Assembly: GCA_016845785.1 (NCBI GenBank)
Contig: JAERSH010000013.1
Location: 1 to 64,000 of the forward strand
Length of the DNA stretch: 64,000 nucleotides
DNA from: Fidelibacterota bacterium
GTDB taxonomy: Bacteria; Fidelibacterota; Marinisomatia; Marinisomatales; TCS55
Reading direction: 5' to 3'
Numbering within the stretch: position 1 is the first letter of the stretch; every line of letters begins with the position of its first letter. The translations under genes and the position numbers were made by a program. The notes under the pieces were generated by a model. It saw only the letters and a program-made list of their open reading frames with translations. It was not told where the DNA came from and ran no database searches. Positions 1 to 64,000 of this stretch are shown here, in pieces.

Positions 1-169
1 ATTTTATAAAAGAAATTTGTTCATTCTCGTGATGATGTTGGGGGACAAGACAGTCTTTTTTGATTTCGAGTCGAGCCACCATGGTATGTTTACCCCAGAT
101 CATTTTCCGTTTAATGGATGGGGAAATTTGTTCCCATTCCATATCGTCCCAGTGCTTTTTATTGGCCAT
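1..169 (-). CDS. Cupin-domain protein, 5' part only (gene runs off the window)
   Basis: The minus-strand frame starts at the ATG at 169-167 and stays open to the window edge, giving about 56 residues. An excellent ribosome site (AGGAGG, 174-180) lies just upstream and fixes this start. The visible peptide has a charged start and a metal-type cupin signature, QHHHENEQ, near residues 45-52. In cupins the two His and the Glu of this motif bind a metal. The substrate cannot be told from the fragment. The stretch upstream of the start carries palindromic repeats, so the gene probably has its own promoter region there. Confidence 0.75.
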   Translation of the reverse strand, partial: MANKKHWDDMEWEQISPSIKRKMIWGKHTMVARLEIKKDCLVPQHHHENEQISFIK

Positions 170-191
170 TTTATCCTCCTCATTTTGGATT

Positions 192-335
192 AAGGCGGAC
201 AAATCTACGGATGAATGAAAGAAAAAATGGTGAAGAATTGGGGTTTATCGGGCGGACACGTAGATCCGCCCCCACAAAACTTTTTCCTGACTTAATTATA
301 TAAAGTTGGGGCGGACCGGTGTGTCCCCCCTGTTT
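192..335. repeat. Cluster of GGCGGA/TCCGCC palindromes
   Basis: Three related inverted-repeat segments sit in this non-coding stretch. GGGCGGA (250-256) pairs with TCCGCCC (265-271) across an 8-base loop. The GGCGG and ATCTACG blocks near 194-209 can also pair with CGTAGAT/CCGCC at 259-270, making a longer hairpin. A third hairpin uses GGGG.GGAC and GTCCCCCC at about 308-330. None is followed by a clear T-run, so they look like small palindromic repeats rather than terminators. A similar outer stem (TCC.CC/GG.GGA) occurs in the palindrome at 7082-7121. Confidence 0.5.
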
Positions 336-360
336 TTACTAAGGAATTGAGTAAAAACAA

Positions 361-390
361 AAAAGCCCCTCACAAATGTGAAGGGCTTTT
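361..390 (-). terminator. Rho-independent terminator
   Basis: AAAAGCCC (361-368) pairs with GGGCTTTT (383-390), with an inner CACA/TGTG stem. In the minus direction it is followed by TTTTTTGTTTTT, so it most likely ends minus-strand transcription coming from the decayed gene and, before the island inserted, from tRNA-Val. Confidence 0.75.
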
Positions 391-478
391 CAGAATTTAT
401 ATATGAAGATCTTTTGATTGATCCTTTATCCGGTTGGGATTATGCCATGCAGTAAGGCGACCCATTTCTAAAGGATTT

Positions 479-640
479 TCATTGAGCCGGTTTGGCCGCT
501 GGTGCCGTTTTAACCGATTCAATAATCGTTGCTTTAATTTCATTGAATTGGCTTCCTTTAAAATCAATGGTTCAAAAAGCAGTGGACTCATGTCCCGTCC
601 CCATTTTCAATATGGTTTCCCATAGATTTGCAGAGACGAA
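479..640 (-). pseudogene. Decayed coding remnant with an internal stop
   Basis: On the minus strand one frame reads as protein-like sequence (…NLWETILKMGTG…, then …FNEIKATIIESVK…, ending …AAKPAQ) up to a TGA at 481-479. It is broken by an internal TGA at 574-572 and has no start codon, since it runs straight into the tRNA-derived attL. I do not recognise the family. The composition looks coding (amphipathic, Lys/Glu rich, Ala/Pro/Lys tail), so a truncated gene downstream of the original tRNA-Val is the simplest reading, but chance cannot be excluded over about 50 codons. Confidence 0.3.
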
Positions 641-652
641 CCAAAAAAGGTC

Positions 653-700
653 GTGGGCGTTGAGAGATTCGAACTCCCGACTTCTTCCTTGTAAGGGAAG
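653..700. repeat. attL: 48-bp duplicate of the tRNA-Val 3' part
   Basis: This block is identical to 6955-7002 and covers the discriminator end, T-arm, variable region and anticodon arm of tRNA-Val. Identity stops sharply after GTAAGGGAAG, inside the anticodon stem: the left copy continues AAACC, the intact gene CACTC. The element therefore supplied a replacement tRNA 3' part on the right and left the displaced original here. Confidence 0.9.
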
Positions 701-727
701 AAACCTACCGACGAAACAGTGCTTCAA

Positions 728-751
728 TTACCATACAAATGGTTACCATTT
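728..751. repeat. Left copy of a 24-bp TTACCAT-type site
   Basis: TTACCATACAAA-T-GG followed by TTACCATTT. It matches 6847-6870 with one mismatch in the same orientation. It lies 28 bp inside attL, between the attachment core and the integrase gene, where integrase arm-type sites are expected. Confidence 0.6.
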
Positions 752-838
752 CACCATTTCTCCGCCCAAATAAAGAATATATGTTCTTTATTTGACCATC
801 AAAATTAAGATGATTTTTAAATATCAACGTCACACTTT

Positions 839-1975
839 TTATACTAATAATAGATTTTTTTCACACATATTGATCAAGGAACTATTTGTCGTTTCTCTAG
901 TTATTCTTGATTCAACGATGTGTCTTAAGGATGGAAAATCCACTTGTAATCTCCTTAAATTAAAATCAGCATATTTTTGGGTCATTAAAACTGAAGCATG
1001 GCCAATTTCTTTGGAAACCAAGTGAATATCACCACATTCTATCCACCGTCTTACTGCAAATGTATCCCTTAAATTGTGGAACTTATGATGACCAAATCCT
1101 AATGCTTTTACACCCTTTTTGAACTCCTTTGAATAAGTATCAATTATACCCTTAGCTGTAATGCTTTTACTTCCATATCCGGATTTTCCAATTCTTGAAT
1201 TAAATCTTTCCCTCATTTCAAATAAAAAATATTTAGTGAATTCATTTAATTGGATTTCTCTCATAGAATGGGATTTAGCTACATCAGGTGTTATCAAAAG
1301 CCAATCATCGACCAATTCACCTATAAACGGTTCAGTCAAACGGCAACCAGTCATCGCATAAAACAGGAAAGCTTTTCTGTAATGTTCGTTTATTAGATCT
1401 GTTGAAAACAATTCACGAAGCTTTTTTTCAGACAAATACATTGGTGGTTTTCTAACTTCCTTAACCATTTCAATTTCAAGATTGGTTTTTATATACCCCC
1501 TTTTAAAACAGAATCGGAAAAATGTTTTCAACTTTGACAAATATATGTTTGTTGTTGAGGGTGCGTGAATTCGCCTAGACCTATCTTTCCATTCATTAAT
1601 ATGTGATACTTCAATTGAATCAATAGGATTACTAAAACCAACAAATTGCATAAAGTTCTTTAGTGCAAAAGAATTAATATCAATTGTTTTCTGCCTACAT
1701 CCATCAATTCTTTTAACTGAAATATATTCTTCAAAACATTCTGATATAGTTTTACGAATAAGTTTTGCCTTACCACCATCAGACATCCAAGGAAAATCCC
1801 ATTGATCACCATCTTTGATTGTATCTGCCTTATACTCTACTTCATTATTTCTAATAATTGCTTCTGATTTTAACTTCGTTTTTAAAGGAAGAGTTTTTTC
1901 TACCTGCTTACCACCCAATCCTCTCCAAACTATCCTAGAATAGTAATATCCTTTTATTTTTCTTATTGATGCCAT
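839..1975 (-). CDS. Tyrosine recombinase / phage integrase
   Basis: This 378-residue site-specific DNA recombinase is predicted to insert and excise the island at tRNA-Val. The N-terminal half (to about 170) has an arm/core-binding region with a SAM-like helical domain (about 75-165). The catalytic domain shows the R-H-R-H-Y set: Arg212 in GCRLTE, His300 and Arg303 in KFHNLRDTFAVR, His326 in EIGHASVLMTQKY and nucleophile Tyr335. The gene is the first complete one inside the left end and reads toward attL, the usual arrangement. The 199 bases upstream (1976-2174) are AT-rich and non-coding and probably hold its promoter. No damage is visible, so it may be active. Confidence 0.93.
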   Translation of the reverse strand: MASIRKIKGYYYSRIVWRGLGGKQVEKTLPLKTKLKSEAIIRNNEVEYKADTIKDGDQWDFPWMSDGGKAKLIRKTISECFEEYISVKRIDGCRQKTIDINSFALKNFMQFVGFSNPIDSIEVSHINEWKDRSRRIHAPSTTNIYLSKLKTFFRFCFKRGYIKTNLEIEMVKEVRKPPMYLSEKKLRELFSTDLINEHYRKAFLFYAMTGCRLTEPFIGELVDDWLLITPDVAKSHSMREIQLNEFTKYFLFEMRERFNSRIGKSGYGSKSITAKGIIDTYSKEFKKGVKALGFGHHKFHNLRDTFAVRRWIECGDIHLVSKEIGHASVLMTQKYADFNLRRLQVDFPSLRHIVESRITRETTNSSLINMCEKNLLLV

Positions 1976-2174
1976 ATTCTATTTTTTCACAGTTTTAACA
2001 ATGACTTTATAAACATTATAGAAAATAAAGTGACTGCTAGGATTTCGTATATAAATTGTTCATTTAATCCATAAGAATGTACACACAAATACTATATATC
2101 TCCAGCAATATCTGTATTTATAGAGATGTATCTTTTCTTTTATTAGAATGAATTATATTATTTATATCTTCTCT

Positions 2175-2591
2175 TTACTTTTCTTTACTTCTACGAGATT
2201 TTTTTCTTTTTCTTCTAGTTATTTCTTCGGTTTTACAATCTGGGCAATCTGGAGAATTGAATTCCCTTGGATGATTTATTTGTTGCTTTAACACCCAACC
2301 CTTTTCAAACCACTGTGGGAAGTGAGCATAAATCATTCCATTAACGATATATCTACAAATAAATTCTCGTTCTAATAACTTTTCAATCAATTTATCAAGA
2401 GTTTCAAAAGTAATCGAATCATCATATGGGGCAATCTGCCCCTTTATCGATCTACTTTCTAACCAGAATTTTCCAAAATCATCTGCAAGACATATCATCC
2501 CAATGATTAAGTATCTCTCTTCAATAGTGAAAAGAGTTATTATTTCAGGACTTTCAAAAAATGAACCCCTTACTATTCTTGAGTAAATCAT
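2175..2591 (-). CDS. Phage-type replication-initiation (replisome organizer-like) domain protein
   Basis: A 138-residue protein with the pattern of the small winged-helix domain at the N terminus of many phage replication and DnaT-like proteins. It begins with an RIVRG-F..SPEI segment, followed by ERYLIIGMICLADDFGKFWL (about 26-45), a KGQI-PYDD segment and LLEREFICRYIVNGMIYAHF (about 73-92). The C-terminal tail is short and very basic (RRKRKKSRRSKEK), which suits DNA binding. There is no helicase or primase domain, so it may act as an initiator or loader for host machinery. It ends 2 bases before the next gene starts upstream, so the two are co-transcribed. The assignment is by pattern recall only. 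Confidence 0.6.
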   Translation of the reverse strand: MIYSRIVRGSFFESPEIITLFTIEERYLIIGMICLADDFGKFWLESRSIKGQIAPYDDSITFETLDKLIEKLLEREFICRYIVNGMIYAHFPQWFEKGWVLKQQINHPREFNSPDCPDCKTEEITRRKRKKSRRSKEK

Positions 2592-2593
2592 TA

Positions 2594-2926
2594 TTATTCT
2601 CCTTTACTTGACTTTTCAAATTTTCTGTTTTCAGCTTCATCATTTAACAAGATTCTAGAATTTGTGAATGAAACAAATACATTTATATCTTCAGTTTCAA
2701 AAACATCTTCATTTGTAATTGCAGCTAACTCCCTAATAGCCTCCTTTAAGTTGGGATAATTAACCAAATAAACCCACAATTCTGAAGTCATCGAAGCTAA
2801 AACACGATTATACTTTTGGTTCTTGTTTAGCAACTCATTTACAATTGGATCTGTAGTTTGAATTTTATATTCATCATTTTGATCCTCTTTTATCATATAA
2901 GTTGTACGATCTCTATTATTGTTCAT
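2594..2926 (-). CDS. Island protein A, paralogue of the gene at 2946-3248
   Basis: A 110-residue hydrophilic protein of unknown function with no signal peptide or membrane segment. It shares an ordered set of positions with its upstream neighbour: TTY near the N terminus, Y-x-IQTTDP with the next protein's F-x-IQTDDP, then a Trp-containing stretch (ELWVYLVNYP versus AHWIFQLKYS), a Lys-Ala pair, IT-x-x-DV and finally INVFVSFT versus MDVFVAYT. The order and spacing hold across nearly the whole length, so the two arose by tandem duplication. It lies between the replication-domain gene and the excisionase-like gene, so a role in replication or maintenance control is possible but unproven. Confidence 0.7.
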   Translation of the reverse strand: MNNNRDRTTYMIKEDQNDEYKIQTTDPIVNELLNKNQKYNRVLASMTSELWVYLVNYPNLKEAIRELAAITNEDVFETEDINVFVSFTNSRILLNDEAENRKFEKSSKGE

Positions 2927-2945
2927 CTAATTCCTTTCATTGTAT

Positions 2946-3248
2946 TTAACATTCTTCTTTTAAGGCCATATGGGGATAGGTATAGGCTACAAAAACGTCC
3001 ATATCGTGATGTTTTTGTACATCTGCACCAGTTATATTGAATAATCCATTTTTGGCCTTTTTAGGACTTGAATACTTCAATTGGAATATCCAATGAGCAC
3101 AGTTTAGTCCAAAGCTTACCTGCTTAGTAGTTTTACGTTTTTTTAACTTTCTGGCAACTCTAGGATCATCAGTTTGAATCCTAAATAAGGGATACCTTTT
3201 TTGTTCTTGCCATAAATAGGTGGTATATCTTTTTAACTTTTCAGCCAT
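2946..3248 (-). CDS. Island protein B, paralogue of the gene at 2594-2926
   Basis: A 100-residue basic protein of unknown function. It has the same ordered motifs as its neighbour (YTTYLWQEQ, FRIQTDDPRV, HWIFQLKY, ITGADV, MDVFVAYT) but a more Lys/Arg-rich middle (KKRKTTKQ). Its start overlaps the end of the excisionase-like gene by 16 bases, which implies translational coupling. No known domain is recognised. The basic character would allow nucleic-acid binding, which is inference only. Confidence 0.68.
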   Translation of the reverse strand: MAEKLKRYTTYLWQEQKRYPLFRIQTDDPRVARKLKKRKTTKQVSFGLNCAHWIFQLKYSSPKKAKNGLFNITGADVQKHHDMDVFVAYTYPHMALKEEC

Positions 3249-3454
3249 TTTTCAATCCACCTAATTTTGATTAACCAACGACCAGCTATTTTTGAACCTT
3301 TCAGCTCGCCACTAGCTAAAGCATTTCTTATTTTCCCAATTGATAAGGATGTGTAATTCTTTACTTCCCTTATATTTAACCATTTTTCATTGTGAGTATT
3401 TGAAAGAGATTTATCCATTTTTTCAAGTAACTCAAATAATCTATTTTCTATCAT
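3233..3454 (-). CDS. Excisionase/AlpA-like helix-turn-helix protein
   Basis: A 73-residue protein whose second half (about 24-73) has the compact MerR-like fold pattern used by excisionases and AlpA regulators (HTH_17 type): WLNIREVKNYTSLSIGKIRN, then a G-x-L-KGSKIAGRW wing and a terminal IEKWL helix. Such proteins bind bent DNA at attachment arms, or repress and activate the integrase. It is the first gene of its minus-strand group. The AT-rich 205 bases upstream (3455-3659) separate it from the coiled-coil gene and probably carry the promoter. Together with the integrase it gives a minimal insertion and excision kit. Confidence 0.75.
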   Translation of the reverse strand: MIENRLFELLEKMDKSLSNTHNEKWLNIREVKNYTSLSIGKIRNALASGELKGSKIAGRWLIKIRWIEKWLKS

Positions 3455-3659
3455 AATTATTCCTTTATTATTTTCAAAATAATCGAAATCGAAAAACCAT
3501 TTATTTGCTGGTTATTCAAATTTTCTTATTGAAATAAAAGGAAGTAAGAAATGTGAAAACAAACCTTACTTTTTGATTATGGTGATTTATATACGGTAAA
3601 AATTTTTAAAAAATTTTATATGTAAGTAAAATGTTAGTGATTTATAAAAATAGAATCGA

Positions 3660-4295
3660 TTAATTCTCCTTTCCTACTCCATACCAAGACATCCCATTCG
3701 TCGAGAATGGTCTTTTTATTCCATCTCCTGTAAGTTTCATTCTTACACGCCCTAATTGAGTGTAAAATTTGTTATCAAACCACATAAAAAATACATTCTT
3801 CCAATAAATAGGATCTCGATCTTCATCTTCTCGGGCAACTTTTACTAATTGCTTAATTTTACCAGTTATATTTAAATCAACGAATTCATCATAAGGGATA
3901 CCATAGTCAATTTGTTCGTCTACTTCTGGTATATATAGATACATATCAATATTTCTATCTATAAACCAGCTTAATATGAACTTTTCATTTTCCCAATAAA
4001 ATTTAATTTGTCGATCAAGAGCAATCACCATTCTATTATTGCGATTTCGAAGAGTTCTTAATTTTTCTTCTAAATCTTTTATCTTCCTCCTTACTTTATT
4101 TAATTGATGTAAGTTTTTTTCAATTAGGGTTTTTTCTTCCCAACCCGAATCATCAGGGATATCGTTAATTTCAATAAGCGATTTTCTATATATTAAGTTC
4201 CCATTAGAATCTTTATTACCCTCTGAAATATTATAATAAACTTCCCCTTTTTCAATATTCCATTCAATTTCCTCAAATAATTCAACTTCAAACAT
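3660..4295 (-). CDS. Island coiled-coil protein of unknown function
   Basis: A 211-residue acidic protein if translation begins at the ATG at 4295 (a TTG one codon earlier is possible). A heptad-rich helix, HQLNKVRRKIKDLEEKLR, lies near residues 63-80 and predicts a coiled coil. It is followed by an aromatic-rich domain (FYWENEKFILSWF, YLYIPEVDEQIDYG, YWKNVFFMWFDNKFY). There is no signal peptide and I recognise no family. It lies between the control genes and the exported-protein genes, 32 bases downstream of the barrel-protein gene, so it could be cargo. Confidence 0.6.
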   Translation of the reverse strand: MFEVELFEEIEWNIEKGEVYYNISEGNKDSNGNLIYRKSLIEINDIPDDSGWEEKTLIEKNLHQLNKVRRKIKDLEEKLRTLRNRNNRMVIALDRQIKFYWENEKFILSWFIDRNIDMYLYIPEVDEQIDYGIPYDEFVDLNITGKIKQLVKVAREDEDRDPIYWKNVFFMWFDNKFYTQLGRVRMKLTGDGIKRPFSTNGMSWYGVGKEN

Positions 4296-4330
4296 CAATA
4301 GTTACTCAATTATTATTGAATGATTTATCA

Positions 4331-5113
4331 TTAATTCATTCCACTAATTATAGATATTGTAATCCTAGAATATGTATCATCTAATTCGAATGTGCCTAAG
4401 TCAAAATCATAAAATGGATATTGACCGGTATTGTTAGAATATGATAATTCAATACCAAAATTGGGGTTAAATAGAATCCACGCCCCAAATGAATAATAAA
4501 TTCCATTATACAATGATCCACCAAATGCCTCCGAGGTATAATCAGAATCTCCATCATAGGAACTGTATCCATACCTTCCTATTAAATAAATTTGATTATC
4601 AACCCGAATAGCAGCTAAACCATAGGTTGATGTAAAAGAAAATTTTCCATCATACTCATCTTTAATATCTCGTTTCAGTTGATATTCTACACCCAATCCT
4701 ATTCTGAGATCTTCATTACCCCAATAAGCACTTTCCAATGCCCCAGAAAACCCGATTCCCGTTTTTTCGTCTATAATTTCAGTACTATTATATTTAGAAT
4801 TCATATTTCCATTAATATCGAATCCAACCCTTACTGATCCTTTAAAAAAAGCCCATCGATTAACAGAAGTCGATCGACCCTTATTAACAGAATCAATCTT
4901 TGGAATATTCTCATTCTTAATTTCTTTACTTGCCATTCTATCTTCTTGACACATTTTATCATAAATAATTAGGTATTCATATTCTCTGTCGGTCATTTCG
5001 TTTATATCTTTTTTCTTCAAAGAAATAAATAACTCGTCATTACAAGGAGATGATGTTTGTGCATTAATAATCCCAATTAAGGCAATAAATAAAATAATTT
5101 TATACTTGCTCAA
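4331..5113 (-). CDS. Exported beta-barrel-like protein with a Cys-pair module
   Basis: A 260-residue protein that starts at a TTG with AAAGGTG a few bases upstream. It has a signal peptide (MSKYKIILFIALIGIINAQ). After it comes a module with two Cys about 32 residues apart (PCNDELFISLKKKDINEMTD ... DKMCQ) that is shared with the neighbouring 197-residue protein. From about residue 85 the chain alternates short hydrophobic strands and polar turns (FKGSVRVGFDI, DLRIGLGVEYQL, YLIGRYGYSSY, GIELSYSNNTG, SRITISIISG), typical of an 8-12-strand outer-membrane barrel or outer-membrane-protein beta-barrel domain. It probably faces the outer membrane. The function is unknown. Confidence 0.7.
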   Translation of the reverse strand: MSKYKIILFIALIGIINAQTSSPCNDELFISLKKKDINEMTDREYEYLIIYDKMCQEDRMASKEIKNENIPKIDSVNKGRSTSVNRWAFFKGSVRVGFDINGNMNSKYNSTEIIDEKTGIGFSGALESAYWGNEDLRIGLGVEYQLKRDIKDEYDGKFSFTSTYGLAAIRVDNQIYLIGRYGYSSYDGDSDYTSEAFGGSLYNGIYYSFGAWILFNPNFGIELSYSNNTGQYPFYDFDLGTFELDDTYSRITISIISGMN

Positions 5114-5148
5114 TTTTCACCTTTCCTATATACGATTATCATTTTTGT

Positions 5149-5742
5149 TTACAAATCAATTTCGGGAAATTCAGTTTTTTCAGGGGTCAAAACATCATTT
5201 ATCCACCAAAGAAATACAAGAAAGCCTAGAATATTTAATATTCTTTGAGAATTTGCTTCTTGATTTCTAATTCTTTGATTTTCTTGGGCTAATTTTTGTT
5301 TTTCAATTTGAATTAATGCTTCTTCAATTTCTTCATTCTTCTTTTCAATTTTATTGTTCTTTTGATATTCAGAACATTCCCCTGATTTTAATTGAAAGTA
5401 TTTCCAATCTCTATCCGATAATGAAGATAGACCATTTTTTTCAATTTGATATTTTAATTCAGTAAATGTTTGATCATCACAAGGATTTGATTGGACTTTC
5501 AAATTATTTTGAATATTGTATTCTGTATTTAATACCGAATTTTTTTTACTGTTTTTCTCTTCCCTTTTAAATCTCACACAATTTCCTTCATATCTATTGT
5601 AGCTATCAAATTCTCTTTCAGTCAACGATGACATACCAGATTCTTCAATTTTACTTAATAGCTTTAGGTAATATGGGTTTTCACAAGGTGTTTGAGAAAT
5701 TAAAAATGAGGATATTATAAATATGGTTATAAATATTTTCAT
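5149..5742 (-). CDS. Exported protein with two Cys-pair modules and a C-terminal membrane helix
   Basis: A 197-residue protein. Its signal peptide (MKIFITIFIISSFLISQ) is followed by two copies of the same module. Copy 1 runs from PCENPYYLKLLSKIEESGM to EGNC (about 19-55). Copy 2 runs from PCDDQTFTELKYQIEKNGL to SGEC (about 87-122). Each has a Cys at either end and a central SSL[TS][ED]R[ED] motif. A long Glu/Lys/Gln-rich coiled coil (about 128-165) comes next, then a hydrophobic helix (ILNILGFLVFLWWIND), so the protein is probably membrane-tethered. Its start overlaps the PKD lipoprotein stop by 4 bases, and it lies 35 bases from the barrel gene, so the three exported proteins form one unit. 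Confidence 0.7.
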   Translation of the reverse strand: MKIFITIFIISSFLISQTPCENPYYLKLLSKIEESGMSSLTEREFDSYNRYEGNCVRFKREEKNSKKNSVLNTEYNIQNNLKVQSNPCDDQTFTELKYQIEKNGLSSLSDRDWKYFQLKSGECSEYQKNNKIEKKNEEIEEALIQIEKQKLAQENQRIRNQEANSQRILNILGFLVFLWWINDVLTPEKTEFPEIDL

Positions 5743-6467
5743 CTGTCCAATGTGAAGTTTGAGATAGATACATAATTATTAATCTTAGACTGGAATTTTC
5801 CTGATGGATTTACAATTTCAAATTCAACTACCGCTATTGAATCGCAGTTGCCCCAAAATTCCCTAAAGTAATCTTGCGCTGTTAGTGTAAAATCCGCAGT
5901 AGTTTTGGTGGTTATGGTATCACCCGGCTTCATCCATTCAGTAAGTCGAACTGAGTCATATCTTTTATATGAATGATTTTTCCATCCCTGAATTCCTTTA
6001 TACTCTAATGGTTGAAAAGCTATATCCCAGCCACCTATATTAAAATCTCCAATATTTTGTAAAGTATAAACAAAATTAGCGTATAGCCACGAGCCTCTCA
6101 AAGATAATTCAACTTTAAATTCATCCACCAAGTGCACTAAATATATCCCTTGAACATCAACAATGTCTACTTTATATATGGTACTTGAATCTCCCTCAAC
6201 ATTATAGACAGTTAGTTTTACACTATACTTGCCCATCTTATTGAAAACATGAATAGGATTTTTTTCACTTGAATAAGTACTGTCACCAAAATCCCATTCC
6301 CACGAAATCACGCTAGAGCTCGGTGTTGAATTATTATGAAAGGAAACTGTTAAGGGTCTACTCCCTTTTGAATTTTTAACAGAGAAATCTGCCTTTAATG
6401 GAATTGCTTCTGTCTTGTCTTCACAAGTAATAACGATTAGACATAATACCAATATGAATCTTTTCAT
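5739..6467 (-). CDS. PKD-domain lipoprotein-like surface protein
   Basis: A 242-residue exported protein. A hydrophobic signal ends in VITC, with Cys15 as a possible lipid-anchor residue, although Thr at -1 is unusual for a lipobox. Residues about 25-105 form a PKD domain with the typical WEWDFGDSTYSSEKNPIHVF core and a GKYSVKLTVYN strand. PKD domains are beta-sandwich modules used for adhesion or spacing in surface proteins. The second half (about 108-242) is a beta-rich domain with no family I can name (SLRGSWLYANFVYTLQNIG). The start has AGGAGT upstream and the gene leads the exported-protein cargo unit. Confidence 0.75.
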   Translation of the reverse strand: MKRFILVLCLIVITCEDKTEAIPLKADFSVKNSKGSRPLTVSFHNNSTPSSSVISWEWDFGDSTYSSEKNPIHVFNKMGKYSVKLTVYNVEGDSSTIYKVDIVDVQGIYLVHLVDEFKVELSLRGSWLYANFVYTLQNIGDFNIGGWDIAFQPLEYKGIQGWKNHSYKRYDSVRLTEWMKPGDTITTKTTADFTLTAQDYFREFWGNCDSIAVVEFEIVNPSGKFQSKINNYVSISNFTLDR

Positions 6468-6835
6468 AAAGTACTCCTAAACCCTATTTTAATTGTTTTG
6501 TAAGCAATTTTTGAAAGGGCATACATCACCCTGCTGGACAAACTCCAGCTATGGTCTAGTCGAAATATATTGTAATTAGAACTCATTTAATCTACCCTCA
6601 GAATTATTACGGAGAATCTGCTTCGCCATATAAAACTCTATGATTATATCGGTTATGACATATACAACTCAAGCTATTTATCAATTGAAAAAATCTGGTC
6701 TAAATTGTGTGTCCGTGTTCTTTTCGATAACCGCCACCCCCCTCTCGTTTGTTTATATTCTTGAATTTGGTTGAAAAATCCGTGTTTTGATTAACAGTTA
6801 TTTTATAGGCGGGATTTATACACACTATTAAAGAC
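6468..6835. other. Non-coding right-end region of the island
   Basis: No convincing reading frame is present in about 370 bases. The stretch is AT-rich and precedes the cargo genes, so it probably contains their minus-strand promoter. It leads into the TTACCAT repeats. Because the island encodes a replication-type protein, this could also be an origin region, which is inference only. Confidence 0.4.
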
Positions 6836-6870
6836 TTACCATATAGTTACCATACAAACGGTTACCATTT
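6836..6870. repeat. TTACCAT repeats, right end of the island
   Basis: TTACCAT occurs at 6836, 6847 and 6862 in the same orientation. The last two units form the 24-bp site repeated at 728-751. It lies about 85 bp inside attR. The repeats may be integrase or excisionase arm sites, or replication iterons. Confidence 0.55.
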
Positions 6871-6920
6871 TAAATATATGATAGATATTTTTATATAACG
6901 ATATAGTAAACTCAAATAAA

Positions 6921-6948
6921 AAAGCCCTCGTCGTGAAACGAGGGCTTT
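6921..6948 (-). terminator. Terminator downstream of tRNA-Val, inside the island
   Basis: An 11-bp perfect stem, AAAGCCCTCGT (6921-6931) with ACGAGGGCTTT (6938-6948), and a 6-base loop. In the minus direction it is followed by a TTTTTTA run. It ends tRNA-Val transcription just past the mature 3' end and shields the island genes from read-through. Confidence 0.88.
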
Positions 6949-6954
6949 CTGTCG

Positions 6955-7002
6955 GTGGGCGTTGAGAGATTCGAACTCCCGACTTCTTCCTTGTAAGGGA
7001 AG
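6955..7002. repeat. attR: 48-bp repeat inside the intact tRNA-Val
   Basis: Identical to 653-700. It restores the 3' part of tRNA-Val so the gene stays functional after insertion. Confidence 0.9.
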
Positions 7003-7029
7003 CACTCTGACCAGCTGAGTTAAACGCCC
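6956..7029 (-). tRNA. tRNA-Val (anticodon UAC)
   Basis: On the minus strand the 7-bp acceptor stem is GGGCGTT paired with AACGCCC. The anticodon arm is CTTCC-CTTACAA-GGAAG, with UAC at positions 34-36, and the T-arm loop is TTCGAAT. The discriminator is A, and a full CCA is not encoded. The length is about 74 nt. The gene is the integration target of the island, and its 3' part is element-derived. Confidence 0.95.
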
Positions 7030-7060
7030 AAAAGTTTTCAAAAATCAGTGTCGTTTACGA

Positions 7061-7133
7061 AGCTGGTCAGAAGACCAGCTGCCTGTCCACCGTAATCCCG
7101 ATTTATCGGGATGTAGGCGGAAGTTAAACGCCC
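7061..7133 (-). repeat. Partial tRNA-Val copy split by a 40-base palindrome
   Basis: Just 5' of tRNA-Val, GACCAGCTG (7073-7081) and AGTTAAACGCCC (7122-7133) reproduce the D-arm and 5' acceptor part of the tRNA. In the intact gene these blocks are contiguous (7009-7029). Here they are separated by a 40-base insert (7082-7121) built around ATCCCGAT-TT-ATCGGGAT with outer TCC.CC/GG.GGA arms. The D-arm piece is also mirrored in an 8-bp inverted repeat, AGCTGGTC/GACCAGCT (7061-7080). Confidence 0.7.
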
Positions 7134-7160
7134 TTAATTGTTCTAAATAAGCCGGGGAAT

Positions 7161-9581
7161 TTATGCCACTTTTATCTTTTTAGAAGCAGACTTTTTTGGT
7201 TTTTTCCGCCCGTTTAATCCCGGGATCGCCACATCAATTACATCCATCATTTCTTTGGCGAAATGAAAATCCAAATCTTTCTTGATATGCTCAGGAATGT
7301 CTTCTAAATCCTTCCGGTTATGGTCCGGCAAAACAATGGTCTTAATACCGGATCGATGGGCAGCTGTGACTTTCTCCTTCACGCCACCAATGGGTAGTAC
7401 ATTCCCTCTCAGCGTAATTTCACCGGTCATGGCCACTTTATCCTTTACGGATTTTCCAGAGAGTAAAGATACAATGGCTGTAAACATACCCACACCAGCT
7501 GAAGGTCCATCCTTAGGGATCGCGCCGGCAGGCACATGAACATGAATATCTGTCTTTTCATTGAAATCGTCAGCAAATCCAAGGATGTCGGTGTGAGACC
7601 GAACATAAGTCATGGCGGCGGTGGCGGACTCTTTCATTACATCACCAAGTTGTCCTGTGAGGGTTAAACCGCCTTTTCCCTTCATTTTTGATGCTTCAAT
7701 AAATAGGATGTCACCTCCCGCAGCAGTCCATGCTAACCCCGTAACAACACCAGGTTTGGTGGTCCGTTCAGCCAGATCAGAATAGAATCGCGGTGCACCC
7801 AAATATTCGCTCACCTTTTTCTTGGTGACTTTTATTTTCTTCGCATCTTTTTCAATTTTATCTCGGGCGACTTTACGGAATACATTGGCAATTTCACGTT
7901 CTAAGTTTCTCACCCCGGCTTCCCGTGTGTAGGAGCCTATCAATTCTTTGATGCCGGAATCATCCAGCGCTACATCTTTTTTAGTTAATCCATTCTCTTC
8001 CAATTGTTTCGGAATCAAATGCTGCTTGGCGATTTGCACCTTTTCATCTTCGATATATCCTGAGAAGTCGATGATCTCCATCCGATCTTTCAACGCCGGC
8101 GGAATGGGGTCTTGATAATTGGCAGTGGCAATAAACATGACTTTACTCAAGTCAAAATCCACTTCAAGATAATGATCCGCAAAAGTTGAATTCTGCTCCG
8201 GATCTAATACCTCCAACAATGCGGAAGAGGGGTCGCCTCTGAAATCCATGCCCAACTTATCAATCTCATCCAGCATAAATACTGGATTGTTGGTCCCCGC
8301 TTTTTTCAGGGATTGAATAATGCGGCCGGGCAATGCACCAATATAGGTCCGACGATGGCCACGGACTTCTGCTTCATCCCGAACACCCCCGAGAGAAATA
8401 CGGACGAATTCTCTGCCCATAGAACGGGCGATGGATCGACCTAATGATGTTTTACCAACCCCGGGAGGACCGGCAAAACAAAGGATAGGACCTCGAATAG
8501 CACCGTCTGGATCTTTCTCCATTTTCAATGCGCGAACGGCCAAATATTCCAAAATTCTTTCTTTCACTTTTTCCAATCCATAATGGTCTTCATCCAAAAT
8601 AGATTTTGCATCTTTTACATCAATGGTGTCTTCAGATGTTTTTGACCATGGCAATTCGGTGAGCCAATCCAAATAGGTTCGAGAAACGGTATATTCCGGA
8701 GATTGAGATGGAATTTTAGATAATCGATCCAATTCCTTTAAAGCCACTTTTTCTGCCTCTTCCGGCATTTTGGCTTCTTTAATTGCATCTTCGATTTCTT
8801 TTAATTCTACTTGAGACTCATCTTCACCCAACTCCCGCTTAATGGCTTTCATCTGCTCACGGAGGTAATACTCTCGTTGAGATTTGGCGATTTCATCATG
8901 GACTTCAGTTTGAATCTCTTCCCCTAGTTTGATGCGCTGAATTTCTTTGGTTAAAATTTTAATGGATTTTTCTACGCGAGTCTTGATATCTAATTCTTCC
9001 AAAACATCCTGTTTTTCAGGATTGGAGACTGTGAGGAGTGAAACGGCTCGATCTGCCAAACGGGACGGTTTCTGAATATTGGACAACATGCCTGTATGTT
9101 CTTCACTCAAGTTTGGCGCCACTTGAATCAATTCGCTAAATACTTGGCGCAAGTTATTGGCCATGGCATCCAATTCAATATCATCTGCAGAACCGGTATC
9201 AGACATCCTCTGGACGACCGCTCGGTAATAAGGATCTTTTTCTTTAAAGTCTAAAATCTTTACTCTATCAATACCTTGAACGATAGCGGACTTACTATTA
9301 TCCGGCATATCAAACACTTTGAGGACAACAGCCAATGTGCCAAAAGAATACATTTCATCGGGGTTCGGATCTTCAATGGATCCATCCTCTTGAGCCACCA
9401 CCACAATGTGCTTGCTGTTAGGTGGGAGCTCATTAATAAGCTTCAGGGATTTATCCCGACCGATGTAGATGGGGATGACTTGCTGCGGAAATAAAACCGT
9501 ATTTCGCAGGGGCATTACCGGATAGGATTCGCTCTCTTCCAGTAAATCTTCATTTAAATCTTTTTTGATTTCGTCGCTCAT
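7161..9581 (-). CDS. lon: ATP-dependent protease Lon
   Basis: This 806-residue cytosolic AAA+ serine protease degrades misfolded and regulatory proteins. The N-terminal substrate-binding domain starts at PVMPLRNTVLFP (about 21-32). A coiled-coil region follows (about 200-290). The ATPase has Walker A GPPGVGKT (371-378) and Walker B MLDEID (436-441). The protease domain has the Ser-Lys dyad, Ser694 in KDGPSAG and Lys735 in IGGVKEK. Length is normal for LonA. The C-terminal tail is Lys-rich (KKPKKSASKKIK). The start has AAGGAAAG upstream. No HrcA-type CIRCE repeat is visible before it. It is the last minus-strand gene before tRNA-Val and stands alone, with 113 bases upstream free of genes. Confidence 0.98.
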   Translation of the reverse strand: MSDEIKKDLNEDLLEESESYPVMPLRNTVLFPQQVIPIYIGRDKSLKLINELPPNSKHIVVVAQEDGSIEDPNPDEMYSFGTLAVVLKVFDMPDNSKSAIVQGIDRVKILDFKEKDPYYRAVVQRMSDTGSADDIELDAMANNLRQVFSELIQVAPNLSEEHTGMLSNIQKPSRLADRAVSLLTVSNPEKQDVLEELDIKTRVEKSIKILTKEIQRIKLGEEIQTEVHDEIAKSQREYYLREQMKAIKRELGEDESQVELKEIEDAIKEAKMPEEAEKVALKELDRLSKIPSQSPEYTVSRTYLDWLTELPWSKTSEDTIDVKDAKSILDEDHYGLEKVKERILEYLAVRALKMEKDPDGAIRGPILCFAGPPGVGKTSLGRSIARSMGREFVRISLGGVRDEAEVRGHRRTYIGALPGRIIQSLKKAGTNNPVFMLDEIDKLGMDFRGDPSSALLEVLDPEQNSTFADHYLEVDFDLSKVMFIATANYQDPIPPALKDRMEIIDFSGYIEDEKVQIAKQHLIPKQLEENGLTKKDVALDDSGIKELIGSYTREAGVRNLEREIANVFRKVARDKIEKDAKKIKVTKKKVSEYLGAPRFYSDLAERTTKPGVVTGLAWTAAGGDILFIEASKMKGKGGLTLTGQLGDVMKESATAAMTYVRSHTDILGFADDFNEKTDIHVHVPAGAIPKDGPSAGVGMFTAIVSLLSGKSVKDKVAMTGEITLRGNVLPIGGVKEKVTAAHRSGIKTIVLPDHNRKDLEDIPEHIKKDLDFHFAKEMMDVIDVAIPGLNGRKKPKKSASKKIKVA

Positions 9582-9694
9582 GACTTTCCTTATTTTAAAT
9601 CAGACACAATGAATTCAAACCATGTGCCAATGGATAAACTTTGTTGATATGACGTATATATGGTGAATTATCGAAATTTCTCTGCCATTATGGG

Positions 9695-10015
9695 TCATTT
9701 TGGCAGGATGTGACAGGATGCGCAATTTTCACGAAACTCATGGGGCATCTTCTTTGCAACCACGGGTCCAGCCCCAAAATTCATTTCACGCTCTGTAGCA
9801 TGACACTTCAAACAGGTGCTCTCATCCAGATACTGCATATGGGCAGGAAAGTTAGAAAGTTTTGGCGGCACCTTCCCATCCACTAAAATTAAAGGTGTCT
9901 CTTCCACCGCTGTTTCGGCAACAGGATCTACCCCTTGATCGGCATAAATGAGCCACGTTAAAATGAAACCAGCCACTACAACCAATCCATATACTAATTG
10001 TCTATTTTCGATCAT
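9695..10015 (-). CDS. Small membrane-anchored diheme cytochrome c
   Basis: A 106-residue protein with one N-terminal membrane helix (about 8-24, GLVVVAGFILTWLIY) and two c-type heme sites, C68LKCH72 and C98ASCH102. A His in MPHEF (92) and His59 could be distal ligands. It resembles the NapB-like group of small diheme periplasmic cytochromes, but no reductase gene is nearby. It overlaps the lipA stop by 4 bases and is the last gene of the long lipoate operon, so it is co-transcribed. Electron partner and role are unknown. Confidence 0.75.
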   Translation of the reverse strand: MIENRQLVYGLVVVAGFILTWLIYADQGVDPVAETAVEETPLILVDGKVPPKLSNFPAHMQYLDESTCLKCHATEREMNFGAGPVVAKKMPHEFRENCASCHILPK

Positions 10016-10887
10016 ATTTCCACTTTCGCTAACCGTGCCTGTTCATCCGCATGATAGGAACTCCTAACCAATGCCCCTGACTCCACCACACGAAATCCCA
10101 TATCCAACCCTAAATGTTTATAGTCTTCAAACTCTTCATCTTCAACATATCGATCTACCGGTAAATGGTTCCGCGTTGGCTGGAGATATTGGCCAATGGT
10201 GAATATCTCTACACCCAAATCCACCACTTCTTTCATCGTCTCTAGCACCTCGGCTTTGGTTTCACCTAGCCCTACCATCATACCGGTTTTGGTACGCAGA
10301 CCATAATCCACCGATTGCTTTAAAACATCCAGACTTCTGGACCATACGGCCTGAGCTCGAACCTGTCGACTGATCCGTTCGATACATTCCACATTATGTG
10401 AAAATATTTCCGGTGCCGCATCAAATACCGTAACCAACGCTGAACTGAGTCCTTGAAAATCTGGTGTCAACACTTCAACAGTACAGTTGGGGACATGACG
10501 ATGAATCTGACGAATCGTCTCTGCCCAGATCGTTGCACCGAAGTCCCCCTTCAAATCATCCCGATCTACAGAAGTGATGACCACATGGCGAAGGTTCATT
10601 TTTTTCACGGCCATGGCCGTCCTGATCGGCTCCATCTCATCCACCCCATTGGGCTTACCCGTATTGACTGAGCAAAATCCGCAAGCCCGCGTACAGATAT
10701 CACCCAAAATCATAATCGTAGCTGTGCCCCGTCCCCAGCATTCATAAATATTGGGGCAGCGGGCTTCTTCACATACTGTATTGAGTTTATTGGAAGAAAC
10801 CACATCCTGAACAAATTTATAATCATCTCCAAATTGGAGACGAATTTTAGGCTTCTTTGTTGCCTGCCTTTTGGTGGTGACGTCCAT
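10012..10887 (-). CDS. lipA: Lipoyl synthase
   Basis: A radical-SAM enzyme that inserts two sulfur atoms into the octanoyl group on lipoyl domains. Counted from the earlier TTG frame, the auxiliary cluster Cys are 40, 45 and 51 (C-x4-C-x5-C) and the radical-SAM CxxxCxxC Cys are 66, 70 and 73 (CTRACGFC), the diagnostic LipA pair. Length about 291, as usual. The ATG at 10887 overlaps the methyltransferase stop (TGATG) and is preferred to the TTG one codon earlier. It works on the E2 protein encoded two genes upstream after LipB has added octanoate. Confidence 0.97.
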   Translation of the reverse strand: MDVTTKRQATKKPKIRLQFGDDYKFVQDVVSSNKLNTVCEEARCPNIYECWGRGTATIMILGDICTRACGFCSVNTGKPNGVDEMEPIRTAMAVKKMNLRHVVITSVDRDDLKGDFGATIWAETIRQIHRHVPNCTVEVLTPDFQGLSSALVTVFDAAPEIFSHNVECIERISRQVRAQAVWSRSLDVLKQSVDYGLRTKTGMMVGLGETKAEVLETMKEVVDLGVEIFTIGQYLQPTRNHLPVDRYVEDEEFEDYKHLGLDMGFRVVESGALVRSSYHADEQARLAKVEI

Positions 10888-11711
10888 CAATTCACTTTCT
10901 GGAATAAATAAATCATATATCGTTTATACTTCCGGAATTCATCGCTATCCATCAATGATAATTGCTTCATCTTATCATTCACTTTTTTACCAAATGCCTT
11001 TTTAATCACCTTTAATACAAAGGGATGATTCTTATCCATATAATTAGAAGTGAAGTCCATGGTGGGATAAATAAATCGCTCCATAAATGCTTTGGCGCCG
11101 TCAAGGGTCGGCATGGTATTATCCGTCTGATCATATTCTTTGACCAGTTCAAATCCATATTCCTTCGCTTTCTCCATATAATTCTTTTCATCATGGGATG
11201 CCTTAATATGCCAGTCCCCACTGCCATCGTTATGATGTAAAAAATAATCGGAAGCCAACAGGTAACCGCCATCTCTAATTGTATCACGAGCGACTTGCCA
11301 TCCCGGTTCAATCTGGATATAACAAGCGCTTTCACTCTCTAGAACCAAATCATACTGCTTCTGGGGTTGAAAGTCCTCAAATTTCGTCCGGTGAAATTTC
11401 ACTTCACCATTATATTTTTCAGCGAATACATTCTCCTGATATTCATCGGGAGAAAGGGCTTCAACATCATATCCCCGGGATAAAAGGAAACTGGAATTTC
11501 CACCAATCCCCGCACCCACATCCAAAATGGTTTTTACCTCTCCGGGGATAAAAGAAGCCAAGTGCTCGATATAGCGGCCCTGGGCTGCAACCATTTCATC
11601 TAAAGAAAGATTTTCTGCATTGACCGATTCAGGATTATCCCAGAATCCATAGTGGAGATAAGGCGATCGAATTGATTCAGAATAGAGTTTTAATACGTGA
11701 TCAATAGGCAT
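10887..11711 (-). CDS. SAM-dependent methyltransferase (class I)
   Basis: A 274-residue protein with motif I ILDVGAGIGGNSSFL (about 62-76) and the downstream Rossmann pattern (VEALSPDEYQ, DLVLESESACYI). The N-terminal segment, with YGFWDNPES and a long DEMV..QGRYIEH helix, resembles the tocopherol/sarcosine-dimethylglycine group of small-molecule methyltransferases, but the substrate is not evident. It overlaps the E2 gene stop (TAATG) and lipA, so it lies inside the lipoylation operon, which is unusual. Confidence 0.8.
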   Translation of the reverse strand: MPIDHVLKLYSESIRSPYLHYGFWDNPESVNAENLSLDEMVAAQGRYIEHLASFIPGEVKTILDVGAGIGGNSSFLLSRGYDVEALSPDEYQENVFAEKYNGEVKFHRTKFEDFQPQKQYDLVLESESACYIQIEPGWQVARDTIRDGGYLLASDYFLHHNDGSGDWHIKASHDEKNYMEKAKEYGFELVKEYDQTDNTMPTLDGAKAFMERFIYPTMDFTSNYMDKNHPFVLKVIKKAFGKKVNDKMKQLSLMDSDEFRKYKRYMIYLFQKVN

Positions 11712-13012
11712 TAAATCAAACTTTCTACATTCATGGTTTCAAGGTTTTGACGAACCGACTCAATGAACTGACTCCCGCCGGCACCGTCTACAAGGCGGTG
11801 ATCAAACCCGAGAGATAAGAACATCATACTCTTGATGCCAATGGTATCCCCTTCGTTTGTTTCGATCACCACAGGCCGTTTCTTCACAGCGCCTACACCG
11901 AGGATTCCCACATTGGGTTGATTGATGATGGGCGTTCCCATGGTCACATTAAAGACACCAAAATTAGAGATTGAAAATGTGGAGCCCTGTAGTTCATCCG
12001 GATTCAATTGTTTATTCCGTGTCCGCACAACAAGGTCTCTCACTTTTCGGCATATGCCTAAAAAGTTTAACTCTTCACATTTGGACAATACGGGAACCAT
12101 CAGTCCCTTATCTACGGCAACTGCCATACCTACATTCACATTTTTATGGTACACAATGGATGATCCATCAATGGATGCATTCATATCCGGATGGGCTGTC
12201 AATGCCTTTACACAGGCTTGAACAATAAAGGGCGTATAGGTCAAACTATATCCCTCTTTTTTATAAAATGCATCATTATTGGCATCCACAAAGTTGACGA
12301 TGGCAGTCATATCCACTTCTGTCATGACATAAACATGAGCAGATGTATCAAGGCTTGCTCGCATATGGTCTGCAATCAATTTCCGCATGTGATCCATTTC
12401 AACTCTTGCCTCATCTCCTGTAAATGCAGGGGCAGATGATGGCGGTGGCGCTGTTGTTGGTGAGGGTGCAGGTGCTGCCGCTGGCGCACCGGTGCGTGTT
12501 TTCAGATAAGTTAATATATCTAATTTGGTTACGCGACCGCCCTTTCCGGAGCCGGGAATGGTCATGAGTTCATCCGTACCGATGCCATTTTCGGAAGCAA
12601 TTTTATTGACGACCGGTGTAAAGAATTTTTTCTCCCCAGAAGTTGCAGGTGGCGAAGAAACCGGTGGTGGTGTGGTTGGAATTGGCTCCTCTTCTTTTAC
12701 AGTTTCGACTGGTTCCGGTGCTGGTTCAACTTCCTCTTTTTTTGGTGCAGATTCAATAGGCTGTGCTGAATCGGCATCCGTTTCTACCCGAGCAATCACT
12801 GCACCCACATCCATAACTTGATTCGGTTCACCAATAATTTCTACCAAAACACCAGCCGTTGGACTGGGAATTTCCGAATCCACTTTATCCGTACCGATTT
12901 CTAATAAAATTTCATCCAATTCAATGGCATCACCTACTTTTTTACGCCACTCTAAAATGGTGCCTTCGGTTATGGATTCACCCATTTTGGGCATGACAAC
13001 ATCTACAATCAT
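11711..13012 (-). CDS. 2-oxoacid dehydrogenase E2 (dihydrolipoamide acyltransferase)
   Basis: A 433-residue core subunit. A single lipoyl domain (1-76) carries Lys43 in GTDKVDSE. A long Pro/Ala/Glu-rich linker follows (about 80-128). The peripheral-subunit-binding domain is at about 131-170 (TPVVNKIASENGIG and GSGKGGRVTKLDIL). A second Pro/Ala linker leads to the catalytic acyltransferase domain (about 200-433) with DHRLVDG (His405, Asp409). The E1 neighbour is a fused branched-chain type, so the complex may be a 2-oxoisovalerate or broad-specificity dehydrogenase. Acetyl transfer from pyruvate cannot be excluded. It overlaps E1 by TAATG. Confidence 0.92.
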   Translation of the reverse strand: MIVDVVMPKMGESITEGTILEWRKKVGDAIELDEILLEIGTDKVDSEIPSPTAGVLVEIIGEPNQVMDVGAVIARVETDADSAQPIESAPKKEEVEPAPEPVETVKEEEPIPTTPPPVSSPPATSGEKKFFTPVVNKIASENGIGTDELMTIPGSGKGGRVTKLDILTYLKTRTGAPAAAPAPSPTTAPPPSSAPAFTGDEARVEMDHMRKLIADHMRASLDTSAHVYVMTEVDMTAIVNFVDANNDAFYKKEGYSLTYTPFIVQACVKALTAHPDMNASIDGSSIVYHKNVNVGMAVAVDKGLMVPVLSKCEELNFLGICRKVRDLVVRTRNKQLNPDELQGSTFSISNFGVFNVTMGTPIINQPNVGILGVGAVKKRPVVIETNEGDTIGIKSMMFLSLGFDHRLVDGAGGSQFIESVRQNLETMNVESLI

Positions 13013-15018
13013 TAGTACTCCAACAATGCGCTTAATGCAGTTTGAATATTTTTAGTTTGAGGCAATACTTCATCTTCCAGAAACCAATTGAAAGGTACAT
13101 GGCTATCCGCTGAAGCCACCCGTTTTACGGGACCATCCAAATCTTCAAAAAATCGATCAGCAATAATGGCCGCAATTTCACCGCCGGGACCGTTGGTTAA
13201 ATTATCCTCATGAACCACCAAAACTTTTCCTGTCTTTTTCACGGAGGCCGCAATTGTTTCTTCATCCAATGGGTTTAATGTTCTCAAATCCACTATCTCA
13301 ACAATGCCTTCACCAATCTCTTCTTTTTTCACTGCTTCAATTGATTTTTGAACCATGGCACCCCACGTAATAATCGTGAGCACCTCCCCTTCCTGAACCA
13401 CATTGGCTTTCCCGAATGGCAAAATATAATCTTCATCCGGTTCCGGTGTGGCTGCAAATCCTTGGCGGTACAACCCCTTATGCTCCATGAAAATCACAGG
13501 ATCATCCATCCGACATGCGGATTTTAACAACCCTTTTGCATCGGCAGCATTCGATGGATAGGCGATTCGAATCCCCGGCATGTGCATAAAATATGTATCA
13601 ATGGATTGACTATGACAGAGTCCACCGTGAATGTATCCACCCACCGGTACACGAATGACCACAGGGCAACTCCACATGTTGTTCGATCGGTATCGCATGG
13701 ATGCCAATTCATTCCGAATTTGCATCATGGCTGTCCATATATAATCGGCGAACTGAATTTCAGTCACTGCTTTCCATCCGGCGCATGCCATTCCAATGGC
13801 CGTCCCTACAATGGATGCTTCAGCCAAAGGTGAATTAAAAACACGGTCTTTACCGAATTTATTGGTGAGTCCACGTGTAGCCGTAAACACACCACCTTTG
13901 GGATCAGCCACATCTTCCCCGAAAATTACCATTTTATCATTTCGTTCCATCTCTTCTGAAAGGGCATGATTGATGGCATCGACCAAAACCACCTTGTCGC
14001 TGATTTCATTGAAAGGTGTTTCTTCCGGGAATGGCGTATGGGCATAATTAAAATCCAAAGCGGTTTCCAGTTCAGGATGGTCTTGCGCCTCTGCCCATTC
14101 GACTTCTTCATCAATGAGATCATTAACCTCATTTCGAATCTTATCAAATTCTTTTTGAGAAATGGTTTTCGCCTCAATGCAGGCGGCTTCAAATTTTAAA
14201 ATCGGATCTCGTTTTTTATCGGTTTCCAAATCTTCTTCCGAACGATATTTCCGCTGATCATCTGATGATGAATGTGGAAATAACCGAACCACATTAGACA
14301 CAATAACCGATGGTCCTTTCCCTTTTCGGGCCCGATCCACAGCCTTTTGAAATGCCAGATTCGCCTCAAAGAAATCCGTCCCATCAATATTATATCGAGC
14401 CAGGTTTTGGTATCCAGACACCATGGAATAAACTGAACCGCCGGAAGTCTGTTCAGAAATGTGCACACTGATGGCATATTCATTATCTTCAACATGGAAT
14501 ATGACCGGCAACTTTTCACGGCTTGCCCAATTTAATGCTTCGTGAAATTCGCCCTGACTTGTGGTTCCTTCTCCCGATGAAACATAAACCACTTCCTTTT
14601 TCTTTTCCCATTTCCGTGTTTGAGCTGTTCCTACGGCCTGAAGGTACTGCGATCCCGTTGGGCTGGATTGACTCACAATCCGTAAATTTTTATCTCCAAA
14701 ATGCTGAGGCAATTGGCGGCCACCGGAAGCAGGATCATCCTTTCGAGCCAAAAATCCCAATAAGTGATCTTTACTTGTTACGCCTAATCCAATCGTCAAA
14801 GCTGCATCTCGGTAATAGGGATATATCCAATCTTCACCCGATTTCAAATTGGATGCAGCAGCCAATTGAGCGGACTCATGTCCAGAACAGGCGATGTGAA
14901 AAAATGATTTCCCTTGACGTATCATGGTCATCATCTTTTCATCTAGCCGGCGAGAGATAACCATATTGCGATACACTTCTAATAATTCTTTTTTCTGGAA
15001 TCCATGCAATCTTGGCAT
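13012..15018 (-). CDS. 2-oxoacid dehydrogenase E1, fused alpha and beta subunits
   Basis: A thiamine-diphosphate enzyme of about 668 residues. The alpha half (about 1-325) has a TPP site (GEGTTSQGEFHEALNW, then VEDNEYAI) in place of the textbook GDG..NN. The beta half (about 340-668) begins DKVVLVDAINHALSEE and contains FGEDVADPKGGVF and the EASIVGTAIGMA segment. The fused layout is typical of branched-chain-type E1 in Bacteroidota-like bacteria. The ATG at 15018 (shared with the lipB stop, TGATG) has AGAGGTGA upstream and is preferred to the TTG at 15021. E1 decarboxylates the 2-oxoacid and passes the acyl group to the E2 encoded next. Confidence 0.93.
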   Translation of the reverse strand: MPRLHGFQKKELLEVYRNMVISRRLDEKMMTMIRQGKSFFHIACSGHESAQLAAASNLKSGEDWIYPYYRDAALTIGLGVTSKDHLLGFLARKDDPASGGRQLPQHFGDKNLRIVSQSSPTGSQYLQAVGTAQTRKWEKKKEVVYVSSGEGTTSQGEFHEALNWASREKLPVIFHVEDNEYAISVHISEQTSGGSVYSMVSGYQNLARYNIDGTDFFEANLAFQKAVDRARKGKGPSVIVSNVVRLFPHSSSDDQRKYRSEEDLETDKKRDPILKFEAACIEAKTISQKEFDKIRNEVNDLIDEEVEWAEAQDHPELETALDFNYAHTPFPEETPFNEISDKVVLVDAINHALSEEMERNDKMVIFGEDVADPKGGVFTATRGLTNKFGKDRVFNSPLAEASIVGTAIGMACAGWKAVTEIQFADYIWTAMMQIRNELASMRYRSNNMWSCPVVIRVPVGGYIHGGLCHSQSIDTYFMHMPGIRIAYPSNAADAKGLLKSACRMDDPVIFMEHKGLYRQGFAATPEPDEDYILPFGKANVVQEGEVLTIITWGAMVQKSIEAVKKEEIGEGIVEIVDLRTLNPLDEETIAASVKKTGKVLVVHEDNLTNGPGGEIAAIIADRFFEDLDGPVKRVASADSHVPFNWFLEDEVLPQTKNIQTALSALLEY

Positions 15019-15665
15019 CAATTCACCTCTACAGTTTCTTGCATTTGAAATGCATCATTAAATGATTTAATAATTTTGTTTTTCACCAGCGAAACTTTCT
15101 GCTGTTCGCCCAATAATTTTTCCATGGATGTAACCCCATATTCAAAGATTCCGCAGGGAATGATTCCGCCAAAATAATTGAGATCTGTATTTACGTTTAG
15201 CGCAAAACCATGCATGGTCACCCAACGCGAAATGCGCACACCTTGGGCACCAATTTTTTCATCACCTACCCAAACGCCGGTTAAGCCTTCCTTCAACCCG
15301 GCCTCTATCCCATATGTTGCCAATGTATCAATTAACACTTGTTCAAGTGTTCGCATATACCAACTGATACTTTTTTTATAGCGGTGAAGGTCAAGGATTG
15401 GATATCCTACAATTTGCCCGGGACCGTGAAAGGTAATGTCACCGCCTCTTTCCACGTTGAATACTTTGGCATCATTGGGTGCAGACTGGAGCAAATGGTT
15501 TTCATTTGCATTCTTCCCAAGTGTATAAACCGGTTCATGCTCTACAAAGATTAACGTGTCCGGCGCTTTTCCCAACAAAACCTTTTGATGGATGTCCTTT
15601 TGATAATCCCACGCGGATTGATAATCCATTTGACCGAGGTCGATAATGTTGATTTGGTTATCCAT
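15018..15665 (-). CDS. lipB: Octanoyl-[ACP]:protein octanoyltransferase
   Basis: A 215-residue enzyme that moves octanoate from acyl carrier protein to lipoyl-domain lysines, the first step before LipA. Signature RGGDITFHGPGQIVGYPI (73-90), catalytic Lys near 138 in EKIGAQGVRI, and catalytic Cys171 in IIPCGI. Length is normal. It opens the lipB-E1-E2-methyltransferase-lipA block. The gap from lpdA holds a strong inverted repeat (15676-15704). Confidence 0.96.
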   Translation of the reverse strand: MDNQINIIDLGQMDYQSAWDYQKDIHQKVLLGKAPDTLIFVEHEPVYTLGKNANENHLLQSAPNDAKVFNVERGGDITFHGPGQIVGYPILDLHRYKKSISWYMRTLEQVLIDTLATYGIEAGLKEGLTGVWVGDEKIGAQGVRISRWVTMHGFALNVNTDLNYFGGIIPCGIFEYGVTSMEKLLGEQQKVSLVKNKIIKSFNDAFQMQETVEVN

Positions 15666-15675
15666 CTTATGAAAT

Positions 15676-15704
15676 CTTTGCGAAAGTTTTAAACTTTCGC
15701 AAAG
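15676..15704. promoter_or_regulatory. 29-base inverted repeat between lpdA and lipB
   Basis: CTTTGCGAAAGTTT and AAACTTTCGCAAAG pair around one central base. No T-run follows in the minus direction, so it does not look like a full terminator. It may be an operator, an mRNA processing or stabilising hairpin, or a partial attenuator within the operon. Confidence 0.55.
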
Positions 15705-15723
15705 TTAGTAGTTCCTCTTCTCA

Positions 15724-17112
15724 TTACTGATGTACCCCTTGCCCAAATGCATCCAGAGCAGCTTCCATCACCGCTTCTGACAAGGTTGGATGGGCATGAA
15801 CCGTCGTGGCAATCTCCTGCCAAGTGGACTCCAAGGCTTTGGCTACACCCAATTCTGCAATCAATTCGGTCGCTTCACTGCCCACAATATGGCACCCCAG
15901 CAATTCACCATATTTCGCATCAAAAATAATTTTTACAAATCCTGTTGAATCTCCCGTGGCCAAGGCTTTTCCACTGGCGCGAAAATCAAATCGTCCAACT
16001 TTAATATCATGGCCTGCTTCTTTTGCCGCCGCTTCCGTTAATCCTAAGGATGCCACTTGAGGCTGACAATATGTACAGCCGGGAATGTTTGAATAATCCA
16101 CGGGATGGGTATCACGGCCGACCGCATGCTCCGCCGCCACATGACCTTGGGCCGATGCCACGTGGGCCAACCAAGGGGGTCCGGACACATCTCCAATGGC
16201 ATAAATATTTGGGACTGAAGTTTGATTGAATTCATTAATGGAAATGGCCCCACGGTCTGTTGTAACGCCAACATCATCTAAGCCTATTTTTTCAATATTC
16301 CCCGTCACACCAACAGCATTCAAGACCACATCCGCATCAATAATCTGTGATTTGCCTCCCTTTTCTGCATGGACCTTTACTTTGGTTTTCAGCTTTTCTA
16401 TCTGAGTGACTTTGGTTGCTGTATAAATTTTGATGCCGGACTTTTTAAAACTTTTTTCTACTTCTTTTGAAACATCCACATCTTCCACGGGAAGGATATT
16501 GGGCATCATTTCAATCAAGTGGACTTCCGTCCCATATTCGTTATAGAAATAGGCAAATTCTGCACCGATGGCACCGGCGCCAATGATAACCATTTTCTTT
16601 GGTGGCGATTTCAAGATCATCGCTTCTTTGGATGTGATCACCTGCTTTCCGTCCGGTTCCATTCCCGGAAAGATCTTTGGCCGCGCGCCTGTGGCAATAA
16701 TAATCTTTTCAGCTTTTACCGATTCCTTCTTTTTCCCTTTTGTCACTTCAATTTCATTGACAGATTTTAACACACCCCTGCCCGCTATGTGGGTAATCTT
16801 ATTTTTCTTCATTAAGAATTCCACCCCTTTAGACAGGCGTTGGGACACATCCCTGCTGCGCTTTATGGTCTTGCCAAAATCCACATCGTATTCTGGGATA
16901 TTGATACCGAATTTTTTGCTGTTTTTTACATAATGGAGTATCTCAGCATTTTTCAGCAGCGCTTTTGTGGGAATGCATCCCCAATTCAGACAGACACCGC
17001 CCAAATTGTCTTCATCGATGATGGCTGTGTTTTGACCCAACTGGGCTGCGCGAATCGCCGCTACATATCCTCCGGGGCCACCCCCTAAAACAACAATATC
17101 AAACTGTGCCAT
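15724..17112 (-). CDS. lpdA: Dihydrolipoamide dehydrogenase (E3)
   Basis: A 462-residue flavoprotein that reoxidises the dihydrolipoyl arm of E2 with NAD+. FAD-binding GGGPGGYVAAIRAA (10-23), redox disulfide Cys41/Cys46 in GGVCLNWGCIPTK, NAD-binding GAGAIGAEFAYFYNEYG, and the C-terminal active-site His441-Glu446 in HAHPTLSEAVME. Length and motifs are standard. It shares the operon with E1 and E2 but is separated from lipB by 58 bases and the inverted repeat. Its start overlaps the preceding gene. Confidence 0.97.
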   Translation of the reverse strand: MAQFDIVVLGGGPGGYVAAIRAAQLGQNTAIIDEDNLGGVCLNWGCIPTKALLKNAEILHYVKNSKKFGINIPEYDVDFGKTIKRSRDVSQRLSKGVEFLMKKNKITHIAGRGVLKSVNEIEVTKGKKKESVKAEKIIIATGARPKIFPGMEPDGKQVITSKEAMILKSPPKKMVIIGAGAIGAEFAYFYNEYGTEVHLIEMMPNILPVEDVDVSKEVEKSFKKSGIKIYTATKVTQIEKLKTKVKVHAEKGGKSQIIDADVVLNAVGVTGNIEKIGLDDVGVTTDRGAISINEFNQTSVPNIYAIGDVSGPPWLAHVASAQGHVAAEHAVGRDTHPVDYSNIPGCTYCQPQVASLGLTEAAAKEAGHDIKVGRFDFRASGKALATGDSTGFVKIIFDAKYGELLGCHIVGSEATELIAELGVAKALESTWQEIATTVHAHPTLSEAVMEAALDAFGQGVHQ

Positions 17113-17425
17113 AATCTCTTTCTACTTTGGCAATGCGCAAATAATAATCTTTATACCACTCTTGAATACCTAAAGTCTGCGCTTTTTGATGTGATGCATT
17201 CTGCTTCCAAGCTTCTATGGATTTCAGATCCTCCCAATAACAAGCAGTGATACCTTGTCCAGCTTCATCTCGCACCGATTCCATGCCGATAAATCCGGGC
17301 TGACCTTTCACCAATTCACCGATTTTTTCACTCATTTTATCATAACCATCATTGGGTTTAATATTTCGCTGTGTGGTAAAAATAGCCACGTAATAGGGCG
17401 ATTCCGGTGTTTGGGTAAAATTCAT
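17099..17425 (-). CDS. Antibiotic biosynthesis monooxygenase (ABM) domain protein
   Basis: A 108-residue single-domain ferredoxin-fold protein. The pattern [10 protein letters not shown]...GYDKM...[15 protein letters not shown], then [19 protein letters not shown] and a [15 protein letters not shown] end, is typical of ABM/YdhR-like proteins that act as small oxygenases or heme-binding proteins. It overlaps folE by 4 bases upstream and lpdA by 14 downstream, so it is tightly coupled. Its substrate is unknown. Confidence 0.8.
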
Positions 17426-17985
17426 TTTCCGATAATGCTCAAGAATTCTGCTCGTGTTTCTGCGGACTTCCTGAATTGGCCCAACATAGCAGAAGTGGAT
17501 GCATAACTATTCTGCTTTTCTACACCACGCATCTGCATACATAGGTGACGCCCCTCCATGACTACGGCCACACCCACTGGGTCTAACACTTCTTGGAGTG
17601 TCTCAGCAATTTGAGATGTAAGTCGTTCCTGCAGTTGGAGCCGCCGTGAAAACATATCAATAATCCGTGGAATCTTGGATAATCCGATCACTTTCCCGTT
17701 CGGCAAATAGCCAACGTGTGCTTTCCCGAAAAAAGGAATCATATGATGTTCACACATGGAGAAAAATTCAATATCTCGTACCACCACCATTTCGCTGCAG
17801 TCCTCGTGAAAAACAGCTTCGTTGATGATGTCATCCACATTTGCACGATAACCTTCAGAGAAATATTCCCACGCTTTGGCTACGCGATGAGGTGTTCTTA
17901 TCAACCCTTCACGATTTGGGTCCTCTCCTATCGTTTCTAAAAGATCTTTGGTTAATTTTTCAAGATGATCAATTTTTTCTGTCAT
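17422..17985 (-). CDS. folE: GTP cyclohydrolase I
   Basis: A 187-residue enzyme converting GTP to dihydroneopterin triphosphate, the entry to folate and to queuosine precursors. Zinc ligands Cys78 and His81 (in MCEHHMIPF) and Cys149 are present, as are the [20 protein letters not shown] segment and [12 protein letters not shown]. The neighbours yhhQ and queD suggest that here it feeds queuosine (QueD uses its product). Confidence 0.97.
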
Positions 17986-18684
17986 TTATATTGCCTCTTC
18001 TGCAAATGAAAGTTTTTCCCAACCGGATTCGTCCGGATCTTCATGGACCTTATCCTTCAATGCCCATACGCCTAAGTAAAATAAGGGTGTGTCAAATAAG
18101 GCCACCAAAACCTTAAATAAAAATCCGTTCGCCAATAAGGGCCAGAAACGAACCCAATCGATGGCCCCTGCTGTGCATAACAGGATGAGTACAGCCGATG
18201 TATCTACAAGTTGAGAAACTACAGTTGATCCATTATTCCGAAGCCACAAGTGCTTACCTTTCGTAAGGCGTTTCCAAAAATGGAATACGCGAATGTCAAT
18301 GAATTGGGCAGTTAAGTAGGCCACCATGGATGCGAACACGGCCGGGCCGAATAAACCGAACACTTTAGTAAATGTTTCATTATTCACTGGGGACCATTCT
18401 GTCTGGGGGACTGCATTGGCCAACATGACCACGCCCATGACAAAGATCGATGCGATCAATCCGGACAATACCACTTGGTCCGCCTTCTTTTTTCCGTACA
18501 ATTCTGAAATCAGATCCGTCACCAAAAATGTTACGGGATATGGTAGGATACCAACGGACAATTCAAAGGTGTAGAGTCCGAATGGTGTCCATGTAAAGAA
18601 TTTCTGAAAGATGAGATTGGCGCTCACCAGTGAGGCAATGAAAATGCCCGTCAAAATAAGGTAAAGCCGATGTTGAAATTTCAT
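17986..18684 (-). CDS. yhhQ: Queuosine precursor transporter (YhhQ/VUT family)
   Basis: A 232-residue inner-membrane protein with about six hydrophobic segments. Family marks include an aromatic start helix, LPYPVTFLVTDLISELYGKK (about 47-66) and a conserved ..AQFIDIRVFHFWKRLT..HLWLRNNGSTVVSQLVDT stretch. YhhQ proteins import preQ0/preQ1. It abuts queD (shared base at 18684) and folE (no gap), so the cell seems able both to make and to salvage the precursor. Confidence 0.93.
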   Translation of the reverse strand: MKFQHRLYLILTGIFIASLVSANLIFQKFFTWTPFGLYTFELSVGILPYPVTFLVTDLISELYGKKKADQVVLSGLIASIFVMGVVMLANAVPQTEWSPVNNETFTKVFGLFGPAVFASMVAYLTAQFIDIRVFHFWKRLTKGKHLWLRNNGSTVVSQLVDTSAVLILLCTAGAIDWVRFWPLLANGFLFKVLVALFDTPLFYLGVWALKDKVHEDPDESGWEKLSFAEEAI

Positions 18685-19103
18685 TAATGCCCGCTGCCCG
18701 GCCCGTAATAATCTGTAAAAATGGTGGGCGTTTCCCTCAGACGGATGCGGTGGAGATTGGCTCCTTCCAAGCGGTGTTCAATTTGCCCCCAAATAAACTG
18801 GACTAAATTTTCTGAACTGGGCTGTTTATCCGCGAACCAATCCACTTCTTTTTCAAATTGGGTATGATCCAATACGTCCACCACGTGGGTATTCACTATT
18901 TCTTTTAGATGGCCTAAATCAACGATGAATCCCGTTTCAGGGTTCACCTCACCGGTGACCATCACCTCTAATGTATAGTTATGGCCGTGAACCTTTGAGT
19001 CGGGGCCAAATACTTCCCAATTTTTTTCGTCGGACCAATCATCGTGGCCGTACTGGTGGGCCGCATTGAAGTAGAAAACTTTGGTTAAATAGGGATTGCT
19101 CAT
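18684..19103 (-). CDS. queD: 6-carboxy-5,6,7,8-tetrahydropterin synthase
   Basis: A 139-residue T-fold enzyme using dihydroneopterin triphosphate for preQ0 synthesis. Zinc His ligands are His16 (FNAAH), His39 and His41 (VHGHNYTLEV), and the C-terminal RIRLRETPT segment with Glu fits. It is the first gene of the long minus-strand operon reaching to the cytochrome gene. The 125 bases upstream contain a possible promoter (TTGCCA, about 16 bases, TAAATT), and no preQ1 riboswitch pattern was found. Confidence 0.93.
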   Translation of the reverse strand: MSNPYLTKVFYFNAAHQYGHDDWSDEKNWEVFGPDSKVHGHNYTLEVMVTGEVNPETGFIVDLGHLKEIVNTHVVDVLDHTQFEKEVDWFADKQPSSENLVQFIWGQIEHRLEGANLHRIRLRETPTIFTDYYGPGSGH

Positions 19104-19228
19104 TTTTTGTTTGTATGCTACAAATATTATCGAAGGTATAATTTAGGGAATTGCTCTCAGGTGGCAAAACGATTCTATGTATATTTTAAAAGATAATTAA
19201 CCCGAATAATAGGTCAATTTTAAATGGA

Positions 19229-20839
19229 TTAGACTAACACTTCGGCTTTGTCTTTTTGGGGTAAATCCTTTTCCTGACTAAATAAACAATAATTAAAACT
19301 ATCCCGTAGTGCCTGCCAACTGGCTTCAATGATATTTTCAGATACACCTACGGTGGACCAAGACGCTTTTCCGTCACTGCTTTCCACCAAGACACGCACC
19401 TTTGATTCAGTCCCGGCCCGTTCTTCTAAGACGCGGACTTTATAGTCTACCAATTTCACATGGGCGATCTCCGGATAAAATCGAACCAATGCTTTTTTCA
19501 ATGCCAAATTCAAAGCATTTACCGGGCCGACTCCATCGGCAATGGTATGTTCAACATCCCCATCTACAATTACTTTGAGCATGGCATCGGCGTGCTTGTG
19601 ACCGTCTTCATCATAGTTCACATTGATTCGAGAATCCAGCACATCAAAAAAGGGTTTGAAATGGCCCAACTCTTCCTGGAGGATAAGTTCAAATGATGCT
19701 TCTGCCCCATCAAACTGGTAACCCTCATGCTCTAATAATTTTACTCGGTTAACCACTTTTTTTGTTAGTGCTTTATCTCCATTCAATCGAACACCTAATT
19801 CAGATGCCTTAAAGCGCACATTGCTTTGTCCCGAAAGATCTGAAACCAACACTCGCCGTTGCGCCCCCACAACCTCCGGCTCAATATGTTCATACATGGC
19901 GCTGTTCTTTAGTACCGCACTCACATGGATCCCCCCTTTATGGGCAAAGGCGGATCGCCCTACATAAGCGGCCCGCTGATCGGGAGTCAGATTCATCACC
20001 TCTGACACAAAATGAGAGAGAGATGAAAGTTTGGTCAAGTCCAGATCCTGAAAGGATTTCAACTCCAGTTTCAAAATGAGATTAGGAATAATACTTACTA
20101 AGTTGGCATTTCCACAGCGCTCACCTAATCCATTGATGGTCCCTTGCACATGCCTCACCCCTGCCTCAAAAGCAGCAATAGAATTGGACACTGCCAGTTC
20201 ACTGTCATTATGGGCATGAATGCCCAGGGGAACACTTACATCGTTCTTTACGGCCTGAACAATTCCAAAAATTTCTGAGGGTAACGAACCACCGTTTGTA
20301 TCACAAAGCACGATTGTATCGGCTTCGGCATGTTCCGCCGCTTTCACCATGCGGAGGGCAAATTTGGGATCATCCTTATAACCATTAAAGAAATGTTCCG
20401 CATCAAATATGACATGGCGCCCTTCTAATTTTAAAAATCGGATGGATTCATAAATTAACGCCTCATTTTCTGATTCATCCAATTCCAGCCCCATTTCAGA
20501 ATGAAGCTTCCAGGATTTGCCAAATAGAGACACCACCGATGTTTCCGCTTTCAGCAATGCATTTAGGTTGGCATCCGATTCAATTTTATCCGGGAAGCGC
20601 GCCGTAGAACCAAATGCACAAATGCGTGCATTGGAAAAGGTCTCATTTTGGATCCGCTGAAAAAATGCTTCATCCTTTGGATTGCTCCCGGGCCAACCAC
20701 CTTCGATAAAATCCACACCGAATTCATCTAAGCGCAGAGCGATTCTCACCTTATCCTCAACGGATAGATTCACCCCTTCCCCTTGGGTGCCATCCCTCAA
20801 GGTAGTATCAAAAATTTCAAATGTGTTGGCGTTCGTCAA
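19229..20839 (-). CDS. cimA: (R)-citramalate synthase
   Basis: A 536-residue LeuA-family enzyme condensing pyruvate and acetyl-CoA to citramalate, which leads to 2-oxobutyrate and isoleucine without threonine. [13 protein letters not shown] (11-23) replaces the DGEQAPG of LeuA, and the segments [10 protein letters not shown] and [13 protein letters not shown] are as in CimA. The C-terminal LeuA regulatory dimer domain (about 400-520) suggests isoleucine feedback control. The start is TTG, overlapping the leuD stop, with GAGGA upstream. It is the last gene of the ilv-leu operon. A LeuA proper sits three genes upstream, so two related synthases share the operon. Confidence 0.93.
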
Positions 20840-21486
20840 AGGACCAATTCCTCAAAAACCCATGGGTTCGATTGCCGATGCCTCGTTTCAAACCCTTCAA
20901 TCTTTTCTTTCATTTCCAGCGTTTGACCAATTTCATCCAATCCATTTTGGAGGCAAAACTTTTTATAAGTATCCAATTCAAAAGATATGGATTCACCGCC
21001 AGGGAGTTGAATGGTTTGCCCTTCAAGGTCAACGGATAGATTGAAGCCCGGTGTATCTTTTACTTTTTGAAATAGATCATTCACTACCGATTTGTCCAAC
21101 ACGATTGGAAGAATACCATTCTTGAAGCAGTTATTGTAAAATATGTCCGCAAAACTGGGCGCAATGATGGCACGAAAGCCAAAATCCTGGATGGCCCAAG
21201 GGGCATGTTCCCGACTGGAACCGCATCCAAAATTTTCCTTAGTCAATAAAATTGAAGCACCCAGATATCGATCCTGATTCAATACAAAATCCTGATTCAG
21301 AGGCCGACTTTCGCAAGGCATCCCCGGCTCACCTTTATCCAGATAACGCCACTCATCAAAAAGGTTGGGACCAAAACCCGTCCGCTTGATGGATTTCAAA
21401 AACTGCTTTGGAATGATGGCATCCGTATCAACGTTTGCCCGATCAATGGGAGCAACGAGTCCGGTGAAATTTGAAAATTTTTCCAT
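20836..21486 (-). CDS. leuD: 3-isopropylmalate dehydratase, small subunit
   Basis: A 216-residue swivel subunit of isopropylmalate isomerase. The conserved N-terminal [18 protein letters not shown] (about 14-31) and [13 protein letters not shown] (about 87-99) are present. It pairs with LeuC, encoded 2 bases upstream, and the same pair may also serve citramalate isomerisation for CimA. It overlaps the cimA start. Confidence 0.97.
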
Positions 21487-21488
21487 AA

Positions 21489-22883
21489 TTACGCAGCCTC
21501 CAACATTTCACGCACATCTACAAAATGGCCATGAATGGCCGCTGCTGCTGCCATAATTGGACTCACCAAATGGGTTCTGCCCCCTTGACCCTGACGTCCT
21601 TCAAAATTTCGATTGGATGTAGAAGCACACCGTTCGCCCGGTTCCAATCGATCTGCATTCATGGCCAAACACATAGAACATCCCGGTTCGCGCCATTCAA
21701 ATCCTGCATCTTCAAATACACGGTCCAAACCCTCAGCCTCGGCCTGATCTTTTACCTCTCCCGAGCCCGGCACTACCATGGCCAATTTAATATTCTCAGC
21801 CACACGGTTTCCTTTTACCACTTCTGCTGCTGCCCGTAAATCCTCAATCCGTGAATTGGTACATGAGCCAATAAACACCTTATCCAATTTATAATCGGAT
21901 AGAGATCCACCATCGGATAGTCCCATATAATCCAAGGCATTATCAATGCCATTTTTACCGGAAGTTGGAATCGCATCACCCACATCCATTCCCATTTCCG
22001 GAGATGTACCCCAAGTGATTTGAGGATTAATGCTGTCCGCATCCAATTCGATTACCGAATCGAATTCAGCATCTTCATCTGATTTAAGTGCTTTCCAATA
22101 TTGAACGGCTTGAGTCCATAATTCACCCTTAGGTGAAAATGGCCGCCCCTTCACATATTCAATCGTTTTATCATCCACGGCAATGAGTCCCGCCCGGGCG
22201 CCCGCTTCAATGGCCATATTGCAAACCGTCATTCGTCCTTCCATGGATAGAGATTCAATCATGCTCCCTCCAAATTCGATGGTATGGCCCGTACCGCCGG
22301 CCGTACCGATTTTTTTGATGATGGCCAAAACAAGATCTTTCGCAGTCACCCCCATTTGCAATTGACCATCCACCTTTATCAGCATATTTTTTGATTTTTT
22401 CTGAATCAAACATTGGGTAGCTAGAACGTGCTCCACCTCAGAAGTACCGATACCAAATGCCAAAGCGCCCAGTGCGCCGTGGGTTGCTGTGTGGGAATCG
22501 CCACATACTATTGTCATTCCGGGGAGGGTTGCCCCTTGCTCCGGACCAACCACGTGGACGATCCCTTGGCGAACGTCATCCATGGGAATGTAGGGAACAT
22601 CGAAGGATTTACAATTTTCAACCAAGGTTTCCACTTGGAGGGCAGACACCGGATCGGCAATTCCTTGGTCACGGTTTTCAGTTGGGATGTTATGGTCTGC
22701 CACTGCCAGGTTTGCAGAGGTTCGCCATGGTGTTCGATTGGCCATTCGCAGACCTTCAAATGCCTGTGGAGACGTCACCTCATGGACCAATTGCCTATCA
22801 ATGTACAGGAGTGAATTCCCATTATCGTCTGCATGGACCAAATGGGCATCCCACAATTTATCGTAAAGCGTTTTTCCTGCCAT
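21489..22883 (-). CDS. leuC: 3-isopropylmalate dehydratase, large subunit
   Basis: A 464-residue aconitase-family subunit carrying a [4Fe-4S] cluster. Cluster Cys occur in FIGSCTNSR and in GCSMCLAMN. The N-terminal [17 protein letters not shown] and [13 protein letters not shown] are standard. Length is normal. It converts 2- to 3-isopropylmalate with LeuD. Confidence 0.98.
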
Positions 22884-22884
22884 G

Positions 22885-24453
22885 TTATGGTGCCGTCACT
22901 GCATCAAGCAGTTCTTCTACCTCTCCTTGGATACTGTACTCATTAATGGCTTGGAGATAGGCCATGGCGCTGGCTTCTACAATATCCGTGGAAACGCCCC
23001 GCCCGGAAAAGGATTTTGTACCATTTTTCAATCGGAGATGGGCCTCACCCTGGGCTGAACGCCCAACCGTCACGGATCGAACCTGATACGATTCAATATG
23101 GAATTTCGAATTCAATGCACGGTCAATGGCATTGAAACAGGCATCCACAGGACCATCACCCGTGGCCGACTCTTCTACCAGTTTTTCATTCGATTTGATT
23201 CGAACAGTTGCGGTGGGAATCGTAGTTGTCCCAATATTCACGTGAAGGTAATCCAGAAAATGTCGGTAATCCTTTTGAGCCACTTCTTGTCCCATCAAAA
23301 GGCGAAGGTCATCATCAAATACTTCTTTTTTCTTATCGGCCAATTCAAGGAATCGCTCATAGATGGAATTCAATTCTTCCTCTGATGGGTCGAATCCAAT
23401 CGCCTTCAATCGTGAGATCAATCCATGGCGGCCTGAATGGCGGCCTAAAACAATTTTTGATTCCTGTACACCCACTACTTCCGGATCCATGATTTCGTAG
23501 GTTTTATTGTCCTTCAGCATACCATCCTGATGAATCCCCGATTCATGGGCAAAGGCATTTTCACCCACAATAGCCTTGTTGGGTTGGACGACCATTCCCG
23601 TGAAAGACGACACCATACGACTGGCATTAAAAATTTCGGATGTATTTATATTTGTCTCTACATCCCACAGGTCTTCCCGAACCTTTATGGCCATGGCGAT
23701 TTCTTCTAAAGAAGCATTTCCAGCCCGTTCGCCGATGCCATTGATGGTGCATTCCACCTGTCGAGCCCCATTGGACACAGCTGACAGAGAGTTTGCCACA
23801 GCCAATCCAAGATCGTTATGACAATGAACGCTGATCACCGCATCATCAATATTGGACACACGGCTTTTTAATTCGGCAATTTTTGCACCGAATTCAAGGG
23901 GCATAGTATATCCCGTGGTATCCGGAATATTCACCGTAGTGGCACCAGCGGCGATTACTGCTTCCACAATTTCCGATAGATAACCAATGTCAGTTCGCCC
24001 CGCATCTTCCGGAGAGAACTCCACATCATTCGTGTAAGTCTTGGCCAAGGCTACCGCATCGCAGGAAAGTTTCAGAATATGTTGGCGCTTTTCTTCCAGC
24101 GTTTTTCCATAACGATCACTGCCGAACTTGCCCATCATGTGGATATCCGATGTCCCAGCAAATGTATGAATCCGAAATGTGTCCGCATGCTTCAAAGCAT
24201 CGTAAGCGGCTTTTACATCTTTCTCTACCGTCCGCGCCAATCCGGCTACCACCGTATCCACAGCATCAGCGATCCGCTGAACTGCGTCAAACTGGACTTT
24301 CGATGAAACGGGATAGCCTGCCTCAATCACATCCACATTCAGTTTGTTGAGTTGTTTGGCAATTTCAATTTTCTCCACCAAGTTCAAAGAACAGCCCGGC
24401 GCTTGTTCTCCATCCCGGAGAGTGGTATCAAAAATGACTACTTTATCCTTCAT
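22885..24453 (-). CDS. leuA: 2-isopropylmalate synthase
   Basis: A 522-residue first enzyme of leucine synthesis (2-oxoisovalerate plus acetyl-CoA). [16 protein letters not shown] (8-23), metal His in [15 protein letters not shown], and [13 protein letters not shown] are standard. The C-terminal regulatory domain (about 395-515) is complete, so leucine feedback inhibition is expected. It overlaps leuB by 11 bases. Confidence 0.97.
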
Positions 24454-25552
24454 AAGACATCCTTACCATTTCAATAATCGTACCCGATTTATCTGAACAT
24501 TTTTCCAAAATGAGATCCCGCATACCAGTGGTGCTCACAAGGGAAGTATTTCGGGTGGCAATATCCTCCGTACGAAAACCCAGTTCTAACACTTCACTGA
24601 TGGCATCGTAGACCATGGCCGCTGCTTCGGGCATATCAAACGTGTAATCCAGCATCATGGCCACAGAACCGATCATAGCCAATGGATTGGCCTTGTTCTT
24701 GCCAGCGATTTCCGGCGCCGTACCATGCACCGGTTCATACATGGCATGTTTCTCACCAAGGCTTGCTGATGGGAGCATACCGAGACTGCCTGTGATCATG
24801 GCTGAAATATCGCTCAGTATATCGCCAAAAAGATTTTGGGTAACAATTACATCAAACTGTTTTGGATCCCGAACCAATTGCATGGCCGCATTATCCACAT
24901 ACATTTCGTTTAAGAATACATCAGAGTATTCTTTGTGAACTTCTTCCACCACATCCCGCCAGAATTGGGAACTTTCCAATACATTGGCCTTGTGGACTGA
25001 TGTGACACGGTTGTCCCGTTTTCGTGCCAGTTCAAATGCAGTCCGGGCAATTCGCTCCACTTCATGTTTTGAGTAGGTCAGCGTATTCCATGCTTTATCT
25101 TCATCCATGCCTCTCGGCTGACCAAAATATATCCCGCCTGTTAATTCCCGCACCACCATTACATCTGCTTTTCGGATGACGCTTGGTCGCAATGACGACG
25201 CATCCAAAAGGGCATTGTAAATTTTTGCAGGACGGAGATTGGCATAGAGGCCTAAGACTTCTCTTAATTTTAACAATCCAGCTTCCGGTTTTTTATCGTG
25301 AGGCTGATCATCCCATTTCGGACCGCCCACTGCACCCAATAATACTGCATCCGATTGTTTACATTTTTTTAGCGTTTCATCCGTAACAGGGACGCCGTGC
25401 TTATCGATGGAACACCCACCAAATAATGCTTCATCATAATCAAATTGCACGTTGAAATCCTGCCCCACCAAATCGAGAACAGATAGGGCCGCATCCATGA
25501 TTTCAGGGCCAATGCCGTCTCCGGGCAATACAGTTAAATGATAAGATTTCAT
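24443..25552 (-). CDS. leuB: 3-isopropylmalate dehydrogenase
   Basis: A 369-residue NAD-dependent oxidative decarboxylase in leucine synthesis. PGDGIGPEIMDAAL (10-23), the LLGAVGGPKWD loop, RELTGGIYFGQPRG and a GTAPEIAGKNKANP C-terminal signature identify the decarboxylating family, and the LLKLREVLGLYANLRP segment matches LeuB rather than isocitrate dehydrogenase. Confidence 0.97.
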   Translation of the reverse strand: MKSYHLTVLPGDGIGPEIMDAALSVLDLVGQDFNVQFDYDEALFGGCSIDKHGVPVTDETLKKCKQSDAVLLGAVGGPKWDDQPHDKKPEAGLLKLREVLGLYANLRPAKIYNALLDASSLRPSVIRKADVMVVRELTGGIYFGQPRGMDEDKAWNTLTYSKHEVERIARTAFELARKRDNRVTSVHKANVLESSQFWRDVVEEVHKEYSDVFLNEMYVDNAAMQLVRDPKQFDVIVTQNLFGDILSDISAMITGSLGMLPSASLGEKHAMYEPVHGTAPEIAGKNKANPLAMIGSVAMMLDYTFDMPEAAAMVYDAISEVLELGFRTEDIATRNTSLVSTTGMRDLILEKCSDKSGTIIEMVRMSYEG

Positions 25553-25568
25553 TTTTTCATTCCTTGAA

Positions 25569-26612
25569 TTAAAGGTTTTCCGGTCTTAATGGGCGCAACT
25601 GCTTTCCGGCTTGCCACATTTCTTGATTATTGACCGCCGCCAATTCTTTTTCTAATTGTTCACGGTAGTCCGGTTTTGAATTGGTTTCAATGGATATTCT
25701 TGCCTCTTCGCCACTCAACACACTTTGATAACATTCTTCAATGACAGGTTTCAACGAATCCTTGAATTTGGGTGCCCAATCTAATGCACCACGTTGTGCG
25801 GTTGTTGAACAGTTGGCATACATCCAATCCATTCCATTTTCTGCCACCAGTGGATAAAGGCTTTGGAGCGCTTCTTCAATGGTTTCGTTATAGGCTTCTG
25901 ATGGAGAGTGACCATGTTCTCGAAGCACTTCATACTGGGCTAAAAATGCACCTTGAAGGAGGCCCATTAATACACAGCGTTCGCCTGTAAGGTCGCTATG
26001 GACTTCCTTTTCAAATGTGGTTTCAAATAAATGACCAGAACCAAAGGCAAAGGCAGTGGCGATACAGCGATCTTTTGCATTGCCCGTATAATCCTGATGA
26101 ATGGCAAATGATGCATTAATACCACGACCATCCAAAAAATGATTCCGAACCGTAAGACCACTTCCTTTCGGTGCGACCAAAATTACATCCACATTTTCTG
26201 GGGGAACAATTTGGGTGTCTTCGTGAAAAACGACGCCAAAACCATGGGAAAAATAAATGGCATCCCCATCATTTAGATTCGCCTTCACCATGGGCCATAA
26301 TTGAATTTGGGCTGCATCTGAAACTAAAAATTGAATGATTTTTCCACGCTGAGTTGCTTCTTCAAGCTCAAATAAATTTTCTCCTTCAACCCATCCATCA
26401 GCCAAGGCATTTTCCCAACTTTTTCCTCGACGCAATCCTAAAATCACATTAAACCCCTGATCCCGCATATTGAGGCCTTGTCCTCGTCCCTGAGGGCCGT
26501 AACCCAAAATAGCAGTTACATCATTTTTTAAAATGTTTTTACATTTTTCGATGGGGTAATCGGATCGCTCCACAATAGTTTCATGGTGTCCGTTGATATT
26601 GATTTCTTTCAT
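25569..26612 (-). CDS. ilvC: Ketol-acid reductoisomerase
   Basis: A 347-residue NADPH-dependent enzyme that rearranges and reduces acetolactate or acetohydroxybutyrate. The Rossmann loop AILGYGPQGRGQGLNMRDQG (about 34-53) is followed by GLRRGKSWENA, whose basic residues fit NADPH use. A knotted C-terminal domain follows with SDLTGERCVLMG. The GPQGRGQ loop resembles the form seen in Bacteroidota-like genomes. Confidence 0.95.
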   Translation of the reverse strand: MKEININGHHETIVERSDYPIEKCKNILKNDVTAILGYGPQGRGQGLNMRDQGFNVILGLRRGKSWENALADGWVEGENLFELEEATQRGKIIQFLVSDAAQIQLWPMVKANLNDGDAIYFSHGFGVVFHEDTQIVPPENVDVILVAPKGSGLTVRNHFLDGRGINASFAIHQDYTGNAKDRCIATAFAFGSGHLFETTFEKEVHSDLTGERCVLMGLLQGAFLAQYEVLREHGHSPSEAYNETIEEALQSLYPLVAENGMDWMYANCSTTAQRGALDWAPKFKDSLKPVIEECYQSVLSGEEARISIETNSKPDYREQLEKELAAVNNQEMWQAGKQLRPLRPENL

Positions 26613-26625
26613 GGTTTTTAATTCC

Positions 26626-27189
26626 TTAATTATGATATGTGTGAATTTGCTCCGGCTGCCAATTTACTTCTTCAGCCGTTGCATTAATTTTTTCAGATGA
26701 TACTTTGTGGGTTCTTCCCCGGCGCATAGACATTTTTCCTGTGCGCATGATTTCGGAAATATTGAATGGTGCTAAAGATTCAACCAATTCGTCAATGACT
26801 TCTTTTTCGTCCGCTGTTTCAATGATGACTGTATCCAATCCCATATCCACGATACGGGCGCCAAATTTTTTCACCAATTGATTCAATTCATTTAATTTAT
26901 CCGGGCCAGCCTGAACCTTGATAAAAATAAATTCCCGCGTGACGCAGGCCAATTCAGATACATCTTTTACAGCCACCACATTCACCAGATTCAATAAATT
27001 GAAATAAATATTCCCTCTTTTGCGCCTATCCACTTCATTGGCTACGATGGTCATCCGACTGATGCCAGATGTTTCGCTCTTTCCAACTACGAGGCTTTCT
27101 ATATTAAAATTTCTTCGGCGAAATAAACTGGCAATCCGATTCAACACACCTGGTTTATCTTCAACTAAAGCGATTAATGTCTGTTTCAT
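26626..27189 (-). CDS. ilvN: Acetolactate synthase, regulatory subunit
   Basis: A 187-residue ACT-domain protein. MKQTLIALVEDKPGVLNRI opens the first ACT domain (1-80), with the valine-binding loop region and SLVVGKSETSGISRMTIV. A second ACT-like domain spans about 85-160. It activates IlvB and confers valine feedback. It overlaps ilvB by 4 bases. Confidence 0.95.
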   Translation of the reverse strand: MKQTLIALVEDKPGVLNRIASLFRRRNFNIESLVVGKSETSGISRMTIVANEVDRRKRGNIYFNLLNLVNVVAVKDVSELACVTREFIFIKVQAGPDKLNELNQLVKKFGARIVDMGLDTVIIETADEKEVIDELVESLAPFNISEIMRTGKMSMRRGRTHKVSSEKINATAEEVNWQPEQIHTYHN

Positions 27190-28928
27190 AAGACAGATTC
27201 CTTTTTTTCAGATGGTAATTTTCCATTGGATGGTTTCACGGGCCTTTCGATCATTTCATGAAGATCTGCACCGGTGGGTACCATGGGATATACCATATCA
27301 TGTTTTTCAACCACAAATTCAATAAGAGACGGTCCGGATTGTTTTTGTGCTTTTCTCATGGTCGGAATAACATCGCCCAATTCCTCTACCCGAAAAGCTT
27401 CTAATCCGTAAGCACCGGCCAATTTTACATAATCGGGACTGAGTATTGGCGTTTCTGAATACCGCGCTTCATAGAACATTTCTTGCCATTGTCGCACCAT
27501 CCCCAAATATCCGTTATTGATGATCGCAATGTTGATATTCCGGTTTTCCTGTACGGCAGTCCCCAATTCGGTCATGGTCATTTGAAAGCTACCATCTCCT
27601 ACAATAATCCATATCTCCCGATCCTTTTCATAGAAACTGGCTCCAATCCCTGCAGGAAGACTGAATCCCATGGTGCCCAATCCGCCAGACGTAAGCAATG
27701 TTCTTGGATCTTCATGTTCGTAATACTGCGCCTCTAACATTTGGTGTTGGCCTACATCAGTAATGATAAGGGCATCCCCCTTTGTCCCTTCCCAAATCTT
27801 CCGGATCACATGAGCACCCATCAACATTTCTGTATCCTGATGAATGATATCTTTCCCCTTAGATTCTTTTCGCCAACTATCAATTCGTCTGAGCCATGAT
27901 CGATTATCTTGCTTTTTCATCAATGGATTGACCTGGGATAAAACTGTCTGCAAGTCACCATGGATGGGCAATTCTACATGAATATTTTTATTGATCTCTG
28001 CTGGATCAATTTCAATATGGATCTTTTTTGAATTCGGTGAATAATTTTCCAGTTTACCCGTCACGCGATCATCAAAGCGCATGCCGCAAGCGATCAACAG
28101 ATCTGCTTCTTGGATGGCTTGATTCACCCAAGTTTCACCATGCATCCCCATCATGCCAAAGACCAATGGGTGGCTGGCCGGCACACCACCAATGCCTAAT
28201 AAAGTGGTGCCAATAGGTATATTGGCCTGCTCAGATAACTGAATCACTTGGCCTGTCGCTTCCGACATTATGATGCCATGTCCGGCCAAAATGAATGGCC
28301 GTTCCGCTGCCTCAATCATATGAATCAATGTATTGATTTGTTCATCTGTTGCGCCCGGTGGATTCACGACACCTGGCATATCTATTTCATTTTCGGGATA
28401 TTGAAAATCGATCGATTGGTTTTGAATATCCTTTGGAATATCCACCAATACCGGCCCCGGACGTCCACTGCGGGCCACGTGAAATGCTTCTTTAATTGTA
28501 TCCGCCAATTCATGAATGTCCATGACAAGATAATTATGTTTTGTGACAGGGATGGTTGATCCAGTGATATCAATTTCCTGGAAGGCATCAGATCCGATAA
28601 CGGAGGAGGGTACTTGGCCCGTAATGCATACGATCGGTACGGAATCCATCATGGCTGTTGCAAGGCCTGTAATCATATTGGTTGCACCCGGACCGGATGT
28701 GGCCATAGCAACCCCCACTTTTCCGCTGGCACGAGCAAATCCATCTGCCATGTGAGTGGCACCTTGTTCATGACGAACGAGAACATGATGAATTTTGTCC
28801 CTATATTTTTCTAGGGCATCATAAGCGGGCAAAATGGCGCCGCCGGGATAGCCAAATACAACATCAACTTGTTCTTTGACCACACATTCCCAAATGATCT
28901 CAGCACCGGTTAATTTTCTTTCATTCAT
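27186..28928 (-). CDS. ilvB: Acetolactate synthase, catalytic subunit
   Basis: A 580-residue thiamine-diphosphate enzyme making acetolactate and acetohydroxybutyrate. The N-terminal VDVVFGYPGGAILPAYDAL contains the FAD/TPP-domain start, with catalytic Glu in RHEQGATHMADGFARA. The C-terminal TPP motif is GDGSFQMTMTELGTAVQENR followed by INNGYLGMVRQWQ. Length and motifs are canonical. Confidence 0.98.
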   Translation of the reverse strand: MNERKLTGAEIIWECVVKEQVDVVFGYPGGAILPAYDALEKYRDKIHHVLVRHEQGATHMADGFARASGKVGVAMATSGPGATNMITGLATAMMDSVPIVCITGQVPSSVIGSDAFQEIDITGSTIPVTKHNYLVMDIHELADTIKEAFHVARSGRPGPVLVDIPKDIQNQSIDFQYPENEIDMPGVVNPPGATDEQINTLIHMIEAAERPFILAGHGIIMSEATGQVIQLSEQANIPIGTTLLGIGGVPASHPLVFGMMGMHGETWVNQAIQEADLLIACGMRFDDRVTGKLENYSPNSKKIHIEIDPAEINKNIHVELPIHGDLQTVLSQVNPLMKKQDNRSWLRRIDSWRKESKGKDIIHQDTEMLMGAHVIRKIWEGTKGDALIITDVGQHQMLEAQYYEHEDPRTLLTSGGLGTMGFSLPAGIGASFYEKDREIWIIVGDGSFQMTMTELGTAVQENRNINIAIINNGYLGMVRQWQEMFYEARYSETPILSPDYVKLAGAYGLEAFRVEELGDVIPTMRKAQKQSGPSLIEFVVEKHDMVYPMVPTGADLHEMIERPVKPSNGKLPSEKKESVL

Positions 28929-28937
28929 TTTTATATT

Positions 28938-30608
28938 TTACCTCAATACGGCACCGGTATTTGCTGATGTTACCATCCGAGCATACCGTCCTAAATATCC
29001 TGTTTTTATTTTGGGTTCAAATTCTGGAAGTGCATCCAATCGGGATTGAATGTCTTCATCACTTAATTCTACATGTAAACTTTTTTCGGGGATGTTGATA
29101 TGGATTGTATCCCCTTCGTTTATGGCGGCGATGGGACCGTAAACCGCTGCTTCCGGAGAAATGTGACCGATACAGGCACCACGAGTGCCACCAGAGAACC
29201 TGCCGTCGGTAATCAGGGCCACTTTATCACCCAACCCCATCCCCATTATGGCACTGGTTGGAGATAACATTTCTGGCATTCCGGGACCCCCTTTCGGTCC
29301 TTCGTAACGGATGACGACCACGTCTCCAGGTTGAACTTCTTTCCCTAAAATACCGGAAAGGGCATCTTCTTGTGATTCATAGATTCGAGCCGGACCGGAA
29401 TGAACCAGCATATCCGGTTCAACAGCAGCGGTCTTTACCACCGATCCATCCGGTGCGATATTTCCAAATAAAATGGCCAAACCCCCTTCTTGAGAATAAG
29501 GGTCGTCCACGGTACGAATCACTCGCCCATCCTTGGATTGTGCGCCATCAATATTTTCACCCAATGATTTTCCCGTCACTGTTGGACTATCCAAAACCAA
29601 GGTGTCTTCTTTTTTAGAAAGTTCAGATAAAATGGCCGAAATGCCGCCGGCCCGATCCACATCCTCCATATGGACGTCTTTCGTGGCGGGACTCACTTTG
29701 CAGATGTAAGGCGTCTTCTTGGCAATTTCATTCAATTCTTTTAAGTCAAATTCCAGTCCAGCTTCAATGGCGATGGCCAATGTATGTAAAACGGTATTGG
29801 TGCTGCCACCCATGGCCATATCCAATGCAAAGGCATTTCGAAGTGATTCTTCTGTAACTAAATCTCGTGGTTTAATATTTTTTTCAATAAGATCAACAAT
29901 TCGCACTCCCGCTTGGCGAACCAATCCCATGCGTCCTTCATCCACAGCCAAAATGGAGCCATTCCCCGGGAGGGCGATGCCAAGCGCTTCCATCAAACAA
30001 TTCATAGAGTTTGCGGTGAACATTCCGGAGCAGGATCCACAGGTTGGGCATCCTTCTTTTTCTAATTCGGTGAGGGATGCTTCAGAAATGACACCGGATT
30101 TCACTTGGCCTACACCTTCAAAAACAGAAATTAAATCTACTTTTTGACCATTGATTTGCCCCGCTTTCATGGGTCCACCGGAGACAAATACAGTGGGAAT
30201 ATTTAATCGAACCGCCGCCATAAGCATCCCCGGAACGATTTTATCACAATTGGTGATACAAACCAGTCCATCCAGGCGATGGGCTTCGGCTACGGTTTCC
30301 ACGCTATCTGCAATCAGTTCGCGACTGGCTAAAGAATAGCGCATGCCGATATGACCCATGGCAATCCCGTCATCCACACCGATAGTGTTGAATTCGAAAG
30401 GAACACCGCCGGCCTCCCGGATGGCTTTTTTGGCCACCTTACCAAATTCCTGTAAGTGGACATGGCCCGGAATTAGGTCGATATATGAATTGGCCACACC
30501 GATAAACGGTTTGTCAAAATCCGATTCGGCCTGGATGACGCCCGTGGCCCGGAGGAGACTCCGGTGGGGGGCGTGTTCAAATCCTTTTTTTATTGTATCT
30601 GATCGCAT
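28938..30608 (-). CDS. ilvD: Dihydroxy-acid dehydratase
   Basis: A 556-residue iron-sulfur dehydratase giving 2-oxoisovalerate and 2-oxo-3-methylvalerate. Cluster Cys lie in [10 protein letters not shown] and [17 protein letters not shown]. The N-terminal [16 protein letters not shown] and C-terminal [21 protein letters not shown] are standard. It is the first structural gene of the ilv-leu-cimA operon and is preceded by a 142-base leader with alternative hairpins and a Leu/Ile/Val-rich peptide. Confidence 0.98.
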
Positions 30609-30628
30609 TTATGCTTCCATCTTTTTTC

Positions 30629-30656
30629 AAAAACAATGGACGCGCTAAAAGTCCAA
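30629..30656 (-). terminator. Attenuator hairpin 3:4 before ilvD
   Basis: On the minus strand TTGGAC (30656-30651) faces GTCCA (30641-30637), giving a 5-bp core with a 9-base loop. It is followed by TTGTTTTTG and lies about 20 bases before the ilvD start. The stem is short for a terminator. Its importance comes from strand 3 (TTGGAC, with CGGTC at 30664-30660) also being able to pair with strand 2 in the leader-peptide region. Confidence 0.6.
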
Positions 30657-30747
30657 TCAGACCGGATATTGGTTTGGGTAGGATGTACGGATTGGGGGAG
30701 GGCTTTATCGTCCCGCCGTCTTCTTCACCTACCGTTTGTTTACTATT

Positions 30748-30776
30748 CGGTCAGGCGACTTGGACGGCGAGTCCAA
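30748..30776 (-). promoter_or_regulatory. Leader hairpin 1:2 and antiterminator strand
   Basis: TTGGAC (30776-30771) and GTCCAA (30765-30760) form a 6-bp hairpin with a 5-base loop at the end of the leader-peptide gene. Strand 2 can instead pair with strand 3: GTCCAA with TTGGAC (30656-30651), and GACCG (30752-30748) with CGGTC (30664-30660). That 11-bp helix would exclude the terminator. Confidence 0.65.
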
Positions 30777-30900
30777 TAATCACGAGAATAAGGAGGTTAA
30801 TAATGAGCGAATTAATTCGCAAAGATTCAATATCAATACTCAGATTGCGCGCACCGATTGGGCCGCTTGGGATAAGTTTCGCTGATATTGTGTTTTTCAT
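30751..30900 (-). CDS. ilv operon leader peptide (branched-chain attenuator)
   Basis: A 49-residue frame from the ATG at 30900 to the TGA at 30753-30751. Its last 18 residues read LIINLLILVIIGLAVQVA, with 13 Leu, Ile or Val. The stop sits between two overlapping RNA structures that lead to ilvD. In classical attenuation, a ribosome stalled on Leu/Ile/Val codons covers strand 1 and frees strand 2 to pair with strand 3, so transcription continues. Shine-Dalgarno pairing is weak (AAGAG directly before the ATG). A small membrane peptide is the alternative, but the matching hairpins favour the leader reading. Confidence 0.7.
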   Translation of the reverse strand: MKNTISAKLIPSGPIGARNLSIDIESLRINSLIINLLILVIIGLAVQVA

Positions 30901-30917
30901 CTCTTATTCAAGTAATC

Positions 30918-30939
30918 CGTTATCGACCTTGCGATAACG
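30918..30939. promoter_or_regulatory. 8-bp inverted repeat upstream of the ilv leader peptide
   Basis: CGTTATCG and CGATAACG are separated by 6 bases, ending 18 bases before the leader ATG. The site has the size of a dimeric regulator operator, but could instead be a 5'-UTR hairpin. Confidence 0.5.
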
Positions 30940-31006
30940 TGGGCAGAAGATTAGCTAAGCAATCCTACGCGTTACAATACTTTTTTTACAATTCAGAAAA
31001 TAAATT

Positions 31007-31651
31007 TTAAATCAGTGCAGAAGGGCATAAATCTTGAATCACACATGCCCCGCATTGGGGCCGGCGGGCGATACACACTGCTCGGCCATGATCAATAATT
31101 AAATGGGTAAGTTTGACCCAGTTTTTATTTTCAAATAATGCCATCAATTCAAATTCAATTTTTTTCGCATCCTTGGTCTTGGTAAATTTTAATAGGTTCA
31201 TGATGCGAACCATGTGGGTATCAATTACCATAGAGGGCACATTGTATATTTCACCCAAAACACAATTGGCCGTCTTCCTTCCCACGCCCGGGAGTTTCAC
31301 CAATTCTTCTAAAGTGTCAGGGACTTCACCCCCATGCTCCTCTACTATTTTGAGGCTGGCACCTTGGATGGATTTTGCCTTTTGATTATGGTATCCACAA
31401 GAATGAACATCCTTTGCTAATGCCATGACATCACAGTAAGCAAATTCTTCTGGTGATTTATATTTATCAAATAGTGCCGGTGTGACTTGATTCACTCTGT
31501 GATCGGTGCATTGGGCGGAGAGTATTGTTGCCACGAGTAATTCATGGGCTGTGGAATAATGGAGTGAACATTTGGCGTCTGGATATTCTTCTAAGAGCGA
31601 TTCAAAAATTGCTTTCGCCCGATCAACTTTCTTGGCTTTACTCTCTCTCAC
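31007..31651 (-). CDS. nth: Endonuclease III
   Basis: A 214-residue base-excision DNA glycosylase/AP lyase for oxidised pyrimidines. The helix-hairpin-helix LVKLPGVGRKTANCVLG holds the catalytic Lys, with catalytic Asp in VIDTHMVRI, and the [4Fe-4S] Cys pattern CIARRPQCGACVIQDLC (C-x6-C-x2-C-x5-C) is intact. It starts at a GTG overlapping the stop of the receiver-like gene. Confidence 0.97.
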   Translation of the reverse strand: MRESKAKKVDRAKAIFESLLEEYPDAKCSLHYSTAHELLVATILSAQCTDHRVNQVTPALFDKYKSPEEFAYCDVMALAKDVHSCGYHNQKAKSIQGASLKIVEEHGGEVPDTLEELVKLPGVGRKTANCVLGEIYNVPSMVIDTHMVRIMNLLKFTKTKDAKKIEFELMALFENKNWVKLTHLIIDHGRAVCIARRPQCGACVIQDLCPSALI

Positions 31652-31986
31652 TTTGCCAATTCTTGCACTAAGGATTGTACATTTTTAACGATGGATGCTT
31701 TGGAGATGACCATATCACATCCGGCTGCTTTTAGTTTATCACGTGTTTCTTTATGGACTCTGCCCATATATCCCAAAAGCGTGAGTTGTGTTTTACTATT
31801 CAGTTCGGATACAAATTGGACATTCCCAAATTTCTCATCATCCAGATCGATGATACCCACTTTGCATTGATCGGGAATATCATAAATAGACTCGGCAAAG
31901 GCCACATTCATTTCCGCTGTAGCAAGACGGTCAGAGAGCTCTGTCCCCTTTTGAAAATCTTTTACAAAAAGTGCAATATTGTTCAT
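31648..31986 (-). CDS. Small receiver-like protein
   Basis: A 112-residue protein with the alternating strand/helix pattern of a CheY-type receiver: MNNIALFVKDFQKGTELSDR, then VGIIDLDDEKFGNV at the phospho-acceptor position, LTLLGYMGRVHKE, and AAGCDMVISKAS with a Lys near the usual conserved site. The acidic pair near the N terminus is weak, so it may be a pseudo-receiver. It has no output domain or kinase neighbour and is coupled to nth by a 4-base overlap. Confidence 0.55.
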   Translation of the reverse strand: MNNIALFVKDFQKGTELSDRLATAEMNVAFAESIYDIPDQCKVGIIDLDDEKFGNVQFVSELNSKTQLTLLGYMGRVHKETRDKLKAAGCDMVISKASIVKNVQSLVQELAK

Positions 31987-31987
31987 G

Positions 31988-32356
31988 CTATCCTTTCAAA
32001 TGCGGGACCAAATCCCAATCAAATTCTGAAGTGTTTTCCATATCCTGATATACGAGATCAACCGCTTCAACGGCGGACTTCAATTCATCCACATTAATAT
32101 ATCGTTGAATGCCCTTGTATTCGGCAAATTTATTTTGGCATTTTTTTAAAAGGTTTCGGGCACCGGTCATATTTCCATTCCCTAAGTGGACAAAACTCAC
32201 CGCCAATTGGATAAGGCCCTGCACAAATTTTCGATCGGGTAAATAATAATCGGACCATAAATCTTCCCAAGCTTCGTGTGCCTCGAAATAATCACCCCTT
32301 TCATATTCAGCCAACCCCTTTTGAAAGAGGGCTTCCATTTCGGCCGCTTCACTCAC
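31988..32356 (-). CDS. DUF309-family protein
   Basis: A 122-residue helical protein. The signature ..GLAEYERGDYFEAHEAWEDLW (about 14-34) and FVQGLIQLAVSFVHLGNGN (about 44-62) followed by GARNLLKKC are typical of DUF309, a small alpha-helical family of unknown biochemical role. It overlaps the MBL-fold gene by 8 bases. Confidence 0.85.
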   Translation of the reverse strand: MSEAAEMEALFQKGLAEYERGDYFEAHEAWEDLWSDYYLPDRKFVQGLIQLAVSFVHLGNGNMTGARNLLKKCQNKFAEYKGIQRYINVDELKSAVEAVDLVYQDMENTSEFDWDLVPHLKG

Positions 32357-33197
32357 TAATCGTCACCGATTCATTTAAACGATAATGTTTTCCATCAAAT
32401 TGAACAGTGCATGCTTGATGGGTTGGATCATGTTCAAAAAAGAGAATCCAATTTTCATCCACCGCCTTGGGGAGGAATGCTCGTTTTTCTTGAACCGTTA
32501 GCACAGGATGAATATCGTAAGCCATAACCCAAGGTAAAGGAATATGGGCCGCCATGGGGATTAGATCCGCCATGTACACAATGGTGTTGCTACTGTCCTG
32601 CACTTTGGGGAGCATCATGCCCGTGGTATGGCCGTAGGACATTTCCATATTGATTCCTGGCAAAAATGAGTCTTTTCCATCCACGATTTGGATCATCTTG
32701 TTTTCTGCCAGCACGGACCAGTCTGCTTCCATAAAACTGCCTTGATCTTTTTCCGATGGTGAATTGGCTAAATCCCAGTTTTCATTCTGCATCCAATAGG
32801 TTGCATTGGGAAAGACTGGTTCCAATTTGCCATCCACCAATGTTGTATTTCCGCCGATATGGTCAAAGTGCATGTGGGTGCAAAAAACATCGGTAATGTC
32901 TTCGGTGGTAAATCCATGCTTAGCCAAAGAGGAATTTAAATTGACTGTCTCTGTATCAATATTATAGATGGATTTGAACTTTTCCTGCCATTTGTCCCCA
33001 TTGCCAGTATCTACAATAATTTTTCGATCATGACCAACCAGGAGTAAGGAACGGGTCACCATGTCAATGCGATTCTGATTATCGGCAGGGGCTTTTTTCT
33101 CCCACATGGGTTTGGGGATTATCCCAAACATGGCACCGCCGTCTAAACCGAATCTGCTGGTCTCAATGCTATAAAGGTCGTAGCCACCAATATTCAT
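32349..33197 (-). CDS. Metallo-beta-lactamase-fold hydrolase
   Basis: A 282-residue cytosolic hydrolase. Metal site H108MHFDH113 (THMHFDHIGG), further His in MSYGHTTGMM and in FFEHDP near the end, and an IIVDTGNGDKW strand. This pattern matches the AHL lactonase/quinoprotein-like MBL group; the substrate is unknown. It is translationally coupled to the 294-residue protein upstream (4-base overlap). Confidence 0.88.
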   Translation of the reverse strand: MNIGGYDLYSIETSRFGLDGGAMFGIIPKPMWEKKAPADNQNRIDMVTRSLLLVGHDRKIIVDTGNGDKWQEKFKSIYNIDTETVNLNSSLAKHGFTTEDITDVFCTHMHFDHIGGNTTLVDGKLEPVFPNATYWMQNENWDLANSPSEKDQGSFMEADWSVLAENKMIQIVDGKDSFLPGINMEMSYGHTTGMMLPKVQDSSNTIVYMADLIPMAAHIPLPWVMAYDIHPVLTVQEKRAFLPKAVDENWILFFEHDPTHQACTVQFDGKHYRLNESVTISE

Positions 33198-34078
33198 AAT
33201 ATAATTTCCTCCAAATGGGATGAAATCTTTGGCAGATTTTGGGAAGATCCGTTTTTGCTAAAATACCGCAATGCTTCCAACTGAACAATTTTTGATTCCC
33301 AATCAGGATTTCCCATTAACTCTTCTGCCAAATCGATAAAAAAGTTACCCCCATTTTTTACATAATCTTCAAGTCCATTCATGAGATTTTTTCCAGGAGA
33401 TTTTTTAAAAGAAACTGAATTGATCCAATGGGACAATTCACGACGAATACCGTTGATTCGAACATATTCCCCATCCCATAACCGTTTGGCTACTGCCATT
33501 TTAATCCTTTGTTCTGATTCATTAGGTATATGATTCATCTTCAATCCCTCATCATTTATCTTACCATGAGGTTGGGGCAGAGGCAATTTGGCAATCTCTT
33601 TCAGCATACATCGGGTATAAGGCCATGTATTTTCCACATTTTGGTTAAAAGCATTGGCACGCTGCAAATGATAGGCAAATTGACCCAGTCGATCAAAATC
33701 CTGGAGGGCCACTTCAATGAGGACTTCCAATCCGCCAAGGCCATTTTCGCTCACCCATTGGAGGCGGGCCGCTTCTGTTTCCATTTCAATTGGATTTCCA
33801 CTCTGGCAGGCATCTTCCAAATCGGCGATAAAAACGGTGAGTCCCAAGCCATCCTTTGCGGCTCGGTCGAGAACGGCTTGATCATCTGTTCGCTGAGGAT
33901 GTTTTGCGGATAATTCCTCCATTGCATCTAACAATTTTTGAGAAGGGTTTTGTCTGTCATCCCCGATGATATTTTTTAGTGCATTGAGGGGAACGATAGG
34001 ATGCGCGATTGAAGGGCCGTCATAGTCTGATAAGACAGCACGATCAAAGTAGGATTTTATTTTATCGGGAAGGGACAT
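33194..34078 (-). CDS. Conserved-looking cytosolic protein of unknown function
   Basis: A 294-residue mostly helical protein with no signal peptide or membrane segment. Visible marks are DYDGPSIAHPIVPLNALKNI near the N terminus, an Asp-rich FIADLEDACQSG segment (about 88-99), a Trp-rich middle (ENTWPYTRCMLKEIAKLPLP) and a helical C terminus (LAEELMGNPDWESKIVQLEA). I do not recognise a family. Tight coupling with the MBL hydrolase and DUF309 genes suggests a shared pathway. Confidence 0.65.
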   Translation of the reverse strand: MSLPDKIKSYFDRAVLSDYDGPSIAHPIVPLNALKNIIGDDRQNPSQKLLDAMEELSAKHPQRTDDQAVLDRAAKDGLGLTVFIADLEDACQSGNPIEMETEAARLQWVSENGLGGLEVLIEVALQDFDRLGQFAYHLQRANAFNQNVENTWPYTRCMLKEIAKLPLPQPHGKINDEGLKMNHIPNESEQRIKMAVAKRLWDGEYVRINGIRRELSHWINSVSFKKSPGKNLMNGLEDYVKNGGNFFIDLAEELMGNPDWESKIVQLEALRYFSKNGSSQNLPKISSHLEEIIL

Positions 34079-34087
34079 TTTTATTAA

Positions 34088-34765
34088 TCACTTTTTTTTC
34101 TTCGGTGCATCCAAATCAAAAAACACACTGATATGCAACCCTGTCAGTCGGGAATATTCGGATGGGAATCCGGTTGCACTATCTTTCATTGGCTTATCCT
34201 CAAATCGTTTCGAAATACCCTCAGCCGTGGGATCCCAGTTCGGATTAAATAATTGAGTAATGGGCATGGAGGTGGGGTCATGAAAATATCCAAATTCCAT
34301 TCCCCACCGTGGATTGCCTTGAAATCCCATGAGAACTCCCAGTCGATTACTGGAGTGATTTGTAATTCCCTTTTGAATAAACATACCGCGAATTCCCCAC
34401 CATCGGGATTTCAAAAAACCATCATTTCCCTTTTTGGTTTTGAACTTGTAGTATGTGGCATCCATATTAAAATTTGGATTCACCGACCAAGCCAAATTGA
34501 TCAAATCCCATTTATTTTCTTTCTGATAAACGACTCGACTATAATCAATCCCTGAACCATAAATTGGTAATCCGACCCTAAAACCGATTTCACTTTTATC
34601 TGATATTCCCTTTCGATACCACATATATGGAAACACATTCTCAGTAGAAAGCGCATATCCTTTTTTAACTTTTCCCGGTTCGGGTAAATGGGGGTTCACC
34701 ACAGGATGGGACGCACAACCGATCCAAATGAGAAGTGAAATACTGATGGGAACAAAGCGTCTCAT
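34088..34765 (-). CDS. Lipoprotein of unknown function
   Basis: About 225 residues from the ATG at 34765, giving a clean lipoprotein signal (MRRFVPISISLLIWIGCASH, lipid Cys in WIGC). A GTG at 34783 is the longer alternative. The mature part is rich in aromatic beta-strands (YMWYRKGISDKSEIGFRVGL, WDLINLAWSVNPNFNMDATY), like a small outer-membrane-associated barrel or porin-like lipoprotein. It ends KKKK. Function unknown. Confidence 0.68.
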   Translation of the reverse strand: MRRFVPISISLLIWIGCASHPVVNPHLPEPGKVKKGYALSTENVFPYMWYRKGISDKSEIGFRVGLPIYGSGIDYSRVVYQKENKWDLINLAWSVNPNFNMDATYYKFKTKKGNDGFLKSRWWGIRGMFIQKGITNHSSNRLGVLMGFQGNPRWGMEFGYFHDPTSMPITQLFNPNWDPTAEGISKRFEDKPMKDSATGFPSEYSRLTGLHISVFFDLDAPKKKK

Positions 34766-34804
34766 GGGGTGAAAATAAGACACTTCGTGAGAAGAAAAAA
34801 TGGA

Positions 34805-36064
34805 TCAGGCGTTATTTTTAATCCACTCGGTGGTGACTGATTTGGGTCGCGTTATGGGGATTCCCATTGCACGATTAATGACCATTTGGGCAATCATACC
34901 CATAGCACGGGAGATACTAAACAGCACCGTATAATAATTAAATTCAGTCAATCCATAATAGTATAGTAATGATCCGGATGCAGCATCCACATTGGGCCAT
35001 GGATTTTTGGCTTTCCCTTGTTCTTGAAGCACTGGCGGCACCACCTCAAATAATGATTGAACAATGGAAAATACATCATCATCTTGAATATGATCTTTCC
35101 CAAATCCCATAAATGCTGTAAATCGCGGATCGGGACAGCGCAATACTGCATGGCCATAGCCGGGAATTACACGTCCACCATTGAGGCGATCCCAACAAAA
35201 CTGTTTCAACTCATTCTGAGAGGGTGCACCATTAAAATGGTCTCGCACTTCTAACACAAATTTTAAACATTCCTGATTGGCCAACCCATGAAGTGGACCA
35301 GCAAGACCATTCAGACCTGCAGCTACCGACAGAAATGGGGAAGACAGAGCAGATGCCACTGTTAACGAACTGAATGCACTTACATTACCCCCTTCATGAT
35401 CGCAGTGGAGCATCAAATAAAGTCTCATTAATTTTTTGAAATCATCACCTTCGATGCCCAGCATATGTGCAAAATTGCCCGCCCAATCCAGAGACGGATC
35501 TGGGTCAATGCGATCACCTTTGTTAAATCGCATGCGATAAATTCCAGCTGCTATACCCGGTAAAGCACCCAGTAAACCAATGCCATCCTCTAGCGTCCAT
35601 TTCCAATAATCCGATTTGGGCATACCCTCATCATAATGTTTCACAAATTGACTATCCACCTGCATGGCTTGAATAGCCGTAGTGAGCATGGTCATGGGAT
35701 GTGAATTATCCGGCATGGCTTCTAATAGATCCCAAATGTACTGAGGTACATCCTGATGGGCTCTAAATTGGTCCTGAATATCATTAACGGCTGCTTCATT
35801 GGGTAAATCCCCCGTGAGGAGCAAATAGAAAACTTCTTCAGGTGAAATGTGTGTAATGTCTAATAAGGGATACCCACGGATAATTAATCCATCATCAGCG
35901 GATACTGCAGATGTTTCGCAAGTGAGTCCTTTAATGCCTCGCATACCGCCATAGGCTTGTGCCACAGTCACTTCACTAATAACTGAATCACCTTTATCAG
36001 TTAGGACAGATTTTATTTCATGTTGCCAATCAGGTATTTTTTTGGCGAGGGTATCTTGAAGCAT
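34805..36064 (-). CDS. gltA: Citrate synthase (mitochondrial-like type)
   Basis: A 419-residue enzyme making citrate from oxaloacetate and acetyl-CoA. The catalytic His259 (GPLHGLANQE), His305 (GYGHAVLR) and Asp360 (PNVDAASG) are in place, and HCDHEGGNVSAFSS is characteristic of the eukaryotic/mitochondrial-like branch rather than the E. coli hexameric NADH-sensitive type. There is no N-terminal zinc-type extension. It stands alone on the minus strand. Confidence 0.95.
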   Translation of the reverse strand: MLQDTLAKKIPDWQHEIKSVLTDKGDSVISEVTVAQAYGGMRGIKGLTCETSAVSADDGLIIRGYPLLDITHISPEEVFYLLLTGDLPNEAAVNDIQDQFRAHQDVPQYIWDLLEAMPDNSHPMTMLTTAIQAMQVDSQFVKHYDEGMPKSDYWKWTLEDGIGLLGALPGIAAGIYRMRFNKGDRIDPDPSLDWAGNFAHMLGIEGDDFKKLMRLYLMLHCDHEGGNVSAFSSLTVASALSSPFLSVAAGLNGLAGPLHGLANQECLKFVLEVRDHFNGAPSQNELKQFCWDRLNGGRVIPGYGHAVLRCPDPRFTAFMGFGKDHIQDDDVFSIVQSLFEVVPPVLQEQGKAKNPWPNVDAASGSLLYYYGLTEFNYYTVLFSISRAMGMIAQMVINRAMGIPITRPKSVTTEWIKNNA

Positions 36065-36137
36065 GGGTTCCTTTTTTGTTATAATACTGGTTTAAATCAA
36101 TAGTGAATTTATAAAATAATGCTGAATAATATTTCGT

Positions 36138-36803
36138 CTAATCGCCGGTCATTCGAATATAATCATCGAAGTTATTTAATATACCATCTGCATGGCTGCA
36201 TACATTCTTCCGCTTTACATTTTCAGTGAATGCAAAAAATCGACTCGCTGGGCCGTTGGCCTTTAATTCATAATCAGTATAACCATCACCAATGACATGA
36301 ATTTCACCCTCAAGTTCCATTGCATTAACTTGGAGAACTTTCCCCCCTGCTTTGGCCATTGGGTTGTTTGAATCAACACCAATAATCTTTTGCGCCTCAT
36401 CATATATGAATTCATTTGCAAAAACATGGGTTTCATGAATTTCAAATGGTGCCACAACCGGAATAATCATTTCACGAAATCCACCGGAGATAATCCATAT
36501 ATTTTCTTTATACTTCCGTATAAATTCTGCATTTTTCGCAAATGAAGGTGTAATAGATTTCACCAATTGTCCAATAGCCATTTCTACATCTGATCGGTCG
36601 GCATTTAAAAGGGCCATCCGCTGGGAAAGAGATTCATCAAATGTGATTTCGCCTACCATTCCCGCTTGCGTTAATGATTCAATTTTCTGGAGTCGATTTT
36701 CCTTTTCTGGGTGATCCTTTAATGCAATATGAGCCAATTCATCCAAAGATTCTTTGGTGATAATGGTACTGTCAAAATCGATGATCAGATGATCAGGGAA
36801 CAC
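36138..36803 (-). CDS. HAD-family phosphatase (phosphoserine phosphatase-like)
   Basis: A 221-residue hydrolase. Motif I IIDFDSTIITKESLDELA has Asp9 and Asp11, motif II is the ISGG in WIISGGFREMI, motif III GDGYTDYELK. The ESL-x-E cap insertion and overall size fit SerB-like phosphatases, so phosphoserine is a fair guess. It lies 6 bases after a nucleotidyltransferase gene, so a phospho-sugar or phospho-alcohol is also possible. The start is GTG. Confidence 0.8.
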   Translation of the reverse strand: MFPDHLIIDFDSTIITKESLDELAHIALKDHPEKENRLQKIESLTQAGMVGEITFDESLSQRMALLNADRSDVEMAIGQLVKSITPSFAKNAEFIRKYKENIWIISGGFREMIIPVVAPFEIHETHVFANEFIYDEAQKIIGVDSNNPMAKAGGKVLQVNAMELEGEIHVIGDGYTDYELKANGPASRFFAFTENVKRKNVCSHADGILNNFDDYIRMTGD

Positions 36804-36809
36804 AGTGGA

Positions 36810-37538
36810 TCAATTGAACCAATCCGAATGGACCAATTCACGGGCCTTTTCCAGGTCCTCAATAAAATCAATTTCAATACAGGGTAAATCCGATACATCT
36901 TCATAATAAACTGGATGATCAGCCATGAGCGGGTGAATCGCTGCTTCAAAATAATCTGCATTCCCGCCTGCTTCGATGAGCCTATCTAATGAATCCATGA
37001 ATGCTTTAGCAAATGCCGAAGAAAACTTGGCCACACCAATGAATTCGCCTAGAGAATTGCTTTCAATCAGTTCTTTGCCAATGGCCACCAATCGGTTATC
37101 ATCTCCCTCAATCACTTTTACTTCTTCACGACCACAAGGTTTTATTTCCACAGCCAAGGCCGTATCGCGAGTGGATTGAATCACTCGATTCAAAACTTCA
37201 TTGGGATAGAGGACATCCGCATTCATGAGGATAAATGGAGATCCATCTAATAATGCATTACATAATCTCAATGAGTAAGCTGTATTGGTTTCAAAATAAT
37301 GGTGATTGATCACAAATTCAAAATTCAATCCCGGAAATTGGGATTGGACATGATTCATGATTGCTTCTCGATAATACCCCACAACCATAATCACGTCGCT
37401 AATATTTGCGGATTGTATGGCTGATAATTGACGATCTATAATGGGTTTTCCACCTACATCCATGAGACACTTAGGCGTGTCATATGTTACGGGATACAAT
37501 CGACGAGATACGCCTGCGGCTAGAATTACTGCTTTCAT
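36810..37538 (-). CDS. Sugar/alcohol-phosphate nucleotidyltransferase (LicC/IPCT-like)
   Basis: About 242 residues from the ATG at 37538, which places the canonical MKAVILAAGVSRRLYPVT signature at the N terminus. A GTG at 37589 would add 17 residues. KCLMDVGGKPIIDRQL follows. The NTAYSLRLCNALLDG segment, NADVLYP metal site and GEFIGVAKFS strand resemble cytidylyltransferases for choline phosphate or inositol phosphate more than glucose-1-phosphate enzymes. It is divergent from the YejM-like gene and next to a HAD phosphatase. Confidence 0.75.
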   Translation of the reverse strand: MKAVILAAGVSRRLYPVTYDTPKCLMDVGGKPIIDRQLSAIQSANISDVIMVVGYYREAIMNHVQSQFPGLNFEFVINHHYFETNTAYSLRLCNALLDGSPFILMNADVLYPNEVLNRVIQSTRDTALAVEIKPCGREEVKVIEGDDNRLVAIGKELIESNSLGEFIGVAKFSSAFAKAFMDSLDRLIEAGGNADYFEAAIHPLMADHPVYYEDVSDLPCIEIDFIEDLEKARELVHSDWFN

Positions 37539-37634
37539 AGGAGGCGAAATTACTTCTGATAGTTCTTGTGATGAAAAATAAATTATCACGTTAATTTCAC
37601 CACCTAGTTTTCACGGAATAATCTTAATTACATC

Positions 37635-39563
37635 ATGACACGACTCACCGTTTTTTACATCCTCAACTGGTTTGCCCTATTTGTCTATATATTGAATTCA
37701 ACCATATATCTGAGCCAAGGAGATATGGGATTATTTCTTTTATTCATGACAGTGAATACACCCTTTTTCCTCATATTAATAACAAAAGGGATGACCAAAG
37801 GAATCGCCAAAATATTCAAATCTGACGAATTTGGATTGCGCTATCTCGCTGTAATTATTTTAGGGGTGATTTATTTTTCAACGGCGATAGATGAAAAAAT
37901 TCTATCCATTTATCGGGATCATTTCAACTTACAATTGTTCTCGCTCTTATTTGAACCGGGCGTTATGCAGGATATGGGTGTGCAGACTTCCGATATCCTA
38001 GGATTAATCTTTCGTTTTGTGGGCATCATGGTATGGGTGATCGGCTCCCTATTTATTTCAAATTGGGTGTATCAATATAAGTTAAGCTCAATCCCTCAAC
38101 TCATTTCATCCAATGTGAAAATTGGTTTTAAAGTCCTCATTTATTTATCTGTAATTGAAAAATTATTATTCTCCTATTTTCATTACACAGATCGGCAAGC
38201 CACCAATCAAAATTGGAATTCCGTTCCATCTTACACACCACTTCGTATGAGCAAAGTGTGGACGCCCCTTCTAGAACCACCTACGGAGGCAGAGAAAGAA
38301 GCAGCAAAAATTAATGCTGATTATGAAAATGAATTTTTGTCGGCGCACTTAAAGCTCGAAGAAAATGTGGAGAATATCACGGCCAAATATTCTGACATGA
38401 ATGTGGTATTTCTCGTGTTTGAGTCCCTTCGTTCTGATATGAATGATCCTGAGATTATGCCAAACCTTCACCAATTCAGCCAAGAGTGGATTTCAAGTCA
38501 GCAACATTTCAGCAATAGCAATTGTACCGGTAATGGCACTTTTGGCGTGTTAACTGGATTAACGCCATTCTATTGGTATCCGTCTTATAAAAAAGAACTA
38601 CAGCCTTCTGCCTTATCAATTTTTGACCAATTGGATTATCAGGTGGATATATACACCACCACAGAGCTGGGTTATTCAGATATGGATAAACATATCTTTA
38701 CCGATGCCTTTGATGGGGTCTATAAGTTTACCGGTTATGGCGGCGGCTTAGGGCATCCCATGGTAAAACGAAGCAACCTATATAAATGGGATGAAATGAT
38801 GGTGGATGAATTTCTAACTAATTTTACCCGTGAAGATAAAGACGGCCCAAGTCTCAGTTACCTTTGGTTTTATTCTACCCATTTTAATTATTACTTCCCT
38901 GAATCGTTCGGAAAATTTGAGCCGTACATAAAGCGCCATTATCAAATCTATGAAAAGGGACTTCAGAAAGAATCGGATTTAGTCTTTAATCGATATAAAA
39001 ATGCTGCCCATTATGTGGACCATCTCATTGGTAGGATTGTGGCAGAAATCAAAAACAGCGGCCAGTGGGAAAATACTATTTTGGTGGTGACCGGTGATCA
39101 TGGTGAAGAATTCAATGAATTCGGACGGTTTGCCCATTCCTATTCATTTAAGAATGTGCAGGCATCAACCCCATTTGCCATGCATGTACCCGGCACTGCA
39201 CAATCTAAATATAAAATAACCAGCCATGCAGATATCATGCCCACCATTATGGATTACATGGATGTCTCTATACCGTTTAACCAATTTCTTTCCGGAAAAT
39301 CATTGTTACAATATGATGAAAATAAAGATTTTGCATTGGTACAGGAATGCGTGGTCACCAAACGTCCCGGCAAATTCATGATTGCGGATCAAGATTGGAA
39401 AATGGAATTTCGATTGTCCGGAGATAAAATCGAATCGGGATTACTAGAAACGATTCAAGACAAACCGGTGAAGTCTGATACCGCTTCCCATTTTATAGAA
39501 ATTAAACAAGGATTGCTTAAAAAAGCTGAATCCAATTTAGGGCATTATTCGACTCAAAATTAA
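37635..39563 (+). CDS. YejM/PbgA-like membrane protein with sulfatase-fold periplasmic domain
   Basis: A 642-residue protein with about five N-terminal membrane helices (within 1-180), an amphipathic linker, then an alkaline-phosphatase/sulfatase fold. VVFLVFESLRSDM opens the domain (Glu263 metal-type). SNCTGNGTFGVLTGLTPFYW holds the Thr302 position, like the GN-T-GIFGL-YG motif of YejM. TGDHGEEFNEFGRFAHS is the C-terminal metal motif. In enterobacteria YejM controls LPS synthesis through LapB/FtsH. Some relatives are lipid-modifying phosphotransferases. It is the only plus-strand gene in this envelope block. Confidence 0.8.
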   Translation: MTRLTVFYILNWFALFVYILNSTIYLSQGDMGLFLLFMTVNTPFFLILITKGMTKGIAKIFKSDEFGLRYLAVIILGVIYFSTAIDEKILSIYRDHFNLQLFSLLFEPGVMQDMGVQTSDILGLIFRFVGIMVWVIGSLFISNWVYQYKLSSIPQLISSNVKIGFKVLIYLSVIEKLLFSYFHYTDRQATNQNWNSVPSYTPLRMSKVWTPLLEPPTEAEKEAAKINADYENEFLSAHLKLEENVENITAKYSDMNVVFLVFESLRSDMNDPEIMPNLHQFSQEWISSQQHFSNSNCTGNGTFGVLTGLTPFYWYPSYKKELQPSALSIFDQLDYQVDIYTTTELGYSDMDKHIFTDAFDGVYKFTGYGGGLGHPMVKRSNLYKWDEMMVDEFLTNFTREDKDGPSLSYLWFYSTHFNYYFPESFGKFEPYIKRHYQIYEKGLQKESDLVFNRYKNAAHYVDHLIGRIVAEIKNSGQWENTILVVTGDHGEEFNEFGRFAHSYSFKNVQASTPFAMHVPGTAQSKYKITSHADIMPTIMDYMDVSIPFNQFLSGKSLLQYDENKDFALVQECVVTKRPGKFMIADQDWKMEFRLSGDKIESGLLETIQDKPVKSDTASHFIEIKQGLLKKAESNLGHYSTQN

Positions 39564-40549
39564 AGTCCGTTGAGGGCACCCCAAACTGAATCAGGCTTAA
39601 TCTTTTCTAAGCATAAAAGCGGTTCATCTCGATTATGACATGTATTTTTTAGACAGGGACTGCAGTGAACCTGTTCGTTTACCACACTAGTTTTTGGTCC
39701 GATTGGACTTGTGTTATTGGGATCTCCGGCACCAAATAAAGAAACGGTTGGCACACCCAAATTCGCTGAAATATGGCCTAACCCACTATCTGCAGCAATG
39801 GCGCCCCTACATTGGGCAATGAGGGCCATACTTTGGCGCAGTGAATATGCACCGGCAATCGATCGCACATGATTTCTTCCGGAAGCATTTTGAATAATCA
39901 AACCGGCACTTTGATCGCCTTTCCCCCCAAATATTAAAATCGGATCATCCCCATGATCTATAATCTCAAGTGCACGGCGTTGGGGAATCGTCCGTGACGA
40001 TGCGACACTAAATGGAAAAAATGCTACCGCATTCGTCATATCCATTTTAGACAATTCTTCCATGGCCCATTGGTTTTCTTCTGATGATAATTGAATCCCC
40101 ATTCCATGTTCCGGTGAACTATCCTGATATGCAACATCCAATAAATTCAAATAATATTGAGAACGGTGAATCGGTTTCTTTGATTTCTGAATTGCGTGAG
40201 TCAATAAGGGAGAGCGGCCTTGGCTTTTGTATCCGATTCGTTCAGGTGTTTTAGAATGTTTGGCTAAAAATGCGGCTCGGTAAGAATCAGATAAAAGATA
40301 AAATTGATCTAAATCCAACGCACTTAAACTTCGACCTACATTGCGGGTGGCTCTTAATCCGGACAAATCCTTTTGTTGAAAAGAAACAATTTCATCAATG
40401 GTGGGGTGATGTTGGAAAATTGGTGCCACCCATGATTTGCAAATGGCCAAAATAATTGCATCCGGATTTTCTTTTCTGAGTCGATTGAAAAATGGCAGCG
40501 CCATAACCCCATCCCCAACCCAATTCGGACAGAATACTCCGACCCTCAA
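39560..40549 (-). CDS. Glycosyltransferase family 9 (heptosyltransferase-like)
   Basis: A 329-residue GT-B enzyme. The N-terminal MRVGVFCPNWVGDGVMALPF and the C-terminal GAIAADSGLGHISANLGVPTVSLFGAGDP are standard for LPS heptosyltransferases of the WaaF type, and the CSPCLKNTC..R tail is also seen there. The substrate in this organism may be another sugar. The start is TTG, overlapping the next gene's stop by 4 bases. Confidence 0.88.
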   Translation of the reverse strand: MRVGVFCPNWVGDGVMALPFFNRLRKENPDAIILAICKSWVAPIFQHHPTIDEIVSFQQKDLSGLRATRNVGRSLSALDLDQFYLLSDSYRAAFLAKHSKTPERIGYKSQGRSPLLTHAIQKSKKPIHRSQYYLNLLDVAYQDSSPEHGMGIQLSSEENQWAMEELSKMDMTNAVAFFPFSVASSRTIPQRRALEIIDHGDDPILIFGGKGDQSAGLIIQNASGRNHVRSIAGAYSLRQSMALIAQCRGAIAADSGLGHISANLGVPTVSLFGAGDPNNTSPIGPKTSVVNEQVHCSPCLKNTCHNRDEPLLCLEKIKPDSVWGALNGL

Positions 40550-41631
40550 GATCGCTCTTTCAATTTAGATTCTATTGCATCTACCAGTCGATGAGATGCT
40601 TTACCATCTGTCCGATATAAATATTCAGTTTGACTGGCTTGCCTTTCTTGGCTTAGATCAGTAGGGTATTCCAATCCATGATACACCAATGATGGCAAAT
40701 CATCGGGATTGTCTAATTGAAATGCAAAATCCACATTGTCCATCCTTGCCATGTCCATCTTTTTTAGAAATCGTTGATGGAAGATTCTGTGCTTCAAACG
40801 AAGGTTAAAACAAGTGGCCATAATGATCGGACGATCCAAATAAAGATACTCGAACATGGTGGATGATATATCCGAAACCAGCATATCTGCCATATGGTAA
40901 TAAGGTATAATATTATAGTCTGATGGGGGCGCCAAATAAATATGATCAAATTCATTTGCTAATTTTTGGATGGCTTGACTCTGGTACAAATACCGATCTT
41001 GAAACCAACTAAAATTATGGAGTTTCACAATAATATTGGTCTCATAACTCAGTTTGCCGAGGATAGGTAAAAATTGATCCAAAGATGTGGGATAGAAACT
41101 GGGGGCATATAAAACCGTTTTTTGATCTGGATTTAATCCGAGGGATTTCAAATCAATTGTAGTTTCAGTGGATACCAGTGGATCACATTTGGTAAATCCT
41201 GTGAGGGCAAGATTGGTATGGCCGTGGGCCTTCAATTCGCTTAATCTTGATTCCGATTCCACTGATCGTAAATCGATCCGCGGATCAATGTCGTTATAAT
41301 AAGATTGTTTGAGTCCAATGCCATGATAGACCATGACGGCTAAAGTCTCTTCAGTGACTATCGAATTTAATTGTCCCACATTGCCGACCATAACCACATC
41401 AAATGATTGATCCAGTATTTCTTTAATGCGATCTTGTTCATTATCGTTTCGGATGGTTTCAATGTGGAGGGCACCACATCCTTCATAGAAAGCGGACTGT
41501 TCAGACTTGGGCATATGGGCTGGCATGGATGCATATACTTCATAATCCCCCCTATTCCTCATTTCATCTATAATGGGAATAAAATTGGGTAAATAATAGA
41601 GATGGTGGTTTTCAAAGAGTACTTTTGTCAT
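40546..41631 (-). CDS. CDP-glycerol glycerophosphotransferase-like protein
   Basis: A 361-residue GT-B-like protein. Features of the TagB/TagF family include VYHGIGLKQSYYND, the LTGFTKCDPLV segment, KTVLYAPSFYPTSLDQ and the phosphate-binding end MADMLVSDISSTMFEYLYLDRPII. Such enzymes add polyol-phosphate units to wall or capsular polymers. In a Gram-negative setting it may decorate LPS or a capsule. Neighbours on both sides are glycosyltransferases. Confidence 0.82.
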   Translation of the reverse strand: MTKVLFENHHLYYLPNFIPIIDEMRNRGDYEVYASMPAHMPKSEQSAFYEGCGALHIETIRNDNEQDRIKEILDQSFDVVMVGNVGQLNSIVTEETLAVMVYHGIGLKQSYYNDIDPRIDLRSVESESRLSELKAHGHTNLALTGFTKCDPLVSTETTIDLKSLGLNPDQKTVLYAPSFYPTSLDQFLPILGKLSYETNIIVKLHNFSWFQDRYLYQSQAIQKLANEFDHIYLAPPSDYNIIPYYHMADMLVSDISSTMFEYLYLDRPIIMATCFNLRLKHRIFHQRFLKKMDMARMDNVDFAFQLDNPDDLPSLVYHGLEYPTDLSQERQASQTEYLYRTDGKASHRLVDAIESKLKERS

Positions 41632-41640
41632 GATGAAAAT

Positions 41641-42753
41641 CTAACGGTGAAGTTGGGCCATATGACTATAGAAATGGGATTCCAAGTGATCTAACATGCC
41701 ATCTATAGTGAATTGACTTTCCATCTTTTGTTTGGCTTCTTTTCCCCATTGTTCCAATTCACCAGTGCCATGATGATCAAGTCCAAATTGGATAGCGTCC
41801 ATAATTTGTTCTACCGACAATTCATTTATGATATATCCGGATTGACAATGATGTATTAATTCAGGAACACCATTTACGTTCGAGGCAAATACCGGTTTCC
41901 CGAGGGCCATGCTTTCCATGGCAACATTGGGCATCCCTTCATGACGAGAAGGCATGATAACAAAATCTGCCGCCTGAATCACACGGGATAATTCATGTTG
42001 AAATCCGATGAGTTTTATACGGTTTGTCAGGCCATTTTTTTCAATCTGACGATTGAGTGCATTCCGTTCTTTGCCCGTCCCCGCAATTAGAATTGAAAAT
42101 GGTTTAGCCGTTCCATTTAATTTGGAAACGGCATCAATCAATAGGTCAAACCCCTTTTGAATGGTGAGTCGTCCCGCCGCAACAAAAACCAAATGATCTT
42201 CAGGAATATTCCAAATCTTATGGATATTCATGGGCCGAATAGTGCCATTCGATTTGATGCCATTATAAATCACTTTGGTTTTTTCACTATCCATCCACGG
42301 GAATTGATTATAGGTATCCCGAATCGATTGGGTGTTGGTAATGATACTGTCTACCAATCCCGCCGTTTTTTTATGCTTCCAGATATCTCGAAAAAGCTGA
42401 ATACCATTCCTTGCAATGATTACAGGAACTTTGGCCAATCTCGCAGCAATCCCTGCCACACGAATATCCTTTTTTAAATTCAGTACGATGACATCCACAT
42501 TTTCTCGCTCGAGGATACGTTTTGTATGCCAGATTTTGAAAGGACTATAATCTTCAAAAAAATTTAATGGAATAATATTTAATCCTTTATCCCGGGCATT
42601 GGATAGAAATATGGAATTGCCCTTCCCCGAAACCATAACGCGGTGACCTCTGCCACTCAATCCACTTGCCGCTGTCACCATCCATTTTTCACCCCCTCCC
42701 CATTTATGGGATGAGATCGAATTGCTAAATAGTATATTTAATTTTTTGGCCAT
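41641..42753 (-). CDS. Glycosyltransferase family 4
   Basis: A 370-residue GT-B glycosyltransferase. The N-terminal Gly-rich acceptor region (HKWGGGEKWMVTAASGLSGRG) and the donor-binding C-terminal domain (VAAGRLTIQKGFDLLIDAV and MPSRHEGMPNVAMESMALGK with the E-x7-E pair) are typical of GT4. It is separated from the ABC exporter by 5 bases. The substrate is unknown. Confidence 0.9.
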   Translation of the reverse strand: MAKKLNILFSNSISSHKWGGGEKWMVTAASGLSGRGHRVMVSGKGNSIFLSNARDKGLNIIPLNFFEDYSPFKIWHTKRILERENVDVIVLNLKKDIRVAGIAARLAKVPVIIARNGIQLFRDIWKHKKTAGLVDSIITNTQSIRDTYNQFPWMDSEKTKVIYNGIKSNGTIRPMNIHKIWNIPEDHLVFVAAGRLTIQKGFDLLIDAVSKLNGTAKPFSILIAGTGKERNALNRQIEKNGLTNRIKLIGFQHELSRVIQAADFVIMPSRHEGMPNVAMESMALGKPVFASNVNGVPELIHHCQSGYIINELSVEQIMDAIQFGLDHHGTGELEQWGKEAKQKMESQFTIDGMLDHLESHFYSHMAQLHR

Positions 42754-42758
42754 GGGCC

Positions 42759-44591
42759 TTAATCAAATTGTATATCATAGAGACGTCGATACAAACCGCC
42801 ATTTTCGTATAATTCATTATGGGTGCCCGTTTCTACGACACGTCCTTTTTCAATGACCACAATTTTATCTGCATTTTGAACGGTGGATAATCGATGAGCA
42901 ATCACCAATGCAGTTCGGTCTTTCATTAATGTTTCAATGGCCTTCTGCACCTTTTTTTCCGACTCTGTATCTAATGCAGATGTGGCTTCATCTAAAATGA
43001 GGATGGGTGGATTTTTCAATAATGCACGAGCGATGGCCAATCGTTGTTTTTGTCCACCGGATAAATTCACGCCCCGCTCCCCGATCAAGGTATCAAATCC
43101 ATTCGGTGTTTGTTCAATAAATTCAAGCGCATTGGCCGCTTCGGCGGCTTTTCGAATTGCATCTTCACTCACATAGGGTTGAGCATAGGCAATATTATTT
43201 CGAATGGTATCGTTAAATAAAATCACTTCTTGCGTCACAATGCCCATATGCCCTCGAATGGAGGATAAGGTAGCATCTCTCAAATCATGGCCATCAATCT
43301 TGATGGCACCTGTGGATACATCATAAAACCGGGGGATGAGGTCCGCAATTGTAGACTTCCCCGATCCACTGGGGCCAACCATGGCCACCACTTCACCTTT
43401 GTTGATGGTAAAACTCAATTCATCCAATACCAAATCATCTCCATCATTGTATTCAAAATGGACATTTTCAAATGCGATGGATTTACTAAAATCACCCAAG
43501 TCCACCGCATCAGCTTTTTCCACAATCTCCGCCGGTGTGTCTAATAAATCAAAAATCCGTTCGGCCGAAGCAGCACCAACTTGAATACGCAGATTCACAT
43601 TGCTCATTTGTTTGATGGGCCCAAGTATGGAAAACAGAATCACAATAAATCGGATAAAGTCCTCTGCGCTCACACCCTCGTTAGACAACACTTCCATTCC
43701 ACCATACCAAAGGAGGACCACCCCAATGATGACACCGAAACTTTCGGTCACCGGTGCGGAGATCAAATCCAACCGAGCTCTTTTTAACAGCAGTTTAAAA
43801 TAATGCTGACTTTCGCCTGTGAATTTTTTCACTTCCTCTTTTTCATTTACAAATGCTTTTACAATCCGAATGGAGGATAAGGTCTCAGTCAAAATTTGCA
43901 TAATTTCCGCAATCTTGGCTTGAGTCCGCCTTGATTTTCTTCGGATACTCCGGCCGATGCTGATAATGGCAATCCCTGCCAATGGAATAATGACTATGGC
44001 GATGAGGGCCAACTTCCAACTAATGATAAATAAAAGGGTGACAAAGGTGAGGATATTGATCGGCTCCACAAAAAGGCGTTGAAATACCACAGCCAATGCC
44101 ACTTGAAGTTGCTCCACATCATTCATGACGATGGATGTAATGGAACCGGTTTGTCGTTTATGAAAATAGCCCAATGATAAAGTTTGGATGTGTTTATATA
44201 AACGATCTCGAATATCTTTTACCAATTTTAATTCCACCACACGCAGAAGGATATTCTTTGTATAAAGAAAAATATTTTTAGTAAAAAAGACCGCCAATAA
44301 GGTCATGCATAATACTTTTAATGATTCCGCCGGTGTCTCCCTTAAAATGAGCACATTGGTCCAATATTTCAACTGCTCATTGGGTGTAAGTGTGGTTTTG
44401 TTGGCCCATTCCATTTGGGATTGAACAATCTTGTCAAAATCAGACAATACATTGTTAATCAATGATGCCACCAGCCACATGGATGTACTATTCAATAATA
44501 CAAAAATGATGGCCGAAAGGGATGATATGATGATATAGGGCCAAAAACGGAACAGTAGCCGTCCCATGCGCCTATAGACAGAACCAGACAT
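42759..44591 (-). CDS. MsbA-like lipid/polysaccharide ABC exporter
   Basis: A 610-residue half-transporter with six N-terminal membrane helices (1-330) and a nucleotide-binding domain (about 365-605): Walker A GPSGSGKST, signature LSGGQKQRLAIARAL, Walker B ILILDEATSALD and His-loop VIAHRLST. It belongs to the MsbA/ABCB lipid flippase class, which would move the glycolipid built by the adjacent transferases across the inner membrane. A long extracytosolic loop (about 50-80) is visible after the first helix. Confidence 0.88.
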   Translation of the reverse strand: MSGSVYRRMGRLLFRFWPYIIISSLSAIIFVLLNSTSMWLVASLINNVLSDFDKIVQSQMEWANKTTLTPNEQLKYWTNVLILRETPAESLKVLCMTLLAVFFTKNIFLYTKNILLRVVELKLVKDIRDRLYKHIQTLSLGYFHKRQTGSITSIVMNDVEQLQVALAVVFQRLFVEPINILTFVTLLFIISWKLALIAIVIIPLAGIAIISIGRSIRRKSRRTQAKIAEIMQILTETLSSIRIVKAFVNEKEEVKKFTGESQHYFKLLLKRARLDLISAPVTESFGVIIGVVLLWYGGMEVLSNEGVSAEDFIRFIVILFSILGPIKQMSNVNLRIQVGAASAERIFDLLDTPAEIVEKADAVDLGDFSKSIAFENVHFEYNDGDDLVLDELSFTINKGEVVAMVGPSGSGKSTIADLIPRFYDVSTGAIKIDGHDLRDATLSSIRGHMGIVTQEVILFNDTIRNNIAYAQPYVSEDAIRKAAEAANALEFIEQTPNGFDTLIGERGVNLSGGQKQRLAIARALLKNPPILILDEATSALDTESEKKVQKAIETLMKDRTALVIAHRLSTVQNADKIVVIEKGRVVETGTHNELYENGGLYRRLYDIQFD

Positions 44592-44675
44592 TGTGTTTAT
44601 TTCTTTATCTTTTGAATGAAAGTATTCAGAGGGAATATAAGTGGAAATTTAAAACAGAAAAACGACTGCTTTCCT

Positions 44676-45104
44676 TTATAAGTTCCTCGAAAATATCATC
44701 AGTTGATGCTGGATTCCTGCCTCTTCAAATAGGGGCCCAACCGATTGAAATCCCAATTTTTCATAAAAACCAATGGCTGTATCCTGGCTGTTGAGATAGA
44801 TATGCTCATTATTCGGGATTCTATCTAAAATAAATTCAGTCATTTTCTTACCTATGCCCAAGGATCGGTATTCATTCAGGACAGCGAATCGTTCCAGTTT
44901 TATCCCTTTATCTGTTTTTCGCCATCGAGCGGTTCCTGCAGGGATATTTCCAATTTCTGCCAATATATAATTTGCCTGATCTTCATTGTTATCAATTTCA
45001 ATATGTTCGGGGATATTGAGTCCTTGAATAAACACTTCTCTTCGGATCGATAATACAGAATCTTTTTCTTCTGCCGTTTTTACTATCTTTATTTGGACAT
45101 CCAT
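44676..45104 (-). CDS. GNAT-family N-acetyltransferase
   Basis: About 142 residues from the ATG at 45104 (a GTG at 45122 adds six). IRREVFIQGLNIPEHIE, the acetyl-CoA loop EYRSLGIGKKMTEFIL and IGFYEKLGFQSVG are typical of ElaA-like small-molecule GNAT enzymes. It is divergent from the GroES-like gene. Substrate unknown. Confidence 0.85.
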   Translation of the reverse strand: MDVQIKIVKTAEEKDSVLSIRREVFIQGLNIPEHIEIDNNEDQANYILAEIGNIPAGTARWRKTDKGIKLERFAVLNEYRSLGIGKKMTEFILDRIPNNEHIYLNSQDTAIGFYEKLGFQSVGPLFEEAGIQHQLMIFSRNL

Positions 45105-45178
45105 GAGATAAATTTCTGACACGAATTATACTATATCCAATAGTTGATTACTCTGTTTTTTCACCCCTAATTTCTACC

Positions 45179-45559
45179 ATGCGTAGTAAGAATAAACAAA
45201 TCCTTGTGGTGGGTGATCGTGTCTTGATCCGCCCGGACAAAGGTGAAAAGAAATCCAAAGCAGGGCTTTATCTACCCCCCAGTGTGGTGGAGAAGCAAGA
45301 AGTCTTGAGTGGGATTGTTGTAGAAGTAGGTCCCGGCATCCCTCTGGGAAATCCGGAAGAAAATCTGGATGAACCTTGGTCGAGCAACGATGGGGGTTCG
45401 GTGAAATATATTCCACCGCAGGCAGAAGTGGGCGACATGGCCTTGTTCGTGAATAAAGCATCCATCGAGGTGAAAATTGAAAATGAAGATTACCTCATTA
45501 TGCCCCAATCCGCTATTCTCATCCTGATTCGGGATGACCTCCACGGTCTCGCTGATTAA
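45179..45559 (+). CDS. GroES-like co-chaperonin, divergent
   Basis: A 126-residue Cpn10-fold protein: VVGDRVLIRPDKGEKKSKAG, YLPPSVVEKQEVLSGIVVEVG, then a long insert (PLGNPEENLDEPWSSNDGG), VGDMALFVNKASIEVKIENE and DYLIMPQSAILILI. It is about 30 residues longer than normal GroES, mostly because of the insert where the mobile-loop/roof area would differ. No GroEL lies in the window. It starts the plus-strand pair with hemW. Confidence 0.85.
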   Translation: MRSKNKQILVVGDRVLIRPDKGEKKSKAGLYLPPSVVEKQEVLSGIVVEVGPGIPLGNPEENLDEPWSSNDGGSVKYIPPQAEVGDMALFVNKASIEVKIENEDYLIMPQSAILILIRDDLHGLAD

Positions 45560-45570
45560 TTATTTCTGAT

Positions 45571-46704
45571 ATGCCTAAGGCCGGCATTTATATCCATATG
45601 CCCTTTTGCCGTGTAAAGTGCATGTATTGTGACTTCTATTCTGTCGCCGATCGAGATGACCAAATCCCCGCATTTTTCGATGCACTTCTCAAAGAAATTG
45701 ATATGTGTGAAACGGATACAAGCAATTGGATTATTGATACCATATTCATTGGGGGCGGTACCCCCAGCCTGACGCCATCCCATCTTTTGGAAAAATTAAT
45801 TCGGACCTTGGAACGTAAGTTTAATTTATCTCAAGTGAATGAATTCACCATGGAGGCCAACCCCGGTGAAGCGCATGCAGACAGTCTCAAGGCCTTCCGT
45901 GATTTGGGTGTGAATCGACTATCCATGGGCGTCCAATCTCTTGAACCAAGCTTGCTCCAATTTTTAACGCGGATTCACGGTCCAGAAGAAGTATTCAAAA
46001 CATTTGATGCGGCGCGAGTTGCAGGATTCGATAATATTAACTGTGATTTGATTTTTAATATCCCAGGACAAACCATGGATATTTGGAAACGAGATCTTCA
46101 AACCATCATAGACTTGGAGCCCGAACACATGTCCTGTTATTCGCTAACAGTAGAAGAAGGCACCCAACTATTTCAATATGTAAATCGTGGGAAGGTGGCC
46201 ATGCCATCCGATGATGATAGTGCCGCATTCTATGAATGGACGCAAGATGTGTTAGGCAACAATGGATTTGATCAGTATGAAATTTCTAATTGGTCAAAAC
46301 CAGAATTAACATGCAAACACAATCTCCATTATTGGGAAATTGATCCTTATTGGGCATTTGGTCCATCGGCCCATGGATTTGACGGGAAAAATCGATTTTC
46401 TAATATTCGAAATCTGGATGGATATATAAAGAATTTGGGCGACGGCAAATTGCCGCGCCAAGATGATTATAAATTATCGGATATAGACAGAACCAATGAA
46501 ATGATCGGCTTTGGTTTACGAATTAAGAATGGCATTGATATAACAAAAATTCCAGAAATCCATCGAAGTTCAGTACACCAATCCATTCATGAAAATGAAT
46601 CGAAATGGGGAGATTATTTTATACTGGAATCGGATCAATTAAGATTAAAAGCAGAAGGGTTTGCCTTTGCGGACGCCATCGCCGTGGATTTGATGATAGA
46701 TTAA
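45571..46704 (+). CDS. hemW: HemW-like radical-SAM heme chaperone
   Basis: A 377-residue radical-SAM protein with the C13xxxC17xxC20 cluster in MPFCRVKCMYCDFYS, then the GGGTPSLTP SAM motif and FTMEANPGE. HemW-like proteins bind and insert heme, and lack the additional catalytic features of true coproporphyrinogen oxidase HemN. It lies 11 bases after the GroES-like gene, on the same strand. Confidence 0.9.
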   Translation: MPKAGIYIHMPFCRVKCMYCDFYSVADRDDQIPAFFDALLKEIDMCETDTSNWIIDTIFIGGGTPSLTPSHLLEKLIRTLERKFNLSQVNEFTMEANPGEAHADSLKAFRDLGVNRLSMGVQSLEPSLLQFLTRIHGPEEVFKTFDAARVAGFDNINCDLIFNIPGQTMDIWKRDLQTIIDLEPEHMSCYSLTVEEGTQLFQYVNRGKVAMPSDDDSAAFYEWTQDVLGNNGFDQYEISNWSKPELTCKHNLHYWEIDPYWAFGPSAHGFDGKNRFSNIRNLDGYIKNLGDGKLPRQDDYKLSDIDRTNEMIGFGLRIKNGIDITKIPEIHRSSVHQSIHENESKWGDYFILESDQLRLKAEGFAFADAIAVDLMID

Positions 46705-46725
46705 AATCTGAGTTCATCAAATATT

Positions 46726-46769
46726 AATGTGTTCACGTAAACACGCTAACACTTCGCACTTGAACACTA
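46726..46769. repeat. Inverted repeats in the hemW/AMP-nucleosidase gap
   Basis: GTGTTCA and TGAACAC flank the gap between the two convergent genes, and a shorter GTGTT/AACAC hairpin is nested inside. It could act as a weak bidirectional terminator, but no clear T-run is present. Confidence 0.35.
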
Positions 46770-47540
46770 TCAGTAAGTAAAATGTTTAATCTGTTCCATT
46801 TCTCTACCGATAGATGCCATGGCTTCCATACCGATATCTAAATGGAGGTCTACCCATTTTTTTGTTACTTCTTTATCTGACTCTTCCGTCTTAATCCCTT
46901 CTGGTGTCATGGGTACATCAGAAACAAGCAATAAGGCACCGCGATCGATTCCATTGGCAAAGCCCACTAAAAATAGGGTGGCTGTTTCCATATCGATGCC
47001 GAGGACGCGAATCTTTTTGAGATAATTTTTGAAATCATCATCATGCTCCCAGACTCTGCGGTTGGTGGTGTAAATGACGCCTGTTCGGTATTCCAAATCT
47101 TGCCCCACCAATAATTCAGATACATGTTTATGGATTTTGAATGAGGGCATGGCGGGCACTTCTTTAGGGAAATAATCATCTCCAGTTCCTTCGCCGCGAA
47201 TGGCTGCACTGGGCAATATAAAATGGCCAATCTCCGTGGAATGTTTCAATCCGCCACATTTACCTAAAAACAAAACACCCTTTGGTTCCACGCTGGAAAG
47301 TAAATCCATGACCGTGGCTGCATTGGCGCTACCAATCCCAAAATTGATAATGCTCACACCATCTCGGTTAGTCGCCGATGTCATGGGTCCGCCCCGCCCT
47401 TGGACTTCTACATCATATTTCTCCGCAAATTTTTCCACATAATTCTGGAAATTTGTGAGGAGAATCCAATCGCCAAATTCATCCGATGCTGTCCCCGTAT
47501 ATCGTTTGGTCCAATCTTTTACAATTTCTGATTTTTTCAT
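46770..47540 (-). CDS. amn: AMP nucleosidase
   Basis: A 256-residue nucleoside phosphorylase-fold hydrolase of the short Bacteroidetes type (AMP to adenine plus ribose 5-phosphate). GRGGPMTSATNRDGVSIINFG, the phosphate/base region GKCGGLKHSTEIGHFILP, the catalytic-type DMETATLF and the LLLVSDVPM end support this. It overlaps the xth stop by TAATG. A uridine phosphorylase-like role is the alternative. Confidence 0.82.
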   Translation of the reverse strand: MKKSEIVKDWTKRYTGTASDEFGDWILLTNFQNYVEKFAEKYDVEVQGRGGPMTSATNRDGVSIINFGIGSANAATVMDLLSSVEPKGVLFLGKCGGLKHSTEIGHFILPSAAIRGEGTGDDYFPKEVPAMPSFKIHKHVSELLVGQDLEYRTGVIYTTNRRVWEHDDDFKNYLKKIRVLGIDMETATLFLVGFANGIDRGALLLVSDVPMTPEGIKTEESDKEVTKKWVDLHLDIGMEAMASIGREMEQIKHFTY

Positions 47541-48313
47541 TAGAGTCCCTCTCCTTTTAGCGTTAGTGACACAGGGCAGTGATCTGACCCCATAACATCA
47601 TCATGAATATCCGCATCTTCCAATTGATCTACAAATCCTTCATTCACCCAAAAATAATCAATACGCCAGCCCACATTCCTTTCCCGTGCACCAAAACGGT
47701 ATGTCCACCAAGAATAGCGATCTCCTTCATCGTTGAAGTGACGAAAGGTATCCACCCATCCATGGGATTGATATACATCCAATTTCTCCCGTTCAATGGG
47801 CATAAATCCAGATGTCTTTATATTATCCTTAGGGCGCGCCAAATCAATAGGATGGTGGGCAGTATTCCAGTCCCCCGCTACGGCCACATTCATACCATTA
47901 TCCACCTGTTCATTAATGATGGGCAATAGTTCGTCATAGAAATCGAGTTTGTATTGAAGACGGACTTCATCTTTTTGTCCATTGGGAAAGTAAATATTAT
48001 AAAGTATAAAATTATCGTGCTCGGTAATGAGGACACGACCTTCTGCATCGAAGCGATCAATACCTAACCCTTCCTGCACATCGTGGGGTTCATCCTTGCA
48101 AAAAGTGGCCACACCACTATAGCCTTTTTTTTCTGCTGAATGCCAATAGGTGTAATATCCGTGGTCCTCGACCAATGACGTACCCAATTGATCTACATTG
48201 GCTTTTGTCTCTTGAAGACACACCACATCGGGCTGGGTTTCATCCAGCCAATCTAAGAATCCCTTTTTTTCGGCGGCCCGGATCCCATTCACATTCCAAC
48301 TATAAAGTTTCAT
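47540..48313 (-). CDS. xth: Exodeoxyribonuclease III
   Basis: A 257-residue AP endonuclease/3'-exonuclease. N-terminal MKLYSWNVNGIRAAEKKGF, QETKA (catalytic Glu), GDWNTAHHPIDLA with the Asp-Asn pair, and the C-terminal MGSDHCPVSL (Asp-His) form the full catalytic set. Length normal. It heads a two-gene minus-strand unit with AMP nucleosidase. Confidence 0.96.
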   Translation of the reverse strand: MKLYSWNVNGIRAAEKKGFLDWLDETQPDVVCLQETKANVDQLGTSLVEDHGYYTYWHSAEKKGYSGVATFCKDEPHDVQEGLGIDRFDAEGRVLITEHDNFILYNIYFPNGQKDEVRLQYKLDFYDELLPIINEQVDNGMNVAVAGDWNTAHHPIDLARPKDNIKTSGFMPIEREKLDVYQSHGWVDTFRHFNDEGDRYSWWTYRFGARERNVGWRIDYFWVNEGFVDQLEDADIHDDVMGSDHCPVSLTLKGEGL

Positions 48314-48499
48314 TCATACCTCAATTGTTGGATGTGAAATTGGGAAATATTGGGGAAATACGGAAGTGCCGTATTTTTCGAAATAGTGAGTAATATTTAA
48401 ATCCATATTTAAATATCTTGGGATAACAAAACACAGAATTATTCAAATTTTATTTTAAATCCAATCGTAATTTCCGCGCTCAATATTGGACTTATTCTA

Positions 48500-48748
48500 A
48501 TGGAACCAGACGCAGTAAAAGCATTAATAGAATCGGGCATCCCGGATGCGAAAGTTGAAGTGGTAGATACCACCGGCACCAAAGATCATTTTAGTGCCGT
48601 GGTCATAAGTCCATCATTTGAAAATCTTTCTCTGGTGGATCAGCATCAGGCGGTTTACAAAGCAGTGGGTGACCATATGACCCGTGAAATTCATGCCCTT
48701 CAACTCAAAACGTATTCATCCCAGCAATGGGAAAAACAAAATAAATAG
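48500..48748 (+). CDS. BolA-family protein
   Basis: An 82-residue BolA-fold protein: MEPDAVKALIESGIPDAKVE, then TGTKDHFSAVVISPSFENLS (conserved His) and VDQHQAVYKAVGDHMTREIH. It is followed 8 bases later by a CGFS glutaredoxin, its usual partner in iron-sulfur trafficking. Confidence 0.93.
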   Translation: MEPDAVKALIESGIPDAKVEVVDTTGTKDHFSAVVISPSFENLSLVDQHQAVYKAVGDHMTREIHALQLKTYSSQQWEKQNK

Positions 48749-48756
48749 GACGCTTT

Positions 48757-49071
48757 ATGACCTTATCAGAACAAATCAAAAATGATATTGACACCAACCC
48801 CATCATCCTTTTTATGAAAGGCACAAAAGACATGCCCATGTGCGGCTTTTCAAATCAGGTCGTACAAATTTTAAATCACTACGGTGTAGCCTATAAAGAT
48901 GTAAATATTTTGGAGGACCCTGAGATTCGAGTACGCCTATCTGAACAATCTGGATGGCCCACCATCCCCCAGCTATTTGTAAAAGGGAAACTGATTGGTG
49001 GTGCTGATATTACTTTAGAACTTCACCAAAATGGTGAGTTGCTGGATATTTTAGACATATCCGAAAATTGA
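48757..49071 (+). CDS. grxD: Monothiol glutaredoxin (Grx4 type)
   Basis: A 104-residue monothiol glutaredoxin with the C29GFS32 active site after FMKGTKDMPM, the WPTIPQLFVKGKLIGGADI glutathione-binding strand, and an ILDISEN end. It carries [2Fe-2S] clusters together with BolA, encoded just upstream. Confidence 0.96.
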   Translation: MTLSEQIKNDIDTNPIILFMKGTKDMPMCGFSNQVVQILNHYGVAYKDVNILEDPEIRVRLSEQSGWPTIPQLFVKGKLIGGADITLELHQNGELLDILDISEN

Positions 49072-49144
49072 GAAAATTGGTTTGGTGATTAACCATCTAA
49101 CCACATAATTTCGCCACCGCTCATTCGAAAGAATAGCATCAATT

Positions 49145-49216
49145 GGCCCGTTCGTCTAGTGGTTAGGACTCCAGGTTTTCATCCTGGCAACAGGAGTTCG
49201 ATTCTCCTACGGGCTA
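49145..49216 (+). tRNA. tRNA-Glu (anticodon UUC)
   Basis: The acceptor stem GGCCCGT pairs with ACGGGCT (one G-U at the end). The anticodon arm is CCAGG-TTTTCAT-CCTGG, with UUC at 34-36. The T-arm is AGGAG-TTCGATT-CTCCT. The length is 72 nt plus no encoded CCA. It is followed by a terminator. Confidence 0.95.
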
Positions 49217-49222
49217 CAAAAC

Positions 49223-49252
49223 AAAACCCTCGCCAAGTGCGGGGGTTTTTTA
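49223..49252 (+). terminator. Terminator after tRNA-Glu
   Basis: AACCCTCGC and GCGGGGGTT pair with a short loop, followed by a T-run (TTTTTT). Confidence 0.8.
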
Positions 49253-49254
49253 AT

Positions 49255-49319
49255 GCAACAGGAGTTCCCCGCCTGAATGACTGCATCTGCAGTCGGGCAG
49301 GGATTCTCCTACGGGCTAC
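49255..49319 (+). repeat. Partial tRNA-Glu copy split by a 34-base palindrome
   Basis: GCAACAGGAGTTC (49255-49267) and GATTCTCCTACGGGCTAC (49302-49319) duplicate the T-arm and 3' acceptor of the tRNA-Glu just upstream (13 and 18 bases identical). In the intact gene these blocks touch at 49199/49200. Here they are separated by 34 bases (49268-49301) with a GACTGCA-TC-TGCAGTC stem and outer CC.GCC/GGC.GG arms. No bases are lost at the junction. Confidence 0.8.
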
Positions 49320-49325
49320 CAATAG

Positions 49326-49353
49326 AAACCCCGCTGAATTGCGGGGTTTTTTG
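49326..49353 (+). terminator. Second terminator after the tRNA-Glu fragment
   Basis: AAACCCCGC and GCGGGGTTT form a strong stem with a T-run after it (TTTTTTG), separating the tRNA region from the DUF2231 gene. Confidence 0.8.
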
Positions 49354-49367
49354 TTTTAATTTTAACC

Positions 49368-49805
49368 ATGAATTTCCCCCTCCATCCTGCATTGGTTCAT
49401 TTTCCTATCGCGTTTTTATACGGTGCAATGATTCTTCATGCCATTCATTTATGGCGGCATAATTGGATTTGCCGCGTGGTGGGGATGTGGATGCTTGGTT
49501 TGGCTGCCATTACTTCAATTTTGGCATCCATCACCGGTGAGTGGGAATTGACGCGCGCTGGAGAAGTCGGCTATCCTACTGAGGTCATCGAAATGATGAG
49601 TCGCCATGAGTTGGTTGGCAACATTATCACATGGGGATCCATCATTGTTTGTATTGGATGGATTTTTCTATTTTTTAAAAATATGGATGATCGCCGGATC
49701 GATAAATTGGCCATGGCATTTTTAATACTATTGGTGGCCTTAGTTTCATTTACATCGTATTTGGGTGGACAATTGGTATGGGTCCATGGTGTAGGCACCC
49801 CATAA
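49368..49805 (+). CDS. DUF2231 membrane protein
   Basis: A 145-residue inner-membrane protein with four hydrophobic helices. The start MNFPLHPALVHFPIAFLYGA has the conserved HP-x-LVHFPIA of DUF2231. Later segments include HELVGNIITWGSIIVCIGWI and a final GGQLVWVHGVGTP. Relatives are heme-containing or redox membrane proteins of unclear role; the conserved His residues suit metal or heme binding. It converges on the bacterioferritin gene. Confidence 0.85.
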   Translation: MNFPLHPALVHFPIAFLYGAMILHAIHLWRHNWICRVVGMWMLGLAAITSILASITGEWELTRAGEVGYPTEVIEMMSRHELVGNIITWGSIIVCIGWIFLFFKNMDDRRIDKLAMAFLILLVALVSFTSYLGGQLVWVHGVGTP

Positions 49806-49808
49806 AAC

Positions 49809-49845
49809 AAAAGGCCCCATTCCGATAAATCGAAACAGGGCCCTT
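49809..49845. terminator. Bidirectional terminator between DUF2231 and bfr
   Basis: AAAGGCCC and GGGCCCTTT form the outer stem and TTCCGAT/ATCGAAA an inner stem. A/T runs lie on both sides, so both convergent genes can use it. Confidence 0.75.
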
Positions 49846-49864
49846 TAACCAAAAGAAGTTTTTT

Positions 49865-50332
49865 TTAACTCATTTGTTCCGCTTCATAATTCTCTAACCC
49901 CACTCTTTCAATGAGACTCAATTGGGTTTCTAACCAATCAATATGCTCTTCTTCTTCGTCAAGTATTTCTTCAAATAAATCTCTAGAAACAAAATCTTTT
50001 ACAGATTCACAATAAGCAATAGCCTCCTTCAGATCTGGGGCCGCTTCCATTTCTAAACGCAAATCCGCTTCAAGCATTTCTTTTGTATTTTCGCCGATAT
50101 AGAGTTTGCCTAAATCTTGCAGATTTGGCAATCCTTCTAAAAACAAAATCCGCTCTATAATTTCATCAGCGTGTTTCATTTCATCGATGGATTCTTTGTA
50201 CTCGTATTCTGCTAATTCTTTTAAGCCCCAATCCTTAAACATTTTTGAATGACAAAAATATTGATTAATAGCTGTTAGCTCATTCTTTAGTACGGTATTG
50301 AGAAATTGAATTACTTTTTGGTCGCCTTTCAT
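49865..50332 (-). CDS. bfr: Bacterioferritin
   Basis: A 155-residue four-helix-bundle iron-storage protein. Ferroxidase ligands Glu18, Glu51 and His54, with heme-ligand Met52, are all present (E18 in [12 protein letters not shown]51-M52-K-H54). The downstream [10 protein letters not shown] gives Glu and His of the second site. AGGAAGAT precedes the ATG. A possible iron-type dyad lies in the upstream region (50367-50387). Confidence 0.95.
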
Positions 50333-50366
50333 ATCTTCCTCTTTCAGCGTTATTTGAAGATATAAA

Positions 50367-50387
50367 TTAGGAACCAGGACTCCCTAA
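50367..50387. promoter_or_regulatory. Dyad TTAGG-N11-CCTAA upstream of bfr
   Basis: A 21-base inverted repeat 35 bases before the bfr start. The TTAGG/CCTAA ends recall iron-responsive DtxR/IdeR-type boxes, though the spacing is two bases longer. Not proven. Confidence 0.35.
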
Positions 50388-50451
50388 AACAAGCGTAAGT
50401 TAAACAATATTAATATATATGATATTGAGATTCGTTTACAATAAAACGAGT

Positions 50452-50667
50452 TTAAGCAGGGATTTTATGGGAGGAAGAAAGGGATTGGTTTAAAAATTGA
50501 GATATTGGCGTTTCATCAAAAACGATTTCTTGGGCATGATCTACGCACTGCCCACATTGGGATCCTACACCCAAATTTTCTTTTAAATCACACAGTCGTC
50601 CACGGCCTTCCCGGACTTCCTGCCTGATTTTTGTTTCGTTAACGCTTTTGCATATACATACGTACAT
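50452..50667 (-). CDS. bfd: Bacterioferritin-associated ferredoxin
   Basis: A 71-residue [2Fe-2S] protein that delivers electrons to release iron from bacterioferritin. The four Cys are at 4, 6, 38 and 41 (MYVCICKSVNE and GSQCGQC), the exact Bfd spacing. It lies beside bfr on the same strand. A TATTGA/TCAATA dyad (50683-50703) lies upstream. Confidence 0.93.
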   Translation of the reverse strand: MYVCICKSVNETKIRQEVREGRGRLCDLKENLGVGSQCGQCVDHAQEIVFDETPISQFLNQSLSSSHKIPA

Positions 50668-50682
50668 GCAAGAAATTATCAG

Positions 50683-50703
50683 TATTGAGACTGAGTATCA
50701 ATA
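50683..50703. promoter_or_regulatory. Dyad TATTGA-N9-TCAATA upstream of bfd
   Basis: A 21-base perfect-ended inverted repeat 16 bases before the bfd ATG. It overlaps a possible minus-strand -10 (GATAAT). An operator is plausible; the regulator is unknown. Confidence 0.35.
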
Positions 50704-50707
50704 TAAA

Positions 50708-51820
50708 TTAATTATTTTTATCACTAACCATTGAGGAGATGACTTTCCCAACTTCCCGGTTACTTTTGTAATCATATCCCAATACATGGGTAATGGTTGC
50801 GGCAATTTGATTGGTTGCAATGGTATCCGCATGGGTGACCTCACCCATGTGTGGTGTATCCGGACCGATTATCGCCGCCCATACAAATTCTGCATTGGCC
50901 ACACTTTGTCCATGAGAGCCCCATTGTCCATTTTCATAACCGCCACGGCCATGATCGGTGGTAACGATTAAAGTGGTTTTATTTCGGTACATATCATTAG
51001 ACTGGATCCATTTCCATATGTCACCAATATAGCGATCCAACCGGTGGATCATCTGCAAATATTTGTCATATTTTGTCTGATGGGCAAATTCATCTGTTTC
51101 ATCATAAGCGATATACAAAAATCGTGGTTTTCTATACTTCAAATATTCGAAGGCATATTCGTGGGTTAAAGCATCCCAGCGAACGCCTAAACCGTATCCC
51201 TCGTATGGCATATCTGAAACGAATGTATTCATCCATCGTTGTTTTTGCGTCAAAAGGCTATCTTCTAATGGATATCCACCAGAATTGATGGTGAAGTCGT
51301 TTCGTTCATGATTAATGATCCAGTCAAATACATCCCAAGAAGCAAAGGCAGCCACTCGCCCATTAAACCCATCTTGTTGGTGCATGAATTCCAGCACATT
51401 GGTATGTGGATTCAATACTTTTGCATTGCTGTTAACGCTATCATCATTGAATCCAATCAGCAATTCGCTATATCCCGGATATGAAAAGAAATAGGGGTTT
51501 GTTAGGCGCATGACACTGCCACGATTTTTATTCCCATAGATTTGGCCATGTTCTTTGACTGTGCTCCATATGAAGGGCATTAGCGTCTCTCGCCGTTTAT
51601 TTTCATCATCAAACCAAAAGGCATCATTAATTTCTTCAATGTTTTTGACCATGGTAGAATCATTAATAATGTTTCGGTCAGCACCTTGAAAAACTTCCTC
51701 ATATCTGACCCCGTCTAGCGTAATCAAAATTACATTTTCAGTATGAAACCCTTTTGGATTGACTGTCGATTTTTCAGCGCAGCCAAGGACAAATATTAAA
51801 CAAAAAATAAGCTTATTCAT
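50708..51820 (-). CDS. Type I phosphodiesterase / alkaline-phosphatase-fold lipoprotein
   Basis: A 370-residue exported enzyme. The lipoprotein signal is MNKLIFCLIFVLGCAEKSTV, and VILITLDGVRYEEVFQGADR holds the first metal Asp. Later, FLYIAYDETDEFAHQTKYDK and LIVTTDHGRGGYENGQWGSHG provide the remaining Asp/His metal ligands. The usual nucleophile Thr/Ser position is in FFSYPGYSELL. It probably hydrolyses phosphoesters at the cell surface. The start overlaps DUF4249 (TAATG), so it is part of the TonB-receptor operon. Confidence 0.85.
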   Translation of the reverse strand: MNKLIFCLIFVLGCAEKSTVNPKGFHTENVILITLDGVRYEEVFQGADRNIINDSTMVKNIEEINDAFWFDDENKRRETLMPFIWSTVKEHGQIYGNKNRGSVMRLTNPYFFSYPGYSELLIGFNDDSVNSNAKVLNPHTNVLEFMHQQDGFNGRVAAFASWDVFDWIINHERNDFTINSGGYPLEDSLLTQKQRWMNTFVSDMPYEGYGLGVRWDALTHEYAFEYLKYRKPRFLYIAYDETDEFAHQTKYDKYLQMIHRLDRYIGDIWKWIQSNDMYRNKTTLIVTTDHGRGGYENGQWGSHGQSVANAEFVWAAIIGPDTPHMGEVTHADTIATNQIAATITHVLGYDYKSNREVGKVISSMVSDKNN

Positions 51821-52821
51821 TATTCTTCCATTTTAACGTAAACCAAGAAGTAGCGAGAATAGGTGGATGAAAATAATCCATATCCACCTTCAATATTGCT
51901 CTCGGGCAAAATATATTGATTTTGAGGCGGTCCAACCGGAAACCCCCTATAATAACTTTGGAATGAACTGTCGGCCACCTGCACTTCAATCAAATGAACA
52001 CCGGTATAATTGAAAGACATCCAACTAAAATCCAGATATTTTTGGCTCAAATGCCATACGATGGGGTTTTGGCGAAACAGATTTCCATTGTCATCAACCA
52101 TCATAGGATCTTTAAAAATATTGGCCGCAAAGGATGTATCAATAATGGCGTTATTGACATGATCTTCAAGGCTATAGCTCACGATACGCATCATACCCGG
52201 ATCACTCTCTGCCTCCCATTTTAAAATAAACATGGGAATCGAAGCAAAACTGGCAGAATAACATGAGCCCTCTCTATACGTTACCGTATCCATTTTGACT
52301 TGTGAAAAATCATTTTGATAAATGGCTCGGCGAATGGCCGCTGTCGTATTCTCATTCAAATATAGATTGATGGCTGGCACACTTATACCTTCACCGCCAC
52401 ATGAATAATCATCGGAGCTCACGGATAAAATATGCACAGTGTCAGGAATTGTAGTCTCAGAAGTGAGCGATTGCCCTTTCCAATCAACCTTAAGTTCATA
52501 GGTTTTATTGGGCATGACTCTTTCGCCCGTATACTTTTTAATATATCGCCCGGGCATATTTTCTACCGGTTCAAAGGGATGGGTAAAAATAAGACCTTTA
52601 ACAGATACATCAGCATCTGTGATCCAATTGGCCTCTGCTTCATGCGGCTGTGTTATGTCATAAGATCTAGAAACATAAATAGTATCTGCGAGTGTAAAAT
52701 TGGCCTTCAAATTCCCAAAGACGACTACTTTTTCTTCATATTTAATTTCATCATCTACAGGCGCACAAGATGAAAGAAATAAAAGTCCGGTTAAAATAGT
52801 TGTGGCCAGTTTAGAATTCAA
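51820..52821 (-). CDS. DUF4249 outer-membrane lipoprotein
   Basis: A 333-residue protein with a lipoprotein signal (MNSKLATTILTGLLFLSSCA) and the DUF4249 pattern: an early KVVVFGNLKANF strand, then an Ig-like ADVSVKGLIF domain and YELKVDWKGQSLTSETTIPD. DUF4249 proteins accompany TonB receptors in Bacteroidota-like genomes. The start is TTG with AGGAG upstream, overlapping the receptor stop by 11 bases. Confidence 0.87.
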   Translation of the reverse strand: MNSKLATTILTGLLFLSSCAPVDDEIKYEEKVVVFGNLKANFTLADTIYVSRSYDITQPHEAEANWITDADVSVKGLIFTHPFEPVENMPGRYIKKYTGERVMPNKTYELKVDWKGQSLTSETTIPDTVHILSVSSDDYSCGGEGISVPAINLYLNENTTAAIRRAIYQNDFSQVKMDTVTYREGSCYSASFASIPMFILKWEAESDPGMMRIVSYSLEDHVNNAIIDTSFAANIFKDPMMVDDNGNLFRQNPIVWHLSQKYLDFSWMSFNYTGVHLIEVQVADSSFQSYYRGFPVGPPQNQYILPESNIEGGYGLFSSTYSRYFLVYVKMEE

Positions 52822-55096
52822 AACTAACTCCTATGCTTGGAATAATGGGTAAGCCATTCACCACTTGTCGCTGAGGTCGGCCTTCATCTGCTTCATCTAT
52901 TGTTTCGTCGCCATCATCATCAATCCCATTTACTGTGCTGCCAAATGAATAGGCATAGCGAAAAACATTTTTCTGCCAATATGAATTCACCAGTTGAATG
53001 AATAGATCCATTTTCTTCCCCCGAACTTTCGTATGCCAAACAGCACCTAAATCTAGCCTGTGGTATAAGGGATATCTGCCGCCATTTCTTGTGCCTGGGA
53101 TTGTGCGATAAATTTGTTGAGACGCATCGGGGACTTTTTCAATATAGTAACCTAAAATTGGTGTATAGGGCTGCCCCGATTGAAATGTCCATTTGGCATT
53201 CACATCCCATTTTTTATTTACTTGGTAATTGCCGATGAGATTAAATACATGGCGTCGATCCCAATTGGTATAATACTCGTTCCCCTGAAATTTTTTCCGC
53301 GCCAAAGACCATGCATAAGATCCCCATCCGTTGAGGCGGCCCAACCGCTTTTCAAAAAATATTTCAAATCCATAAGCATATCCATCGCCCACATCTACCA
53401 AATCGTCTAATGATTCATCAGAAATAATTTCATCCACCGTAGAGCGTTCATCCACGAAGGTGAGCAGATTTCGCATATCTTTATAATAAGCCTCAACTTG
53501 GACATGATATGAAGATCCAAAGTATTCTTCATATCCCACCACATACTGGGTCGCCGAAGCGGGATCTACCGATTGATCTATGGCAAACCATGCATCCAAA
53601 ATCTTTGGGTTGAAATCATCCTGAATCGTCTCCATAAATTGATGATATATACCCGTAGAAAAATTGATATACCGATCATCCGTTAATAGAAACTTCATCC
53701 CAAATCGCGGATCGATATACGTGGTTGTCCTCGCTTTATCATAATAATTCACCCGAATACCCGGCTCTAACATGAGCCGTTTGGTCGGCCAATATTTGGT
53801 CTTTACATAGGCGCCCATCTCTTGTGGATAGGTTCGTGTATCAAAAATGGTGCTGTCTAACCAACTGCTGCTATATACAAAAGTCAGATCTTTCATTTCC
53901 CATCCAAATTTGACTTGGGTATTTTGAGAGCCAAACCACGTCCAATCCGATCGGAATGTTAGATCGTCAATATAATCGGTTTCATTAATGCCCGATTCAC
54001 CACCCAATCCAAAATAAATATCAAATCTGCTTTTTGCCAGCAACCAATTGGAGACCAATTTCGTGTTAAAAAATTTCCGATAATTCATACTAATGGTTTT
54101 ATTCCCCCAAATGCCTTCGAGGAATAATTCATCCCAGAATAAGTCATCTTTCCCTGCATAAAAAGACATAGACAATCGATCATTTTCTCCCACATCCTGA
54201 AAAACATGACCCTGCACATCGTAGAAATAATAGGGGAATTCAAAAGACGTTCCTTTAAAAATCTGGTCGAAATAGGTCCGGCGTGCTGAAGCCAGCCATG
54301 CACCGTTTCCTATGGGACCTTCTAAAGTTGTTTGGGCAGATAATAGTGAAACGGATCCTTTCCCTTTAAATTCGTTTCGATTCCCTTCTCGGCTTCGCAC
54401 ATTAAGCACAGCAGAAAGTCTGCCGCCATATTCTGCATTGAATCCACCTTTCAATAGGTCCGCTTCTTTTATGGCATCCACAATAAAATTGGAAAAAAGA
54501 CCGCCAACGTGAGACGGGTTATAAACGGTAATCCCATCCAGTAGAATTAAGTTTTGATCTGAATTCCCACCACGAATCACGAGCCCTGTACTGAATTCAG
54601 ATTCGGTTAATACACCGGGGAGACTTTGAAGGGTTCGAAACAAATCCGCTTCTCCCAATTGGGGGACATTCTTTAACTGGCGCATATTCAGAGTATTGCG
54701 GCTAATCTGAATATTCACCCTTCGATCCACTTCCTCTCCCGTCACTTCAATCGCACTCAGTTCTAATGGCACTGTTTTTAGCGCCACTGATAGTTCTTCA
54801 TCCATACCATCAGAAAGGTGAATTGGTTTTGTTGAAGTTTCATATCCCAGGTAAGAAACCACCATAGTATAGTTGCCATTTTGAATATCTGAAATGACAA
54901 AGTATCCATCGTGATTTGTGGCGGTACCTTGATCTGTTCCAGCCAAATATACGTTGGCACCAATCAAGGCCTCTCCGGAAGCTTTATCAGTTATAAAACC
55001 ATAAATTTGGTTGAAATCCTGGGCATTTATAAATCCCAACAGGATGATGAATAAACTATTTTTTCTCCAGAATGTCGTCAAGAATTTCCCCTGCAT
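52811..55096 (-). CDS. TonB-dependent receptor with carboxypeptidase-regulatory-like domain
   Basis: A 761-residue outer-membrane importer. The signal peptide is MQGKFLTTFWRKNSLFIILL. A CarboxypepD_reg-like beta-sandwich (about 30-105; GEALIGANVYLAGTDQGTAT) is followed by a plug domain (about 110-235, IQISRNTLNMRQLKNVPQLG..LLDGITVYNP) and a 22-strand barrel ending in SIGVSFEF. Its ATG lies 41 bases before the peroxiredoxin stop in another frame. The substrate is unknown, but the adjacent DUF4249 protein and phosphodiesterase hint at a phosphorylated or organic ligand. Confidence 0.93.
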   Translation of the reverse strand: MQGKFLTTFWRKNSLFIILLGFINAQDFNQIYGFITDKASGEALIGANVYLAGTDQGTATNHDGYFVISDIQNGNYTMVVSYLGYETSTKPIHLSDGMDEELSVALKTVPLELSAIEVTGEEVDRRVNIQISRNTLNMRQLKNVPQLGEADLFRTLQSLPGVLTESEFSTGLVIRGGNSDQNLILLDGITVYNPSHVGGLFSNFIVDAIKEADLLKGGFNAEYGGRLSAVLNVRSREGNRNEFKGKGSVSLLSAQTTLEGPIGNGAWLASARRTYFDQIFKGTSFEFPYYFYDVQGHVFQDVGENDRLSMSFYAGKDDLFWDELFLEGIWGNKTISMNYRKFFNTKLVSNWLLAKSRFDIYFGLGGESGINETDYIDDLTFRSDWTWFGSQNTQVKFGWEMKDLTFVYSSSWLDSTIFDTRTYPQEMGAYVKTKYWPTKRLMLEPGIRVNYYDKARTTTYIDPRFGMKFLLTDDRYINFSTGIYHQFMETIQDDFNPKILDAWFAIDQSVDPASATQYVVGYEEYFGSSYHVQVEAYYKDMRNLLTFVDERSTVDEIISDESLDDLVDVGDGYAYGFEIFFEKRLGRLNGWGSYAWSLARKKFQGNEYYTNWDRRHVFNLIGNYQVNKKWDVNAKWTFQSGQPYTPILGYYIEKVPDASQQIYRTIPGTRNGGRYPLYHRLDLGAVWHTKVRGKKMDLFIQLVNSYWQKNVFRYAYSFGSTVNGIDDDGDETIDEADEGRPQRQVVNGLPIIPSIGVSFEF

Positions 55097-55553
55097 GTGT
55101 ATTCACATTCATTTTCTTATAAATTTTTTCAATTCTGCCTTTTGTGTCTATCACAAAAGTGTAACGCTTGGCCCAAAACTTACTTTTGGCTCCGTAAGCC
55201 TCGGCTGCTTTTTTCTTCTTATCCGACAATAAAATGAAGGGCAAGTTGTACTTTTTTTTGAAGGCCAATAAAGCACTGGGTGAATCATAACTGATGCCGA
55301 AAACGGTAATCTTTGCTTTTTCATATTCGCTGAATGCATCGCGGAACCCGCACGCTTCTTTGGTTCATCCCGGCGTATCCGCTTTGGGGAAAAAATAAAC
55401 CACGACCCTGTGCCCTCGATAATCCTTTAGGGTAACCTTTTTCTTATCATGAGAAAGGAGGGTAAAGTCCGGCGCAACATCTCCAACTTTTAAAGTATCT
55501 GATCTTCCAAACAAAAATGTGATCACAGTAAGGATGAATATACCTGTTTTCAT
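55056..55553 (-). CDS. bcp: Bcp/PrxQ peroxiredoxin, probable selenoprotein (Sec63)
   Basis: Reads as 165 residues if the TGA at 55367-55365 is decoded as selenocysteine. The context is FFPKADTPG-U-TKEACGFRD, where U stands exactly at the peroxidatic Cys of Bcp and Cys68 is the resolving residue five positions on. The thioredoxin fold continues intact (ITVFGISYDSPSALLAFKKK, NLPFILLSDKKKKAAEAYGA, YTFVIDTKGRIEKIYKKMN). N-terminal MKTGIFILTVITFLFGRSD looks like a signal peptide, so a periplasmic location is likely. It reduces peroxides. It overlaps the NDUFA9-like gene by ATGA. Read conventionally, it would be two fragments with a stop at the active site, which is less likely. Confidence 0.8.
55340..55367 (-). 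promoter_or_regulatory. Candidate bacterial SECIS hairpin after the Bcp UGA
   Basis: Directly after the UGA, UGCGG (55352-55348) and CCGCG (55344-55340) form a stem with apical GUU (55347-55345). The loop begins with G then U and lies about 17 bases past the UGA, inside the usual bacterial SECIS range. An alternative stem GAACC/GGUUC competes. No SelA, SelB or tRNA-Sec gene lies in the window. Confidence 0.5.
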
Positions 55554-56479
55554 GATTTCAAATAACGAAGGTTTTCTGGTGAAAATGAAATGGGATCAAT
55601 TGGAAAATCTTTAAATGCCTTTGTGCCGTCACATGTATTCCCTTCCATAAGCATATTTAATTGATCACGAGAAATGGGAAACCAATGGAATCGATCCAGA
55701 AATAATGCCGCCATTTTCACCCCAAGAGCTGGTGCAGGCATTTTCCATTTCTTTTTATCATATGATGTTGCAATGATATGGATTAAATCTTTCCAAGTGA
55801 AAGTGGCTTCACCACCCAATGTATAGGTTTTGTTGATCGAAACTTCTTCAGTAATCGCAGTTGCAAAACATTTACTCACATCAGAGATATGGATGGGAGA
55901 CATGGAAAAATTGCCAGCATTTCTTGGGATAATTCCATTGAAAAACAATGGTGCCGGAATCGGCAAACTGAGCATATCTTTTTTCAATTGAGAACAAAAT
56001 TCAGGACGATTTCCACCGCGAGGATCTCCAAAAATAAGAGATGGGCGAAAGATTGTCCAATCCAATTGGGTTGATTTTAAATATTGTTCTGCCATGAATT
56101 TGGTCTTTTGATAGTCCCATCCATCCACACGAACACCATTGGCGCTCATAAGAATAAATCGATTCACACCCAATTCCGCTGCCACATCCATACAGTCTTT
56201 TGCACTGCTAAAATGTAATGCTTCAAATGTGATGCCTTTTCGTGGAAATTCCCGAATAATGCCCACCAAATAGATGACGGCGTCTGCACCTGAAATTGTC
56301 TGAACAATGGCTTCTCGATTGGATAGATCTCCCGTGACAATTTCACAGTCATTAGGGCGTAGAAGTTTATTTTCACTCCCTGCCCTAACCAATAATTTTG
56401 GTCCATGACCCGCTGCAATCAGTTCATCAATTACATATGAGCCAACAAACCCGGTTCCGCCAAAGACTGCGATTTTCAT
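55550..56479 (-). CDS. NDUFA9-like NAD(P)-binding SDR protein
   Basis: A 309-residue atypical short-chain dehydrogenase. MKIAVFGGTGFVGSYVIDEL (1-20) is the Rossmann nucleotide loop; further segments are ADAVIYLVGIIREFP, FILMSANGVRVDGWDYQKTK with a YxxxK-like pair, and IFRPSLIFGDPRGGN. This is the complex I NDUFA9/Ycf39-like group, often tied to quinone or lipid chemistry. It is coupled by 4-base overlaps to the M20 gene and the peroxiredoxin. Confidence 0.85.
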   Translation of the reverse strand: MKIAVFGGTGFVGSYVIDELIAAGHGPKLLVRAGSENKLLRPNDCEIVTGDLSNREAIVQTISGADAVIYLVGIIREFPRKGITFEALHFSSAKDCMDVAAELGVNRFILMSANGVRVDGWDYQKTKFMAEQYLKSTQLDWTIFRPSLIFGDPRGGNRPEFCSQLKKDMLSLPIPAPLFFNGIIPRNAGNFSMSPIHISDVSKCFATAITEEVSINKTYTLGGEATFTWKDLIHIIATSYDKKKWKMPAPALGVKMAALFLDRFHWFPISRDQLNMLMEGNTCDGTKAFKDFPIDPISFSPENLRYLKS

Positions 56480-57915
56480 TTTCGATAATCCAGTGGTGGC
56501 TCCCGCTCTCCCAATAAAGAGTAATAATTAAATTTGGGACCTCGACGTTCAATCAATTCTTTTTTTGCATTTTTCACTGCTTCAGGATTGTTATATAAAT
56601 CCACAGCAGTTCCGGCGATGGTTTTGGCTGCATTCATCATGCCTTTCATCCCGATTCCCATACCGCCAACGGCCACAGCCTGCCATGTGTGGGCCGATGT
56701 CCCGGGGACCCACGTGGCCGTTCGGAGCCCTGCAGTGGGCACCATCCAACTTACGTCACCCACATCGGTAGATCCCTTTCCTTTTGAGAACTTGTATGGT
56801 TGAACCACTTTTGAGGATACTATATCCAGTCCGGGGCTACGAAGTGTACCATAAATCTTTTTGGCAAAATCATTCTCTTTCCGAGAATAATTTACACCGC
56901 CGATCGCCACCAGATTATCATACATAATTTTTTGGGTAACTTCATTCGCCAACACTGGCCGGTTACCATGAATGATTTCATATTCCAACCGCGTATCCGT
57001 TCCCAATGCCGCCCCTTCAGCTGCCTTGATGACACGTCCCCAAATATTTTCTAAAATATCCACATTAAAATCTCGAACGTAATAGAAAACTTCTGCGTAA
57101 TCGGGGACTACATTTGGTGCATTCCCACCGCGGGTGATGACATAATGAATTCGAGATCCATCAGGAATATGTTCTCGCATGAGGTTTACCATGTGGTTCA
57201 TGGCTTCAACAGCATCCAATGAAGAACGCCCTTTTTCCGGTGCTCCGGCTGCGTGTGCGGAATATCCATGGAATCGGAATTTGGCAGATCGATTGGCCAT
57301 GGAAGTAGATGGACTGGCTGCATTCCGATCTGAGGCATGCCAATGGAGTGCAACATCCACATCATCAAATAAGCCGGCCCGAACCATATAAACCTTACCG
57401 GAGCCTCCTTCTTCTGCGGGCGTACCATAGAGTCGAACCGTCCCTTTTTGGCCAGTTGCCTTTAAATAATCTTTCACTGCAATAGCTGCCGCCATGGAGG
57501 CCGTTCCAAATAAATGATGACCACATGCGTGACCGGCGCCACCATCAATGATTGCTTTCCGTTCTGTGACCACATCCTGAGAAATTCCGGGGAGAGCGTC
57601 ATACTCAGCTAAAATACCAATGATGGGTTTCCCGGAACCGTATTCCGCAACAAATGCGGTGGGGATTTCAGCTACACCCGACTCTATGCTAAATCCCTCT
57701 TCTGATAACGTTTGTTTGAGTAAACCTGCGCTTTTTTCTTCTTGGTATCCTACCTCTGCCCATTCCCAAATTGATTTGGCAATTTGCTCATATTCTTTTG
57801 TCCGTTTTTCAAGAGACTTCTGAATGGCCCCTTTGCTGGTTTGTCCAAAACTGAATTGAGAAATAAAAATAAAGATGGCAAAACCATAGGCCAACGATCG
57901 TTTAAAATTTTGCAA
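56476..57915 (-). CDS. M20 family amidohydrolase (AbgB-like), exported
   Basis: A 479-residue metallo-amidohydrolase if it starts at the TTG at 57915, which has AGGAGG five bases upstream; a TTG at 57930 has its ribosome site inside the frame. A signal peptide (FKRSLAYGFAIFIFISQFSF) follows. Metal ligands lie in GAGHACGHHLFG (Cys and His pair), PAEEGGSGK (Glu) and ALHWHASDRN. An insertion dimerisation domain follows. The group cleaves aminobenzoyl-glutamate or other amide substrates. The signal peptide suggests periplasmic action. It heads the operon leading to the TonB receptor. Confidence 0.9.
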   Translation of the reverse strand: MQNFKRSLAYGFAIFIFISQFSFGQTSKGAIQKSLEKRTKEYEQIAKSIWEWAEVGYQEEKSAGLLKQTLSEEGFSIESGVAEIPTAFVAEYGSGKPIIGILAEYDALPGISQDVVTERKAIIDGGAGHACGHHLFGTASMAAAIAVKDYLKATGQKGTVRLYGTPAEEGGSGKVYMVRAGLFDDVDVALHWHASDRNAASPSTSMANRSAKFRFHGYSAHAAGAPEKGRSSLDAVEAMNHMVNLMREHIPDGSRIHYVITRGGNAPNVVPDYAEVFYYVRDFNVDILENIWGRVIKAAEGAALGTDTRLEYEIIHGNRPVLANEVTQKIMYDNLVAIGGVNYSRKENDFAKKIYGTLRSPGLDIVSSKVVQPYKFSKGKGSTDVGDVSWMVPTAGLRTATWVPGTSAHTWQAVAVGGMGIGMKGMMNAAKTIAGTAVDLYNNPEAVKNAKKELIERRGPKFNYYSLLGEREPPLDYRK

Positions 57916-57993
57916 TTTAACCTCCTGCAATTATCATTAATAACCTTCGGAAGTTATGGGACAGAAATGAATTTCTAAAGAACGAATCAAAGC

Positions 57994-58040
57994 GGCCGGA
58001 GCATCATCTTAAAGGGCAGTGTGACGAGTCAGCCCCGGCC
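57994..58040 (-). terminator. GC-rich hairpin after DUF5916
   Basis: GGCCGGAGC and GCCCCGGCC pair with a large loop between the DUF5916 stop and the M20 start. The T-run after it is weak, so termination is only likely. Confidence 0.4.
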
Positions 58041-58051
58041 TTAGGAAAATT

Positions 58052-60286
58052 TTAATTGAACAAGTATTGAAATTTTAAAAAGTATTGTCGACTGTTCAAT
58101 TGTCCTTCGTTAATGGCATCTACAGATAATGTATTTACAGACTGATTTTGTGAAGATCCAATATAGAAAATCGTAAATGGGCTGGGTTGATAAGTCAGTA
58201 AGGGTTGAAAGGTAAATGAATTGCTAAAATCATTATACTGTCCTAAAAGCTTAAACCCAAATGACTCGTTAAATTGATAATTCACCCTAAGTGCGGCTAA
58301 ATATCCGGAGTAATATTCTTCATCACCGTTCAATGTTGTCATTTTTTGTGTATTGTACCGTGGACTCACCATGAACTTATCCGTTATTTTGATTCTGGCC
58401 CAAAGCCACATGGCACTGCTTTTCCCTTTTTCCGGCACATCCAAAAATCGGACGATACTTTCGCCATCGTTCATCCCGCCACCGAATGTTAAAGATTTGC
58501 TGAATGAACTATTGATATTCATCCCAAAAGTGGACAGATTTTTTAGATTCGTATCTTTGAACCGAACCAAGGGTTCATATTCGTAAAACAAATTGATTCG
58601 AAATTGGCGGGGCAATTCCACATTCCCGAATAAATTGATATAACGCCCTTTGGTTTCGCCATCAAAATTTTGACGAATTCCAGTATTAAATCCACCCACC
58701 GCCTTACTCACAAATGAGTTGGGAAAGGATATCCACACACTGGATACATAAGCCCGTTTATTATTATTGCTGCGGATAAATCCATTTTCAGCACGGAATG
58801 TGGGCGAATTGTGATCATATCCCGCTTCTAAAATCCAATGTTCGGTTTGCCGTGCAAATTCAATTTCCACTGCATTCCCCGTAAATGATTCACCATCAAA
58901 AGTAAAAGTATGATCATCACCAAATTGATTTTCTGAAACCACCAATGAATCATTTGGTTCTTTTGTATGACTAAATACAGTTTGAAATTCCAATTGATAC
59001 ATATCATTAAAACGATATCGCGTATCCAAACCAAAAACAGAGCCACTGCCTTCATTATCCATCATTTGGCGATTTGTGGCTAAAAATCCTACATAACTCC
59101 CTTGATCTAATGATCGCTTATATCGAAAAATATTGGACAAACTTTGTTGACCCATGGCTGTATAACTCCGCTCTTCTCCTGGGATGATATAAGGTGAATC
59201 TTCGTCAATCGCTGAAAGGAGGGCCCACGTATTTTTCTGGCCACGATTGATAATCCGTCCCGCAGCAATAGGATTATTTATGGAACGGGTGTAAATGGCA
59301 TTGATCCACGTATCCATCAAGTCCGCACCCTCATTAAAAAATGGTCGCTTTTCACGAAAAGAAAGGGCAAACGTGGTATTTACATCTACTTGGTCTTCAT
59401 CTGCTTCAACCTGACTAAAGTCTGGATTAATGGTTACTTCTGCAGTCCGATCTGAACTGAAACTATATTTAATCCCTAAGGACGCCTCCCCAAATGGATC
59501 ATTATCTTTAATTTTATCATCGACTTTTTCAGAGGACTGTGATCCTACGATTGTGGGTAAAAATTCTAAACGCCCTTTTTGTTCAATACCTTCAATTCCT
59601 TTTAGGGTGCCCAATTGGCATAACCAACAGGGATTGGTTCGATCAAACCCACCCCATACAATCATGTGACGGGTGGCACGAGGCAGATTCCGAAAGAAAG
59701 TAATTCGCCACTCCTGCACATCTTTCTTTGGGAAGGACAAACTGGAAAATGGAATGGCCATTTCAACTTGAAACCCCATATCGGTTATTTTCCCTTTAGA
59801 TTCATAAATAATATCAAAGGATTCATCATCGTCATTCCCTTGATTCAAGGCATCCAATTGAATGCCATAAGGGTTGGCACCAATCATCACAGCAGCGTTT
59901 GCATCACCATAGGTATCCACGATGATGGCAACAAAATCATCCATCCATGCTTGATCTCTTTTTTGGATAGAAGCCCGAATTTCTTCTGGATCTGAATAAG
60001 CGGTAAAAGCCACATAAAGATTGTCATTATCATAGGTAAGTTTGACTTCAGTTTCATCAGGCGGATCAATATTGTCACCCGGTTGAAACTCTAAAAAGTT
60101 ATTGGTACTGGCAGCGTTCTGCCATCCTGCGTCATCAAAATTCCCATCAATATCAATGGGTGAAGATGTTTGAGTGATTGTAAAAACACGATCTCGAAGT
60201 TGATCTGATTTTACTGCCGATTTGGGCGCCCCCGCTCCTAGGATTCCGATGCCAAACAAGACTGGCATGATTCGATTAAATTGCAT
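58052..60286 (-). CDS. CBM9-like / DUF5916 outer-membrane barrel protein
   Basis: About 744 residues from the ATG at 60286 (AAGGA 7 bases upstream; the ATG at 60304 lacks a ribosome site). A signal peptide (MQFNRIMPVLFGIGILGAG) is followed by a family-9-carbohydrate-binding-like domain (about 35-215; SSPIDIDGNFDDAGWQNA, DNLYVAFTAYSDPEEI, WMDDFVAIIVDTYGD). A long DUF5916 beta-barrel follows (about 240-744), ending in LKFQYLFN. Its role is unknown; relatives occur near peptidases and TonB systems. Confidence 0.87.
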   Translation of the reverse strand: MQFNRIMPVLFGIGILGAGAPKSAVKSDQLRDRVFTITQTSSPIDIDGNFDDAGWQNAASTNNFLEFQPGDNIDPPDETEVKLTYDNDNLYVAFTAYSDPEEIRASIQKRDQAWMDDFVAIIVDTYGDANAAVMIGANPYGIQLDALNQGNDDDESFDIIYESKGKITDMGFQVEMAIPFSSLSFPKKDVQEWRITFFRNLPRATRHMIVWGGFDRTNPCWLCQLGTLKGIEGIEQKGRLEFLPTIVGSQSSEKVDDKIKDNDPFGEASLGIKYSFSSDRTAEVTINPDFSQVEADEDQVDVNTTFALSFREKRPFFNEGADLMDTWINAIYTRSINNPIAAGRIINRGQKNTWALLSAIDEDSPYIIPGEERSYTAMGQQSLSNIFRYKRSLDQGSYVGFLATNRQMMDNEGSGSVFGLDTRYRFNDMYQLEFQTVFSHTKEPNDSLVVSENQFGDDHTFTFDGESFTGNAVEIEFARQTEHWILEAGYDHNSPTFRAENGFIRSNNNKRAYVSSVWISFPNSFVSKAVGGFNTGIRQNFDGETKGRYINLFGNVELPRQFRINLFYEYEPLVRFKDTNLKNLSTFGMNINSSFSKSLTFGGGMNDGESIVRFLDVPEKGKSSAMWLWARIKITDKFMVSPRYNTQKMTTLNGDEEYYSGYLAALRVNYQFNESFGFKLLGQYNDFSNSFTFQPLLTYQPSPFTIFYIGSSQNQSVNTLSVDAINEGQLNSRQYFLKFQYLFN

Positions 60287-60363
60287 TGTGTATTCCTTTA
60301 CCATTTTTTATAAACACCCCTTAGACAGGATAGTTTCAAAATGGTTGTCAGGTAATTTAATCG

Positions 60364-60383
60364 AGACGCAATGCATTGCGTCT
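60364..60383. repeat. 20-bp perfect palindrome
   Basis: AGACGCAATGCATTGCGTCT, exactly self-complementary, lies between the SNF terminator and the DUF5916 start. It shares an AGACG/CGTCT edge with the neighbouring terminator hairpin. It could be a dimeric operator for the DUF5916 gene or a small palindromic repeat. Confidence 0.5.
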
Positions 60384-60408
60384 ATTTGGGAATTTATAAG
60401 GGAAAAAT

Positions 60409-60440
60409 AGAGACGACCCGTCAGCTGGCGGATCGTCTCT
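60409..60440 (-). terminator. Terminator after the SNF transporter gene
   Basis: AGAGACGA and TCGTCTCT pair with an inner CCG/CGG, followed by ATTTTT in the minus direction. It ends the DUF885-transporter unit. Confidence 0.75.
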
Positions 60441-60446
60441 ACCAAA

Positions 60447-61946
60447 TTAATTCAATGGATTATCTAATCGCTGATTGATCCACCGGTTCAACCCATAAAA
60501 AACACCAATGACGATCCCCCATTGCACCACACAAGTAGCCACACTAAACGCATTGGTAGGATCATACCAATCATTCGGGGCATATACTGTAGCCGATTGC
60601 CACATCCACCATGAGAATATGACCACACCAATTACAGGTACAATATAATTAATAATGGGTTGCCACCAACTGGGGAATGCCCAATCATCTTCACTTTCCG
60701 CACTGACTTCCACCACAATTCTATTCAGGCCATATTTAATTGCTGCCAATGCGACAAATACACCGGCCAGCATGAGGGCAACACCCCAAACAAAATCCTG
60801 ATTACTTAATAAATCTAAATTTCGCGCAGAAGGAATGCCCATTATAAAACAAACACCAACAATCCAGCCGACGGCTTTTTTACGCTCCAAACCCATATCC
60901 CTGAGATTTCTTACAGCTAATTCCAACATGGAGATTAAGGAAGAAAATCCTGCAAATGTTAAACCCAAAAAGAAGAGAATAGCTAAGGGCTTCCCAAAAG
61001 CCATTTTTGCATATAATTGGGGCATCCAGATAAATGTTAATCCTGTAGCTGCCGGACCGGATGTTTTCATTACTTCCAAAATGTCACCCTTGGCCATCCC
61101 CATCTCGTTACCAAGAATTGAAAACACAGTACTGAATACCATGATGGCAGCCAATAGGGAAACCAGATTATTTCCGATGGCAGTGGTAAAAGCGTTTTTA
61201 ATTAAACCATAACGTTTACGAATGTAAATGGCATAAGTGAGGAATAATCCCCACCCTGCACCTGTATCCCATGCATTTTGAGTCAAAGCCTCTAGCCAGA
61301 TGCGAGGATCTCGAAGTTGACCCCAATCCGGTGTAAAAAGATATGAAATTCCAGACATAGCCCCCGGCAGTGTAATTGCCCGAATCACGGAAAGAAGGAC
61401 AATCCCCAATAATGTGGGAATCAAAATTTTATTTACCTTTTCGATGGATGAGACCCCTTTATAAATGGCAAAGCCGCCTACACTCATGGCCACCGCATGA
61501 AACATGATTGGAAACCCACTCCCCTGAAATTGATCCCATAATGCCATGGATGCATCCGTTGTGTTTGGGAGATCAGAAAAAGTCATGCTCCCAAAATAAA
61601 AGATATTCCAACCCACAACGACTGAATAGTAAAAGGCGATGGCGGTGGCGACAAAACCAATAAATCCGCCGAGGAATGCAAATGGTTTTCCCATAAAGTG
61701 AGCAAATGCACCGATGGTACCTTTGCGAGATGTGCGCCCCATGACATATTCAACAATGATAAGAGGAATACTCCAGAGGAACAAAAACATAATCCATGCG
61801 ATAAGGAATGATCCGGCACCATCATCGCCACCATTGGAGGCAGCAATTCTTGGGAATCTCCAAATGTTTCCGGTGCCAACGGCAATACCCAAGGCACTGA
61901 CTAAAAATGCAAATCTTGATGAAAAACGGGGGGTTGAATCAGACAT
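60447..61946 (-). CDS. Sodium-dependent transporter, SNF family
   Basis: About 499 residues from the ATG at 61946, which has AAAGGAAAG 4-12 bases upstream; a longer TTG-started frame overlaps DUF885. It has about 12 membrane helices. ALGIAVGTGNIWRFPRIAASNG is the sodium/substrate signature, with a conserved unwound first helix, as in bacterial LeuT-like amino-acid importers. It is encoded 12 bases after the DUF885 peptidase, so it may import released amino acids or small peptides. Confidence 0.92.
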   Translation of the reverse strand: MSDSTPRFSSRFAFLVSALGIAVGTGNIWRFPRIAASNGGDDGAGSFLIAWIMFLFLWSIPLIIVEYVMGRTSRKGTIGAFAHFMGKPFAFLGGFIGFVATAIAFYYSVVVGWNIFYFGSMTFSDLPNTTDASMALWDQFQGSGFPIMFHAVAMSVGGFAIYKGVSSIEKVNKILIPTLLGIVLLSVIRAITLPGAMSGISYLFTPDWGQLRDPRIWLEALTQNAWDTGAGWGLFLTYAIYIRKRYGLIKNAFTTAIGNNLVSLLAAIMVFSTVFSILGNEMGMAKGDILEVMKTSGPAATGLTFIWMPQLYAKMAFGKPLAILFFLGLTFAGFSSLISMLELAVRNLRDMGLERKKAVGWIVGVCFIMGIPSARNLDLLSNQDFVWGVALMLAGVFVALAAIKYGLNRIVVEVSAESEDDWAFPSWWQPIINYIVPVIGVVIFSWWMWQSATVYAPNDWYDPTNAFSVATCVVQWGIVIGVFYGLNRWINQRLDNPLN

Positions 61947-61957
61947 TTTCTTTCCTT

Positions 61958-63721
61958 TTAATTTTTTTGAGTAGTCACCCAATCCTTGATCTGGTCTTCT
62001 AATACATCCAGTGGAACGGAGCCGTTACCAAGTACGGTATCATGAAAATTTCTTACATCGAATTGTTTTCCCAATTCTTGTTCAGCATATTTTCTTAATT
62101 CTTTAATTTTTAACTCGCCTATTTTATAGGACAATGCTTGACCTGGCCATGCGATATATCGATCTGTTTCTGTTGTGCACTCATGTATGGGCAATGCAGT
62201 GTTGTTTGATAAATAGTCGATCACTTGTTGCCGTGACCATCCCATGGCATGAATTCCTGTATCGACTACTAGACGACAGGCCCTCCACATCTCATAGGTA
62301 AGGCGGCCGAAGTTGCTATAAGGATCGGTGTAAAAACCGGCTTCAATCCCTAGGTATTCACTATACAAACCCCACCCTTCACCAAATGCAGATAGATAAA
62401 GATCTTTTCTAAATTCCGGAAGATCTGTTAACTCAGATGCGATCGAATTTTGCAGGTGATGCCCCGGGACTCCTTCATGAAGTGTTAAAGCTTCCAGATT
62501 ATATAATGGTCGCACATCCAGTTTATAGGTATTCACCCAATAATAACCCGGTTCTTTGCTCCCCTCTGCAGGACCTACATATCGTCCACCGGTATATTTT
62601 GGTGCCAAATCGTCAGGAACAGGTGCTACGCCATAAGGCAATCTTGGCAATTTATTGAATAGTGCCGGCAATTTTGCATCCATCCGTTTTGCAATAAAGG
62701 ACGCCTCCTTCAATAAAGCTTCCGGCGATTCTGCATAAAATTGTGGATCAGTTCTGAGGAAATCAAGAAAATCAGAAAAGCTACCTGAAAAACCAACAGA
62801 TTTAATGATGGCTTCCATTTCACCACGGATTCTTGTCACTTCTTTTAAGCCTATTGAATGAATCTGTTCAGCAGTCAAATCCAACGTAGTAAAATGATTA
62901 ATCTTGAAATTATAATAATCCATGCCTCCTGGCAGTTTATATGCACCTAATGTTGTGCGCGCACCAGGATAATATTCATTTAGAAAGAAATCCAGAAAAG
63001 CGGCATAAGCTTTCACAGCACCATTCATTACGGCATGTTCACCCTGTTGTTTAATAAGAGATTTTTGTTCATCCGAAAATGAATTGGGGAATGAGCGAAA
63101 TGGTGCATAGAAGGCACTTTTATCAGGTGTATCTACCACATGGGTATTGATCGTCACCTCATATCCATTCAATACAATTTGGGGAATCGTGATACCCGAT
63201 TGAATACCCAATCGCATATTGGTAATCTGTTCATCAAAATATCTTGGGAAATCCAATAATCGATCAATATAGTTTTGGTAATCCGCCACCGTTTGGAATG
63301 GCATCGCTTTATGCAAGCGTGCAAGACCCGTGTGAAAACCTGAATCGGCATTAAAAGGCATATAGTAATCTTTATATTCGACCCCCTTAATACGGCTAAT
63401 CACAATTCGCTTAAAAATCTTATGATTCACTTTGTCTTTTTTTGAGAGGGCATTTATTTGAATTTTTTCCATCCTCGCAATAATGGATCGCCAAAATTCC
63501 AGATTTTTTTCCATCTGTTCTACAGAGACCAATGGCATACGATCATTCGATGAATGGATCCCAGAATAAGTAGCATTGATTGGATTGGAGTCCAATTGAT
63601 ATTGACGGGCGTCCGAAAAAATTTGATACAATTCGGTAGTTGGGTCCGGCTTCATGCAAGACACAAAAATAACGGCCCACCATAAACCGACATACCATTT
63701 ATATACTTTGCTATGGTTCAA
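61958..63721 (-). CDS. DUF885 metallopeptidase-like lipoprotein
   Basis: A 587-residue exported protein with an N-terminal hydrophobic signal ending VSC (Cys22 as likely lipid anchor). The HEGVPGHH motif (415-422) in ALTLHEGVPGHHLQ is the metal site of DUF885 family enzymes, with a downstream Glu in AFGEGWGLYSEYLG. It starts at TTG with AGGAGG five bases upstream. The family's substrate is not settled; coupling to an SNF transporter favours peptide or amino-acid use. Confidence 0.9.
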   Translation of the reverse strand: MNHSKVYKWYVGLWWAVIFVSCMKPDPTTELYQIFSDARQYQLDSNPINATYSGIHSSNDRMPLVSVEQMEKNLEFWRSIIARMEKIQINALSKKDKVNHKIFKRIVISRIKGVEYKDYYMPFNADSGFHTGLARLHKAMPFQTVADYQNYIDRLLDFPRYFDEQITNMRLGIQSGITIPQIVLNGYEVTINTHVVDTPDKSAFYAPFRSFPNSFSDEQKSLIKQQGEHAVMNGAVKAYAAFLDFFLNEYYPGARTTLGAYKLPGGMDYYNFKINHFTTLDLTAEQIHSIGLKEVTRIRGEMEAIIKSVGFSGSFSDFLDFLRTDPQFYAESPEALLKEASFIAKRMDAKLPALFNKLPRLPYGVAPVPDDLAPKYTGGRYVGPAEGSKEPGYYWVNTYKLDVRPLYNLEALTLHEGVPGHHLQNSIASELTDLPEFRKDLYLSAFGEGWGLYSEYLGIEAGFYTDPYSNFGRLTYEMWRACRLVVDTGIHAMGWSRQQVIDYLSNNTALPIHECTTETDRYIAWPGQALSYKIGELKIKELRKYAEQELGKQFDVRNFHDTVLGNGSVPLDVLEDQIKDWVTTQKN

Positions 63722-63782
63722 TTTACCCTCCTCATAGGGGTCTAAGTGTAATGTAAGCCTATACTCTTTACAAATTAAAAAA

Positions 63783-63813
63783 CCCCCGATATCCTAAAAA
63801 TGAATAGCGGGGG
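63783..63813 (-). terminator. Terminator after the right-edge gene
   Basis: CCCCCG and CGGGGG pair (63783-63788 with 63808-63813) with an inner TAT/ATA. TTTTTTAATTT follows in the minus direction. It separates the partial gene from DUF885. Confidence 0.82.
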
Positions 63814-63834
63814 CTCTGTAAACATTTTAGAATA

Positions 63835-64000
63835 TTAATCTTTTACTTTTTTTACAATCCGTTTTTTCATGATCTTACCATCGGTAGATCCTTTTATGAT
63901 AAATACATTTTCATCTTCCAAACTACCACCCATCTTTTTGATGCTGACCGTTTTATGCTTTTCGCCTGATTCACCTTTTTCAATCCAATGCATTTCATCT
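63835..64000 (-). CDS. C-terminal part of an unknown protein (gene enters from the right)
   Basis: The minus-strand frame has 54 residues before TAA at 63837-63835. The end is basic and beta-like (TVSIKKMGGS, NVFIIKGSTDGKIMKKRIVKKVKD). It is too short for a family call. The terminator at 63783-63813 ends it. Confidence 0.55.
   Translation of the reverse strand, partial: DEMHWIEKGESGEKHKTVSIKKMGGSLEDENVFIIKGSTDGKIMKKRIVKKVKD

Follow-up and report, generated by a model that had tools for sequence, protein, structure and literature searches.

A putative ribosome-sensing attenuator, most likely with a translational output, precedes the ilv-leu-cimA operon of a Fidelibacterota bacterium

A short leader ORF and the RNA that follows it, located directly upstream of a nine-gene biosynthetic operon in the window (the whole stretch of 64,000 nucleotides analysed here), very probably form a ribosome-mediated branched-chain amino-acid attenuator of that operon. 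The conserved codons of the leader, together with two co-varying and mutually exclusive RNA folds, point to a device that senses the ribosome and acts on the operon as a whole, and its output, as sequence comparison and modelling suggest, seems on balance most likely to be translational.

Results

The operon and its leader ORF

The operon ilvD-ilvB-ilvN-ilvC-leuB-leuA-leuC-leuD-cimA occupies positions 19229-30608 of the minus strand, with ilvD (28938..30608) as its first gene and nth, encoding endonuclease III, upstream of the leader. All nine genes score above the cut-offs of NCBIfam models (TIGR00110, TIGR00118, NF008864/TIGR00119, TIGR00465, TIGR00169, NF002086/TIGR00973, TIGR00170, TIGR00171 and TIGR00977), in agreement with the initial annotation, which had named a full ilv-leu-cimA operon in an FCB-like genome; the genome belongs to the Fidelibacterota (formerly Candidatus Neomarinimicrobiota).

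The leader ORF (minus strand, 30751..30900) encodes a peptide of 49 residues, MKNTISAKLIPSGPIGARNLSIDIESLRINSLIINLLILVIIGLAVQVA, and ends 142 bases upstream of the ilvD start at 30608. As had been claimed, 13 of its 18 closing residues are isoleucine, leucine or valine (C-terminal end LIINLLILVIIGLAVQVA; SLIINLLILVIIGLAVQVA up to the stop codon), and codons for the very products of the operon, Ile, Leu and Val, thus lie directly upstream of it. Among all ORFs of 15-80 residues in the 64 kb window, only this one reaches 13/18, and no such ORF arises in 5,000 shuffles that preserve the dinucleotides of the intergenic region. A chance origin of the leader ORF is excluded.

Upstream of the leader ORF on the minus strand, TTGTAA (30972..30977) and TAATCT (30948..30953) are tentative candidates for the -35 and -10 elements, with a presumed transcription start near 30941. 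A strict promoter scan gave no match, and the arrangement TTG-n17/18-TAnnnT recurs at the same place in relatives (TTGCAC..TACATT in L013, TTGACA..TAACAT in L014). Near the presumed transcript start, just upstream of the ORF, lies a 5' stem-loop (minus strand, 30918..30939; CGTTATCG/CGATAACG), which could perhaps stabilise the mRNA. Its stem is kept with differing sequences in many relatives, such as L004 (CCTTGTTATT/AATAACAAGG), L009 (GTCACATTATCC/GGATAATGTGAT) and L048 (CCGGGTTTT/AAAGCCCGG).

Conservation of the leader across genomes

An ilvD match at E<=1e-120 is found in 63 of 245 Fidelibacterota genomes, and upstream of nearly every full-length ilvD of the phylum lies an ORF that has 8-14 I/L/V per 15 residues and mostly ends 58-163 bases before the gene. 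The exceptions are two distant paralogues without a clear ORF (L093, L094) and two loci with an ORF further off (L079, L086). Ignavibacteriota, Calditrichota and some MAGs labelled Bacteroidota have leaders of this same kind before ilvD, and I/L/V-rich ORFs also stand before ilvD in examples from Chlorobiota, Chloroflexota and Acidobacteriota. Contigs of Chloroflexota, CSSED10-310 and Holophagales (L113, L116, L117, L121, L123, L137 and L174) likewise carry an I/L/V-rich ORF before ilvD. Searched with a covariance model built on the window-type RNA, the 245 phylum genomes give 22 matches, all 22 at ilvD, and the window's own genome gives a single match at E<=1. The leader ORF and its place before ilvD are conserved over the phylum.

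The Leu/Ile/Val run itself is also kept. Across 11 relatives, differences within the run number 136, 10 and 176 at codon positions 1, 2 and 3; position 2, at which the codons for I, L and V agree, is nearly fixed, which argues that these residues are maintained by selection at the codon level. Additionally, the last ten leader codons are identical in 90/90 within-genus comparisons, third positions included, as would be expected of a constraint at the RNA level.

The distribution of the operon is uneven. Eight of 13 same-genus genomes (G001-G005, G009, G010 and G012), one of which is 95% complete, have neither ilvD nor full-length ilvC, which indicates that branched-chain synthesis is patchy and that genomes often lose or acquire the operon as a unit. 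Members of f7 (L045, L046, L047-L049, L054, L060) are scattered in the IlvD tree, two of them inside the window's family f1 and two with f16, which suggests that operon and leader were transferred together. Two f20 genomes hold two ilvD copies, each with its own I/L/V leader (L051 and L062 in G186; L057 and L063 in G184). At L037 (G115) the ilvD reading jumps to the 3' part of the gene after about 150 bases, probably because of a deletion within the gene or a join made in assembly.

Two mutually exclusive RNA folds

Minimum free-energy folds of various relatives take one of two alternatives (all positions on the minus strand). Fold A is one long hairpin that joins 30771-30748, which takes in the end of the leader and its stop codon, to 30734-30712. 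Its 5' arm, CUCGCCGUC-caag-UCGCCUGACCG (30748..30771), spans the stop codon, and its 3' arm, segment 3, reads CGGUAGGUGA-agaa-GACGGCGGG (30712..30734), as indicated by co-variation and by the MFE fold of the window leader. Fold B begins with helix P0 in the last codons (30783-30755), where segment 1 (GUGAUUAUUGGAC, 30771..30783, codons V-I-I-G-L) pairs with segment 2a (30755..30765), the latter overlapping the 5' arm of hairpin A. There follows helix 2b:5, formed by segment 2b (GACCGAAUA, 30744..30752) and segment 5 (UAUCCGGUC, 30660..30668), which encloses the pairing of the segment 3 core GGUAGG (30728..30733) with segment 4, CCUACC (30677..30682). Folds A and B share bases and are therefore mutually exclusive.

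RNAalifold on a first alignment returned hairpin A only, because A and B share columns and L011 and L012 were misaligned; we therefore compared the energy of each helix formed with its own partner against that with partners swapped among species, a duplex test that depends little on the alignment. Three near-duplicates were removed to leave 18 sequences, the statistics otherwise ignoring relatedness, and a covariance-model alignment (A2), being fitted to A and including matches on the reverse strand, was left out of the pair counts. Own partners are favoured in every helix: P0 (-8.7 versus -7.2 kcal/mol, p<5e-5), hairpin A in its lower (-12.7 versus -10.3) and upper part (-9.3 versus -8.0 kcal/mol; p<5e-5), 2b:5 (-7.9 versus -5.0 kcal/mol, p<5e-5) and segments 3:4 (-8.8 versus -7.0 kcal/mol, p=1e-4). 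Within the nine f1 members, P0, upper A, 2b:5 and segments 3:4 remain at p=0.0017-0.022, helix 2b:5 having p=0.0017, and the lower part of A does not vary. Compensatory pairs occur in P0 (GUGAU:GUCGC, GUCA:UGAC, CUGCU:AGCAG, CUAUUA:UAAUAG), in hairpin A (CGCCGUC:GACGGCG, CGUCGUC:GACGACG, CGCUGUC:GACAGCG, UCCGUC:GACGGA, UCCGUU:AACGGA) and in segments 3:4 (GGUAGG:CCUACC, GCAGG:CCUGC, ACAGG:CCUGU). The leader thus holds helices that exclude one another and begin in the regulatory codons, P0 against A against 2b:5 with 3:4, all of them co-varying.

This architecture only partly coincides with the strands drawn by the initial annotation. Its strands 1 and 2, TTGGAC/GTCCAA, lie at 30776-30771 and 30765-30760, in the co-varying P0 region. 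Its match between strands 2 and 3 is present as written, and the GACCG:CGGTC half is real, being part of the co-varying helix 2b:5 (GACCGAAUA:UAUCCGGUC), but the TTGGAC half is not consistently kept (lost in L003, L004, L007 and L049). It overlooked the long hairpin CGCCGUC..CCUGACCG : CGGUAGG..GACGGCG and the GGUAGG:CCUACC helix.

Terminators in the two ilvD lineages

Although titled a translational attenuator, the element was initially reasoned to work by termination: a hairpin of strands 3 and 4 (UGGAC-uuuuagcgc-GUCCA, minus strand, 30637..30655) followed by the U-run TTGTTTTT (30636-30629) was read as the terminator, in the exact logic of enterobacterial ilv/leu attenuation. Hairpin and U-run exist as described, but they are not a conserved terminator. 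Specifically, the hairpin has 5 bp, a 9-base loop, an energy of -4.5 kcal/mol and a U-tail score of 3.5, is not listed by a terminator scan of the window, and shows no co-variation among the nine f1 members (own versus swapped, p=0.17). With a strong terminator defined by dG<=-7 and a U-tail score >=3.2, none precedes ilvD in the nine f1 leaders, the window's included, and only one does in the 37 leaders of the window's ilvD lineage (f1, f7, f8, f10, f16, f20, f30). The likeness to the enterobacterial logic is therefore not exact, the terminator being unconserved even in the genus.

In the other ilvD lineage of the phylum (f23, f26-f29), 24 of 25 leaders carry a strong U-tract terminator; the corresponding counts are 2/3 for Chlorobiota loci and 0/7 for loci of Ignavibacteriota/Calditrichota type. 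In the IlvD tree, sampled f23/f26-f29 proteins are separate from the window's lineage, which joins the window's class, f30, Ignavibacteriota, Calditrichota and Chlorobiota. The f23 and f26-f29 leaders L073-L092 encode peptides of 21-35 residues, for example MKQLLLHILPLTIILIPGEKG, and carry GAAGGGG / CCCCTTC / GAAGGGG-U9; by their sequence they read as textbook three-segment transcription attenuators of ilvD within the same phylum.

Classical transcription attenuation, with the 30655-30637 hairpin and its U-run as intrinsic terminator and the 2:3 pairing as antiterminator, has in its favour that both elements exist in the window and that the phylum's other ilvD lineage is clearly built in that manner. 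Set against the small, unlisted and non-co-varying hairpin and the near absence of strong terminators from the family and lineage, we consider it unlikely for this leader, and the initial annotation was probably wrong about the terminator. Its broader claim of ribosome-mediated I/L/V attenuation is strongly supported, because the ORF and its position are conserved, the codons are selected, the exclusive helices co-vary and the operon fits.

Output at the ilvD ribosome-binding site

The presumed ilvD ribosome-binding region, AUGGAAG (minus strand, 30614..30620), can pair with GUCCAU (30641-30636). A GUCCAU:AUGGAAG hairpin blocking the ilvD Shine-Dalgarno sequence was considered as a candidate and rejected; it occurs in the window and some relatives, with no support from co-variation in f1 (p=0.84).

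When the RNA downstream of the ribosome is modelled with equilibrium energies, without co-transcriptional kinetics and with assumed ribosome footprints, opening the ilvD ribosome-binding site costs on average 11.4 kcal/mol with the ribosome past the stop codon and 5.9 kcal/mol with the ribosome stalled in the run, in a set of 19 leaders from f20, f30, f10, f8 and Ignavibacteriota/Calditrichota. In the same set, the stalled state costs 9.9 kcal/mol with swapped leader ends versus 5.9 with the own end (p<5e-5). The window's family moves in the same direction in most of 12 leaders, from 6.8 to 3.8 kcal/mol; here the stalled own and swapped values (3.8 versus 4.3 kcal/mol) do not differ significantly (p=0.10), partly because the leader ends of relatives are almost identical. 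L005 and L007 show almost no modelled effect, and in three f8 leaders the trend runs the other way. For the leaders that bear a terminator, the modelled probability of the terminator stem falls from 0.77 to 0.45 through their own leader end, against 0.67 with a swapped one (p=1.5e-4); the effect of the leader end on the ribosome-binding site is not significant there (p=0.09). The contrast between the two sets suggests one sensor with two outputs, and in the window's genome the output would be a blocked ribosome-binding site.

From this arrangement we infer both ribosome stalling and its ON/OFF polarity, which would run as follows. The ribosome would translate the 49-codon leader and, when Ile-, Leu- or Val-tRNA is short, stall in the I/L/V run, covering segment 1 and part of 2a. 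Segment 2b would then be free to pair with segment 5, and segment 3 would pair with segment 4; held in 2b:5, segment 5 would be kept off the ilvD ribosome-binding region, and ilvD would be translated. When the tRNAs are plentiful, the ribosome would reach the stop codon inside segment 2 and cover 2a and 2b, releasing segment 5, upon which the sequence just upstream of ilvD would fold on itself and hinder initiation. Hairpin A (2:3) would be the other fold open to the free leader, and it too would leave segment 5 unpaired. We further propose that ilvD leaders in Fidelibacterota, Ignavibacteriota and Calditrichota act on the translation start via such a relay of five or six segments (1:2, 2:3, 2b:5, 3:4 and 5:ribosome-binding site) and that the other lineage uses terminators, so that two outputs would coexist in one phylum; the chances of this joint proposal appear evenly balanced.

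Rho-dependent attenuation, in which the C-rich, G-poor stretch 30711-30665 would serve as a Rho entry site, exposed in one of the folds and masked by pairing in the other, is a less likely alternative still than an intrinsic terminator. Rho is encoded in the genome; in the window, as in most relatives, segment 4 is C-rich together with the sequence on either side of it; and most linkers contain more C than G, those of f20 most clearly. Selection for an unpaired linker could equally give such G-poverty, however, and in sister families the modelled leader end acts directly on the ribosome-binding site. That the leader ORF encodes a small membrane peptide with its own function, the RNA structure being secondary, would agree with its hydrophobic C-terminal half and its conservation within the family, but is very improbable, as the peptide end varies freely while the RNA is kept (the stop codon shifts inside the conserved RNA among relatives, after GLPS, GLVV or GLAVQVA), the C-terminal conservation extends to third codon positions, and the ORF stays in its place before ilvD across the phylum. 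Least probable of all is a small-molecule riboswitch, to which a conserved structured RNA before a biosynthetic operon might point, since an Rfam scan of the window region gave no match at E<=1, the conserved RNA lies within and immediately after the I/L/V-codon ORF, and the alignment has no large fixed unpaired pocket.

Discussion

Amino-acid attenuation, the standard textbook case of transcription coupled to translation, has been described mostly in proteobacteria and actinobacteria. If the translational reading proposed here is correct, the attenuation principle would extend to the initiation of translation for an entire biosynthetic operon in an uncultured phylum, the basis being a terminator-less leader with both folds fixed by co-variation. 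The two ilvD lineages would form a natural pair, with the same sensor and the same gene but two outputs, for asking when bacteria use which output, and segment swaps together with the compensatory pairs make the attenuator model directly testable in a reporter strain. A literature search returned no account of these leaders in Fidelibacterota, Ignavibacteriota or Calditrichota, although an earlier mention of some is possible. Scanning 20 related loci at Rfam gathering scores returned nothing relevant (one unrelated SAM riboswitch), and no covariance model match assigns the window's leader to ilvB-OMG or another Rfam leader.

The enterobacterial ilvGMEDA, ilvBN and leu operons are controlled by transcription attenuators with an I/L/V-rich leader peptide and competing helices. 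The window's leader resembles them, as they are generally described, in its I/L/V-rich peptide, its competing helices and its control of ilv/leu genes, and differs in having no conserved terminator, a longer leader ORF and an additional helix, 2b:5, that encloses 3:4. The Corynebacterium ilvBNC attenuator and the ilvB-II and ilvB-OMG motifs, which stand before ilvB and have been described as attenuating transcription, likewise place a uORF enriched in branched-chain codons before an ilv operon (PMC10272879, PMC11857589). Unlike these, the window's leader precedes ilvD and matches no Rfam model. In the actinobacterial LEU element upstream of leuA, a leucine-codon run pairs with the Shine-Dalgarno box, and there is a pseudoknot; mutations did not fit classical attenuation, and its mechanism is unsettled (PMC1262725). 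Both have a leader peptide, with a leucine run and a Shine-Dalgarno-box structure instead of a terminator in LEU (PMC1262725), whereas the window's leader has a relay of segments between the codons and the start site.

In the erm-type translational attenuators of antibiotic-resistance genes, a drug-stalled leader ribosome frees the start site of the next gene (PMC8274638). A stalled leader ribosome would similarly free a sequestered start site in the window, except that uncharged tRNA would take the place of the drug as signal and the target would be a nine-gene biosynthetic operon. Closest in gene and phylum are the f23 and f26-f29 ilvD leaders of Fidelibacterota, which share the short I/L/V leader but belong to a different ilvD lineage and, in 24 of 25 cases, carry the strong U-tract terminator.
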